64,000 nucleotides of DNA. Origin: Paragonimus westermani (lineage: Eukaryota > Platyhelminthes > Trematoda > Plagiorchiida > Troglotrematidae). A model generated the notes under the pieces. The model was not told where the DNA came from. It saw nothing but the letters and a program-made list of their open reading frames with translations, and made no database searches. The stretch is taken from positions 29,585 to 93,584 of the forward strand of contig QNGE01001293.1 of NCBI GenBank assembly GCA_008508345.1, given 5' to 3'. The position numbers and the translations under genes are program-made. Shown one piece after another: positions 1 to 64,000 of this stretch (position 1 is the first letter of the stretch; every line of letters begins with the position of its first letter).

Positions 1-3000
1 CACCAGGGATTCACTCTGGTATGGCAGTGCAAAATTGGGTCGTTCTGCTTATCGTCTTAAGTTTCGTAAAGTTGTTTTTCATAATTCCATAAAAATTACA
101 TTCACTCCTGTTCGTTCTAGGCTATAGTCACGCGGATCTTCACCGATCTGACTATCTTCTGGCTCACTTTTTGATGTGTCTTATTGAGATCATGCTGTAT
201 CGGCAAAATAGTAACTCAGAACTATTCTCCAAGGATCCGAACACTCGGACTTTCGGTTCCAAAATTCGCAACGGCACAATAAGAAAGAACAAGCGAGAGA
301 AACAATCTCATTACTCTATTTTTATACCGTTGTACAAAAAACATGTATTTTCGGGGATCACGAAGGAAAATGATAGGTCCATAAACCTTCCAGGCACGTT
401 CCAAGTAACCTTGTTGGTTGCTAGATCGACTAAACGTTATCGTCATGAGTGCCTCGCCGGTGATCTCAAACGGCCTGCCCTCAATAACAAGACAGAATCA
501 GGGGCTGCTCAATTCTGTAACACTGCACTCTGGAGTGTACCTTACATCCAGGAACATCTATGCCATTTAACCGGTTCAACACATTCCGCATGTTTTCTAT
601 AAAAAAAATACCAAATTAAACCGTATTGTCCACATTCCCAATATCAGTCGTTTTGCTACCCGGTGGATCTTTCTCGTGGTTCTCGAGACCTTTTAGTGCA
701 CCTTTCAGAATATCATCTACCACGTGGTTGAAAAGGAAAGGAGGGATCGGACGCCTTTGTCGAAAGTTGCTTAAAGTAAAGAAGGCTGGAGAGCAGCTGC
801 CCATAAGAGCGTATTCTGCATTAAGCATGAATATACAATGACTCCAACGAAGTAACATTTCACCAAAGCACCTCCATGATGCTAGCACCCCGACTAGCAA
901 ACCAGACAACTGTGTACAAACCAGCCCTTAGACTCATGTTGCACCAGAATTATTGGCTAAACAAAGGGATGCAAAGTTGTAGTGTGTCACAAGGTGAAGC
1001 TGCAGTTAACACAGCCGAGACCAGATGGGACATCTGCTTGTTATTTTATCTGTTTCATTCCCTGCGTCTCCGAAACCATCATTAGGCCCGTCGGTAACTT
1101 TGGTGCGTTAGAGACGGGACCAGTACCAATGTGGCTACCATGAGGTATCCTGACGCTTTCTGAAGATGAGAATAGCTGCTGTTATTTAACACTTACGAGA
1201 CACACCGTCAACCACTGATGTGGAAAAAGTAAGCACAGTCCTTTCAGACCACAACCTCTCGCCGTCATCCTTGAGAACAGTCGAGAGGAGAACATCTGAA
1301 CCAGAAATGTTACTACGTTCCAACACACTGAACTCAAAATTCTCCGTTCTCAACAGAGGATTGTCGGAAACGTCATAACCAAACCCATTCTATTCATTGT
1401 CTGCGGCTGAATAAGTTGATTCAGACCAGTCGAATTGTTTCCCAAAATGCTCAACGTACATGACGTATATTCGTTAGCCATATTTTCTATGCATAGTCTA
1501 TCACTTCGTCGGCTGCCGGTTCAAACACGAATCAGTGAAACAGCAGTTGGTTATTCCTTGACAGAAATGTTTTTTCTCATATTAGCTCAACCGACCAAAA
1601 ACTCTTCACGGTCCTCCAGATCTCTCTACAGAGTCCATAAGAAATCAATTGTACGGATGGCCACTTTTGGTAATTCACATCAGTCCTTTACATTTACATA
1701 AGATGTGCGCCAATTCTGCATGAAACTTAGAACAAGTCAAGCAAGTCACTACGTATCACATTCATGAGACGGATCAAGCCACTCGAAGCCCGAGCGAGTG
1801 GACTACGTTCGCTTTATGCCTGCCATACCTAATGACTTGTCTGACTGCTGATCTTTGTGTAAAATTCCCACTTATCTTGCGTACTTGTAAAAGTCTGATG
1901 AGAACAGCTGAAAACAGCTGTTTAGGCAATTAACTCCTCACAACCGTTACTCAAACTACTCGCAGTTTTGCGTTTAGGTACATAACGGTCATTCTTTTCG
2001 GAATCAGCAGCCAGTCAGTCGACATTTGTTCATTTGCGCAGTTTTCTCTTGGAACAGACCTTTTCACAGCTAGTTCGCCTAGGTTTTGACATTCCTGCCC
2101 AGTGGTCGTTTGGTCTATCCACTGTTGTGATCTGGATGGTTCATGTATCGCTGTTGCTTAACATGCGTCATATGCAGCCTCATTGTTGAATTTCTGATTG
2201 CTTAGTAAGCAGACGATGTAACGAACCGAGCATCAGCAATGGCGTGATTTGAAACGATATGGTTGCTTCAAAATGAGCAGTATTCTTTGGCAGAATGATG
2301 CTACCGTTAAGTGACAGCGATGTGGTAAGCTTGCATTCGTGGCTGACCTACAAAGACTGATCTACTCGTGTTATATTGCCATCCTTTCTACTTGACTACT
2401 GAACTCCATATATGAGGGTCTTCAGATGTGTACGATTGCAACAGCCTATCACCATTGTCAGTGCGTCTCGGCCAGACGTCAAGCATACTACTCAGCCGCG
2501 TTTCCTCCGGAATTAGACCAATCTGTTGTACCTTTGCATCACCGGTGAATGTCTCTGAGTATTCCGTATTTCACATCAGCTCATCGTGTGAACACGATAG
2601 ATAAACACCCTCCTGATGTGCGTCAATAGGCTTCGTTGAAAGCACTCGATGTTGCGGCACGTAAGCAGCTGTTAGACTGGGTCCAACTGGACAGGTTTCG
2701 TCTTACGTTAGAGCCTGACCGCGGGATCCAGCTTCGCCATCCCCAGAAGACCTAGGAGTGATTCTTTGCCCAATGGCATCGCTCATTGACGAATTTAAAT
2801 ATTAGCACAAAGACCGCGAATGCACGTTTTAGGAACAGCGCACTTCTAGTTTCAGACTCAAGAGAAAGCTCACTAGGTCATCTTGTTGACCTATTTATCT
2901 GGGTGTGTAGGCATTGCAGTGTTAACGGCAACTTTGAGTACGTCCTGACAACTCGCGGCGCGGGGGGGAATTGGCTGGTTGAACCCCGTCTGGTACTTAC

Positions 3001-5920
3001 AGCGCTATAGCCTGACATGTGAAACAATAGGATGCAGTACTATCTGCAGGATCTTACCGGTAGCCAATGAATTCAAAGTCTGGCACGTGACAGTGTCGGG
3101 CCAACCAATCCCTGGGACAGCGAGTAGAGCGTTTGTGTGCGATTCGAGTTGCTGATGTGCTCAGTGGATGTTTTCAAAATTGTGTCAGTTTTTTGCGATT
3201 TATTGTAGATTCTTCAACCTTGGTGAATGGGACTCTGTTCGCTTTCAGTTGTTGGGTGGTCGGAATACTCTTTGTTCGAGGGTACATTTTCCAACCTCTT
3301 TTCTCTTAATCGAAGAACAGCAGTGCCTCAACCGTAATACTGATTTTGGTGCATACTTGTGGTACCGTGCTGCATTACTCATTTGCTCCCCGCAACCAAT
3401 ATATAGTGCACAATTTTGCGAGCCCAGTCTTTTTGTTACAAGGCTGTAAGTGGTGTGTGTATTTTGAGTGAAATAATGAGACCGCGTCGTGTTCTACTAA
3501 AGTTCGAACAGTACTGGAAATATAACCCTTTTTCCCGAGTGTTCCGCGTACCTCGATCGACTGTCCGTAACAATGCCTATCACGCACACCACGCTGATCC
3601 ATGTGCGTTATGTGACGGGAAGAGTTAAAGACTGTGATGTCCAGTGATCATAGATAGTCCACTCCCGATAAGTTCGATCCCCAACTGTCTTATTGATGTG
3701 GCTTACGAGCGGATCCGCAGTTGACCGGCGATCGTTCAGGTGAAGGTGGACGTTTACTTATTTGATTGTTGTTCACTTGGTACGGTAAATTTACGCTCAT
3801 AAATGCTGTATTGTAGGGCGACACTCGATTTTAACGGGCTCTCGTGTACGCAGCTTGTTTCCGAGGTCGATCTTCCGTTTTCTGACAAAATATTTGTTCA
3901 CTACACATAGCAGAACTGATATAACTATGACCTTTTTCGTTTGGGTTGACTAACTGGCAGTGGTTCTTTTTTGGCTTCATAATCATAGTATACATGTTAC
4001 CGTTGTTTGACTGAGTTGGCTGTGAAGTGTAGACAACTTGTGAAGCGGATCATTGATGGCCACAAAGAACCAGCCGTCTAACAGACGCGACCCTACTCTC
4101 ATTTTCGTCTGAGTTAACTGTTTGCAAGAGGTGAACATTAATATTATTCATTTGTGCGCTTTATCGTTTAAATTTTAATAATTACTCTTTCTTTTGTCTT
4201 TGACCTCGAGTTTTTCCCTATACTTAAGCACTCGCAATACTTTTGATGGTGATATAAATTTTGAAACTGCTACGTTGTTACGTTGCGTACGACACGTGTG
4301 GAATCTTCTCTGCGTTTTACTCCAGAGGTCAGCTGGGTACCGTTAGAACTTAATACCCCGAGGTCAAATCCAGCTGATAACGACCACAAACAGCTCGGCA
4401 ATGCTTCTATGATAGGAGATATCGGAAAATACATGGGATTAGATATATGGAATCAATATTATATGTCAAATCCATTCGAAAAAGTACGTTCCAAGGGAAT
4501 TTTCGACCGTCAGTCGTCGAGCATAAGCAGAAAATGTCCAAATTCAAGATGGCGGCCAAACCGGCCTTCATGTCGTCATAATCATGTTATCAAACATACT
4601 ACTCATAAAAGGGGGGAGTAGGCGGCGAGTAAAGAGGAAGTCCAAACGGATGTTACAACACCTTTGTTTCTGTTCGATGACGTTTAGACCCAAAAATGCG
4701 AATTTCGCTTTTAAATAAGCAAACTAAGAAGTGCCTCGAAATTACGACTTTTATCGTCTCAAGACAGGATCCACCATGGTTTCGATGTGTATTATAGACT
4801 TGAACTATATCATCCATGTTCTTGTCTTTCGTCAGTTATTTCTAGCAGTGCAACCTATAGTGATTATGGCAGTACTAAGCTCCCTATTTTTATGTAAGCT
4901 GAATGCCCCCTTCGCGAACTCTCGGACCAGATCTTGGCAGTGAAAATTTACTAACAAATTTCGATCGTCTTCATTTCAATTCTGTTATTCACTTCGCTTG
5001 TTTGATTTATCTGTTTCAGGTAAAGTACAGGCGCGAAATCTATTCACTCAGGTTTTTCCAGGATTCAGTGCCAACGGTTCTACTGTCCATTTTTGCTTCT
5101 CGTAACTAAAATCGGAGCAACAGTGTGCTTGCCATGTGTCATATTTGTATCTGTTACAACTGACGCGGAAGTGTTTACTCGATTTCTTGATCTACTACCA
5201 ACTGCTGTTCGTCTTTCTTCATTGGATTCCTCTGATCGATTACTCTTCTGAACTGTTCTGGGAACTAGGACTTCTTTAGCTTTTAAATTCTGTTGTAGTA
5301 CAGTCCTTTTTCATTTATCAGTTGAATGCACGTGCGCTTACGCGATTTGTTTTGTTGCATCTTGTTTCAGTTTGGCCTGAATTCAAGATTTGGGTACCAA
5401 CGGGTTTTCATTTTGACTGTTTATATCCGATTTTGTTCATAAATACGAATCGACTATTGTTATCTTATCTATATCACATCATGATATAGAGCTGGTCCTA
5501 TGAGACAGTTTCAGTTCAAAGTGTAAACAAACGTTTTTTTTTAAGGTAACCCCAAAACATGTCCAATTTTTTGGCACAATTGTTTCGTGTGATCTTTCAA
5601 AACTCGCGATTGTTTGGTAAGATTCAGTCTGTTGGTGTGCTGACAACACCTTCGTAGTCTGTCAGAAAGTCTCGAATCTATCCTCTTGACCGAATGAACA
5701 CATGTAACTCGAGGACTTGAGCGTCATATACCAAAATGCTAGCCGAAGCTCCTGGTGTATGTTATTTCGTTTTCGATTTCCTCTGTTTGCGTGCACCTTT
5801 CTACTTGCAGTAATCCATTATTTACAATCGTTTCATTTATTAACGACAGTAGATGAGAATATTTCCAGCCCAGGATGTGGATGTCGTTGATATCGTGTTG
5901 GCAGATCGATACAGTAAAAC
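1..5920. other. No recognised host exon; old LINE debris
   Basis: Apart from a degraded LINE reverse transcriptase fragment on the minus strand (about 0.2-0.9 kb), I see only short, unconvincing open frames. The longest is about 140 codons, starts at 171 on the plus strand and overlaps the LINE debris. The stretch lies beyond the last placed exon of the M8 gene and may be its 3' intron or intergenic DNA. Confidence 0.5.
222..900 (-). pseudogene. Degraded LINE reverse transcriptase fragment
   Basis: Reading the minus strand from about 790, the frame gives GSCSPAFFTLSNFRQRRPIP, PFLFNHVVDDILKGALKGLE and DIGNVDNTV. This matches the reverse transcriptase run found in fluke CR1/RTE-type LINEs: S-x-F-x-T-x-x-G-V-R-Q-G-C-P-x-S-P-F-L-F-N, then V-I-D-D, then A-D-D-x-V. 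The catalytic Y/A-D-D is altered to V-D-N, and Q-G-C has become Q-R-R. Downstream the reading shifts frame and meets stops, with a piece resembling the next LINE segment (GRPFEITGEALM) near 440-480. The copy is inactive and old. Confidence 0.6.
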
Positions 5921-5923
5921 AAT

Positions 5924-5955
<32 letters not shown>

Positions 5956-5956
5956 A
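5921..5956. repeat. (TAA)n microsatellite
   Basis: About 36 bp of TAA/ATA repeat with one interruption near the left end. It is a simple sequence tract with no associated gene. Confidence 0.95.
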
Positions 5957-6370
5957 CAATCAAGATGGGTCTAAAAACTAAGGAAGGCACAATGTGCTCA
6001 GAGGATCAATTTGAAGCCGGACTGTCACGTGTCCATATTTCGGAAGTTGGTTAGTTCTGCTTGATCAGAAGGCATTTGTTCCTGCTTTCACCGGTTGTGA
6101 ATGGAAGGCGAATAGGGTGCATCGCATTGAGTTAATCAACTATTCCCTGTGGTCACTTTCAATTCTCAATCGGTCATTGGCGTGATTTCGGTATTTGCGG
6201 CAGGTCACATGATATGTACTAAGTTGTTTCACACGATTTGGCTGGTCGTTTTTGGGAAGGAGTTCAATGAGTAATTTCAGATTACTATTTTTTAAGTTTT
6301 CAGTATGAGGTTGGACGACCACGGAGCAAGAGTTTTTGAATGTATCATGTTGACTGATATTGCGTATTAG
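5957..6370. other. Unannotated spacer
   Basis: I see no exon, repeat family member or structured element here. The short minus-strand frame at 6140-6322 has no family resemblance. Confidence 0.5.
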
Positions 6371-6640
6371 TTTTTACATCTGATGTATACAAAACAATTG
6401 CGAAAAATCCAGGCCTCGGCTTGATTCAGACCAGCGACGAAAACAGCATACCTAAACTCGACAAACGCTCTACTAGCTGAGCTACGAGAACACGCCGGGA
6501 GCTCAGACATTTCAAATTTGAATCCAGTTAACCGCTCAATCCACTGTGTCTTATGGAATCTACCAATTGATCCAGCGGATCGACTGTCCAAGCAAGATCT
6601 ATCAACAGTTCCCACTGGGATCCACCAACGCTATTGATGT
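6371..6640 (-). mobile_element. SINE family B copy, minus strand
   Basis: The reverse complement carries a tRNA-like pol III promoter: an A box in GTAGCTCAGCTAGTAG (plus-strand positions 6471-6484) and a diverged B box near 6424-6434. The surrounding sequence matches the fuller copy at 24.4-24.7 kb on both sides of the tRNA-like unit, including the segment around plus-strand TGTCTTATGGAATCTACCAA. The copy abuts a plus-strand partial copy, making an inverted pair. Confidence 0.75.
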
Positions 6641-6790
6641 GAAGTTTCAAAGCTCCCGGCGTGGCCTTGTAGTTTAGCACTTGCCGTGTTTTGGTTTCCG
6701 TCGCCGGTTCGAATCGAGCCGAAGCCCAGATTTTTCGCACTTGAGTTTCATCTAAGTCATGGAATCTACCGCACTACTTATAAATACACA
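6641..6790 (+). mobile_element. SINE family B partial copy, plus strand
   Basis: This copy contains the B box GGTTCGAATC (about 6705-6715), a decayed A box near 6667-6680, and the family B 3' end running to CACTACTTATAAATA. The same tail, CACTACTTATTAGTAA, is seen in reverse complement at 18.7 and 24.45 kb. It sits head to head with the minus-strand copy. Confidence 0.75.
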
Positions 6791-9462
6791 AAACATTTTT
6801 TCTTTTCAAGACTTCGGTTAAACCGCGTCAGCTACTCATGAGTATATGAAAACGTTTTGTCCAGCCCACATTCTCGGTTGGCTAACGGTGTGCAGAAATC
6901 GCTAGCCTGCTGCGTATAAGCCACGTTCCTAAGTGGCCGCTGCTCGTTTTCATAGATCGTTTTCATTTCGCGCGAACATATTCACAAAGTTCCCTCTTAT
7001 TTTAGCGCTTCGGTGATTTCTTCATCTTTTGGAGGCAACTTTCGGGAGTCAGTGCTGGGATAGTTCACTTTGGCAGATGGGTAGATTGTGAACCTTCTGA
7101 GGTTATTTTCGATGCATGTGCAATGACGAATTAGCACTGCCAGATGCCAACCACAAGGGATAAATGAGAGTTTGTGATTCCCTGTAAAAAATCTCATTGA
7201 ATAGGACGATATGATGAGATCGATTGAGACATTTCAATAACTCGCCTGTGTGGTACCTCTAAAACGTGGATAGGCGACGGTCGCAAAACACGTCATGTCT
7301 CTGAGTCTGAACGTTGCCCGATGGCCTACCCGACGCTCAGGTGATTCCGACAGTTGTGTTTTGTTATTAAAGAATATTCTCAAGACTGAAATGCTGGTGG
7401 AAATATTCTCCGTCACTCTGGTTGATTGAGAAGGCGCTTGGGCGAAACTAGAACCAGGCTTAAGGGAAGTTCATCTGAGTGTAGGTTGATGGTACCACTG
7501 TGAGATTGGAATATATTACCAGATAGGAACGTGTTTACTCATGTGCTTTAGAGAATTAATAACTATTCATTCCACCCTGTTCTACCTAACGATACTAAGT
7601 TATATTCTTCGCGTCAATTTTTTGAAGATGCTTCTCACGTGTTTCGATTCTCAAGGAAGATAACTTTTTACCTCGAGGACGAATCGACGTTTGTGCATCG
7701 CCTTTTTTGGCGTCCTCCCCTTATGTTCCGTGCAGAGAAAACTTAATTCTATCGGCTTCAGTCAAAAGAAAGGTGCACCCGCTGTGAGCGTTAGATCATT
7801 GATGACCGTTGTTCACATTCCCGACAAATTTGTTATAATGTTATCTAACCGTTTAGAAGTAAATACCAATGCATGGAATAAAGTGGCTACCCGATTGGAA
7901 ACTGCAAACTGGCAAGTCCTCCTCTTATGAATGCAGATTAGTGGTATCAGAACTCGGTTTGCTTGAAAGTTTCATCTTACCTTTTTCTTCCTTTGGTTTG
8001 GCTGATGAATCTGCTTGCTAACACTGAGTCTAAAAAACCGGCAAGCAATCATGTGGTCAGCTAAAAAACCAAGCGCTCTGCATATCAGTAAGGCGTTTCC
8101 TCATTGGTGGTTGTGACTTGGTGTTAGCGGTGTCCATCTACTAGCCGCACCGTCATGACTACGGGCATCGCCACCACGACTGCTCCGGTGTAGATTTAGA
8201 CGGCCTGACAGTATTAGGCTGACGCCTGACCTTGCCGGTCTCAGGTGGCAACGAAGGCTACAGGTGTTTAAAACTATGTTCAAACGTTTGAAAAAGTCCG
8301 CATACCGATCAGACGGACGTGATCATAAAAGCGGGGGATGCTTGCCGATTCACTGAGAAAGGTTGGCTGGTGTTGATTGTGTGGTATCGGAAACTGTCAT
8401 GGACGGCGACGTGTTTCGATCGTCACTACGCATACGCACTGTGTATATACGTAGTGACGGATCATAGTGACAGCTACGGTGCTGCAGACTTTTAAGATTC
8501 ACTCATTTTATACGAGGCCTTCAACGTAATGAGGGTTATCGCATGAATCCTCCCTTCGATCTTTTAATTTCTTAGCCTTAAGAATTTCGGTAGCTCTTGT
8601 TTTTCCTGTTACAAAACCGTGTATTAATCACACTGAGCACAGTCATCGCATACAACTATTGCACAGAAGAGCACAGTAAGAAGTGACTGTTACTATTGAA
8701 CGACTTTGAGGTTACGCGCTGTTGCGTTGACGTATTCGTGACGATAGTAACACTTGGAGATTCTTCGTCAGCCCGTACCTACTCAGAGTAACTTCATATA
8801 GCATCTTAAAACTATGTGGATCAACCGTGCCGAACCGCTCAGCGTCACATAATCGGATTAAAATTCCACTTTGGCGGTATGTTTTTCGCTTTCGACGCTA
8901 CTGTCAAGTGTAAATCGCGTCTACACTTTATTGGCATGAAAGTTACTTATAAGTAAAAGATAACGCCAACAAAACTATATGTAACATGAAAATATCAGTG
9001 TACCGATTATGTACGAATAACACACTAGCTGACAACGTTTGGACCTATCAAAAACTTGATAGCACCGTAGAAATGATTGTTGTGGATCACTGAACAAGTA
9101 GGGACTTGCGGGGTGTGACGGAGAGATGAGTTGATGTGGGAATAATCCTTGACTTATAATAGCTTTGCGGTGTGAAGCTGTACAAGCTTCGGAGAAAAAC
9201 TCCTCCCGGTGTGACCGTGTACTGCTTAGCCCTTGTCACTGAGTCCTAGTGACGTGTTGTGTCATTCCCGTTTCAGACCTCCAATAACGCAAACACATGT
9301 AAGAGGGCCTAATAGCTTTTTGGTTTGACAGCGTTCGTGACCAATGTCAATCTCAAACCATGGGCGGGGTAATGTGTGGGGGGTGCGAAAGAAGATCGTA
9401 CAGACACCAACAGTGTCGGATGAGCTGGAGCTACCAGTCATGTCGGGCTCACAATAAATCAA
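6791..9462. other. Spacer with no recognised gene
   Basis: No host exon was recognised. A 10-bp perfect inverted repeat (CGTCACTACG at 8421-8430 and its complement at 8450-8459) forms a possible small hairpin. A 17-codon frame at 7131-7181 (minus) after a good acceptor was considered as an alternative M8 terminal exon and judged weak. Confidence 0.5.
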
Positions 9463-9706
9463 AAAAGCCGTTTATTCGGTCGTGCCTAACGTGAGGTCAA
9501 CGGCGCAGTGGTCAACACGGTTGCCTCATGAAAGCTTGACCGGAGTCCAAATACCGGCCGTGGCAAGGGTATGCACTACTGATGAGCTCTAATGAGGATC
9601 AAACTCGAGTCTGGTGCTTCTTTTCGGAGGAGACTGGCTTGAAAGTCTATCTGAATGCGAATGTTGCGATAAAATATGAGTGATTTTCAACTTGAAAAGC
9701 CGTTTA
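9463..9706 (+). mobile_element. SINE family A copy with 12-bp target-site duplication
   Basis: The element spans about 9475-9694 between exact 12-bp direct repeats AAAAGCCGTTTA at 9463-9474 and 9695-9706. It has an A box (GGCGCAGTGG, from 9502), a B box region (GGAGTCCAAATACC), a hammerhead-like segment (about 9570-9620) and the family tail ending in TTTTCAACTTG. The ribozyme is damaged: the second core box reads CAAA instead of GAAA and stem II is mismatched. The flanking duplications imply insertion by target-primed reverse transcription. Confidence 0.85.
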
Positions 9707-10690
9707 CCTAGGTCACGTTACCGTTCGGAATGTAGGGTAAAGGGTCGTAAAAAGTCTGCGTTGGGATGTCAAATATGACGTATCGACACGGTTGTTAGTG
9801 TATACATGGATAACAATATCAGTAATATGTCCGTTTAAGAGGACACCTTCAACTTTGAGTCGTGTATGAACTGTGTATCTCCCAGAGAAGAGTGTAAAGT
9901 TGTTTCCCCCTATGTGCAGCTTGCTGATATTGGGGCGAAGCGCATGTTTTATGAGCAACCAGGTTTTCTCATTCTCACTGCCGTTTCGCACCTAAATGGG
10001 GGATTTACGTTTGTTGTGTCAGATTCCAACTAGACGAGTTGTTTTTCACCGGATTTTCGCTGTTTGCTCAGACCAACCGCTTGTTGGCCTCCCACTCGAA
10101 CCGATCACAAGACGATCGTTTGATGGTTTGTGAATATTCCTTCTCTTAACTTGTTTACACACCAAATAAATCAGTTTTCAACATTAATATTAACCTAGCT
10201 CCGTTGAATAATTCCGCTGTCGTCATTGACATCAAACCGCCTATCCAGTGCTGAAAAGAGTGTGGTTTTAGACGGTAGCTGTGCGATCCTGGTCTTTCCA
10301 AACGAAAGTTCCAGATGGAAATGGATGCTCTTTTGGATTGAACTTTCCACGTAATTTGTAACTGCTTACAGCGTGTCCACTTCTTTTTCATGGACTGCAA
10401 TATTTATGATCTTGCATCTTTAAATTGTCAATGCAGAAACAGACGTTTGAGTTGCAGACACTAACACGCTTATCCCAATTACTTTTGATAACTCCCATAA
10501 TTTTGATACCACCAGATTTTATTAATGATTCACTGGACGCGGCTGATTGAAAACGTGTCAAAAGTTGCGCTAGAAAGCATTGAAAATAGTGTGATGGCCA
10601 AAGACCGACCAAATGCATTTTGCCCGAAAGTGAAAGACAGCAGCTTAGGGAAAGGATAAGGATGTTAACGTGCCCCTGGAATTCCACTGA
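9707..10690. other. Spacer with short open frames only
   Basis: Minus-strand open frames at 9713-9991 and 10388-10687 show no family motif or convincing splice borders. Confidence 0.45.
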
Positions 10691-10958
10691 CTCAGATCAT
10701 ACAGAAGGAAAAATGCGTACACATAGTGACACAGAGTGTTATCACAAATCGGGAAATTCCCATAAAACCCGCAGATTTCACTGGACTGCTACGCGAGCCA
10801 CATTTTCCGGGTGTAATTTCTTGCTTACGAGAATATAGTGCCTTACGATACAATATCGAAGATTGCTTAAAATAAGTGTCGGTCGTTTCATTCTTGACGT
10901 TGGGAATCAAACCGTTAACCGGATACAGTCCTTGAAACGGGCTGGGATGAGTTCTTAC

Positions 10959-11036
10959 AGGCCTGCGGGAAAATGAAGCCGGACGAACAATCAAAGGACG
11001 TGAATATTCCGGAAGGAGAGATGGGCAGTCTGTCGG
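10959..11036 (-). CDS. Candidate M8 protease C-terminal exon
   Basis: After a strong acceptor (TTTATTTTTCAG) the phase 0 frame reads PTDCPSLLPEYSRPLIV, RPASFSRRP, then a CCT/GTAAGA donor. If the donor is not used, the frame stays open to a stop at 10692-10694 (114 residues) and ends in a weakly hydrophobic tail (FVITLCVTMCTHFSFCMI), which could act as an anchor signal. The link to exon 14 gives LLCD-PTDCPSLL, plausible for the variable M8 tail. Nothing in this stretch is conserved enough to prove membership. Confidence 0.42.
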
Positions 11037-12581
11037 CTGAAAAATAAATACATTGGAGCAACTAAGTAACGATGAACGAAAGATTCGGAGGGGATAGATT
11101 ATACCACGTAACAGAACTCGCAAAAGGTTTGTAAACGTAGGCAGAAGGGAGCACGACATTATGGTCGCTACTCACTCCTAAATCTACAATACGACTACAG
11201 CGGGCCCCGCTGTTTACCAGCTTTGCTCGGTCAAGTGCCTTGTCTGTTCGGCTGCACGCGAGCGGACGATAGCTCTAGGTGAGGTTGGTTGTTCATGAGT
11301 ACGGGACAAATGAAGGTATTTTTGATAGAAAATCAGTTTATTCATTCGAACAAAAGTGAGCAGCTTGTACGGAATATCTTCAGGTTAGTGGTGAAATTTG
11401 CACACGATCACTGGAATCGCGTCACAGTCATTAGATTTCTCGATGACCTGCGTGGCTACGTACACTGTCCAACAAAAAGTTAGGGAGTAGCCGGCGCGGA
11501 CATCTCCAAATGACATTCGCTGTTCACTCATTGCATATACGCGTGGGGTCACACGGCGAAGCAGAGTAAACGATAGCGGGATCATGTCGATTACCACCGT
11601 CGTTTAAAAGTGCAAACTTTTCCCACTTCCTAACGCCAACTGATGGTTTTGGGGCCTGTGTGACCGGAACCGAGAAATATGGGTAGTTAACGTAACAGTA
11701 TAAAGTACGCAGGCCGTATTTAGCTTGCGTAGGCTAATCGATGCTAACTCGTTCTCTTCATTTCCCTGTTCAATAGCATAAATAATGATGAACAATTCTG
11801 GGCAGCTAAACACCATTCTGGTGTGGGTTGAACTACTGTGTAGCTCTTATTACCAGATAGTAATGTGTTTTGTCGGATATTTGATCTTATTCACCTGAAC
11901 GGATGATTTTTCTGAGGCTTTTGGCTGGAACCATTTTAATTTGTCAGGCATCCATGAAAAAAATCACTTATCAGTTTTATGCATCTCATCATTTGGTAGA
12001 AAGCTTCGAGGAAATTCCATTGATGTTTCCAACTTGTAATATAATGAAAAACTGTTCGGCGTTGTCATGCGCCTAGACGCGCCTGTGTGGTGCATACCCT
12101 TAGGACAACCGAGGTTCGATATACGGTAAACGTTCTGATTAGATCACTAAGGTTGGTCAGTGTCACTGACTACGTATCTGTCAAGGCCGAATTATTGGGT
12201 TTAACGTTCCCACCACAAAGGTCGTCCGTTTATCTTGAGGTGAGACAGCAAATGTCTTGCTGGTTCTAATTGAGCAGGACCCAATCAATCAAACCATCGA
12301 CTGTTATTCAATAAGGGAAAACAGTTCAGTAGGTCCAACAAAACCTATCTCGACTTGGTAAATACAGCGGTGCTAGACAAAGTATTCGTGTTCCAACAAT
12401 TTTTTGTGAACATGATACCGGTGCTGACAAAACTATTCCTGCATAATCAAACTGTTGGTTGAACAGCCCGGTTCCGTTTCTTGTGGTTTGGTGATCCAAG
12501 ATCTTTACGTTCCTCGCCGTATAGTTATAGCGGCCAATCTGCATTATGAGATTATATCGCTAAGGGCACTTTGAAACTCAC
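11037..12581 (-). other. Intron between exon 14 and the candidate last exon
   Basis: The GTGAGT donor at 12581 is well supported; the acceptor at 11037 depends on the tentative last exon. No repeat or nested gene was recognised inside. Confidence 0.4.
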
Positions 12582-12749
12582 ATCACAGAGTAATCGGCAA
12601 TCTGGGCAAATCAGTTGACCGTCGATGGCCAAGCCTTTTGAGGTGATACAAGCCTTCACGTGCACTGGACGTCCTGGAACAACGCATGGAATGGCCATAC
12701 CACCGGCAAGTTCAATAACAAGTCCACCTTCGGCCAGCGAACAACGAAA
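12582..12749 (-). CDS. M8 protease exon 14: CPDCRLLC segment
   Basis: This exon of 168 bp (56 codons) follows ACACTTTTAG and ends at TGTGAT/GTGAGT. It encodes FRCSLAEGGLVIELAGGMAI, then PCVVPGRPVHV and GQLICPDCRLLCD. The M8 C-terminal signature (a strand, Y/x-P-C, P-G, then G-x-L/I-x-C-P-x-C-x-x-L/F-C) is clear. It sits more than 8 kb from exon 13. Since it ends at a good donor, at least one more exon should follow. Confidence 0.94.
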
Positions 12750-15700
12750 CTAAAAGTGTGGTAAAATAGACCACTCTCCTTACTGTCGAAATCCAATTGA
12801 ATTACATAGGAAAAGTTTTTGAAATCTTCATTGTTACTATGTTCGACCAATAAATGAAAAATGCCACAAAACCTTCAGGTATAATCAGGGGACAGTCAGT
12901 TGTCTGCGCGGAGAGTGCCATTCTTAAATAGAACAGCTAATACGTCTGTTGCATTTATCTGTCGCCTACTACAAGCAGCTCAACTAGGAACAATCACTTC
13001 CCAACGAGTAATACCTCTGGGATGGAGATCCGAATTCACCATGATCATGCTAGCCTAATGGAACAAAGTGCACATCCGTCACTGAGTCTTAGAAACCACG
13101 CTTTAGACCATGACGGGAACAGGAAACCCACTAATCAACGCGCACAAGTTAACATAGAATGCCGACAATTTTTGCCGGAGATGCTGTGAGAAAGCGGAAT
13201 GGATTAATACGATTGGTTGGTTTGCGCGTTTTTAGTGTGAGTTTGGTCATAACTCAGATGAACAAATAGGGTTTTCAGACCAATCTTTATGTAACACCAG
13301 CAGATTGTTCTCGCTAGATCGAGGAATGTTTCAGTGCAGTGTAGTTTGAGGCTCAGAGGCTGTATTTGATTGTGCCAACTAGGTGATTCGGATAAGATAC
13401 GTCGGGTGAAGTTAGTTTTTCAAAAGACTATTTTTGAGTGTTCACGTGCTAACAAGCAGAAAAATATATACTCCTGTTCCAGGAAAAGTGGTTCAGATAG
13501 TACATCAAGCTGAAGATGGAAAACTCCTAAAAATTTCCAGGACTGGCGAGACGCAATAATCTACTTATCTAACATGAAACGCAGACACCGATGAACAATG
13601 GATAAATGGAGTGTACAGGAGCCACAAGTTAATCAACCGATGCATGCTTAAAGATGCCAAGCAATTGAGTATACTCCCAGATTTATGACTCTCTGGATAT
13701 TAGGTAAAAGAAGTGTCTGTAGACAGTGCTAGTGAACGGGATCACAGAAGAGTTTACCTTAGAAACAACTCGTTTTTCAACCTTAGATAGCTGAGGATTT
13801 TTCATCGTATCGTATACTTAACCACGATGATGAGACTCAATTCTGCATCCAAGTGTTTAACATGGGCCTCACACTAAAGGACGAGGCACCAAACAGCTCA
13901 AAGCAATAATGGTTGGCTCTTCAGAATACAAGAGGACAGCATGAATAACTAGCCGCATTTTTAAGCATGGGTTGGGAAAAATTGAACAAATGGTTTGATT
14001 GAAAGAATAAGACTGTAGTGCTTCAGGAAAAGAAACTATGGAAAATAATCAGTGTTCACAAGCAATTCAGAAAATTAGTTTCTATTTCAACCAACCAATC
14101 TTTTGACTATCTGGTCAGTAGTCACTGGGTATGGACGAGTGTGGGAAGCTTCGTATGCAGAAACTTTGCAGTAGACCTAATCTCATCCTGATGAGTGGAT
14201 CTCGTTTTGGGATTACATCTGAGTATAAATTAGCCAGATTTTGATTAGACTCAATTGTTCGTCCCCATTTTTGCTTCAAGATTGCATCCCCTTCAATTCT
14301 GATGGAGTGCACCGGTTTGTTATTCTGATCGTCTAAAGTATGTATCAGTCAAATGCTGACCAAAATTTAGGGTTTGATTAGCAAAGTAACTCGAGTCTGT
14401 GCTCTCGTTCAACTAGGGTTCGGTGGACACAACCCCACTCTGCTCACTCGCCCCTTGATCATACTCCTTTGAGATCTGAACTGCGCAAGGCAATTGTGAT
14501 GGTATGCAACGTTGTCCATTGATGTCCGTTTTCTTGATTGACTAGCGTGAACGAAATTGCCGCCAGTTTTTTTAATTGTACTGAATCAATTTGCCAGCAA
14601 AAAGCTTATTTGTAAAGGTTGTGTAGCCTGAGTGCATAATTCGTTCGCAAGCCAAGTAAAGTCGGGTGAACATCGATCATTAACGCATGAGCAGAGCTGA
14701 TAAAATCCCTTCAACCTCATGCTTCAAAGTAGAATGGCAAGTACGGAATGTAAAATTTCGCTCGCTAAGACTTAACCCTACATCCAATCAGATCGATGTG
14801 GTCAGTCTATTGTAGGTTATCCAAGGATCCATCCCACACAAGGCTAGAATATAGGATGGCGACCACACTGTGCGAAGAGTGTGTATGTATTTACGAATTG
14901 CAAATGTTTGACTGTTTGTACTCCACGCACACAGTCTCTCCTCACGATGGTGTACTTATACTTATTTCTCTTATTCAAACAATTCGGCTGAAGATTACAC
15001 TGTAGCACGTAAAGTGTTTCTGCGTCAATCCGTTAGGTGAAGTACACACATGGATCAAATTCCCATGTTACTCAAATGTCGTCGCAATGACAAGACAATA
15101 CTGAGCTCAACCAAACTTCTAGTGCAAACGAAAGAATTCGAGTTAGTTGCTCTCAGAAAGTGCCCGTGTGTTCTGAGAGCAAATGACGAGACGAGTAAAA
15201 TCGCCATGCTTCTCTAAACGTGCTACCCAGGAACTCACGTTCTTCCGTTAAAAATTTAGTATGTTTTTATTCAAATTCGGATGTATAACACATGCCAGTT
15301 GCTTGCTGAAATATTGCGCTCGGCAATCATCACCACGACACGACGTTAAAAATGCACCGAAACGCAAGCACAGTTAGGCTCTTCGGGCCAAAATTAGCGT
15401 AGGCGTCGCAGAGTGTGATCGCGTATGCGGTGCACGCGTGATAAACGGATCGCACCAGTCTGGCTAGACATGGTGGACAAACTGGGCGTCCAATCATTGG
15501 CATTTTTTAGTCATGTTCCATGCGTGAATTATTTGGGGTTGATGGCCTAACACAACCGTTAATTTGTCACTTCAAAAACTGTGAGTCCATGGAGTACTAT
15601 GGCAACCAACAAATCTATGCACAGACTTTGACCAGGGAACAAAATTACAAACTCACCAAATGGTATGACCTACCACATATATTAAACCGATGGATTGTAG

Positions 15701-18068
15701 ATTTAAAGCAAGTTGACAACGAACAAATCTGGATGTAAGCCTACACAAACAATAGTAGACAAACTATGACCGATGGTTACCACCTGATAAGCCGAACCAA
15801 AGCTCCGCGATCAATTTGTCAAAAGCGGAAGTTAGAAGTAGGGAACTGAGTATAAATTCTCATCCTCAGTCTTCTTGGATGAGATCGACTGCAGCACTTG
15901 TATGTCGCGACATTAATGTGAAATCCTAGAATATGGCGTGCTGATTCAATATTCTCATTGGACTAACAAATTAACTGAGTTTGAGATCATGGCGACTGTG
16001 GAATTCGAAAACTTGTTTCCAAGACGCGAAGATCGGTTAAAACACTTACTAGTGTTAATCTTGATTGATAGGCGTTTTCAAATGCGACTGATAGTTGCAA
16101 CTCGTATGGGTGCTTAAATTAATTAGACGAGATTTTTACTGATTTTTTTACTTGCATTTACCCAAGTTTATTAATGTAATTTTCAGTATGGGCCTAATTT
16201 GTGCTTGACATTAGAACGATATACAGAACGAGTCTTCGACCGAACACTCTTGATTGATTAAAAGAATGAGTAGAAAGGGTGTGTGCTTAAACAGACTGCC
16301 AGCCAGTATTAGTTTACACTTCCACGCATGACAAAAATCGGTTCGACAGGAACAGCTAAACGAACGAAGAATCCATGTCTGCATATCAATTGCCCAGGTC
16401 CGTGTGTCTGACTGAGTTGAGTATGAGTTGCTGACCGTAGAGCATGAGTATTTCGAGAGTCAAATCTTGATGATTGAAAATTATAGTTAGGACGGTGACT
16501 TTCTGCATTCCTCGTTCATACCGAAGTTGGTCATACTGCTTGGAAAATCTTTTTTAGTGTCCTCGAAACTTATTGCGTGAAAAGTAGTTCGGGTTAAATG
16601 CAATCGTGATTCTCTGAGAAGTACCTGCATACTCTGAACAAGTGCCAACAAAATTAGCGTTCTCACTTATGTACTCTGCTTGTGACCCTATATAAACTCG
16701 GATGAAATCGGGCTCATCAAACTATCAAGATGGACAGTAACGAAGAAGTAACAAACTGAGTCATCTAATCTACGTAGCAAATTCACATAACGTTGTGAAC
16801 CTGAAGATTTCTCAACAACGCTTAAATCTGATCTATTGGGTAATAGTTGAAAAAACACCGATTTCTTCCATGCTAGATTTGTGCGGGCACGATGAGTGAA
16901 GTATACAGAAGGACTATGTGGAACAGCCAAGATAGCTTACTATCTGAGAAATGTAGCACAGTAACAATGTGCTCCGTCCAGTCTTGTGTCAGTTTTTCTC
17001 AAGGTTTCCAGAAATTTTCTTAGTGAAATTGTCACTACTTCCGGTGCCTTAGATTGTGATACTTCACGACTGACCAACGAACCACGTTTTGCTGACTGTT
17101 CTTCTACCACTGGCTCATATTCTCTTTCAAAAATAGTACTGATGGTAGCACTGACCTTCGACCAGTATAACCACTATAAGTTATTCAACAAAGATAATGT
17201 AATAGCTGGAGTAAGTTGACCAAAAAAGCCCAAATGAACAAATGTCCCCTTTTGAGGTGAATTTATCTTTCATTATTTTAGGCATTGTTGACTCTTTCAT
17301 TCGCTCAGTTTATCGCATTTATCTAACAGATTTAACTTCGTGTCCAAAGAAAGTCGTTGTTAGGATGGAATCGTTTATACTGTCACAGACCTTTGGTACG
17401 GCAATCGTGGCTTATTTTGATGACAATAATATGTATGCTGTCATAATTTAACCACAAAATTATCGCTATTCCCTAGCCAACCTTTCATGAAAAACAGTTT
17501 CTTAGTCTTCACTCTTAGAGAATGGTTTTATGCATACCTTCAAACCTGACCAAATCGCGAAAGTTAAGTATTTCATCCCCCGCAGTTTTGTTCCGCCTTC
17601 TTTCCTGTATAACCACGTTATCTTAATTTGTTGCTCATTTTCTTGTTTTGAAGATAGGATGGCGCGACAAGGTCATGATACACATAAATAGATTACTATC
17701 CAAACTTCGGTTAAATTCAAGGTTTATAAAGTTTGTTAATTAAATGTATTCTTTTGTTTTACAAACGCAATTTTGCAGAAATTTAAAAAACTGGCGAAAA
17801 CGTCGTGCAAAACAGAATGTACGTTTATTGACTTGAAGAAAATTCGGATACAAATGTGGCCATGGCTGTTGTCGGTAATGTTGAAAAGCCTACAAGTTTT
17901 TATTTTGTAGCTCTCATGTGACATTCGGTGAGGTCGAAACGACGTTTTTATCCTCACAAGGCACTTATCGATTGCAGGCCAAAAAGTACATGGTTCTGAT
18001 GAACGCTCATGATTCAAAAATCCCGATGTATGCCAAAACCTTATTCATCAGCCGTCGACAGCCGGCAC

Positions 18069-18589
18069 ATTAAGTGGATTGATCGCGTGAGCAATATGGC
18101 AGTTCGCCGGCGCGTATTCCGGAAAGCTCGGGATGCGCAATCAATTGGTCAACTAATTACGTTGCACAGCTTGCGATGGTTCGGTCACGTGCTCCGTATG
18201 CCAGCTGAGCGTTTACCGTACCGGGCATTATATACTGAGGTCACTAACAGTTGGTTAAAACCGCGTGGCGGTCAAGCAACAACATGGTCACGAAATATAA
18301 AGACCTTGACTGCTCCATTGAGCAAAGTGGGCAAGCATCGCCTGCCTGGATGGGGTCCTCGTGATCACTCAAACCGCTGGTTAGATACGCTGTCCAAGAT
18401 GGCGATGTATCGCAGTCAATGATGTACCTGTATCCATAACACTTCTAGTTCTTCCGCTCAGTTTTCTCTTAGTATTTGCCGACCGTCTTAGTAACGTTTC
18501 CTTCTAGGATATTCCACGTCACTGTTGAGGTGAGCGGCGGCCCGAGCCACATTACGTTTGGACAGGCTCATGGCTGTTATAATGATGAT
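18069..18589 (+). mobile_element. 5'-truncated LINE (CR1/RTE-like) 3' end with TSD
   Basis: An open frame from 18069 to the stop at 18422 encodes the C-terminal end of a fluke LINE polyprotein: IKWIDRVSN, then LRWFGHVLRMPAERLPYRAL, RGGQATTW, LPGWGPRDH and WLDTLSKMAMYRSQ. The L-R-W-x-G-H-V-L-R-M and G-W-G-P-R-D motifs are typical of LINEs abundant in trematode genomes. Exact 12-bp direct repeats (GACAGCCGGCAC) at 18057-18068 and 18590-18601 flank it, so this is a recently truncated insertion. The 3' untranslated part ends in ATGATGATG, a short-repeat tail of the kind RTE-type elements carry. Only about 118 codons remain, so it is dead on its own. Confidence 0.88.
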
Positions 18590-18697
18590 GACAGCCGGCA
18601 CTAGCAACTGACCGCCAATCCATGCTTAACGTCGGTTCATTTGTGAGTATTGATTACGATTCATACCGATCAGTCATTTAATTCAAGCCTGGTTATT

Positions 18698-18765
18698 TTA
18701 TTACTAATAAGTAGTGTGATCGATTTGATTTAGAAAAGACCCAGATGCGAAAAAATTGGACCACA
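18698..18765 (-). mobile_element. SINE family B tail fragment
   Basis: The plus-strand sequence TTACTAATAAGTAGTGTG followed by a GACCCAGATG-like segment is the reverse complement of the family B 3' end seen at 24442-24490. The tRNA-like part is missing or too decayed to see. Confidence 0.65.
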
Positions 18766-20980
18766 GCAGCGGAAACATACCCAGAAGCGACAAGCTGTGT
18801 GTCAGCTGAGCAACAAAGTCATTCCCGGTGCTGAAAAACTCCACCCGGTTACTCAGGCACCCAAACAACTCAAAATAACATGAAATCCACTGAGTGATTC
18901 AAGAGACTGACTGTTATCATCCATACTGTTGTTTTCATACTAGTCGTAGGCTTAGAACTGACGGGGATATGCGAACCGGCATCATATCGTAGATTGTGTT
19001 TTGCAACTAGTTTGTTCAAACCGATTCTGAGTAATTCGATCTGTCAATTATTACTTCGGGAATACAACCTACTACAACAGAATTCAATCGAAAAGCATGG
19101 GCATCAACGTAGGTGACCGCGTTCATCATCTAATTTGTGCCTTAAGGAGCTTATAGTGCGGTTTTTGAAATAGCGCCGAAGTTCACATGTTGCATGAGTT
19201 AAGATATTGGTAATAATATATGTTAAAAAACTCGTGGTTGGATAACGAGAAGTTGTGCAAAAAAATACGGCAGAATGCACTTTTAACCGTGGCCTGAGAA
19301 GTACGGTGAATAAAGTCAGCGTAGACTATTCGGCACTACAAGTAAGACTGCGATTATCACACTGAAACAGATGTTGTGAACTTTGCCGTTTCTCACATAA
19401 CTCAAATTCGTTCATTCCCCTGTAAGTGCGAAGAAAAATCAGACATCTGGATTCCAAACTAAGGTGTCCTAAGTTAAAACCTTGTGTATTTATCTCAGTA
19501 TCTTTTACATACAACCACTATATTCTCAACAGCTCTACGGAAACTGACCTTGAACTTCGCGCACACATGTCCTATTCTTCAATGGCTATGTTATTTAGGA
19601 CACGTCTTGGAAAAATATTAAAAACATTTATCGAGTTATTCGAGCCTTCCGTTAACTTTATAGGATCATAGCTAATCGAAATATTTGCGCACCTAAGAAA
19701 ATTGGGAACACATTCCTTTTCAATACCCCTCATTCCTTGTGCTTAGGATTAGGTGGCTGCCTAACGAAGTAATTCACAGGACAATTGAAAATCCGCGTCA
19801 CTATGGTACATATACGTGCGCAGCCCCACATATATTTCACCTCACTCTGAAATATAATGAAATGTTTCCGCGTCTTCCCGATGAAAAGTGTTAGGTAATT
19901 TGTTGATGAACGTTTTCTTTGATATGTGCTGCGTTCAATGAAACAGCGTTTTGTCTGTCGCCGAACTGTTGCCTACAGCAACCTCCCTAACCGGCCATGT
20001 GAAGACCTCGTGCATCACATTCAAGCGCGACCCATTCCAGAGTGATCAACACGTCATCAAGTACCAGTCGCCTGTCTCCCTATCATTCAACACACAAGCC
20101 AATATCAACTCCCAGTCAGACAGCGATCCACATATTATCCAACAATGTTGACATTTAGTACTATCTCCCTTCAAGTTTCAAGTGTAAATCAAATAGATCT
20201 TGTGATTACCGAAATCAGATGTAAACCAATGGAGAAGCTGCATACAGTTTTCGTTATCTCTATCGTGCTCATCGCAACAAAATAACGGATTGCCTGTTAT
20301 CTTGGGTGTGATCATGTTACGTGAAACCTGGCCGCATGAGGACGTAGAAAACAGTCATCGAATTTGAAAGTTTAGATTTTATAGTGCCGATCATCCTGTT
20401 TTGTAAGGAGGATTTGGTGGAGGTGTCACCACTATGATCAATTACTCATGTGAACTTCTGTGCCAGTGTTATTCCATTATTCAAGTTAAATCCAGACACA
20501 AACATCAAATTGCATACACCCGGTTCTAACACTATTCTACTAGTCTTTATTTAGTTCGACTGCTACACAAACCCAACCTTCGTAGTATTGGATTAACCAA
20601 AAAACTTAATCAGTAAATTTGTCCACATCTGGTACAGACTGCGAACTTTCTCCTCAATTCTTCCACGAGTTTCCTTACAATATTAACTATCTTTTAATGC
20701 CTGGTTAGCTGCCCTTTAATTGTTAAATATGTGCATATGTTGAAAGCTAAAAATCCATCTTTAGGGATGCACAAAACACGCTGGGGGATTGACCTGACTG
20801 ATTAGTCACTGGTACATAATCTTAACTTGTTATCTATGATTTGTCTTATTCGGAACCCTAAGAAGTGAACTAAGTCCACTTGGCGTTTTTCCCGAATTCT
20901 CGTGTTAATCGTGATAGATTTTGAAAACCAGATTTGTATTATCGTATGAATGCTTTCTATGAATAAAAAAGAACACTTAC

Positions 20981-21111
20981 AGTGTAACAGCCAGCTCCTT
21001 CCACTGGCAATGCATAAGCTTGTTGCCCATTTGATAACCGCCATCCAGTACCGTGTTGAACACAAATAGCATCATGAGTAAACCGTTCCAGTTTGAAATT
21101 GAATTCAGGCT
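20981..21111 (-). CDS. M8 protease exon 13
   Basis: This exon of 131 bp follows a strong acceptor (TTTTCCGTCTCTCAG) and ends at ACACT/GTAAGT. It encodes PEFNFKLERFTHDAICVQHG, then TGWRL and LPVEGAGCYT. The pattern L-E-x-F/Y, a C-x-x-x-x-x-x-W segment and G-A/S-G-C-Y is typical of the late cysteine-rich part of M8 enzymes. It ends in phase 0 and reads on into F-R-C of the next exon. Confidence 0.94.
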
Positions 21112-22389
21112 CTGAGAGACGGAAAAGGAGAACAAAGAAGAGAGAATAATGGTAGAAAACTATGCAAGAAACTGAGGACACAGAAGACAATACACTAATG
21201 CTGTCTACAGAAATCCCCTTCATTAGGTGCCTTTCTGGGTCAGGTTTAAGCCCGCGCAGGAAACGTAAATTGTTGAAATATTATTTTCATATTCTTTACG
21301 TCGATCGCTTTTACATTGCACAACTCCACTGTAGCGATCGCTGCTCAAAGTCTGTGCCGTATTCACTACTGCGTTCAGTGTATTTCCACGTGAGGAGAAG
21401 TTGTACGAAACCTGAGGGCGTCAATGCTAGCGTGTCATGTGAGTAAAAAGGATGCGAGTCATTCTAAAAACAGATGCACACCAGCGGTCTATATGCATAC
21501 CTACTCACCATCCTGACAAACATTTAGCAGTCGAGATAAAGTACAGCTAGAAAACCCCTACATTTTGTGTAGAAACAGTCAAACAGAATAGGTATGCAAC
21601 CGTTGGCCATCAGTGTAGCCGATAGTTTAGTAGAAACAAGTCTCTCACCGGCTTAATCACTTTGAAATTCACTAACTCATTCGGTTTTATTAATCTCTGA
21701 CTAGTCCTGTTTAATTATGTTGCTATTTCTTAATTTTCTTGTTTGATAATGTGCCTATTAACTTTTGCGTCAGGGTTGGTCAGAAAATTCCCGAATTCGA
21801 AAGATCACACTCAATTACCTCAGTGACTTTTGCATTAGGCTCACCCGTCCAATTTTGTTGACGACCACTACGGATCAACAAAAATTTCAAGCAATTACAG
21901 CCGTGAAACCCCGTACAACTAACATCTTAGCGTAAGTGATCGACTAATGTGTACATTTTAAAATCAACCATTCGATTTGACAGCTGGGAAAACTTCCATT
22001 CACTTGATGTATTGTTTTAGCTTTTCAGAAAGTACGCCATCCATCAAATGGCTTACATCTTAATAGTGATCCACTGAATGTGGTTAGCGATACAGTCACT
22101 CGCAACCCTGTGAAAGTATGCGTTCACGGTAGTGCGGCCGCACCGAGATGTACTTCCAGCATGACTTCCGAATGTGAACGTGCACTGTAGCGCAAAAAGA
22201 CGCTAAGGAATCAGTGGCATACGGCCCAAATATGAAAACAATATTAGTTCAATAGTGGTGTAAACTTAGTTGCCTGGTTTTTCACAGGTTGCACCGGCTA
22301 GGGTGCACCGGACCGACATGCACTCCATTGGATAAAAACAGAAAACTGATTTGTTCGTCTTCATGATTTCACGAAATGCCAGCTCTCAC
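21112..22389 (-). other. M8 intron (exon 12 to exon 13)
   Basis: This is about 1.3 kb with a GTGAGA donor and a CTCTCAG acceptor. I recognise nothing else in it. Confidence 0.8.
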
Positions 22390-22462
22390 CTTTGAAATTA
22401 TCAGCCGCATGACAATGCGTATTGATCGCAGGTTCATCATGTCTGCGTTCCCACTCAATTTC
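22390..22462 (-). CDS. M8 protease exon 12
   Basis: This short exon of 73 bp lies between the acceptor GACCTCAG and the donor AAAG/GTGAGA. It encodes EIEWERRHDEPAINTHC followed by HAADNFK. It fits between the preceding C-P-Y-Y-Q and the following P-E-F-N-F-K-L-E, where M8 proteins have E-F-x-W, a charged stretch and a single cysteine. It starts in phase 0 and leaves one base, which joins AG of exon 13 as a glutamate codon. The phase match on both sides is the main support. Confidence 0.87.
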
Positions 22463-24031
22463 CTGAGGTCAAAGAATACAACACAAAGAATACAATCGAG
22501 ATGTAGCAAACTTTGAGATCCACACAAGAGGTTAAAAGTTGTTTAAACTTGTTTCCTTACGCGTTCAGAAACATCTGTAGAAGCCAAAAATGTAACAGAG
22601 ATTTGGAACGGCCGGTATATTGGTTCTCAGTTACGTACCTCTCAGACAGACGAGAGACTCCGCTCTTAGTTCGACACGCTGAATTGTGAAAATGTGTACA
22701 GATGGTACAACTAAAGTGGAAACGATATTTTTACGGTGGACATTAAGAGGAATGATGGCCAGCATCAAGGGTGGAAGTCTTGGTTACCGGAGCGCGAACC
22801 AGTGAATGTGCGATTTTCCGCAGACCGGAACCCTCATTGTTCACGGAATCATTCCATAATTGCAAAACATGCAAGAGTATTAAGATTTAGAAACACAAAA
22901 TAATGTTCCATTGCAGTGTGTACACCATTCGCAAGAAAGAAAATTGCAGTTTGAAAACTTATTTAATTTTATCATTTACACTTCACCCCTTAGATTTGTC
23001 TTTTTGGAGGCTGTGCCCGGAATAATTGATCAGCATAACAGCGAACTCTTGATAACCCAACCTAATCAAACTAGTCTACCAATTAGTTATATAATACAAC
23101 AAAAACGTGCAAGTTAGTAAGGACTAGAAAACCTAAGAGGCTTGTGATTTACTGAAGATACACATTAGGTGTGCGATAACATGAAAAAGTTGGTTCATTT
23201 CTGTGATCTTCAACCAATTCTTTGATGAGATATTGGTCAAAAAAGAACAATGTCTGTGCCAGTTATATCGAGCTGCCTACAACTTATACCTACATGACCA
23301 AGGTTAGAATACTTAAACCTAGACAATTCCAGTGGTCATTACTGTCATCTTACAAATAATAAGTAGGTACTGTCACTTGTATGAATGAGCTGATCGCGCA
23401 TAGTCTTCAGTTTCCGCCTTCAAACAAGGCAACAGTGCTGTCACGGTAAAAAAAAGTACCGAGTAAAAGTCATCAGTTGATCAACCTGGCGCACTCACAA
23501 CGATAAGACAAATATATATCTCAGTAACGAAGAGTCATGTTAGCCCTCAATTATCAATGTGATCCAACAGAATGACGAGAGGTTTCACCAGACTCTCACT
23601 GATTCGTGTTATACCTACCTGCTACCCATTTTTTGAGAAGAAGTAACGTTAAGCCCACTCTGGCAAATCAACACTAACAACACCTAGGGAAATAAATTTT
23701 AAAATTTACTAGGGGAAACAACGAGCAAGCCTGAATTTGAGACAACGGATCAACAGCTCATAATAAAATGGGCAACAGGTTGACGTTTAGAATCTATTCA
23801 ATCAGCACATAAATCTGTGTTCATCAGAGAATTGTACAAGAGTGCATGCCCTGAAGCAACCGAGTTGAATGTTTTATTCGGTTATTCTCACCAGAAGAAA
23901 ACGATATCCAAGGGGTTTACTAGAGAGTAAGAAATGCTTAATATTTTTTGCGTTACTCGGGCATCCATTACTTACGTGATTCACATGAAATTGAAGATCA
24001 CACAAAATAAGAACTCAACACTTAAAATGAT

Positions 24032-24290
24032 GTGCATTTGGTAACCTCAGCAGTATCAAGAGATTACTGATGAGTAGTCGGGAATTTGGTTTATTTTCAA
24101 ATTGAACATCACTCATATTTGATCACAGCTTGAGCATGCAGATAGACTTTCCAGCCAAAGAGGCTGACTGGAAAGTCTATCTGCATGCTAAAGCTGTGAT
24201 CAAATATGAGTGATGTTCAATTTGAAAATAAACCAAATTCCCGACTACTCATCAGTAATCTCTTGATACTGCTGAGGTTACTGAATGCAC
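24032..24290. repeat. Near-perfect 259-bp palindrome built from family A tails
   Basis: The arms 24032-24154 and 24168-24290 are reverse complements with 3 mismatches in 123 positions and no gaps, around a 13-nt centre. Each arm contains the family A SINE tail (GGAAAGTCTATCTG, then GATCAAATATGAGTGATGTT) plus a further outer segment (CCCGACTACTCATCAGTAAT). It is therefore an inverted dimer of the SINE 3' region without the tRNA head or ribozyme. In the M8 pre-mRNA it would fold into a hairpin of about 120 bp. Confidence 0.95.
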
Positions 24291-24441
24291 ATGCACCTTA
24301 CAAGTAAACTTAGCAAAATATTCTTCTACATGCACAGAATCGTCACCTGTGCACGACTAGCCCGCAGAGAACAACTGATTTTATAGCCTCAGACAATCGA
24401 TTAGAAAGTTTTCAGTGTCTTGAAATGCACTTCAATTCTAT

Positions 24442-24722
24442 TACTAATAAGTAGTGTGGCAGAGTTATGAATTTAGATGAGACCCAACTGTGAAAAGTCG
24501 GGGCTTCCACTGGATTCGAACCAGCGACAGACACAGCATGCCTCAACGCGGCAAGCGCGCTACTAGCTGAGCTACGAAACCACACCCGGAGCTAGGAAAT
24601 TTCACATTTGGACTCTGTTACTCACCCTCCCACTGTCTCATATGGAATCCACCAAATGATTCAGGGGATCGACTGCCCCGGCAGGATTTCTCAAACAGTT
24701 CGGAAACTCTTTTGTGAACCAT
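24442..24722 (-). mobile_element. SINE family B, best copy
   Basis: The reverse complement has the A box TAGCTCAGCTAGTA (plus positions 24561-24574) and the B box GGTTCGAATCCA (plus positions 24511-24524) at tRNA spacing. About 150 bp precede the tRNA-like unit, and about 70 bp follow it, ending in CACTACTTATTAGTAA. It shares both flanks with the copies at 6.4-6.8 kb, so the tRNA-like unit lies in the middle of the repeat rather than at its 5' end. No target-site duplication was identified. Confidence 0.82.
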
Positions 24723-27700
24723 GGACACACCAAACACAACTGTCGACTATTTGCAGACTATTCTTGTAGCGACAGGAGATTACGTATTAACCATTCAACC
24801 TCAGGCTTTAACCAGACTAAACTTAAACGCGGAGTCCCCTGTGTATTGAGTCCAATCACCAGCTTCCATTCTATCCTACAATTTTGCTTACAAAAAATCC
24901 GCTTTCTCTGAAATGTGATCACTTTTTGCCACAGATAGTGTGTTCTCAGGCAGTACTGGTACACAGTTACCAATCGTGTTGCTTGTAGTGCTTCAAGTCA
25001 CTTGATTTCCGCTGAAGTAAAATGTTAATCTGTTTTCCATGACGGTATTATTTGCATACATTTATCGGACAGACTAATTGTACTTGACATTAACCGGAAT
25101 AAAAAGCTAATTTTAGAAATTTTTCGAAAAATGTTTGCGAGTAAAAATTACGTTTCATCATTGTCTCCATGCCAATCATTTCGTGGTTATACATCTGTGG
25201 GCAGAAACATAAACCATACATAGTAACTACCAATAATGTTTCTGTTATGTTTTAAGCTACATATTAAAACAAGACAACACAATGTGTGTACGGTCTACTT
25301 TTAGTGCTCGTATTCTTAGGTTGAAATGGTTTCAATCGATCCCAGAGTCAGACAGACTGGAACAAGTAGTTGTACTCATCAAAGTAGACCAATAATCATG
25401 GAAAAGTCTGACTGGCATCGGTACGAAGCCCGATATCGCGTATCGACATCCGTGAATGACATCAACTGGTCCAAACTACTAACAAATATTCTTTTCCAGC
25501 TAAATTCTAACAAGCCGGTTTCAAGGAAACATTTTTTCCAATAATATTTTCAGTCAACGTTGAAAGTGTCAGTAGAGTTACGAACCTATGTCCGGTATAT
25601 CATGATCATGAATTATCCGTTAAGGTTGGGCAGCATGCTTAATCTTTATCGATAGGTCTATAAAAATACATCCACATTAGTTCCACTGAATCTAAAAAGA
25701 ATGAACAGTACTTTCCCATAAGATCGATGTATGGATAGAAACATGGCCAGCAACCGATCTTCTGAAGCACTCTTATTTAGTTACTGCTTATCACAATTCT
25801 GAAATGCCATTTTTCATGCTTTGGCGCTCCAAAGGTATAATCTAGTTTACCGTAACCCACCTTATTTTGACTAATTGTTAAGGTTTCGCAATTTAGCGGA
25901 AATTCACTGAGTTCGCAGCTCAGCACATTACGCATAGTCCCACAGACAGGGATAACACTTGATGATCTGTCTGGAAAAACCTCTCATGAATAGTAGAAGG
26001 AAGAAAGTGTTGCATTTATACCCAGTGTTTCAGAACCAGATCAAGTACAGCCAGCTGGTGTGTAAATGGATAGAACTACAAGAACACCACTGGAAGTCAT
26101 GTTATCATAACACCAGTCGAATATGCGTAAAGTAATATCTGACAGTGAACCCTCTATCATAATACATCAGTGTAGAGATATGGACACCCTGCCATATAAG
26201 AAGATGAGTAGGAGATTTGATCTATTCAGTGAAAGAGTTTTACCTCTTAAGTATGCAACAGGGAAACCACATGCTAACTGGTCGTCCGTACAACTCTTTC
26301 TGACTGATCTTAATGGATTAAAATTGTGTGTATTTTGAACACATTTTACAATAAATAAACCGAAGTCAAGACTTAACTGAGGCAAAAAAACCACAGCACT
26401 ACTGTTGTTATCATAGAAAGCAGATATTTTAGAAAAACAGTATAATCCCTTTTGATATCACCCCTTTATCTTTATGAGAGATACTACCTGTGAAATATTG
26501 CAATACAAAGGAGCGGTTTTTCGATTAACCCGGGATATGCGCAGGGACGGACACATGATCCTTGTTCGCTTTGCCTGTATTATACACCCATTTGAAAAAT
26601 CTCATTCGTTTACCCCTAATGACTATTGATGATATACGACTTACCTCCCTGGTTTTATTCGTCCGAAGTGACTGTTACATACAAGTGATGCAACAAATAA
26701 CACATGCAGCTGGGTTGATAAAGAACAGTGTCTAGCACAGATTTAGTGATTTCAAATCAACGCAGATGCAATAGGTTTCCGGTCGGTTCCCAGGACCCGT
26801 CGAGTCGAATGAATTCACATATCCGGTAAACCTCACAAGATTATTTAAAAGCTATTTGACGTGAGTTGATTATTTTGTATCTCGGGTAGTGGAGTGAATA
26901 CGACACAGTCTAAACACAGAACAGGACAAGGGAACAGCACTCATATCAGTTTTGCTGCCGTTTGAACGAACAGAGAACAAGAAAACTGGAGCACGTATAA
27001 AGCCAACTGCAATAAATCTGGCCAGTTACTGGAAGTTAATTGATGGGAATGGTTTTTTTTACCGAATCACCAAAGTACGTGAGGAACTAATTTCTGAAAA
27101 GCTACAAATGATTTAGTCTAAGATAGTTGACGTTTCTAGACCATCTGAAACACCAAACCTTCCTTTCGATTTTACCAAAGATTTGAGTATCTAAAAGGTG
27201 TGGATTGAACTGATATCAGATTTTAACTACATCGGGGTACCAAAGCGAATACACATGCCCGGTTATGTATAAATGATAATCACGGAATATTCGGGAATTA
27301 GAAAAGCAGAACAACGATTGCATTCTCTGAATGCAAATCTTTCTAGAGGTAAAAAGTGCCATATAACCAAGAGTTCAACGTTCACAGTTGTAGTCCAATT
27401 TTTGTTTTTGAACTTTTCAGAGACATAAAATCAATCTCAATAAATCTGCGATACGTCATTTTGGAGAATTTTGCAAGAGGTTAAACTAAAATTATCCGTT
27501 TTTAAAATGAATACTCAAAAAACCAACTGATATTTGGATAAGTGGCAAAAAACAACAGTCAAATTTATTTTACGAAGCGTACAGCATAAGATTGCTGGCG
27601 ACGATACGATGGTAGCACACGAGTGGCTTAGTGGTGATTGTCATCCACCAAATATGCGTACCCGATGAAGCTCGACCAAACATCTGACCACCTGCTTGAA

Positions 27701-30700
27701 TATAACAACGAGTTACCTTCAAAGTTCATTTCCGAACCAACCGAATCTGTAGATCAATGCGGATGACAACAGCACTTGCAACAACCGTGAAGAAACTCAG
27801 TCTGCTTCATACCGGATGAGTGCCAGCAACGACCAACCCAGCCGTGTTTTTGGTAAATGATCACTGACAAATGCGTACTACCTATGTTATCACACTGTAA
27901 ATTTAAAGGAATTAATGATCTTTAGATAGATTGGGTCACTGCTCAATTCTTGCGAGTGTTAGGGGCATCTGCACTGATCTGCGAACGTAGTTGAGTCTAG
28001 ATTCAATCGTACAAATAAACCACAGATGAGGTAAGGCACCAAAATTTTTGCTCTTCAATTTGTATTGCTGAGTCGTTTTGTCTTTATTTCCACTCTCCAG
28101 ACTGAATTAGCAGAGCTGAATCAATGATCATTGTGGTACGAAAAAAGAGCACTCATCAGTCTGGCCACCGGTTTTACCGCGTGTCAACTGGGTAACGTAA
28201 ATCTACACAAGACTTCAAAAGACGTAGGTTTTGCAGTGTTGTGAGACTCATTCGAACGTCCTCGTTTTATGACAGATATGTTGCCAATATGAGACAAATT
28301 TCAGTGGACTGTACACTGCGCAAAACAAACATTTGTCTAGTTGGTGCCTTCGGTTATTAAGCATGGCAAGGGAGCAGTCATTCAGCTCTTCTTAGTGTAA
28401 ATCACACTTGGTATTTCTGTAAACAGTGCCATAAATGTCCGACAAAACCGGTTCCCATCGTGTATTCGGGATAAAAATAAATCAACAGTCTGTCACATCA
28501 TGAACAGATGCCCACATCTTGGGTGAGTCACATCAACAGCAGAAGATATGGAGATTGTGACATTGGACAAAGTTTACATTGGGTTGTAAACAATTCGCTG
28601 TCATTAGTTCACGACCTAAAAATCAGGATTTTCTTTCACCTCGACAACACTGACGAATAAACGGTCGACGAATATGATGATAGTTTCACCAGATAGTAGA
28701 GGTACCGGCTAAATGTAATTGTCGTCGGCAGTAAATCACTGATAGGTCTGTTACTAGTTGTAATCAAGTAAATCGATAGAAATGAAAGAAAAAACGGGAA
28801 CTGTGAAAAAGTCATTGTGGTAGCTTGCGATCTTGTCTGATTGGGTTTGATTTTTTGTCACTTTTAATAGGACGTAGGTTTAAATCTGGTGATCCATAGT
28901 GTTTTTTTTAAAAAATTTTGAACATGTTCACCTAGTGACCATAAGCCTTACTCGGGACAGTCAACAATGGACTACTATCACATACATTGTCCTCTTTACA
29001 ACAAACCCTAAGAAATTCATTGATAGCTCTAAATTTGTGCATTTCGCTGTTTCGGACAAATAGATTATCAGAGGACTGAACTGTAAATGAAGATGATAGA
29101 ATATAAGGCTTAATTTAAACAATGCAAATCACTTAGTCGGCCAGTGTAATCAACACACATTCATTTTAGGGTCGTGAAAGATTTTATGCACCCAATGTAA
29201 TTTGTTATTGCCGCAGACCATTGTCATGGGACTATGTTCAACATGTAAAAGGAAGTTGACATTGTCACAGAGATTGAGAACATAAAGAATTCCGGAAAAA
29301 TGTGATCGATATGTGGTAATAGGATGAATAAACTATGGGAACAGTTGTTTCTCTAAAGTTATTAGAAATATGTTATTCACTCATAAAGGTATCATATGAA
29401 ATTGTCGAGTGGCTGTTTTGTGATAACCCTCCTACGAAGAATATATCAAAATTGTGTAATTATTTTTCATATACTACTGAATCTTGTATGGCTGCGTATC
29501 CACCCCTCTACAATGAATTGGGTAATTTATCTGTGTCATCGAGCGCTCAACGACACGCTCTTTGACCTCAAATATAGACTCTCATCATCAGCTACTCCTG
29601 CTGCACAGTCGAATGACCATGTCGCCTCATCGGTAAGCACTTTCGCGGCGTAACTTGGTCTTATCGCAACGTCACCGAGCCCCGTTGCACAGTCCATTGG
29701 AGTGTTCGAGTGGACAGACATGACGCAACACCTAACCAAATTACACAAATACAATCTACCTCTAGGTAAACACCGAATCCTCTGTCACCGTGGTCAGCCG
29801 TTTGTGGTCAAAATTAATAGACAGCTAATACAATGAAAAACAACCCCATCTGATAAACTCGATTGCTTGTCCTCAGTGTCTACTGAAATAAGTTTTCTCA
29901 TTGGTGCTTCCTTGGGCATAATAGACAGCTTGGTCCGCTGAAAAATTTACTGTGGAAACTCGAGTGCATTGAGTTCGCCTATAAAAGACAGCTTACCTTT
30001 TGTCCTTAAAGTACTATAGTAATGTGGTCTGTACGAGTAAACCATACTCGAGCCATACATCTGGTGTCATTCGACAGAAATTGAAATCAGCTTTTTTCCT
30101 GTCGAAACTGGGATATTCTACTGTGCTGTAAGGAAAGCATGTATCTAAGGTGTACGAAATGTGTACGTAAATACTTGGAAAACGAGGTGACTAGCTCCGC
30201 ACAAAGGATTCGAATGAATTGTTAACTTCAGGCCAAAGGATGCATCAACCTGCCTTCATCAGGACAGCTTTTATCGTTGAAAAGCGGACAAAACAGAACA
30301 TGATAATCAGAAAGCTTGCAGTGGACGCAACAAGACTGAGAAATGCCAATCGTGGCTTAAACTAGTCGTACAACGTGACATAATGATGTCACAACAGAAT
30401 TCGCTAACTGCGTAATAAGAATCAAACGGCACAGTATTGCACAGTTAACACGGGAAACCTTATACAGAGTTGAATTTTTTTCCTTCTAAGTTGAGATTTC
30501 GTCTACTTTAGAAATACAGCGTTCCATTGTCTAACGGTTGATGAAGAATGACAGTAACAGTACACTCCAGAAAAGGCATATTTTTTCCTAATTTACTCAT
30601 TTTGGACCCGCTGACACATGCCTTGTGGTTATCAACACTCTAATGCATGTTAATCACTGAAATAGCTATGCAACTTGAACATGGTACAACTAGTCGTAAT

Positions 30701-30734
30701 GTTTGAAGTCCCATAGACATTTCAGTCAGCCCTT

Positions 30735-30960
30735 TTAAAAAAGAATCACTAGATTCGAGCTTCGCTCTTGTTAGAGCTCATCAGTAGTGCATATACTTTC
30801 CACGGGTAGGGTCAGAACACCGATCATGCTTTCATGAAATAACCGTCTTGACCACTGAGCTATTGTCCCCAGATATCAGGCACGAATGAATAATCGTGTG
30901 CAAATCAGATGTTGGTATGGCCCAGCAAGAGCATGGTAGTTTAGGCCATCACAGGAACTG
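30735..30960 (-). mobile_element. SINE family A copy, minus strand
   Basis: The reverse complement shows the A box region (AGCTCAGTGGTC), the B box region and the ribozyme segment CTGATGAGCTCTAACAAGAG. Stem II is intact, but the second core box reads GAAG rather than GAAA. The cleavage triplet GTC has become ATC, and stem I has lost a pair. It lies in sense orientation relative to the M8 gene and should not self-cleave. Confidence 0.82.
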
Positions 30961-31163
30961 CAGTGAGATGTTTCTGTCTACAGTCCATACGCCACTGAGA
31001 CATAGTTTCCAGTCAAATTGTACACACGACAAGGATTTTAGTAAACGAGACCAACTATAACAAAAAAGGCAAATACACTCTGTGTAACTAGTCAGTACTC
31101 GGATAGGTCACGGGAACAGTTTAATTCACAAACACAGGCAAGTTTATGAAACTAGCTTCTCAC

Positions 31164-31449
31164 CTGATAGTAGGGGCAGTAGTTAGCAAGTGCGATCTTG
31201 CCTCCAACATTGTCTAGTGCCTGTCTGCCTGTCAAATCCCCGCCACCGAGTTCAACGTTTGTGGGTGAAAAAGATGTTATAGGTCGAACGAAATAGACAA
31301 ATTCCGGAGGCAGTGGCTTGGAGTGTGTGACTAGGTTGCAAAACCCGTAACTCACTCCATCTGGTGTACAGCTGACTTGGACACCGATCCGGTCCGCTTC
31401 ATCAGGAGGAGGTTGAATTTGTTGGCAGAAAGGATCGATTGAACTATGT
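31164..31449 (-). CDS. M8 protease exon 11: C-terminal cysteine domain
   Basis: This is the largest exon, 286 bp, following CGCACACTTCAG and ending at CAG/GTGAGA. It encodes PFCQQIQPPP, VSCTPDGVSYGFCNL, KPLPPEFVYFV, an insert rich in G, D and T, then LANYCPYYQ. The order F-C, S-C-x-x-x-G-x-x-Y-G-x-C, L-P-x-x-F-x-Y-F and A-D/N-Y-C-P-x-x-Q is characteristic of the M8 C-terminal domain. The 3' intron is about 8.7 kb. Confidence 0.96.
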
Positions 31450-31957
31450 CTGAAGTGTGCGTGTGTGCGTCAGTGTAAGTAAGGTACAGAATAAAGAAGG
31501 GTGAGGAAATTCAAAAAACACGGAAGTGAGTGTAGAATACCTAGAAAGTGCAAGTTTCCCCGAAAGCAAGTTTTCACAGCGAGCAATATGTAACAAAGAA
31601 GAAAATGGCTGAGTTTGAGTAAATCGATCATGTTTTTTTAAATGATCGGAAGACTGTATTTCAGATGAAGAAAGAGAACTTGACAGATTGCACTAACAAG
31701 ATGCTCGTTATCACAAAGGAGACCGATGGTCAAACTTTTAGGAGTTACAAACGTCCAGTCAGTTTATCGATGAGTAGTTGATGACTTGGTTAATTTCAAG
31801 TTGAACGCCACCCACATTCGCGTTTGTACCTCTCGTATTCAGGAAGACTTTTCAGCATCAGTGGGTGATGTTCAACTTGAAATGCAGCCACTTGACAACA
31901 GAATAGAAACAAGCTTTAGAATCAAGACTCCAAATCACTTATGAAGCGCTAACTCAC
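31450..31957 (-). other. M8 intron (exon 10 to exon 11)
   Basis: A 508-bp intron with GTGAGT and ACTTCAG borders. It contains an inverted pair of decayed family A tails at about 31765-31895. Confidence 0.9.
31765..31895. repeat. Degenerate inverted pair of family A tails
   Basis: TTTCAAGTTGAACGCCACCC on the left is matched in reverse complement by GGGTGATGTTCAACTTGAAA on the right. It is an older relative of the palindrome at 24.0 kb and is preceded by the same outer segment (GATGAGTAGT). Confidence 0.75.
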
Positions 31958-32068
31958 AGTTTTTTCTGTTCCAGCATGTACTCCAAGCAACTTGACATCG
32001 CAAAAGAGCAGCCGAGGCCACGACCCCAGCTGAAGTCATGTGACATTGCATAGTTTGCCCGATACCAG
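31958..32068 (-). CDS. M8 protease exon 10: WYxANY and WGRGLGC segment
   Basis: This exon of 111 bp follows TTATTTCTAG and ends at AAACT/GTGAGT. It encodes WYRANYAMSHDFSWGRGLGC, then SFAMSSCLEYM. The patterns W-Y-x-x-N-Y, W-G-x-G-L-G-C-x-F and S-C are conserved in M8 proteins directly after the Met-turn. One leading base and two trailing bases agree in phase with exons 9 and 11. Confidence 0.96.
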
Positions 32069-33064
32069 CTAGAAATAAGTTGAATGATACTGGTTTATCT
32101 AGGAGAATACAAGATGTTCAGAGACGTATAGACATTGTTTTTACACATTAAGAACACACTGAAGTAGACGACACTTGAATGTAATTGACTGAAATATTGA
32201 TGCAACGTGGCATGCAACGAATTTACTAAGAAAAATCTACGCAAGGGCCTATAAAGACGTCAGTTCAAAGAGGTGATTAACCACAAAATTTCAATGTTCA
32301 ACTTTAACAGTGCTCAACAGTTCATTAGGTAATGGAATCAGTGTATTTGTTAATGTACACGGCTTATTTGTTATAACGAAAGATAACTCCACCTATAAAG
32401 GCACCCTTACTGGTATAACTGTGGAGCGAGATTGTTGTTACCCTACGGTAGTCTTTCCCTCACTAACCAACAGACTACGACTAAAGGGCCCTTCTCCCAA
32501 ACTTTAACTTCCCATGGGTAGGGTACGGCGAACCAGAACTTTCTCTAATTTTGAATGTGCCCGCTATCAAAGGCTGTCTAACTCTGAGGCCACGACTAAC
32601 GGAATGGAGATGTCCATAATTCAGCCACATCAGTTAATCCATTGGCCACGTCCTTGAAACATACCCATTATTCATCGAAACTGCACATCTGTCTACCTGC
32701 TTGTTCTTTGTTGACTATATATATATGCTGATAACATCAAAACACCATCTTCACATTTATACGTCATCCAGCAACCGCCGCTCTCCCATCAATGCAGATA
32801 CAGGTAACCGTAAGTATTTGACATTTATCATTTGTGTACAGACCCATAAGCTGTAAATCAGCCGACGTGGAATTCTTTAGGAAAAGGAGTAAACAAGAAT
32901 TGCGCAGCTGAGAACGAATGAAAAAACGGTGCGTTTTGCTGCGATGAGTCTCATGCTCTATTCAGTTCGCAACGCTGATCGTAAAAGATAGCAGTTGGCG
33001 TCAACATGTCAGCAACTTGGAATGGTCGACTGTTAAATAAGGTTCGTCAGTTGAACTTACTTAC
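32069..33064 (-). other. M8 intron (exon 9 to exon 10)
   Basis: A 996-bp intron with a GTAAGT donor and a TTTCTAG acceptor. The plus-strand open frame at 32310-32507 has no recognisable motif. Confidence 0.9.
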
Positions 33065-33141
33065 CCCGTATCCTCCATCATAGCTAAGGTGATCGGTGAG
33101 ATGCGGTAGGAATTTGTATACGTTGCCGTCATTAATTCGTT
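33065..33141 (-). CDS. M8 protease exon 9: Met-turn
   Basis: This exon of 77 bp follows GCTACAAACAG and ends at ACGGG/GTAAGT. It encodes NELMTATYTNSYRISPITLA followed by MMEDTG. The family motif is N-E-x-M-T, then T-L-A-x-x-E-D-T/S-G-W-Y. The methionine before E-D is the metzincin Met-turn residue. The last two bases (GG) combine with C of exon 10 to complete the glycine before W-Y. Confidence 0.95.
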
Positions 33142-33824
33142 CTGTTTGTAGCGACAATAAAAATAGAAGAGGGTGACATTAAAAAAAGCCATCTTCATAG
33201 TAATGTTTAGAAATTGGTTTCGAATTTCCCACCTGGTAAAAGTCGGGAGGAAAACGGGAACACTTTTTCACTAGCATAAATGTGTGACGTTACGATTCTC
33301 TGACGACCACTTCCAATTCCTCCGACTAAAAACAGGGGAGTACTATGAAGATCCTCTTCAACAGGATCGGTCGTGGATACCAACATTGGGTGTTAGAGAA
33401 AACTTGGTCCTGACAGTCGGGCCCTTGAATCATTTGGCGGATACGAAATGAAGTGGAATGGTTGGACAACTGAACTTCAGACTTTTGATGCGGATTCGTC
33501 AACCAGCTGGTAAAATGAAAGTCATGTGGGGGCGTTCGATCCCTGCTGCCGGTTCGCACTAGATCGAATCACGAAATTTTCATGACTAGATCTTTCCACA
33601 ATAAAACTGCATGAGTTTTCGATTGCTTCAACGATCATGAGAGCTTGATTGGTGACGTGTTACCTGAGCGTTTAATTCGATTTATAACGTCACCCGTGAG
33701 TCACCACATATTTCGAGGGAGATCCTAATGCATCACTGATCTAGTTGCTGCTCGGAAATGGTGGGAAAAAACGGTTGAGGAGGGGAAACCAGCGGAGGCG
33801 GTTTTCCAGACAACTCTAAGACTT

Positions 33825-34180
33825 TCGATTATTTAATTTTAAGTTGAACACCACTTACATTTGATCAAAGCTGTCGCATTCCCGTAGACTTTCCATCCGG
33901 CATCTTTAAAAATAAGCATCAGATTTGAGGTAGGCTGTTGTTAGAGCTCGTCAGTAGTATATATTCTTGCCACGATGGAGATTAAAACTCCGACCGTCCT
34001 GTTATGAGACAAATACGTTTACCACTGTGCCACTGACTTCATACTGGGCACGATCAAATGATCATATCTGAATGCCTGACCACTTTCGCTTGTGACTACT
34101 GATCAGGTTGCCCGATCGCATCAGTGGGAGACAGTTACAGTCTGTCAACTCCAATCGACAATCTCTGTCTACTCACCAGT
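33825..34180 (-). mobile_element. SINE family A, long-form copy
   Basis: The reverse complement runs from a 5' extension (CGATTGGAGTTGACAGAC, then GATCGGGCAACCTGATCA) through the A and B boxes and ribozyme region to the tail TTCAACTTAAAATT. The same 5' extension is present in the 42.8-43.3 kb copy, so it belongs to the family. The ribozyme is dead: the GAAA box is replaced by CTAC and stem II is broken. Confidence 0.85.
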
Positions 34181-35594
34181 AAACCAGTAAATCTGTCTGC
34201 AGTTTCGTAGGCATAGTGTAAAAGATTCCCTAATCCTGTAGCTCACTGACCACCTTTAAGGTTACCACCTCAGTGTTAAAGTGAACGGAGTATTTTCAGC
34301 TTGTTATTGGGTTACCAGTGATGCATCACAGGGTTTCATACTAAGACATTTGCCTTTTGTTCTGTTTATGCATGTAAGTCCACAGCCTGTAAATTCCCCC
34401 CCCTCGTTATTACATTCCAATGACACTAAAATTCGGCGTATAGCAAGCAAATTGGCTGGAAACAAGGAGTTACAGAGTGGTTTAAACGTGTTACACTGCT
34501 GGGCCTATTACTTAACACGGAGAGAAGTAAAGTGAAATAAATCCATAAATTGGGGATGACTGTTTCACATGACCTTAGCATTTCTTCCAGCGGTGCGTCA
34601 GTAGCCAGGAGAGTCAAATTTGCTGTTTTGGTTACTCACTAGGCTGTTTGAGCAGTTCCATTCAGGCTGTTTCTCTGATGATTTTCACTTAGCCATTGCA
34701 CCCCCAAAAGGAAAAGTACAATATGGAATTACAAAACAGGTTATAACACTGATTTTAATACGCTATCCAGATAGGCTGCCTACATTGGGGCAGTTCTCAG
34801 TGTGCCATCGTCAGCTCAGAGAACTGATTGTGGTATTTAGAACGCTCCATCAATCGGAAAATCTCATAAGAAATCTAACAGTGCTTACCAATAACAGCCG
34901 TTCCAGCAGTAGCTAGCCAAATCGATAACGTCAAATAATCTGTGTGACTTTCGGAGAACACTCATTTAGCGTCCGGATGTGTACAATCTGTAAAATTCCA
35001 CCACTCTATCGTGAATATGCCATCGGTAGGTGAACTTAAGTGCAGTTTCGAAGCACATATTCGGGACGGCAGATCAAGCTGTTAGAAAAATCAATTGTCG
35101 GAATCATCGTCGCGGAGTGAAGATAAGTTCAACCTCTCAAAGTTGTTACTAGCCAGCTGTTATCTGCCGTGTGCTGTATTGTGGTTGATAATCAGTGGTT
35201 GAGTTTCTGTTCCACTCATCATCCTTTGACTTCCTCATTCGCAACCTTTCTGTTGCTAACCCGATCCATTCACCTACCAATTTCTCTTCTTTTTGGACCG
35301 TCCATTACAGATTCATATGTACGCGAACTTTCTGTAACCTGTAAATCTTCCATAAATCTCATGAATCGATCAAGCTGGGGAACCAGTTTAAGAGTGAACA
35401 TGCTAACGGTTCCTGGCACTATTGTCCCCAACCACTACGAACCGATCGTTCGGAGAAGTGTGTCAATCCCACGAAGGTGTTTACCAATAACACCAATTCA
35501 TCACACGAGCATTATAGGATTTTGGTTAATGTAGATTGATCAATCAGGGTTGATAGCGGTTTCTGTATTCTCAAAAACTTCTCGACTTGCTCAT

Positions 35595-35850
35595 TCCACA
35601 AAGAAACACTACGATTGCGTTCCGTTTTTGTTAGGGTTCGTCGGTAGTGCATCTCTTTGCTACGGCTGAGATTTGATTTGCGGTTACACTTTCATGAGAC
35701 AAACGTTTAGAACACTGCCACATTAATCTCACATCAGGCGTGACAGAAGTATCACTTTCGAACGCTCAATTTCATTCGCGTGTGAATACTCTGCAAAACG
35801 TCCGGTCACCTCCAGAAAATACAAACTGTCCTGTTAACTTCAACCAAGGA
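35595..35850 (-). mobile_element. SINE family A copy, decayed
   Basis: The reverse complement retains CACTACCGACGAACCCTAAC, GGAAC and TAGTG, which are recognisable but mutated ribozyme boxes with stem I still paired. The A box region and the 5' extension (GAACGCTCAATTT region on the plus strand) follow. It lies in sense orientation relative to the M8 gene. Confidence 0.75.
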
Positions 35851-36192
35851 CTTAACGACTAGGACTGCTTTTCAACTTAAGGCAACAGAAATCATTGACT
35901 TGACCTAAACAGAATGATATTTTGGTTACTAGTAATTGATAGGAGGATTTTGGTTTGAAGACATTCAAAACTTTATTACTGGAAGTATTTACATGGAAAA
36001 CATCAACATATGAGCCTAGTGTGTAATAAACTAAGTCTGTAGACAGTTGAAAGAAAGTATAGATCACAACCGGTCCAAGATCTGAGTTTGCAATTCAACT
36101 AAAATAACACACATAATGGTGTGTGCGGGGATTATATTTTTTTCATAATAGTCAATTGCTTAAATCTGTTAGAACATTATTTGATGTCATAA

Positions 36193-37110
36193 ATTGAAGT
36201 CACAATTCATTTTGACTTGTTTTTTAACTTTCTCAATAATATCCACCCCAACTTATCTTTATCTCACGAAGTTGAGTCGAACAATAGTTTACCTTTTTTG
36301 GATGTACTCATTACTAGACGTGCAGATGGTACTTTACAACGTTCAGTTTACCGCAAAGCAACTTGGGGTGGTCAATATCTGCAGTTTTCCAGTTTTGCTT
36401 CTATTGCATACAAACGGGGTTTAGTTAAGACACTGTTTCAGAGAGCCAAGCGCATTTGTACTCCGGATATTCTGAAGACAGAACAGGAGTTATTGAGTCA
36501 AACCTTACTAACAAATGGATACCCCGACAAATTCATTGAGGCGCATAATACGGTGAAGAAAAGCACTGAGTTCAAACTGATGGCTCAAAAGTAGGATGTC
36601 TTCCTATTCTTGCCATTCAAGGGTGACCACCTAGCCAACAACATAGAGGACAAATTAAAGTCTGCGCTGGCTCGAACGTATGCGGCTGCGCAGTTGCGCC
36701 TATTTCATTCCACTAGTGGACCAGTTCTCCGCAAACGCAAAAGTAGCATGTCAAACTGTTCTGTCTCCCATGTTGTGTACCAGTTCATTTGCAGTTGCAG
36801 TGACGTTTACGTAGGCAGAACAGACCGACAACTAGCAAAGCGAGTCGCCGAACACATCCCGGAGTGGTTGAAACATCAGATGACGCACCAGTCCCAACTG
36901 GTTGCACTGACTACTCGAAATCCAACGTCATCGATTGCTAAACACTTTATGACAACAGATAATCATGTTGACTCATTAAGCACATCCAAGATATTGTTGC
37001 GCAACCGAAACCCGAAGTTTTTAGCTTTCTGCGGAGCGATGCTCATTCGAACTTACCAACTGGCGTTGTGTGCCCAGAAGTGGTTGAAGCAACCCGTCGG
37101 GTTGCCATGA
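36193..37110 (+). pseudogene. Penelope-like element: RT C-terminus plus GIY-YIG endonuclease
   Basis: Two open segments in the same frame are separated by a single TAG at 36592-36594. The first (from about 36217) encodes the end of the reverse transcriptase, with NNIHPNL, SLPFLDVLITRRADG, SVYRKATWGGQYLQFSSF and NGYPDKFIEAH. This F-L-D-V/L segment and thumb-type tail is typical of Penelope-like retroelements. The second (to the stop at 37110) starts FLFLPFKGD and contains CSCSDVYVGRT, RVAEHIPEWL and a late histidine and asparagine region, which is the GIY-YIG endonuclease with its Penelope-specific C-x-C spacing. The catalytic fingers and palm upstream are missing because an in-frame stop (TAA at 36190) closes the 5' side. 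Such elements are known in schistosomes (Perere-10). Confidence 0.9.
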
Positions 37111-38067
37111 TCATGACTACATAATAATTGGTGTAACTATATGTGTGTCTAGTCCCTGTTTGCCCTTATCTATATGATGTATATAATTGGTATGTTTTAC
37201 GTTTGCGACTGATGACAGTAAATGAGGTGTTAACATATCGCAATATGTTTTCTTTCTGCTCTGATGATGAAGAAGTAACAAGCACAGTGGTGTATCAAGC
37301 ATACGATGTGATCCACGTGCAACAACATATTAACGATACTCATCGAAAATAACCGTAGAAAAAAACGGTAAGGTGTTTGAATCAGTTCTGACAATACCTA
37401 GCCGATTGTCAATCTTGGTGGCCACATGTGTTTTCATGAAGTAATATAACTTCCAAAACACAGCCATTTTGGAAAGTTCTGCCAGGGGATTGACCAAAAA
37501 TGACTCATTTAAGGTACAAAAACAAGTAATCATAGGAATTAAAAGGAGGGCATGGCAGTATTTAACTTCACTATTCGACACTATTCACCTATATGTTAAA
37601 ATCATTCATGTGAACGCCGACGCGAAATGCCAAGAATATATCTTACGTATTTATTCATATATCCCGATTTGTTATGAAAAAACAGGTAGCTACACAAAAT
37701 TGTGATATTTTAGAACTGTCCTGAACACATAAGACTCAGAATTATGTTCAACAAGTTGATACCTCGATAGTTATTAACGTGATTCGGCAAAGTTTCCAAA
37801 TTTTATACCATACGACTTTCGCTACAGAGTGATATATTGATTGGTATGTACAAAAGTTGTTAGATTTTCCACATCTAAACGCGCTTGCTCGAACTCGTTA
37901 CGCTATCGCTGAGTTAGCCCAATTTCAAAACATGTGCGATCCTTGAAAAAAAACGCTTTACACAAAATAGATTTAACTAGCTGAATACAAATAGTACACT
38001 TTTAGGCTTTTACATAAGTATGAGCCAATTCGAAAGTTAGATGTTGGCAAAAGCATGAAGAAATTAC

Positions 38068-38175
38068 CTCGAGAAGGCGCTTTTCCCAGTGCGTCAAGAA
38101 CACACCGGCTTCGTCCTGGTCTTCAAGTTCGACACCATCTAACGTTGGGCAGTCAAAAAATGCGCGTGCCACTCG
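38068..38175 (-). CDS. M8 protease exon 8: third zinc histidine
   Basis: This exon of 108 bp (36 codons, phase 0 at both ends) follows GTTTGATTTAG and ends at CTCGAG/GTAATT. It encodes [20 protein letters not shown] followed by [11 protein letters not shown]. The histidine in F-L-T-H-W-E-K-R is the third zinc ligand of M8 enzymes, and C-P-T-L-x-G-x-E-L-E is strongly conserved. The intron on its 5' side is 189 bp and the one on its 3' side is about 4.9 kb. Confidence 0.96.
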
Positions 38176-38364
38176 CTAAATCAAACAAAACAGAAAAGTA
38201 GTATATTCAGTGCCCATAGCCATGAAAGACAGTGCAAATACTTGCAGGCGTACAAAGCTCAGAACACACTAGGGAGCTAAACTGAACATGGGCGGTCCGA
38301 AGGTGAATTAGAGTGAAATCGGACAAATGACCAACAGGATTTCCGGCTTCAAAAAGTTACATAC
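38176..38364 (-). other. M8 intron (exon 7 to exon 8)
   Basis: A 189-bp intron with a GTATGT donor and a TTTAG acceptor. Confidence 0.6.
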
Positions 38365-38405
38365 CTCTGGAGAAACAACCAAACTACCACATTCGTTCTT
38401 CATTC
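38365..38405 (-). CDS. M8 protease exon 7 (micro-exon, tentative start)
   Basis: This 41-bp exon ends at CCAGAG/GTATGT in phase 0 and encodes MKNECGSLVVSPE. That joins smoothly to [14 protein letters not shown] in the next exon. The M8 consensus at this place is a short strand L-V-V/L-T-P followed by V-x-x-x-A-R-x-x-F-x-C. The 3' border is convincing. The acceptor (CCTGAG) lacks a good pyrimidine tract. Its phase 1 start does not fit exon 6 directly, so another small exon should lie upstream. Confidence 0.55.
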
Positions 38406-40170
38406 CTCAGGTTAGTTGTTCCAAAGTAGACCAACTACAATCTGGATTCTAACCCTCCATCAAATGACATCAGTTTCTTAAATACACATAATACCAAATA
38501 TGCGTGCGAGTGTCACAAAAACAACTTTGTCAAAATCCGACTATGACCACTTCAGCATCATGTATGAGGAAAGATCGAGTCCGATGCCGTCCGAATTTCC
38601 GACTTTAAACTATCATAAAAATCTGTAAATGGAAAATGTAATGGGTGACATTCATTTCGGTACACCCATTCGGTTTAAGAGAACTATGGTCTACAATGAT
38701 GGTTTTTTGAATATGTAATCCTATGCATCAGCTAGTTTGACTCCGGAATAACAATATATTGAGACAACTTACGCTACGGCTTTCAGAAACATGCACAAAC
38801 GCTTGGTGATAAAACCCCATGAGTGTCACATTTGATTCGTTAATAAAGCATGCTCCTTAGTACATTGCATAGCCATGTTAATAGAGATGAAAAGCGCAAC
38901 AAGGACTGCGTAGTTATGAGCTAGGTTTTCGTTCACAGGTTTTCAAGTCCTTTTCCATTCCACGGAATTTCTTCACTCTCGATGTTTCCACAGAATGCAG
39001 CCCTATGAAAAGTTATCCAATGAAATACATACATTGATCTGTTTAACGGTTAAAGTACTAAACATTCGATCAGAATATCTTCGTGTTTCTGCCTGAATAT
39101 TGCAATAACAAACAGAATAAAGTGAAAATCTGTTCAATGCATACAAGGTATTCTCCTCACAGGCGCTTAATAGTCCCCGGAACCATTAGCAATACCTATC
39201 AGCTCATAAAAACGGCAATGCTAGGGGCTGTGTGATTTCAGATTCAAAGGACATTACAAAACAGCACGTGCGTGTTGTTATGTTGCTTGTTAATGTGTTA
39301 CGGGAACAGCCTAGTGAACCTAAAAAAGGTTATTATTATTTCGTCGAATAATTGTGAAACTGATCGACTAAGACTTCGTTGTCCTCCACCGTTTTTGCAG
39401 TGTTTATAGCACACTCTGGCAAATTCTGACTTGAGTCTGACCAAGCCATCATGGCAAAATGTTCCCACTTTCTAGTCAACCACGAAAATCACCCACCAGT
39501 GCACACAACCAACTTTACGATCACGTACTGTCTTCATTTGACAGACGAAAAAGTGAGAGGGAAACTGTTCGAGATGCTGCGTTTGTCTGTGCAACTTCAT
39601 AGGTTGTGGTTACATGGCGCCAACAGCATTCACAAAGGGCAGAGTGCACAACAGATAGAGAGCACTCTGACACCGACTGATTCCACCATTTACACGCAGT
39701 GAACTGTAGCCAGACGGGCTTCAGAGTGGGGCGTAGTCACCCCGTTTGATACTGTCAGTAAATCACAACGCAGCTCAGGAGACATAGCAGGTAATTAAAC
39801 AGTGACAATGAACAGCGCTAATTAGTATTGTCAGTGAAGAAAAGTGGATGATATCGGAACTTCAATCGAATAACAAGCAGAGCAAAAAACACAAAGACTG
39901 ACAAAACATTATTCTATACAACATGGTAAGCCTAGATGGACTATCAGAGGTTTCGTCAGAGGAGACCGATGATAGCCTGTATCCACCAACATGAACAAAA
40001 CGATTGAACAAATGGCCCGCATAACCGTTCAGTGCAGTTTCCAATTAACAGCCGGAGTTGAACATAACAAAAAAGCCTTACGTACTTTTTCAATCGACCT
40101 ACTGATTCGCTTGAGTGAGCAAATGGTCACCTGTGAACTGGTGGACAGCGGTTTCGTAATGTTTCAGGCA

Positions 40171-40250
40171 GGCTGGAGAATCGAACCCATAGCTTGTGAG
40201 CAACTATCAGAGTGGTAGTACGGACTGTTATCCGCTAGACCAGATGATCT
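40171..40250 (-). repeat. tRNA-like pol III promoter fragment (third SINE-like type)
   Basis: The reverse complement reads GGTCTAGCGGATAACAG as an A box (plus positions 40225-40239) and GGGTTCGATTC as a B box (plus positions 40178-40188) at tRNA spacing. The T-stem does not pair properly and there is no acceptor stem, so it is a tRNA-derived repeat or tRNA pseudogene rather than a working tRNA gene. It resembles neither family A nor family B. Confidence 0.5.
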
Positions 40251-40638
40251 TCGTCAATGGAGTTACCGGATGGTTTATGCCTGCTGCACTTTCTTGTCAT
40301 AAACCAAAATTGACCGACTATTTGCGGTTCGATTCTACTGCATGCCTGGGGCGGAGATGACCCAAATGTATCGAAGTAGTTGTACCCTATCCCAGCGATG
40401 GCCACTGGGAGCTACCACCCGCAAGCACCCACTCAAACACTTCTGAAACCATGTCAAGTATATGGTGATTTTCACATCAGCCACCAGTGGCCGGCGGATC
40501 TCAGTCCAAGAGAGAAGGGAAAAGCGCAACCACCAAACAAAGGTGATCAGCAACACTACAATTCTTAGGGCAACACAAGATAAATTATACATTCACTGGC
40601 TTACGAGTCACTTAACAAAGTAGGTCGGGCTAAACAAG

Positions 40639-40689
40639 GATCTGAAACACATATGTATAGAGANGATCTGAAACAAATATGTATAGAGA
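40639..40689. repeat. 25-bp direct repeat around a single N
   Basis: The 25-bp segment GATCTGAAACACATATGTAT plus five further bases is repeated with one difference (40639-40663 and 40665-40689), separated by the only ambiguous base in the window, at 40664. This looks like an assembly join or gap-fill scar rather than a biological tandem repeat. Confidence 0.8.
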
Positions 40690-41151
40690 TTGGCCGAATA
40701 AACCCTCAATGCTTTGTACTTTCAACTGGTTGAGCACGCTAAAATTAGACTAACACTGACAGGAAGCAAATGTATTACAAACTGGTTATGATGAAGTTCG
40801 TGCGGAATTATGCACTATTCTTGAAACACAATTGTAAGCCTCATACTCCATAATTTTGTCAAATATATTAACCGGAACGGTCGTCTTAGAAAGTGTTCAC
40901 TGTTATTGTTCCGAAAAATATTTTGTCACAATTACCAAAAAACAGTTTGTTGGTAAAATTCCGTTATCTTTATAAAGTAGAGTTTAGAGGCAACTCTTTG
41001 ATTACTGATTATTCTATTAGCCCACATGGTTGACTAATAAATGTACGCACACCAAGCCATTAGTTACCGTCCCATCAGTATTTTTGTCGACAATTAATCA
41101 AAAATATGAACTCTGGATTGTTTGTTATGGGAATTAGAAATATGAGCTTAC

Positions 41152-41325
41152 AGTTCATCTTTCATCACACCAGAAAGACGCAGAAGTTCTTGACATAGCA
41201 AGAAAAAGCCAAAATATTTCGCTTCAGAATAAACTTCGAAAATTTTGGTAGTCATTGAATAAGCTTCATTTGTGAAGTTATTATTTACAAACCCGTTATA
41301 ACGTTCGATATCCTTCATATTCCAT
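41152..41325 (-). CDS. Exon-like open frame, unknown product
   Basis: A minus-strand frame reads DIERYNGFVNN, then TKIFEVYSEAKYFGFFLLCQ and ELLRLSGVMKDEL, with amino acid usage more like a real protein than its surroundings. At the end the sequence AACT/GTAAGC can be a splice donor. If read through, the next codon is a stop, leaving KDEL, the ER-retention tetrapeptide, at the C-terminus. I found no convincing acceptor at the 5' side and do not recognise the family. It does not match M8 sequence and lies inside an M8 intron. Confidence 0.3.
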
Positions 41326-42214
41326 AACACAGAAGTATTGCACATGCACGGTCTCTCCAAATGTTCTGGTAGAACTTAAAAGGTCGAATCAATAGGGCCG
41401 GAAATCTTGCTACAAAAATCCACTTCAAGGGAATTGTTGAATCTGTTGAATTCCGTCTGGTACGTTTGTTGTTTTTGTTTGGTATGATGTGGAGCGATCA
41501 ATCCGTTAGTTTGTCTGTCGAAAGCCGATCCTCAATTTGCGTTCATTAGTATTTGCTGTGTGTGATAAACAATCGTGATGAATTTTGTGCCATAACTGCA
41601 CAAAGTATTTGTTTCCTTTTTTTGTAACCATCATTGCTTATCTATGGAAACTTTCTCTCTTGATAGTGTTTGACACTTTCCCTTTGACTGGTGGCAATTT
41701 GCAGGCTCATGTTTGGTTACTCCATTTTGAGAGCCTTTCTGTGAGATAATTCATATATCCGGTTAATTTATATTCAAGGTGAGATAGTGCCGTTATTGTA
41801 ACATTATCAGATAGTTCCGTATGAATCTCAACCCATTTGATCACTTTTATTGACGATTTTTGAACTTGAAAGATAGCCCTGTTAACCCGGAACATTTGAA
41901 TAGACGTTATTGGAATTGTCAAGTACGCGATACTGAATGAATTACTTCAAATCACCAGCATCAATTTAACGGTAATTGGGAACAAATACTTAAGAGCACA
42001 ATTCATCTCAAGATTGCCTGAATATCTATGTGTAAGAAACAATGTCCAAAGAAACACTGACGTAATGGTCCGCATTTTGGTCAGTGCTTTTGGAAAACAT
42101 GATGGAAAGTAGCAGATGGATACTTGTTTACTTAACAAACAAACAGACGGTACTGAAGACAATGGCCAGAACAGCTGTTCTCGAGAAACCATTATGGGGA
42201 AAAACAACAGGATT

Positions 42215-42215
<1 letters not shown>

Positions 42216-42248
<33 letters not shown>
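42216..42248. repeat. (CA)n microsatellite
   Basis: 33 bp of perfect AC/CA dinucleotide repeat. Confidence 0.97.
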
Positions 42249-42251
<3 letters not shown>

Positions 42252-43070
42252 TTCCTTTTTGACACATTACCTGAAAAACGAAGTGAAAGTATAAGTATTT
42301 ATCGGTCTGCATGGAACGATCAAGGAATAACAAAATCCTTTTTTTTCTATCTGTCCCATATCCGAGGAAGTGATTTGCTTTAAATATTTTGTAAAAACCC
42401 ATCTAAATATTCATAACAGGTTCTTTTCAACGGAGGTATAAAACCACGTATAAAGATGGTACACAGGCGAAAACGGACGTTTTCGTTCAAGTAGAATAAT
42501 CCAAGGAAATGTACCCACCCAAGACCAAGGTGGTTAAACGACGACGAAGTTACTAATTATGAAGATCTCGAGTGGGTTGAGAAGACTGGTGTTCTCTTCC
42601 AAGTTAGATTACTTGCGATCACCAACAAATTCGCTGTCGGATGTGACCACCGACTGCACTCACTGACATATGTGCACTCACAATATTATTGATCCACCTA
42701 GTTAGCTCTTCTCTATAGCTCTTCTTCGAATGTATTTTCATCTCTTGGAATTTTCTTGGACAATACTGCTGAGTAGTCGGGGATTTGGTTATTTTCAAGT
42801 TGACCATCACTCACATTTGATCGCAGCGTTCACATTCAGGTAGACTTTCCCCGGCTACTCATCAGTAATCTAAAATATCGCCTTGCAGGTTTAATGAGTT
42901 CAGTGATCTCGACCTGTCTCGGAAGTCCTCATCACGGGGTTATCGATTGGAGTTAACAGACAGTAACTGTCTCCACTATCGAGACGATCGGGCAACCTGA
43001 TCATTGCTCACATGCGAGATTGATTGAGCGTTCAAATTTGATGATTCCGTCGTGCCTCATGTGAGGTCAA

Positions 43071-43126
43071 TGGCGCAGTGGTCAACACGGTTGCCTCATG
43101 ATTGGAATGGCCGGAGTTCAAATCCC
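43071..43126 (+). promoter_or_regulatory. Internal RNA polymerase III promoter (A and B boxes)
   Basis: The A box TGGCGCAGTGG at 43071-43081 and the B box GAGTTCAAATCC at 43114-43125 fit the tRNA-type consensus (TRGCNNAGYNGG and GWTCRANNC), with about 34 bp between them. They would drive transcription through the ribozyme just downstream. No T-run terminator follows directly. Confidence 0.8.
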
Positions 43127-43143
43127 GGCCGTGGCAAGCATAT

Positions 43144-43188
43144 GCACTACTGACGAGCTCTAATGAGAGCGAAACTCGAGTCTAGTGC
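43144..43188 (+). ncRNA. Hammerhead self-cleaving ribozyme, intact core
   Basis: Stem I is GCACTA (43144-43149) with TAGTGC (43183-43188). Core box 1 is CTGACGA (43150-43156). Stem II is GCTCT/AGAGC (43157-43161 and 43166-43170) closed by an AATG loop. Core box 2 is GAAA (43171-43174). Stem III is only 3 bp (ACT/AGT around CG), followed by the GTC cleavage triplet, with C17 at 43182. All conserved core positions are met. The very short stem III is a known feature of SINE-borne hammerheads, which may act more efficiently as dimers. The predicted cut is between 43182 and 43183. Confidence 0.85.
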
Positions 43189-46100
43189 TTCTTTTCGAAA
43201 GAGGCTGGCTGGAAAATCTATCTGAATGCGAACGCTGCGATCAAATGTGAGTGATGGTCAACTTGAAAATACTGCTGAGACCAAATATTTTGTACACAAT
43301 ATTATATTTCCATATTCGAGGCAGATTATGTAAGGATGCCTGAGATATTCTTTCAGGTCACTCAATAGTTAATGACATACCAGACCTCACACCGCCGACT
43401 TGTAAAAACCAGCAGCATCCTACCGAACAATCTTTCGAAAACGCATCTCTCGGTTACTGTATTACAATACTCACAATATTGGAAAGGTCTCCAAATGCAT
43501 ACAACGAAAACTACTTCTCTTATCTACATAAACCATAGGCAATCACCGCATGCCTTGTGCATGGAAAACCACGAAGTAACTTATGAAGTGGTGACAAATA
43601 CCTAATGGAATACTGATCAACTGGAAAAAGGTGAGGCTAACTACTGCATGCAAATGAGCGTTCTTGTTGTGACTGCGTATACAATATTGGTCAGATTTCC
43701 CAACGAATTAAACATGGTGGCAGCAGGCGTTGGAAAAACCACAGTCACGGGACATGTTTTACTTCGTTCAACCAATCATGAATTTTACCGTCACTACCGC
43801 TTAATCCTGAATTTCATCTCATCGACTAAATTCCCGTAAATGAGAGACTAATAACAGAACGGAATGAGAAGGCAAAGAAGTCATAGCTTCTTGTCCATAA
43901 ATAGCCCACAGTTATCTCAATACCAGGAAGAACTAGAAACATTAGGCACTCGAGACTTGTGGAACCGTCAGCCTCTATTAAACTTGCAGTAAATCCGATA
44001 AATGTGTTTAAAAACAACATTCAATGACTGCTTTGGTTTACGGAGACGGTAACCCGTAAGAAATGGAAAGCACTTCTTTGTGTACAGAAAAATGTGTTCA
44101 TTATCATCAGATTTCCTCAGTACAGAATGCCTTGAAATTTGTGTGAACACTGTTTTCGTTATTTCGTTTCACAGTGCTTATTAAACTTCGCTGTATTGAC
44201 CCCCGAACCACAGCAAACACCCGATGAAATGCACTCCCGGGAGATATAACGTGCAGAATCCCTGACTGGCGCAAGTGAGATGACCATTGTTTTAATCATC
44301 AGTCGTCCTAACGTTTGGGCGATGATTACACCCATGCGATTCAACCGAAACGTTTTTTAGCATATTTCACAATCTGGAGGACTATTTACAATTTGTCTTT
44401 TTCAAACCTGCGTTCACTTACAGGTTCATAAGCATACGCCTTTATAAAACTGGCTCATTAATGTAAGACTCGATTGGGAAATATCGGTTTTCACAGAACT
44501 GAGTATTCCCGACAAAATACTTGTTGGTGATCAATCATCTTGCGTCAGACAGACTATATTCAATAGCCAGTGTCACGCGACTGATGCCACCGCTAGCGAT
44601 CGATCACGTCACATAACTATTAACAAACACCTGTTTTTGCCGATGGAAATTGATATAAATACATAACTGGACAAAAATGAATGAAACAGTTGGCACTGGT
44701 CAGTTGGCTCGGTTATCAAATGAGTAGGGTAAGGTTGTCACGTGCAAAGCATTGTAATTTGCAGGTGCGCCAGCTGGTCACCCCGAACGAACAAAGCAAA
44801 CGGTTGCTGTTGCGGCTGTTACTTGCACTTCGGTACACAGAAGTTAGTCGTTCTAGGATGACAAAGTCACTTTCCAGATGCAAGGTAGTGATGATTCGGT
44901 CCACGCACGGGTTGCTCGTTGGTCAACTGGAAGTAGCGAGTTCATCGATTTTGGATCAAACCATGGGTGGTTGGAGTTACCCGAACTTACTTCAAGAATA
45001 AGTTCTATCAGTACTGTGCATCCAGAACTACCGTATTCTCCTAGATGATAATTCTCCAGCTGACTGGCGTAGCACTGCAGGAAGTTGAAACTGTTTTACG
45101 GAGGAAAAAGGCTCTCATAGAGTCAAATCCATACGAATTGTGATGTCTATCCTATGTCCGGCTGCGCAGGGAACTCGACACATGGTGTTTAGTCAGACAT
45201 AAAGACGACATATATAGCTGATTGGTATAAAACTCGAGCAGTCAAAGAATTCATTCAACGATTCGGCACCCAGGTGATCGATGTCAAGAGAAGATTACAC
45301 ATTTTAAACTGACAGGAGCTTGGGACAAGAAGCGTTCTCTTTTCCACATCAACTGTCAGTCGAACAGCCTGCACCGAGTGGCTGTAACCTTTTGTTTCGT
45401 CTACCAGCGTGCAATGTACTGGTGTAGACTGGGTTGCTAATCACCTTCTTATATTTATCAAACAGATTACGTTTACTCATATATAGTCACACGCTGACTT
45501 TTGTTTTTGCAATCAAGAATGGAAACAAAATTACTTAGCTAACCCGAGAACTCGTCTTAACTCAAATGTGATTTCAATATGCTCAGGAAAATAGGTCGGT
45601 CTAATTCCCACGGACTGCTAACAGCACTAGCCTTTTTAGAGGACTAATTGTAGTGGTGATTCTGGGAAATCTTTATTTTTCCAAATCAAAAGACTGTATG
45701 TAAGCGTGAGAATAAAACTTACATTTTCTGGTAGTTTGTAACACACTTTAGTTTATGTTATCTACGTATCGGTAAGATGGGTGCTTCGAAGAAATCTGTG
45801 TTTACATATATCTGAAACGTTAACTTGTGTCAAATAAAAATCACCCATGTTGTGAGATGATAGAAAATGAAGTGAACATGTTTGTAGAGTCCAGTAAAGT
45901 GAAAACGAAGAGATTGGCTACAGGCAGAAGAATGGAGAACAGAAAACTATGATCCCCAAACAAATGAAACAAACTGACTGGTTGTTCGCAGTAGACTTTC
46001 AAAACTGTATGGTTCCTGCTGAATATAAACCGTCTCGCATAAATGTGATTGATGATGGGATGGGACATTCGGGACAAAAAGAACAAATACAGAAAAACCG

Positions 46101-49100
46101 TCTAAACCCATTGATTGACATTAGAAGTGACAAGATTGAAATTTAACTCATGTCCATATCATTGTCGATTATGGTCGTTCATGCCGAGTTACCTAGTGCC
46201 CAATCCTCCCGCACTGATCAACTGTAAAACGGAATCTGATTGGTCACTTTGAAGTGACACAACTAGCTATTGACAAACCAGAAACAGACGGCACAACATA
46301 TGACTGTCCGTGGTCCCCAATATTTTATTACATATTACCAAACTTGCATTTAACACACTGGTTACCAATTCACTTCATAATGTTCACTGGTGACCACGCC
46401 AACAATCAATTACAGGGTTAAAGACTTAGTGATCAGACGATGATCCAGGCCTGTATGATCGAGGTTGCAGAAAGGTAACACACGTGTTTCAAATCAGGTT
46501 AACTTGCTCACAAGAATAACACAATTTCAATTATAAGTTCTTGAGATAAGCGCTTGAGTGGAATAATTAATCTGTCGAATTTCAAGAGCACTAGAGGCTG
46601 CTGTTTTAGAGGAAGTCTCGGTTTTGGCCAACCTTTGGTTATAGAATTTCGTTGATAGGGTGAAGGTGTAAGTGGGCTTCGACAAGTAAGTTAGGTAACG
46701 TAAAAACAGCCAGGCAGTATGTAGATAACTGGCGGTTCCGAGCCATTATTTGCATACATAATGAACAAATTTAGGAGAAAGATTTTCACGTTGATAATCT
46801 TTGCCGGGATATTCCCGAAATATTTTAATCTACAAATGTGGCCAACTAACCAGCACCGTTGGAGTGACCACAATATGGGCGAGTTTCGTGCGGTTCCCAT
46901 AGGCGCTTAGCCAACGTCTTTGAACCGTGCGAACCACTCTGTCGCTCCACTGATAGACGGAATTGGAACTGATACGGATGAAAACGGTGGAGATGTAAGG
47001 GTACATAGGGACTATCCATAAATCAGAAAGTATCAGTGAAAGTGGTCAAATAGGAAAATGGGAAGATAGCATAGTATACTGTTGGACAACGTCACAGAGA
47101 AGGATATGGAATCAGAAGAACACCCATTGCAACGGTCACGTGGTTACGACGAACAATCTAGGATGACGATCTGACTTACATACCTCTGTTTTACCGTTTA
47201 TCTGGTTAACGGTAGAAAACGCGTAGGTTATGTGATGCATTATTTGAAAGGATAATTTAGGTTGGGAAACGAAACGAAGTGTTTGAAAGCACATACGGAC
47301 TACACGTTAACAATTGTCCGACTGACTCATCCACTAACACCAACGCTCGCACGCATGCTGCATCAACTAACCCTCCAACGTGCACTTGCTGAAATCCCAA
47401 TACCCGCGGCTTTGGAAGCGTCTTCTTGCTTTCCGAAACACAATGTGATCAGTGAACTATGTTGTCCTTACAACACTGTTCAATTGACCGAACGCGGCTG
47501 AACACAGCTAATCCGGAAATCGATCCGAACAGTGATCCTACTTAACGACACCCTATTTTCGTTCCCTTCGGTTACATTATGTGAATATGTCTAGCCTGAG
47601 TTCAGTTCCTTAGAGTTTAAGAGATCGCATAGGAGATGGTGTTACGAAAGGTTGCTCTGTAGTGAACCTTACACATATCACCATAGAGAACACAAATGCT
47701 TGATTTGTTCGGTATGACGGAACACATGCTATAAAAGCTTACCTTATAATTAACCCGAAAACCAAATACACACCTCATTATAGTGACATTCTCGTTATAA
47801 AGATGTCTGCTATAGTGACGCTCTGCTAAGAATGCGTAGTTGCATACGGAATTATGAAAAAACATCGAGTTACCGGTAAAAGCCATTTACGTAGCCTGTA
47901 GGTATCGGGTAGGACAACTGTCATCGTTTTCTGACTGTGCTGACTAGGTGCATTGAACAAAGAAATGCTTAACAAGCTGCTATCTAGTTAATATCAGCTA
48001 AGACAGAACTGTTTGTTAACAAGAAGTGAGGAGACTGTTGTTGAACGTTGGAATTTAGAAGTAAGATATTTATGAATAAAGCTACCTGAATAGTTTTGAA
48101 ACGAAGATATTTCCGCGTTCATATGGCAGTTAGACGCCAACAATATACGCTGGTTTGTTGGCGTTAGTAGGCATCATGAAGAGAACGTTTGACAGTCTAA
48201 CACGAACAATATTCCACCGGTCAATTCCAAGCAGTAGTTGTTTAGACTGGGAAACAGGCAATCACAGTTAAATGACATTCACTTCTCAACAAGTCCACAA
48301 TCCTTTGTCTCCTATTGCTGCACATTTTCAACGGCTTAGATATGTCCATTACGACAGCAAACATAAAGACAAGCAAACGTACGACAAACTATCTCCGAAT
48401 CAACATACATGGACAATAGAATGGTGTTATAATTTGGAACTCGGGCATTGCATTCAAAATCAGTTACTTTTACTCAATAATCCATCCCATGATGACAACA
48501 GATTTTTACAAATGTCCGCGTTCTTTTTTTTTCTCGGTCGAAATAATAAAACTCAAGATCAGACTATGAAAAGAAAAATGTTGGTATTTTTCTAAGAAGT
48601 TGACGCGGAAAATCAGAAACATGGTCGCAACGAGAGTACAGTACGACGTTGAAGTGATTTCGTCCACAAGCAATGAGTAAAAAATGCATTTACAGCTCAA
48701 CCAAAAATCTCTATAGATTGCCTTAGCATGATAATAAGAAAATAGAAGATAATTGTGTTCAGGTTACAGTATTCTCACTTTAGACTAGCCAGCAAATCAG
48801 CAGCACAACGACACATCTGGACATCGTTATATACATGTTAGGCAAACATATTCCACAGGTATTCAGTGAACGTTGGATGGAAAACTACAGGCTAGCCAGT
48901 GCGAGTAGAAGCAGAATGGATGTAATTTTTAACAGACAGATGTGAGCGATATCACGTAAAAAGTTATGATATAATAATCGTTAATAAAAGCACCCTATTA
49001 TGCTCTCAAAAAAAGGTTTGTAAGCCATCTAGTGTAACCTTTCGCTGTCAACAGTAGCTATCAATGCACTCAAAACCGTCGGTGATCGCACACCATTGGA

Positions 49101-49379
49101 TTTGCCCCGAAAGCACGTCACCTCCTGTTTAAAATCATACGCTATCACCCCACCTCTCACGCCAGACCAGATCTTTATTAAGTATCAAGAAAGACTACTA
49201 GAATTATCTGGAGACGTCGTACCTCGCCCACTTAAACTATAGTGGATTTGCGCGAGGATGAGGGAAACTGACTTTCTTCTTTGACACGCAACTGGAGGCC
49301 AGCAGTCCGAAGCCTTCTGAAAGATTAAAGTGGAAACGCCGAACATATGTGAGCATATTCTGTCAAAATCTCACTGGTG

Positions 49380-49860
49380 TATTACATGCCACCGAGTACA
49401 TTTCACGCCTGCCTCATTTAACTAAAGCTGATAGCTGTCCCGCTTTACGGTTATTCAACAGTGGGGCGCTCTCTTCAGATGACGGTGGACAAATAATTTC
49501 GACATTCAAAGTCGTACGAGAGTTTTTCGGGAGCTCAAATTCATCTGCATGAAAGCCGAATGTGACCGTCTTCTAGCTCACTTAGTATTGTGCCTCCTAT
49601 AGGGTAGAAATACTACCACGTAAGTGGTTGTGTTTGAGTGGGACAGTTATGTTTGCCCATTGACCTCGCGTGTACCTCCTCCAGAGACATCAACTGGTAC
49701 ATGCGTCTCTTTCCTGTCATCGACATGTCCCAGACCTCGTGTGTTGTATTCAGAGGCTCAGCAAAGTGAGCTCAAATCGGATGAACTATGGGCATGTCGA
49801 GGCCAGTTTCACGATTTCGTTGATCATTTCGAAGAAAATAAGCAACTATAGAAAAATTCT
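49380..49860 (+). repeat. Dispersed repeat, copy 1 (related to 57.8-58.2 kb)
   Basis: Blocks here recur in diverged form at 57.83-58.22 kb: GTGACCGTCTTCTAGCTCAC against TTGACCATCTTCTAGTTCAC, and GTGTTGTATTCAGA against CTGTTGTGTTCAGA. Open frames such as RLFNSGALSSDDGGQIISTF and ELWACRGQFHDFVDHFEENK suggest remains of a coding element, perhaps gag-like, but I do not recognise the class. Confidence 0.55.
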
Positions 49861-50991
49861 CAACGTTATGATCAGCGATGATGTTGGCTAGCGAATACTA
49901 AAGTACGTAGCTTGTGAACTGATGACTCGAGATTATTTGCCGAACACTGACCTGCTATACAGTAATACCACGGAGTTTACAAACAAGTGCACGACAAATT
50001 GTAAACACTGGGGTTCGGATCCTAGAACGAATCACTGCAGTTTATGTGATAGATTTGGAAACACGAGGTTGACTGAGTGTGTCAGTATGACTGAAAAAAG
50101 AATGCTACATTACATATAACTCCGAAAATGAACGGTTTATTTATAACTAATGTAAAAACTGACAAAGACCTACATATTCTAGCACTCATAATGTACCAAA
50201 CACCCCGTTCAAGAAGACAACCTGAAGTACTACAAATCTGTCGAATAAAAATACAACTAAACCGAAGTACCTTTCTGTCACGTTATTAATGTATGTGTAG
50301 TGTTTCCTAGTGAGTGACCAATATAAGATCCTCATGTGACAATGCAAAAGAATTTAGACATTCATTTCTAATTGCTCATACGTGGACAAGAACTTTGAAT
50401 CATCTAAATTAGTCACCAACCACATGGGAACGTTGGTTTCGCATCCCTATCAGCAATTCAGCAGAACCCTTTCGAAAAGATATCCTAGGGCTTACTATAA
50501 GTACGTCGGGACATTAATTTTGGTCCTTCTGGGTGTGAAACGACCGCTGTGCCGTTAGCTCAACGTCAGACATCTTTGCGTTTCCGCATATGAATCCCCA
50601 GATACATTTGCCTTTGAGTAATGCCCAGGGTGTCCAGTTTTCATAGTAAACACAGTTTATGCCTCACTAACTCCCACATCCAGACGACTAGTAACGTTGA
50701 CAGCCAATTTTTTGTCATGTTCTCATACAGCACCAACGCAACATCACTTGTGTACAGTGTAAATATGTCGACGGAGAAACGCCGGTCAACAGACACCTCA
50801 CAAAAAACTACAGAAGCAAAATAACTGCTCGATTTAGAAGTGACCAGTTGTATTCAGTGATTTAATCGGTCCGTCTGTTCCTCGTAAAATTATTGCATTT
50901 GGACAACTCGACTCCAGATGAGACCAAACGATATGTGTTGACATGCGCAAAACGGGTCACCTTAAACTAATTACCGAGTTCCTTCACTCAC

Positions 50992-51098
50992 CTGATTTGT
51001 GACCAGCCCAGAGAAGGAAGTTGTGTGTTCGGATCACGAGGAGTCAAAGGTTGATTGTTCTCATCTCGATACATTGCAAATAAGCTGCTGGAAAATCC
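50992..51098 (-). CDS. M8 protease exon 6: GFS segment after the zinc helix
   Basis: This exon of 107 bp follows TTTGATTGCAG and ends at ATCAG/GTGAGT, 255 bp from exon 5. It begins GFSSSLFAMYRDENN, so the zinc motif reads HELLHALGFS across the junction, which is the metzincin-type H-E-x-x-H-x-x-G-F. It continues QPLTPRDPNTQLPSLGWSQI, matching the M8 pattern P-x-T-P-R and then W-S. The exon ends with two bases (AG), which need one base from the next exon. Confidence 0.95.
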
Positions 51099-51353
51099 CT
51101 GCAATCAAACAAAGTCCATTGCTCTTGAAAGCTGGTTACCAATCGATTGACTTTTGTCGACGGTCGCAAAAACCAAAATCGAAGTCATGAATCATCTGCT
51201 TGAATGTGATGGCCAGTAGCCCAAAGCTTTTTTAGCAGACGGGTTAAATGAATTCACTGCTTGACAAAAAAACAACAGCAGATTATGCTAGGTTGATTGT
51301 GTGTCAGTCCTAATACCACATAGGAATACCGACGAAACAGCACGGCGACTCAC
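51099..51353 (-). other. M8 intron (exon 5 to exon 6)
   Basis: A 255-bp intron with a GTGAGT donor and a GATTGCAG acceptor that splits the zinc motif between HELLHAL and GFS. Confidence 0.95.
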
Positions 51354-51459
51354 CAGGGCGTGGAGCAACTCATGCTTCGCGATGAACAGGGAACGCACTC
51401 GATCACTGGATTCGTGTTTCAAAACATTCGGACAAAAATTGATGTATCCAGCAATCGGT
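51354..51459 (-). CDS. M8 protease exon 5: HEXXH zinc-binding site
   Basis: This exon of 106 bp follows CATTTTAG and ends at CCCTG/GTGAGT. It reads (R)PIAGYINFCPNVL, then KHELLHAL. The residues HELLH are the HEXXH catalytic motif: two histidines bind zinc and the glutamate is the general base. The residues PIAGYxNFCP just before it are diagnostic of family M8. Phase 2 at the start and phase 0 at the end agree with both neighbours. Confidence 0.97.
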
Positions 51460-51795
51460 CTAAAATGAATTGAAATAATGAGGTGGGAACAGAAATAAGT
51501 CATTTTTGTTGAAAAAATGTGCCACAATTAGCTGCAATATCACTTCGAGTTATATAGATAAACCAAGTGAGTACCAACTACAAGAACCTGTCTATACAAT
51601 TACTTTGTAAGTGGCAGCCGATATCATCGTTAGAAACTCCAACAGCTTTCATCTCGTTACAACTTGGTCCAACTGATGGATTTTATGTAGTAGGTTTATG
51701 CAAGACTGGTTACATAGTCCCAAGGCTGTGTTCGGATTGTGTAGAAACTTGCTTCCTAACACTCATCGTAACGGTATGTTCGCCGAGCTTGGCAG

Positions 51796-51940
51796 TTAGG
51801 TTGCAAACGTTTCATCACCAAGCGACGTGACATCATCAGTGCGTAAGTGTTTCAGCTCATAGTTCTGAGCTCACACTATATGCTCAAAACTATACGCTGA
51901 TGATGTCACCTTGCTTGGTGATGAAACGTTTGCAACCTAA
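51796..51940. repeat. Inverted repeat with nested hairpin, Penelope/hammerhead-like boxes
   Basis: The arms 51796-51845 and 51893-51940 are reverse complements except for a short run of mismatches and a 2-nt indel. Both encode, on the right-arm sense, CTGATGATGTCAC and GGTGATGAAACGTTTGCAAC. The loop contains a second hairpin (GCTCA/TGAGC inside GTGT/ACAC). The CTGATGA and GAAAC boxes resemble hammerhead core boxes, but the intervening stem would leave one extra unpaired base and no stem I is evident. It is a fold-back repeat of unknown family. Confidence 0.85.
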
Positions 51941-53953
51941 ATGGCAGGCTCGACAAGCACACTAATACCAAAACCATTAACCCGAGCTACGAACACCACC
52001 ACCACTGTTCCCAATCATCAGAAACTCATCGTAACAAATGACATTGTATCAAAGGGAATATCTGATAGTCATTGGTATTTGACAGAGTGTCCTGCAGACT
52101 GCTCGCAATTTCCGAAAGAAAGCGAGTCTATTCCATTGGTTAGGATAATTTATCTTACGAAAACAATGACGCGATCGAAACAAGCAGAATACGTCCGAAT
52201 TGTTGCGTCGTGTCTACCTGACTCCGCCCGAGTAGGACAACAAAAAGTCGGGTGTTGGTAACAAGATACTTGTGAAGAACCAAACCAGTACAAAACCAGC
52301 ATGAAATCTGTTATGATCACTGTCTGCTCTGTAGGTCACAGAACACAAATGACACAGATATAAACTCAACCGAGTGTGAGTAATGGGGATAAAATGCTCG
52401 TTCAAGATAGTATATGTTTCGTTGAACGGCGCAGATACAACCACAGCGTGGGAGAAAAGGACAACTGAACCTCGAGTAAATGCTATCTAACAGTGGTGAA
52501 AGCACGAGTGTCATCAGAAAGTGACGAGAGGTTTCACATGAGAACGGGATTGCACATCAAGTGGTTGATATACTCCATACAAAATGCACAGTATTCAAAC
52601 TGGAGTTGAGCAATTTTTGTTTTCCTCATTTTGCCTCAATTTATAAGGATAAATAACGGGCCTAATTTATCAGGCTCCTTTCGTCAAGCTGTTCATATAC
52701 CAGAATATCTTTTTAAAACGACCAGACCCGGAGCAAAATTCAAATGAAAACTGTCTTTAAAAAAAAAAAATATTTCAATGATTCAATATTAGGACAGTCC
52801 GTGCAAAAAATCGAAAAGTGCCGCAGGAGATATGTGTCATAAAGTTGACCGGAGTATTTATTACTCGTAAGATAATGTGAGAAAGTTTCACAGCCTCGCA
52901 GACTGGCCAGTGCAAAGCCATTTCGGAAGTGGATTCAATAGTGATGGTATATATGGCACCGTGCGAACATCCAGACACCACCCTACTTCAATAACGTGTT
53001 CATGAATTTTTTACCAATGTTTCTCTATTTGGCCGACGGGTTCATTAAAATCACTAATAGTCTAACATGGCACAGCCACTGTTTAAAACATACGCGATAA
53101 TACGATTGTTTTCCACTTGTAAACTGCATTGTCAGATGCTGTCGCATCGTCAACCCCTAGTTCATGTAGTCAAAGGCTCAAGCAGACTTTCCTCAATTTG
53201 GGTGATCAAGAGCAACCGGGTTCGAATTGTTAATAGCCGAACTTTAATTTGCTGGTTGAAATAACACCCACTTTAACGATGTCACGTGGGGGTTAGTATC
53301 AGTCATTTGAAAACGTACATCTCAATTCCTCCTTCTTTCGCTTCCATTTAATTGCCTTGACCCGAAAAAAGTTGTAATCAAACCACCTTGCGCAAATCCG
53401 ACTAGAACAGTCTCTAGATTGCTGGTTAGTTCCGACCATTGGATGCCACGGGAGTCCTAACACTAAGCGTTTTTAAATGTCCCTGACACTCAATCTATTG
53501 AGTTCTCTTACGTGCAATTGACTGGCTATCCAGTAAGTGAGTGCGTTCTACCTCATTCGATTGCTCTCAAGTCTTTCTGATATTGGTAACTTCTTTGGTT
53601 ATTTTAGTATAAGCTCCGAAAAACTTGAGGGCTCTTGTTCAGATTTCCCACGTATCTTCGGAGATATTCCAGCCGCTGAACCGCAAAATAAACAAGTTAA
53701 TTCAAGGAAATCTTAGTGGTGCATTGCACTAATTTCTTGGAACAGCACACGTTATCTGGAACAGGGAAAAGAGAAGAGATAAGATTGGCTGGAAGCGGAG
53801 CTCTTCGAGTAAGTATCGACGGGGCTCAGTTTCAAAGCCTCCAAAGAAACCTACAAGGGTTCCTAGCGAAAGAATCAGCAGCGAAAAAAATGAGACCCAA
53901 TGAAGGAGGGTGCGAGTTACTGAGTAGAAAAAGACGAAGAAAGTTATAATGAG

Positions 53954-53970
53954 TAACTAACTAACTAACT
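53954..53970. repeat. (AACT)n short tandem repeat
   Basis: Four units of the tetranucleotide; a minor simple repeat. Confidence 0.9.
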
Positions 53971-55534
53971 GACATCACTGGGATAAACTTGCATCATTCA
54001 TATGTCAAAGATCCTGTGATGAAAGCTGATGATCTTAAACAGGTTCAGCAGATAGCAAGGAATAACTATTCATGGTATGGTAACCGACCCAATGATCGAG
54101 CAGTAGCACTGACTCAAACTACCAGGATCCGAGAATTTGAGAGGTGTTTTCGAGTCAGTGACGATGAACAAACAATCAATGGAAATGAACATGTCGGACG
54201 ATCGATGTGCTTCACTGTTCACAAAAAAAATAACAGCTTTATTTTAGTCAAAACTGAATTTGGTGAGCGACTAACATTTGATTGATTTCTTCTAGGCAGT
54301 CAAATCGTAGCAATCGCCACTTTTAGGCCGTACTCAAAGGTTTTAGATGGAAGTCAAGCTCCAACCTACAACCATCGTTTTCTAGCTGCTTCCCATCATT
54401 GGTCATGCAACAAACTCATATCGAATAGGAGCGCACATGTACAAGCTGAACATGTATTGAACAAAGGGTAACAGCACTGATGGCGGGCTAAAAATGGAGA
54501 TCACACAGAAACACGATGAAAAAGAGGTAAGTTATATTACTATCCTAGCGTTTACCTCGCCCCCCTCGCTTAACATGACTTCGATCTTTCTAACCCATTT
54601 ACCCCATCCACAATGGTTGGATGTGTGGAAAGGTAAAGGGAAAAAATTTCCTATCACGAAACACACAAGGATTTTATGGACACAGACGATAATAGCCACA
54701 GTTGAGTTTGTGAAGTCACACAGATCGATTTTAAACAATTGAAGTCTGGACGTACATATACGCGTCAACATGAAGAAAGATGGAGAAATTCGACACCGCA
54801 TTCATTCGGCTTATTTCAAACAGAGTGTTTGGTTTTCACATCAAACGGAATTTATCGTACACGAATTTGAAATTAAATGAGGTAGGCCAGGAACTGTTAC
54901 AATTTAATTCATGTGTAAAGTGACCGATGTCCACAAGCACGGTTAGAAGCGGAGTTAGAAACAAACGAAGCTGGTATTGGAGATTTCTATCTAATGTGTC
55001 GTTTCTAGTACTAACTATTTCAACCGTAAGCGATCTCAAAAAAAACCACTTCAAAGTGAATGGAAGGTTCGCGACATTGTAGGCCAGTGCACAGATTTTC
55101 GCCAACCCACCCAGTAAATGTTATTAAAACACCGAACAAATTCACCGAAATTCTCCACAAACATAAACGCCTCTCGGAAAAATCAGCATATCGTTTATTG
55201 TGCGTGCCAAATCCGTACAGCTTGGGTCGTGATGGAAGCGACAGCCAGATTGCTGGTGCTTAGCTTGTGTTGAAATGATGAAGGTACTAACACCAAGACT
55301 TACTCCGGTAGAGTGTTACCGATCGAGGAAGATGACCACATGTGGAGGCGTTGTCAGAAATAAGACGGAATCAAAACCAGTGGAACTCCTGTCGTTGAAA
55401 GTTATATTTACCCAAACTTCGTATCAGCTTCTGCTGTCGTTTTTCTCGTTGATATGTCGTGAATTTTAAGCTAACAACAATGTAATAGGTTTGGTAAATG
55501 AATGCCACGGATACTAGTTTACAGATTTGGTAGA

Positions 55535-55800
55535 TGTAAGTTGAATGTCACTCATATTTAGCTACAGTTTTGGCAAAAAGCAGGCATTTCAAGTTGTCTT
55601 TTTAAATAGCAGCACAAGATTCGAATTTACCTCTTGTTACAATTCCATAGTGCTGTATATAATTGGGAAAACTTCCCACAAATTAGTCATCTTGAACACT
55701 GTCTTCACAACAGGGTGATTGAAAAGTTTTCCTGAATGTGAAAGCTGCGATCAACTGTAGCTGGTGTTCAGTCTGTATCAGTCAACATTCAACTGGTTAT
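55535..55800. mobile_element. Degenerate inverted family A remnants
   Basis: The left part (AAGTTGAATGTCACTCATAT onward) is a minus-strand family A tail continuing into a badly decayed ribozyme region. The right part (TTTTCCTGAATGTGAAAGCT, then GCGATCAACTG) is a plus-strand tail. The inverted layout is the same as at 24.0 and 31.8 kb. Confidence 0.65.
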
Positions 55801-55899
55801 CACCAACGAAAAATATCGCCCGGAGAGCTTAATTAATTTGCATATTTCAGTTTTATTAGGAAATCCTTATTTTGCAGTAATTGACTAGAGTCGACATGA

Positions 55900-56155
55900 A
55901 TACTGTTGTATCCTATCTCGGGATGAACCGACAACCTGAACATTATTCACAGGCGAACGTGTTAGATCGGTTAGACGTGACAGTTCGCTCCTGCCTAAGG
56001 CTGGGTTAACGTCACAGGGTTGCCTCAAGAAAAGGTTAGCCGGATATGTACTATCGAAGGGCCATAACAAGAGAGAAACTTGAATCCGGTGGTTTTGTCC
56101 CAGAAGGTGTTTGCATAGGAAGGAAATACTAAGACAAACGTTGCGATCAGACAGT
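55900..56155 (+). mobile_element. SINE family A remnant
   Basis: Weak but ordered matches to the family run from the 5' extension (CCGACAACCTGAACATTATT) through the tRNA-like part (CACAGGGTTGCCTCAAGAAA) and ribozyme region (GAGAGAAACTTGAATC) to the tail (CGTTGCGATCA). The first ribozyme core box is lost. Confidence 0.65.
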
Positions 56156-57829
56156 GACCAATTTACGTAGATATGGGCTAAGCAGACTAAGCATTAAATA
56201 AACGAACCTTCAACGATTCACAGTTTTAGGGTTCATATACAAAATAGTTGGACACAGGGGTTACAGTAGTGCGTCACCAATATCAACGCTGGGTTTCACG
56301 CCATTAATAAATACACCATCAGTCCTTTAGTTCAAGCGGGTTCTATCCCTCATACTTGTATGAATGAACGTTCAGTTTTTGAAAAGAAACTAAACTAACG
56401 GTGCAAACCCTCTGATAGCAGATTTGAACGGCGGTTACCTAAGTCGCATCTGTCTCAGTTTTGCAATCTAAGAACCTCCGATGGGAGTTTTATTTTTCAA
56501 GTCATATGACCGATTAGGGTTTGTTGAATGAAAGCCATAAAAATAAAAATTGACAGCTGAAACTATTTTTATCGATCGTGAGGGTACGGAGGCTCTAAAG
56601 TTCTTCCTCTGTAAATGAAAATATTAGCCATTCTGGTAAACACATTATATTTAGTGTAACATAATTAGGGAGATGAAGAAAGCGTTGTACCGCAAAACTC
56701 CAGTCTCCACCATACAATAATTAGATTCCACTGATCAGGACCAGACTACTGACCGATCGACAAGGCTGGTGGGAACCGGACATTGTATAACCAGATACCG
56801 AGAGAAGATACACATGACCAGATTACGAGTAGATACATCTCGTTCGAAAGAACCAGCAACAGTGGACGAGTCCCAGGAAATTTTGTCAACTAATTATGAT
56901 GCTTTTCGTGTCAAAGTTATGAGACTGTCTTTTTCTACCAATATGATTGTTTCATTCGAACTCGAACCATCCTTTTTTAGACACAATGCGCTAGTGCCTG
57001 ACGTACAACAGACAACCACAAATAGAAAGTCAGTGTTTATAATTCAGGAACGCTAATGAAGAAAAGCATAAAAAACAGCCACCAGAGAAACATACTTTGG
57101 TTTTGATGGCCTTCTCTTGTGCCTGAGGAATACGTGGTTCCGAGGTTCAGTGAGAAGCTTTAAAAGACATTTCGGCAAGCTCTTGGCAAATCAATCGATG
57201 ACGGTTGAGTCAAGCTTACAAGTTCTGTTGTGGGACGTCTTTGCTGTGGGCCTTTGAATGCTATAGCTGTATACAATCGTATATTCGTTAGTCAAGTATG
57301 TTCCAAAGGCTTCGGTCAGAGGTAGATAGGGTCTATAAGTCAATCAGTTCAACATATGTAATCCATGAACCGAAATTGCCATTGCTGTGATGTTGGACAA
57401 ATGGAGGATGATAAACACCGCTACAAATTACGTAATAAGATGAAATCTTCTAAATGTGCCGACATGGAAGTTTCAATGTTGTGTGCTACCCAGTATGTCA
57501 GTACTCTCTCATTCCTAGTGGTCAGTGCACTCCCAAACCATCGGCGATTGCCAGTCATGGGGTTTCTCGCCTGAGTTCATTAACTTTCTTCTAATATCGT
57601 GCAGTTATAGGGGTCGCGTAGAGCAATTTCCTAATCACATGACCAATGAATGCTGGCCCTGTCCAGCGTGAACTAGGCTGAATTTATGTGAGATTGCATG
57701 TTTACTCAGAAAACGTTGTCTTATTTGTATTTTACCTTTGAAAATCTTGTCTTATGCGCTAGTGCATAAATTCTGTACCCGTTTCAATTGGATAGATTCA
57801 CTGGTCGTCTTGATCTCTTGTTACTCATC

Positions 57830-58225
57830 CGTAACGGTGCTCTCCTTGGATGAATAAGGACAAATGATTTTGATATCCAAAGTAGTACGGGGATATCCAA
57901 TGTGTTCACATTCATTCATATACAGGCCAAATTTGACCATCTTCTAGTTCACTCGGCATCGAACTTCTTATCCAGTGGAAATAACACTGCTTAAGCAGTG
58001 AAACAATCACTACTGCTCATCCGTCCAACACCGTCGATTTATAAAAACAGACTCAAAATGCGTTCACGTGTGCCTTCCCGAATAACGTCTGCTAGTATTA
58101 TGTGTCTATTTTTTTCTGTCACCAACGTGTCTCGGACGTGATCTGTTGTGTTCAGACAGTCAACGTAATGTGATCACACAACTGGAGTTAGAAATGTGTC
58201 ACGATCAATTTGCCAGATTTTTCAA
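57830..58225 (+). repeat. Dispersed repeat, copy 2 (related to 49.4-49.9 kb)
   Basis: This is the diverged partner of the repeat at 49.4-49.9 kb. It keeps the order of shared blocks, but its reading frames are broken by several stops. Confidence 0.5.
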
Positions 58226-58630
58226 TTAGTTCTACAAGAATAAACAACATTCAAAAAATGTTCACTGTGGAGCAAGGCGATGGAGTGTCAATAAGCTAGT
58301 TAATAAAGGCGGAAATACCAGTAAACTTTCGGTTGAACGTGCAGCCAAGTCACCAGATGTAGGTGGCAAAGCAGGTGTGTCAAGTGGATTTCAGTATTAT
58401 CATTGTTAAGTGTCAAGTGGTTTATGTTGAACCTATTGAATCTCGATTATCCCAACAAACAAACAGTTGGCTACTAAGTCGCAAATGACCCAGCCAACGC
58501 AGTCACCTACAGTCAATGGATTTGTTGAGTTTGTTCGAAGTGGCAACGTTATGATATATATAGATATATAAGCAAGAAGTGAACAGAAGCTTAGTAGATT
58601 TGGTGAAGGCAAAATGTCCGTCATAACTAC

Positions 58631-58747
58631 CTGAACAACTCTTTTGGTCTTGAATCCAAAAAGTGAGGCTTCTTCAGTTCTCATTTCCTCGTCAGAATAA
58701 ATTCTTTTATCAGCAAGTGAAAGGCAAGTCAACAACTTCGGACAAAA
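58631..58747 (-). CDS. Exon-like open frame, unknown product
   Basis: A 117-bp minus-strand segment sits between an acceptor TCCTACAG and a donor TTCAG/GTAGTT, in phase 0. It encodes FCPKLLTCLSLADKRIYSDE, then EMRTEEASLFGFKTKRVVQ. The composition is protein-like, but I recognise no domain, and the M8 gene needs no exon here. It could be a chance frame or part of a nested gene. Confidence 0.25.
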
Positions 58748-59786
58748 CTGTAGGACAACGCAATATGGTATGGTGAATTTTGCTACGGTAGATGACAGAT
58801 TAACCACACTTCGTGCTTACCTAAATATGATCCTCTCCCCTTCTGGATCCACGATGGCTGCTTTCTGGTTTGTAGACCAGTAGCAAACGGCCGATCGGTT
58901 TAGGCAGCTGAGAGAAATAATCTATACAACGTTCCCGAACCCTTTGGTCCACTATCTTCTTGCGTAGCCTGACAATTTAACACTTACTCGCATGTTCTAG
59001 GCTCCATTTTTCTTGTATGCGTGGTACGAATACCACCCAAGAGGCGCCAAACAGTTGTTCACCACTTCGTTAGTGGACACTAAAACTAAACGTCTACAAC
59101 CTTTGGGTGCACTCTAAACATGAGTCGGTCGACAATCGGATAGGTTGTCACGCCACATGAACACATGTTAGCCTAGGATATGGATTTAACCTGGTTGATT
59201 AGATAATTGGTTACGGATGAACAGTTATACTGACCTCAAAATGAAACAATTAGTGAAAGTAAGATGCACTTAATGCTTTGTAATAGTGAGTTACAAACAT
59301 TTACCAACTTTTCAAACAGTACTATTTTGACTTTCATGCAAAGGCGTCTGGATAACTGAGCGTGCTGTCGATCTTCGTCTAAGAGACTCATCACCACGTC
59401 ATTAACAGTAATAACTTACAGTTCGGCATAAAGATGGCAAACACATAGTTCATCGATTGATGTCGGGTGGGGTAGGGTGCTCTTTGAGGCTGAAATCAAC
59501 TCCCGTGCTGAATACCTCTACTGGAACTATGCAAAACAGGCCATCGAATTGTCGCATGATTGATGGGACAATTCTTGTCTTTCATGAAGTCCTCCAACTT
59601 TGTTCGTTGTGCCTAGAGACTCACGTCTGACAGACATCTCACTGGAAAGGCGAACTCTTATATCGATAGAAAAATCAATCTGAATGACCCTGGTTAGAGT
59701 GGAAGTGCTGGTATGACCTTGAAAAAGACCAAAAAGAATCAGTAATAGACTATCTAGTATGGTTTCCGACGCACCCTGAACGACGG

Positions 59787-60200
59787 ATGAGTAAACTGGT
59801 AGTTCTGAATTATCAGCATACTGCAAACTGTTATGTCAACAGTCTGGGTAGATTTTCATTGCTGTTCGGCAAAGCAACACGGAAAGAAACAAGTTACTCA
59901 AAACCATACCTTAATAAGTACGACCCACGTGACGAGAATGTGGGTTGCAAGATTTCTGTGATGCACACCCACATATGGACACTGCGGCCGTTTTTGTCCC
60001 TGTTTGAACTCAACAAGCAAGTGAAGATAGTCCAAGTGGGGAACTGGATCGGTAACTCTTCGTCAAGAGTCAAAACTCTAACCAGCTTGACCACCAGCTG
60101 CATGATCGTCGCTTGTGACGAGACTTTAGAGGTGCAGTACACGAATATTTGCCAGTTTGACCCTCCATTCAAACTAACGCTACCTGATGAGCCTAAATGA
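59787..60200 (+). CDS. Open frame of 137 codons, unknown
   Basis: A plus-strand frame starting MSKLVVLNYQHTANCYVN and ending FKLTLPDEPK, stop at 60198-60200. The composition is reasonable and there is no signal peptide or recognisable motif. The opposite strand is also open over most of the same interval (59894-60277), so chance is a fair explanation. Confidence 0.2.
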   Translation: MSKLVVLNYQHTANCYVNSLGRFSLLFGKATRKETSYSKPYLNKYDPRDENVGCKISVMHTHIWTLRPFLSLFELNKQVKIVQVGNWIGNSSSRVKTLTSLTTSCMIVACDETLEVQYTNICQFDPPFKLTLPDEPK

Positions 60201-61814
60201 GAAAGAAACCTGTCGTAGACTATCAGTTCAAGGGTTGGCATCAATAAAACATATAAACGTCCTCGTTGCCGTAACAAGTGCGAACTGGTAATCTGAGGTG
60301 GACTGTGTTCATCCGTACCAAGGGGTGTAACAACAGTAATACCTCAAGAATGTTCTTTTCCTCGTAGAATGCTGGATTGTCTAGACCGTATTCTTGATCC
60401 ATAATTGACCTAGACACTCTGAATTTTTTTCACTAGACAAGTGAGCAGTGTAGCCAAGGTATAAGACTACAGGGCAAAGTTGACGGAGATGTAAACACAA
60501 GAACCTATGAAGTGCATGCCGACAATTTCGACCGAGATTTTCAAACCAAGCCGAAGTATTGCGTCTTTCTGGCTTATCCAGAATAGATCGCATTCTAATC
60601 GTTTTGTCTGGGGTCATCGTTTATACTTTCTTCGTTAGCTCATGAAAAAAGTGTGTCGGAAGGCTTCAATGTTGTGTTATAGAATTATTTCAGTTAGTTA
60701 TGCACAACACAGACATACGGGGTACTGCAGAATACTAGTCTTATAAGTTAGCGCTGCTCATGAAATGATGAATCCTTTGGAGTCAATGGAACAGTTAACA
60801 CCTCTTCGTATCTCGATAGTGTAATCCAAGAGTTATTCATAAGATTTTGTATTCGAAGTTTACAAGGAAGAAATAATTCAGTCATAGTTGTCTGTGAAGG
60901 CAATCAAATAAGGGTCATCAGGCTCGCCCTTCTCACAAAAGGGGACGGGAGCTCAGCTTCTGGTCAGGATCAGCAATAATATTGATGAGTTATAACTAGA
61001 GTACAACGAGTCCACCATTTGTTTTCTCAAAGAACTTGTCAAAAGGTCTATTCGAACTGAAGTGTTACAATCAAGTGTGAGTCTTCAAACATTTAACAAC
61101 ATGCAGTTTGAACTGGTTACCGAAAAATGAGAAGAAGGAGGTAAATATGTACTAACATATCACATAATTATAATCCCATTGGAACTTTCCAATCTCCAGG
61201 GTTCATCGGCTAAGTCGAAGTAAAGACCCAGATGTGTCGTTTTAGATCATTATCGACAGCAGTGCTTCGAGGATTAACATCGAGCTGTTAATTGCCACGT
61301 AACCATGAAAACAAAAATAAGTCCTATTTGTGAATAAAAGAAAAGACAGGTACTGGACCTACTTTCTAACAGTGTCTCTGAATTCACAAGTAACCGTGTA
61401 ACATCAAGCGACCTACATCCGGTAAACAACAAACCAAGTTTTACAAAACGGCATCTGCAAGAGGCATTTTTTGTGTGGCTTTCACTATTACGTCTTCTCA
61501 GTTGCATGTAATTCACAGACAACTCAGACAAACAACCACGACCTGTACACCAATGAGTTCGGCTGACTGACATTTCTTCTATCTCCAACCACAGACCCAG
61601 GGTTATGAGTTCCCTAACCCTTAGAGGCATATGCGACTTACAGTGGCTAACTGACTGGAAACTACTTCCAATTCTATATGTCAACTCATCGTTTTTTTTG
61701 CCTTACATCTTGAGTTGGTGGGCTTTGGCATTGACGAACAATGTCCGGGATTGCAGACAGCTACGTTACATACTAAAAGTATGACCTTACAACTCAAGTG
61801 TATTTATTTCTAAA

Positions 61815-61838
61815 GATCGATCGATCGAACGAACGAAC
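61815..61838. repeat. (GATC)n(GAAC)n short tandem repeat
   Basis: 24 bp of three GATC units followed by three GAAC units. Confidence 0.9.
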
Positions 61839-62419
61839 TTAATCGATTGCACTATGAAACAACCACCCCTTAAATTCATTGGTACTTACCCGCTGGTGCT
61901 GGCCTATTCGTGCCACTGATTTCAAACATCACTGGTCGAACTTTTGTAAACGGTTTGAGTTCCTTGCTCTAGATAGCCAAGTTTTGTGGCCTTACAGTGG
62001 TAGTCCTCAAGGTGGCCTTAAGTACGAGATTAGTACTTTGATTTGATCTTCAAAAATCGAACAAAAGCAAATCATTTTTCCACTATTTAAGTGAACCAAC
62101 AACACTTTGCGGCATAACAATAAGTGAGGTGATTAAAACCTCTACCTTTGTCGTTACCACTTGGATGTGGGTCTGAGCACTATCGATACATTTGGTGATA
62201 ACACTTACCATTGCGATGTACTGATAAGCAACCTAGCCTTCAAATTCACTTGCCATGTGTAATAAAACTTTTATTGATACTTGTTGCAATCAACACATGC
62301 GAAGCGTTCAATCAGAATATGTGGTACGAATACAGAAAGGTATTCTAATCCGTATGATTGGTTAATGAACTAATCGAGCTGATTAAAATATCCCAAATTT
62401 CCACACAACAGGAACTAAC

Positions 62420-62589
62420 CTGTCTGTATGCGAAGCTGTTTGACAGTGTGCTGCATATCCCAGTACTTTGCTTGTTTCGCAACGGTTCGTGGGCAAGGAG
62501 GAAATATAAAGCACAAAGTCTGTATCGAGCAATCCCCGACCTTGTGGGCCTGACAAAACATAAGATCCATTGCTGATAAATCTACATCG
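62420..62589 (-). CDS. M8 protease exon 4: start of the catalytic domain
   Basis: This exon of 170 bp follows the acceptor TTTTCTGCAG and ends at ACAG/GTTAGT. It encodes RCRFISNG, SGPQGRGLLDTDFVLYIS and GYAAHCQ. These are hallmarks of M8 enzymes: a S-G-P loop, the strand D-x-D-F-V-L-Y-V/I-S, and the Y-A-A-x-C-Q motif just ahead of the zinc helix. It ends with AG, completed by A at the start of exon 5 to give the arginine of R-P-I-A-G-Y. The following intron is about 11 kb. Confidence 0.94.
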
Positions 62590-62635
62590 CTGCAGAAAAC
62601 ATTCAAATTCGGTAATAATCAAAGGACGTGATTAC
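62590..62635 (-). other. Tiny M8 intron 3 (46 bp)
   Basis: GTAATC donor and TTTTCTGCAG acceptor, in phase 0. With introns 1 (43 bp, 62891-62933) and 2 (42 bp, 62760-62801) it forms the cluster of tiny 5' introns. Confidence 0.88.
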
Positions 62636-62759
62636 ATTCAGATGATCGTTGGGAATTCGGATAGGTCCACATGTGGTGATATCCGGACATCCATTCATAC
62701 AAACTGTGAGTGGTCGGTGATTCATGGCTTGCAATCTGGTCTGTCCTCCAACACACCGT
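62636..62759 (-). CDS. M8 protease exon 3: cysteine region of the propeptide
   Basis: This exon of 124 bp follows an acceptor reading AAACAG and ends at CTGAAT/GTAATC. It encodes a segment with four cysteines: RCVGG, then TVCMNGCPDITTCGP, then IRIPNDHLN. The M8 propeptide/N-domain signature C-x-x-x-C-x-x-x-x-x-C-G-P and the P-D/N-x-H-L motif are clear. A propeptide cysteine in this family is thought to hold the zinc in an inactive state by a cysteine switch. Which cysteine does so here cannot be told from sequence alone. Confidence 0.87.
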
Positions 62760-62801
62760 CTGTTTGACAGTCGGGATATCAGGATTTACTAATAAACCTA
62801 C

Positions 62802-62890
62802 CTATCCAACACTAGGTGTGAATACGTTCGTGGATGGCGAAGACTCAGGGCTCTTTGCCAAAAGTCTACAGCGACGTTCAGAATATTCTT
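62802..62890 (-). CDS. M8 protease exon 2
   Basis: This exon of 89 bp lies between a TTTATTGTAG acceptor and a GATAG/GTAGGT donor. It encodes KNILNVAVDFWQRALSL and onward, which matches the family pattern of a helix ending in A-V-x-F-W-Q-x-A-L before the first conserved cysteine. It starts in phase 0 and ends with two bases (AG). These join the first base of exon 3 to make an arginine codon, exactly where M8 proteins have R-x-C. Confidence 0.87.
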
Positions 62891-62933
62891 CTACAATAAA
62901 TAAGATAACACAGGCGCGGGGAGGTGTACTTAC

Positions 62934-63167
62934 TCTGATGTCCTCGAATTCTCTGACCTTAATAACAGATTCGTCGTAATGTACGTGGATATGTAAAGAT
63001 AAGTTAGCCGCCTGACGAGAAATTCTGCGCCTTCCAGGTAACGATACTCGGGTAACAATAGAGGTTGGATCTTCAAACGAATGAAGGCAAACAGTTGCTG
63101 ATGCGATCAAAAGGATGCGAGAAAATACATATAGAATAAGTAAGCACAGAAGCTTGATCCGGACCAT
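62934..63167 (-). CDS. M8 protease exon 1: signal peptide and propeptide start
   Basis: This exon has 78 codons from an ATG at 63167. An in-frame GTG lies four codons upstream, but the ATG directly precedes the hydrophobic segment. Residues 1-30 (MVRIKLLCLLILYVFSRILL and onward) form a typical signal peptide. A basic patch (GRRRISR) follows, then LHIHVHYDESV, which matches the conserved M8 N-terminal stretch that usually reads L-x-I-x-x-H-Y-D. The donor is AGA/GTAAGT in phase 0. An alternative donor (AAG/GTCAGA) lies 24 bases earlier but is weaker. The next exon begins 43 bp downstream. The start is inferred from the signal peptide; an untranslated or leader exon further upstream cannot be excluded. 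Confidence 0.78.
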
Positions 63168-63949
63168 TTCGAAAGTCACATGTCAAGTCGATTGCGAAGC
63201 TTCCTCGAGTTGGCGTTTGGTTCATAAACCCACGACGAATCTAACACCGGACATAAACGGATCTATGAGCAATGCCAATGAAAAGTTTCTGGTTTCGATA
63301 TTCACTGATGGACACCAAATTATGCGACGTGAATAGTCTCAGAGAGGGATGTGGTTATCATGTGCATCATCAACTCTGGCCACGAGAGTGAAGAAGAAAC
63401 TAAAAACAATAGTGAACATGATTGGAGGTGAGCGGAATTTCGAACAAACGGTTATTTCACGCACTGAAACGTAACGGATATTTTACTGTTCGCGTGTGAC
63501 TGTCGTCAACTGTGTGGTTCCAAAAAGTCCACAAACAGCGCTGTTTACAACAAATTAGATAATAGTTTACGAAATGTATCACCCATACATACAGTTTTTA
63601 GAGAACAGATCCATGTTATCTTGCACTCAGTCTTTTCCTCCCGTTGTTGGCGGGTTTAGTAAATTGGAATCGGTGGAGAAGTAATCTGACCGACTAACAG
63701 ATGCACAAACGTAGTTGCATCAGCGGTGATGGAATATGGGGAGTGAAAGGGATCATCGCTTCTCCCAGATTAGAGTGGTCTATTTCAATTTAGACTAGCT
63801 CTAACAACTATCCAGGATGTAAATGATGTCTACATAGGACAACTACAAAAAAAATTAGTTAACGGTTGAATAGAGTGGCTTGTCACTATACGGCGTATAG
63901 CCCGTCAACTATTGAACAATCCTAGTTCCGTAGTACACAAACAACAATA
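63168..63949. other. Upstream region of the M8 gene
   Basis: No exon or repeat was recognised. The 5' untranslated region and promoter of the minus-strand gene should lie here, but no TATA box or other core element stands out convincingly. Confidence 0.5.
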
Positions 63950-63963
63950 ACATCATCATAATC

Positions 63964-63995
<32 letters not shown>

Positions 63996-64000
63996 CATCA
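63950..64000. repeat. (ATC)n microsatellite at the window edge
   Basis: An interrupted CAT/ATC repeat of at least 50 bp that continues to the last base, so its full length is unknown. Confidence 0.97.

Follow-up and report, generated by a model that had tools for sequence, protein, structure and literature searches.

A hammerhead-bearing SINE of the fluke Paragonimus westermani with insertion ends of the type left by Penelope-like elements

INTRODUCTION

The mode of movement of hammerhead SINEs and of animal retrozymes has been an open question, and a repeat in the genome of the fluke Paragonimus westermani carries scars that address it. In schistosomes, the Sm-alpha and Sj-alpha elements join a tRNA-type head to a type I hammerhead in a short, very abundant repeat, according to the portions of the sources available to us (PMC2770079, PMC8490949), and the Sm-alpha unit is given there as 335 bp (PMC8490949). 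Metazoan non-LTR retrozymes are described, in the accessible parts of two papers, as repeats of 150–450 bp with a type I hammerhead, tandem copies, G+C below 50% and target-site duplications (TSDs) of more than 4 bp, with platyhelminths among their hosts (PMC7229834, PMC7761336). Penelope-like elements (PLEs) have been proposed as the movers of retrozymes on the grounds of common hammerheads, tandem copies and co-occurrence (PMC7229834, from the same excerpt).

Two PLE systems provide a standard of comparison. The excerpt available for Pen2a_Av of Adineta reports two direct pLTRs with an adjacent inverted one at the 5′ end, a TSD of 9 bp and a 31-bp tail that is not always present (PMC3846280). 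For an anole PLE studied in vitro, reverse transcription starts at two adjacent internal sites that bound the tail, and both target strands are cut and extended (PMC11167929).

The DNA analysed here, called the window throughout, is a stretch of 64,000 nt (64 kb) from contig QNGE01001293.1 of assembly GCA_008508345.1, and coordinates are those of the window unless unit positions are named. A preliminary description had singled out positions 43071–43188 as pol III boxes followed by a hammerhead. We describe the insertion that holds this segment (locus A), its relatives in the genome and the ends that they carry.

SEQUENCES AND SAMPLES

The assembly searched was that of the same fluke genome (823 Mb). 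With window positions 42872–43275 as the query, all 40 scored places, out of 3458 first-look candidates, matched nearly the full unit. These 40 loci, namely locus A and 39 others, are the best matches to locus A rather than a random sample, and the selection biases conservation among them upwards. Two of them, L040 and L068, have a common 5′ flank (a duplicated region). Abundance was estimated from 264 kb of this genome, 13.8 kb of it N, made up of the window plus twenty samples of 10 kb each (the 264-kb set).

RESULTS

Pol III boxes and hammerhead. A tRNA-like head (43061–43137, + strand) contains an A box (TGGCGCAGTGG, 43071–43081, + strand) and a B box (AGTTCAAATCC, 43115–43125, + strand), assigned by the box consensus. 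The A box is exact in 40 of 40 loci, as is GTTCAAATCC in the B box. By ARAGORN, neither the window nor any of 22 loci contains a tRNA, and the Rfam tRNA model gave no match to the head. The head does have a weak antisense match (E 3.2) to the plastid ycf2 5′UTR model, which presumably overlaps trnI-CAU, and an anticodon-loop-like CTCATGA at 43095–43101, whose anticodon-like loop reads CAT.

A type I hammerhead ribozyme (43144–43188, + strand) starts 18 nt past the B box. Its core consists of CTGACGA (43150–43156), GAAA (43171–43174) and T43181-C43182, just ahead of the predicted cut after 43182. Stem I (GCACTA/TAGTGC) has 6 bp, stem II (GCTCT/AGAGC) 5 bp and stem III (ACT/AGT) 3 bp with a loop of 2 nt. 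The score with Rfam RF00163 (Hammerhead_1), 34.7 bits (E 6.2e-5), is barely above the gathering cut-off of 34, and this is the sole gathering-level match within the window. A strict search for core plus stems found one match in the window and none in 100 dinucleotide-shuffled windows (both strands). Folding energy was unremarkable for the 57-nt hammerhead segment alone (z −1.23) and for a 72-nt stretch from a young copy (z −0.32). A TTTT run adjoining stem I (43192–43195, + strand) may, from its sequence, serve as a weak pol III terminator. The preliminary description, which had read tRNA-type boxes, the 18-nt spacing, an intact core and stems of 6, 5 and 3 bp from the letters, is borne out by both the sequence and the type I covariance model.

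Of the 40 loci, 36 have the exact 45-nt hammerhead in their main unit. Three more differ solely by C7 to T, at a core position that tolerates any base, and L069 lacks G12. Covariation was counted in 28 distinct 55-nt rows, 6 of 23 older rows having been dropped for length. In stem I, two-sided changes are more numerous than in shuffles (4 against 1.0, with 4 attained by 3 of 500); the excess is slight at most in stem III (2 against 0.7; reached by 72 of 500) and absent from stem II (2 against 2.0).

Unit, abundance and age. The unit is 431 nt long and consists of leader, tRNA-like head, hammerhead, tail and a 31-nt linker, which can be arranged head to tail. Unit positions 1–400 correspond to 42872–43271; the linker follows, and then position 1 of the next unit where one is present. 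The G+C content of the repeat is 47.8%. A single-sequence profile search of the 264-kb set gave 41 matches, or ∼1.3e5 per genome, a figure to be read as of the order of 1e5 since one insertion can give several matches and many are old fragments. The other 39 loci match the locus A unit at 94–96%. Differences from the majority over 400 nt number 0 in 2 of the 40 copies, at most 3 in 19 and 17 in locus A (for L068 the ungapped count gave an artefactual value, owing to frame). The repeat is abundant and, because 2 of 40 copies are identical to the majority over 400 nt and 19 are within 3 differences, recently active.

From 136,546 first-look candidates, 74 were scored with the Rfam type I model; 42 matches lay in the fluke's own assembly, 35 of them above the cut-off, and the 14 control genomes had none. 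Pattern scanning gave no match in viral contigs; among genome contigs a 17-mer occurred in five bacterial or archaeal places, below chance by rough reckoning. Seven of the eight best Rfam matches fetched in the own genome belong to a second family with a tRNA-like part and a hammerhead (GTGGTG-CTGATGA..., palindromic stem III ACAGCTGT; L006–L011 and L013), and head-to-head inverted copies of it lie in four of the seven loci (L007, L009, L011 and L013).

The insertion at locus A. The preliminary description had stopped at the boxes and hammerhead; these stand, and the whole insertion is larger, extending from 42774 to 43267 between 12-bp direct duplications of AATACTGCTGAG (left, 42762–42773, found blind; right, 43268–43279). 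The preliminary description had noted neither the TSDs nor the inverted piece at the 5′ end, nor that 3′ ends fall at two alternative sites, as described below. The inverted piece (42774–42850, − strand) is the reverse complement of unit ∼340–420, i.e. the 3′ tail and part of the 31-nt linker, and the inverted repeat that it forms is 61 nt long at 95%. It aligns out to 42764, so that its outer ∼10 nt overlap the left TSD and the border is ambiguous. Next come the last ∼21 nt of a linker from an upstream unit (42851–42871, + strand) and the leader, unit 1–169 (42872–43040, + strand), matched nearly in full length at 40 of 40 scored genome places. Beyond head and hammerhead, the 3′ tail (43189–43267, + strand) ends near GAAAAT, here called 3′ site 1. 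A fold of the 431-nt unit (z −1.67) hinted at complementarity between leader and tail; 270 of 1000 shuffles equalled the alignment score, no better than chance order would give, and this pairing was dropped as a unit feature.

A pol III-boxed, hammerhead-bearing SINE in this fluke genome is therefore supported, as the preliminary proposal of a Sm-alpha-like self-cleaving SINE in another fluke had it, with self-cleavage predicted; the family-specific flanks that it had expected are there as well.

3′ ends, inverted pieces and TSDs. Among the 34 non-tandem copies, 3′ ends fall at unit 398–411 in 21 (site 1) and at 424–438 in 13, with none in 412–423; the two sites (unit ∼400 and ∼425–431) are 26–31 nt apart. 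The remaining 6 of the 40 copies run into a next unit in tandem. No long poly-A or short-repeat tail was seen in the 3′ ends of the 40 loci.

A 5′ inverted piece of the element is present in 17 of the 40 copies, with varying inner ends. Its outer end is visible in 14, the other three pieces running off the fetched stretch. Twelve outer ends align to unit 425–431, one to 398 and one (L067) to an internal position, 127; L065 is counted with just 2 flanking bases, and locus A with an end that overlaps its TSD by ∼10 nt and may truly lie at ∼420. If ends were uniform across the unit, 12 of 14 at the second 3′ site would have a probability of 3e-20.

Exact direct repeats of 7–14 nt bound the outermost ends in 17 of 28 testable loci, compared with 27 of 1075 mismatched pairs, in a test that tolerates a few element bases and in which a lone 7-nt repeat, as at L058, could arise by chance. 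It left out 12 of the 40 loci, the six tandem ones and L034, L049, L056, L064, L067 and L068; in L067 a 14-nt repeat was found by eye. The TSDs enclose an inverted piece in L037, L039, L043, L045, L052, L053, L071 and locus A, so in those loci the inversion is part of the same insertion.

5′ ends and the predicted cut. None of the copies seen begins precisely at unit 312, the predicted cut, and the idea that 5′ ends are direct fossils of hammerhead cleavage was rejected on that ground. They bunch at unit 317–330 (43188–43201), 5–18 nt past the cut. In young copies, 4 of 20 5′ ends lie at unit 321–330 (p 0.001), in a list that counts L040 and L068 once and omits L056 and L059, whose ends are off the fetched stretch, upstream of the cut. 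In the 264-kb set, 6 of 41 matches begin at unit 317–324 by alignment (L027 is nearer 329 on reading), and 4 of 41 near unit 168–173. Of 22 independent copies without inversion, 18 start within unit 321 to 10 and 4 further upstream. Direct copies that cross the predicted cut (L056, L059, L060, L064 and L072) and at least six inverted pieces that do so (L035, L043, L049, L063, L065 and L071) must have had templates that were uncut there. The 317–330 cluster sits in a possible CUUCUUU-UCG-AAAGAGG hairpin immediately after the TTTT run.

Penelope-like elements of the same genome. The window holds a decayed PLE copy (36193–37107, + strand) that comprises the end of a reverse transcriptase (RT) region and a putative GIY-YIG region. 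It had no Pfam match, and a protein search with the window PLE fragment gave no match. Its endonuclease region matched the own genome at all 150 scored places, of 23,908 first-look candidates, and these carry open frames of up to 844 aa, the decayed copy being a relative of these open-frame PLEs. The 844-aa frame has an RT domain and 66% identity over 98% to a protein of Dicrocoelium dendriticum; homologues of the PLE frame, in the best 120 of 678, include proteins of Dicrocoelium, Trichobilharzia, Paragonimus and Schistosoma. Two families, PLE-1 (tandem period 2588 bp) and PLE-2 (with an inverted pLTR), both contain PF00078 (RT). A putative GIY-YIG motif was read in them by eye, without a Pfam match; PF01541, the GIY-YIG endonuclease family, occurs in 2 of the best 120 of 678 homologues.

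PLE ends were all sorted by eye. The direct PLE-1 ends include L073 and L075, although these do not contain the exact string used to find the others, and exclude the minus-strand motif of L074, which belongs to an upstream inverted piece. Of 14 direct PLE-1 3′ ends, 9 are at a site 1, 4 about 27–30 nt further and 1 tandem; of 15 PLE-2 3′ ends, 6 are near site 1, 8 about 25–31 nt further and 1 unclear. The PLE-2 copy C643 is built like locus A, with an inverted 5′ piece of 101 bp that extends ∼25 nt further at its outer side than the direct 3′ end does, and with a 12-bp TSD. The single inverted piece of PLE-1 in these loci, that of L074, has its end at site 1 rather than at site 2. No sequence common to the SINE unit and the fetched PLE-1 or PLE-2 was found, the RT-start region included.

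A minimal motif resembling a hammerhead, its stem III palindromic (TGTTAACA, ACATATGT), was identified by eye in both PLEs (L079, L080 and L081–L082). It lies ∼33 and ∼22 nt upstream of the first 3′ end site in the two PLEs by eye, as against 89 nt from predicted cut to site 1 in the SINE unit; an equal distance from cut to RT start in SINE and PLE was thus not borne out.

Other copies and elements in the window. Self-comparison of the window revealed, besides a number of partial pieces, four further copies with head and hammerhead (at 9.5, 30.8, 34.0 and 35.7 kb). The hammerhead core is broken in all four. Two are short: 9470–9698 (+ strand), which starts at unit ∼169 and has GAAA changed to CAAA, and 30669–30896 (− strand), which starts at unit ∼168 with A15.1 changed and scores 32.1 bits with Rfam HH9 against a cut-off of 52. 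The other two, 33786–34164 and 35508–35956 (both − strand), are older long copies. An older copy at 55702–56156 (+ strand) consists of truncated tail, linker, leader and head. At 24030–24292, two tails lie head to head in a palindrome with 128-nt arms that are 97% complementary; the palindrome continues beyond the ends of its two SINE tails.

Positions 18003–18422 encode the C terminus of a LINE ORF, RTE-like as judged by eye. Its closest named relatives are two proteins of Paragonimus westermani, with 74% and 83% identity in alignments that cover 63% and 50% of the query, and Paragonimus, Clonorchis and Opisthorchis proteins are among its 14 matches. Together with the homologues of the PLE frame, these proteins place the host among the digeneans. 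A long hairpin at 51805–51934 (− strand) scores 38.7 bits with MIR161 against a gathering cut-off of 90; a MIR161 gene was rejected by that cut-off, and the feature is an inverted repeat.

DISCUSSION

A SINE probably inserted by PLE machinery. The element is quite probably a non-autonomous retroposon of ∼431 nt, inserted by a PLE reverse transcriptase through two start sites and both target strands. We infer movement by PLEs because the two 3′ ends, the 5′ inverted pieces that begin from the second site and the TSDs match the PLE signature; at every point that can be read from DNA, the SINE copies agree with it. The Sm-alpha-like hammerhead SINE, or retrozyme, thus most likely moves by PLE machinery, with cleavage predicted and the partner PLE putative.

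The following course would account for the copies. Pol III would start ∼30 nt upstream of the A box, some copies beginning at unit 168–173, and longer RNAs that bear the leader would come from read-through of a tandem neighbour or from an outside promoter. The hammerhead would cut multimeric RNA into units. The PLE reverse transcriptase would then begin to copy the RNA at two adjacent internal sites, primed from both cut target strands, the long cDNA giving the unit and the short cDNA of the other strand the inverted piece, and the two cDNAs would join. The element would then stand to PLEs as tRNA SINEs stand to LINEs. Several observations run counter to this account: the want of a common PLE sequence, the unequal distances from the cut site, the 5′ ends that bunch at unit 317–330 and not at the cut, the internal outer end of L067, the cut-crossing copies and L074; the choice of the 40 loci by best match also weighs against it.

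Other explanations. Hammerhead-cut monomers might be ligated into circles that act as the template, the mobilising enzyme being secondary. We hold this as a tentative alternative, and one compatible with insertion by PLEs. The type I hammerhead, the 431-nt unit and the tandem next units in 6 of 40 copies speak for it, as does the retrozyme model set out in the available part of PMC7229834, and the cut-crossing copies suit either circles or uncut multimers. Circles as the sole template would spread 5′ ends over the unit, yet 18 of 22 fall within unit 321 to 10, which is somewhat better accounted for by a linear RNA that the upstream hammerhead has cut than by circles alone.

A tRNA SINE moved by a LINE of RTE or CR1 type, its 5′ inversions made by twin priming and the hammerhead riding along, is unlikely. 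TSDs of 7–14 nt suit LINEs as well, an RTE-like ORF lies within the window and the internal outer end of L067 is what twin priming by a LINE would give. Twin priming predicts scattered internal starts, though, whereas 12 of 14 inverted pieces have their outer end at the second 3′ site. To our knowledge LINEs do not usually show tandem units or a pair of discrete 3′ ends, which counts against this reading, as does the lack of a long poly-A or short-repeat tail in the 40 3′ ends. LINE 3′ ends were compared with the unit within the self-comparison of the window.

That the hammerhead is a decayed passenger without a role we regard as quite improbable. The core broken in 4 of 5 main window copies would fit a passenger, as would stem II covariation no higher than in shuffles and the finding that PLEs with a mutated hammerhead remain capable of insertion in vitro (PMC11167929). 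Set against these are the 45-mer, exact in 36 of 40 young copies and changed just at C7 in 3 more, an identity that youth alone also explains, and the stem I two-sided changes, 4 against 1.0 in shuffles.

A palindromic MITE or foldback DNA transposon with an acquired SINE tail would account for tail-only palindromes such as 24030–24292, but it is exceedingly unlikely and was rejected, since the inner ends of inverted pieces vary, 3′ ends are of two types, TSD length varies and the tail lies 3′ of the hammerhead in the same direction at 40 of 40 loci (themselves chosen by such a unit).

Relation to known systems. The fluke repeat resembles Sm-alpha and Sj-alpha, compared by description, in that pol III boxes and a type I hammerhead occur in one abundant repeat. 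It differs from Sm-alpha in length (431 nt against 335 bp) and in its head, called tRNA-Gln there in the portion available, whereas ARAGORN calls no tRNA here; the best named transposable-element relatives of its host are those of Paragonimus and Dicrocoelium. The PLE-type ends seen here go without mention in the available portions of the Sm-alpha and Sj-alpha descriptions. With retrozymes it has in common a repeat of suitable length (431 nt), the type I hammerhead, tandem copies, G+C of 47.8% and TSDs of 7–14 nt; pol III boxes and PLE-type ends set it apart.

Like the PLEs Pen2a_Av and PAc, as far as the excerpts describe them, it has an inverted piece at its 5′ end, tandem units, TSDs of similar length, a hammerhead upstream of the RT start and a tail of ∼31 nt that may be present or absent and is delimited by a second site of RT initiation. 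In contrast to PLEs, the SINE has no ORF, its hammerhead is a canonical three-stem one rather than the minimal PLE form, and it has no sequence in common with the two PLE families checked.

Pol III-boxed hammerhead SINEs of schistosomes and the PLE proposal for retrozymes were already known; what is new is the insertion anatomy. Among the papers listed from the open-access literature, we recognised none that describes a hammerhead SINE of a non-schistosome fluke or a SINE with PLE-type ends.

Meaning. The fluke hammerhead SINEs would, we are inclined to think, form a separate partnership with PLEs and not LINEs, one that combines pol III, self-cutting RNA, reverse transcription from two internal sites and priming on both strands. 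The second family, with its different stems and inverted copies, suggests that such a partnership arose more than once. Through their PLE-type ends, the proposed link between PLEs and retrozymes becomes a matter of structural observation, and the scars, near base resolution in young copies and accompanied by open-frame PLEs in the genome, make the PLE proposal directly testable. In addition, the repeat provides a plentiful natural substrate with which the initiation of cDNA by PLEs, and their use of the two target strands, can be studied. If this account is true, each SINE insertion would be a built-in record of the PLE mechanism.
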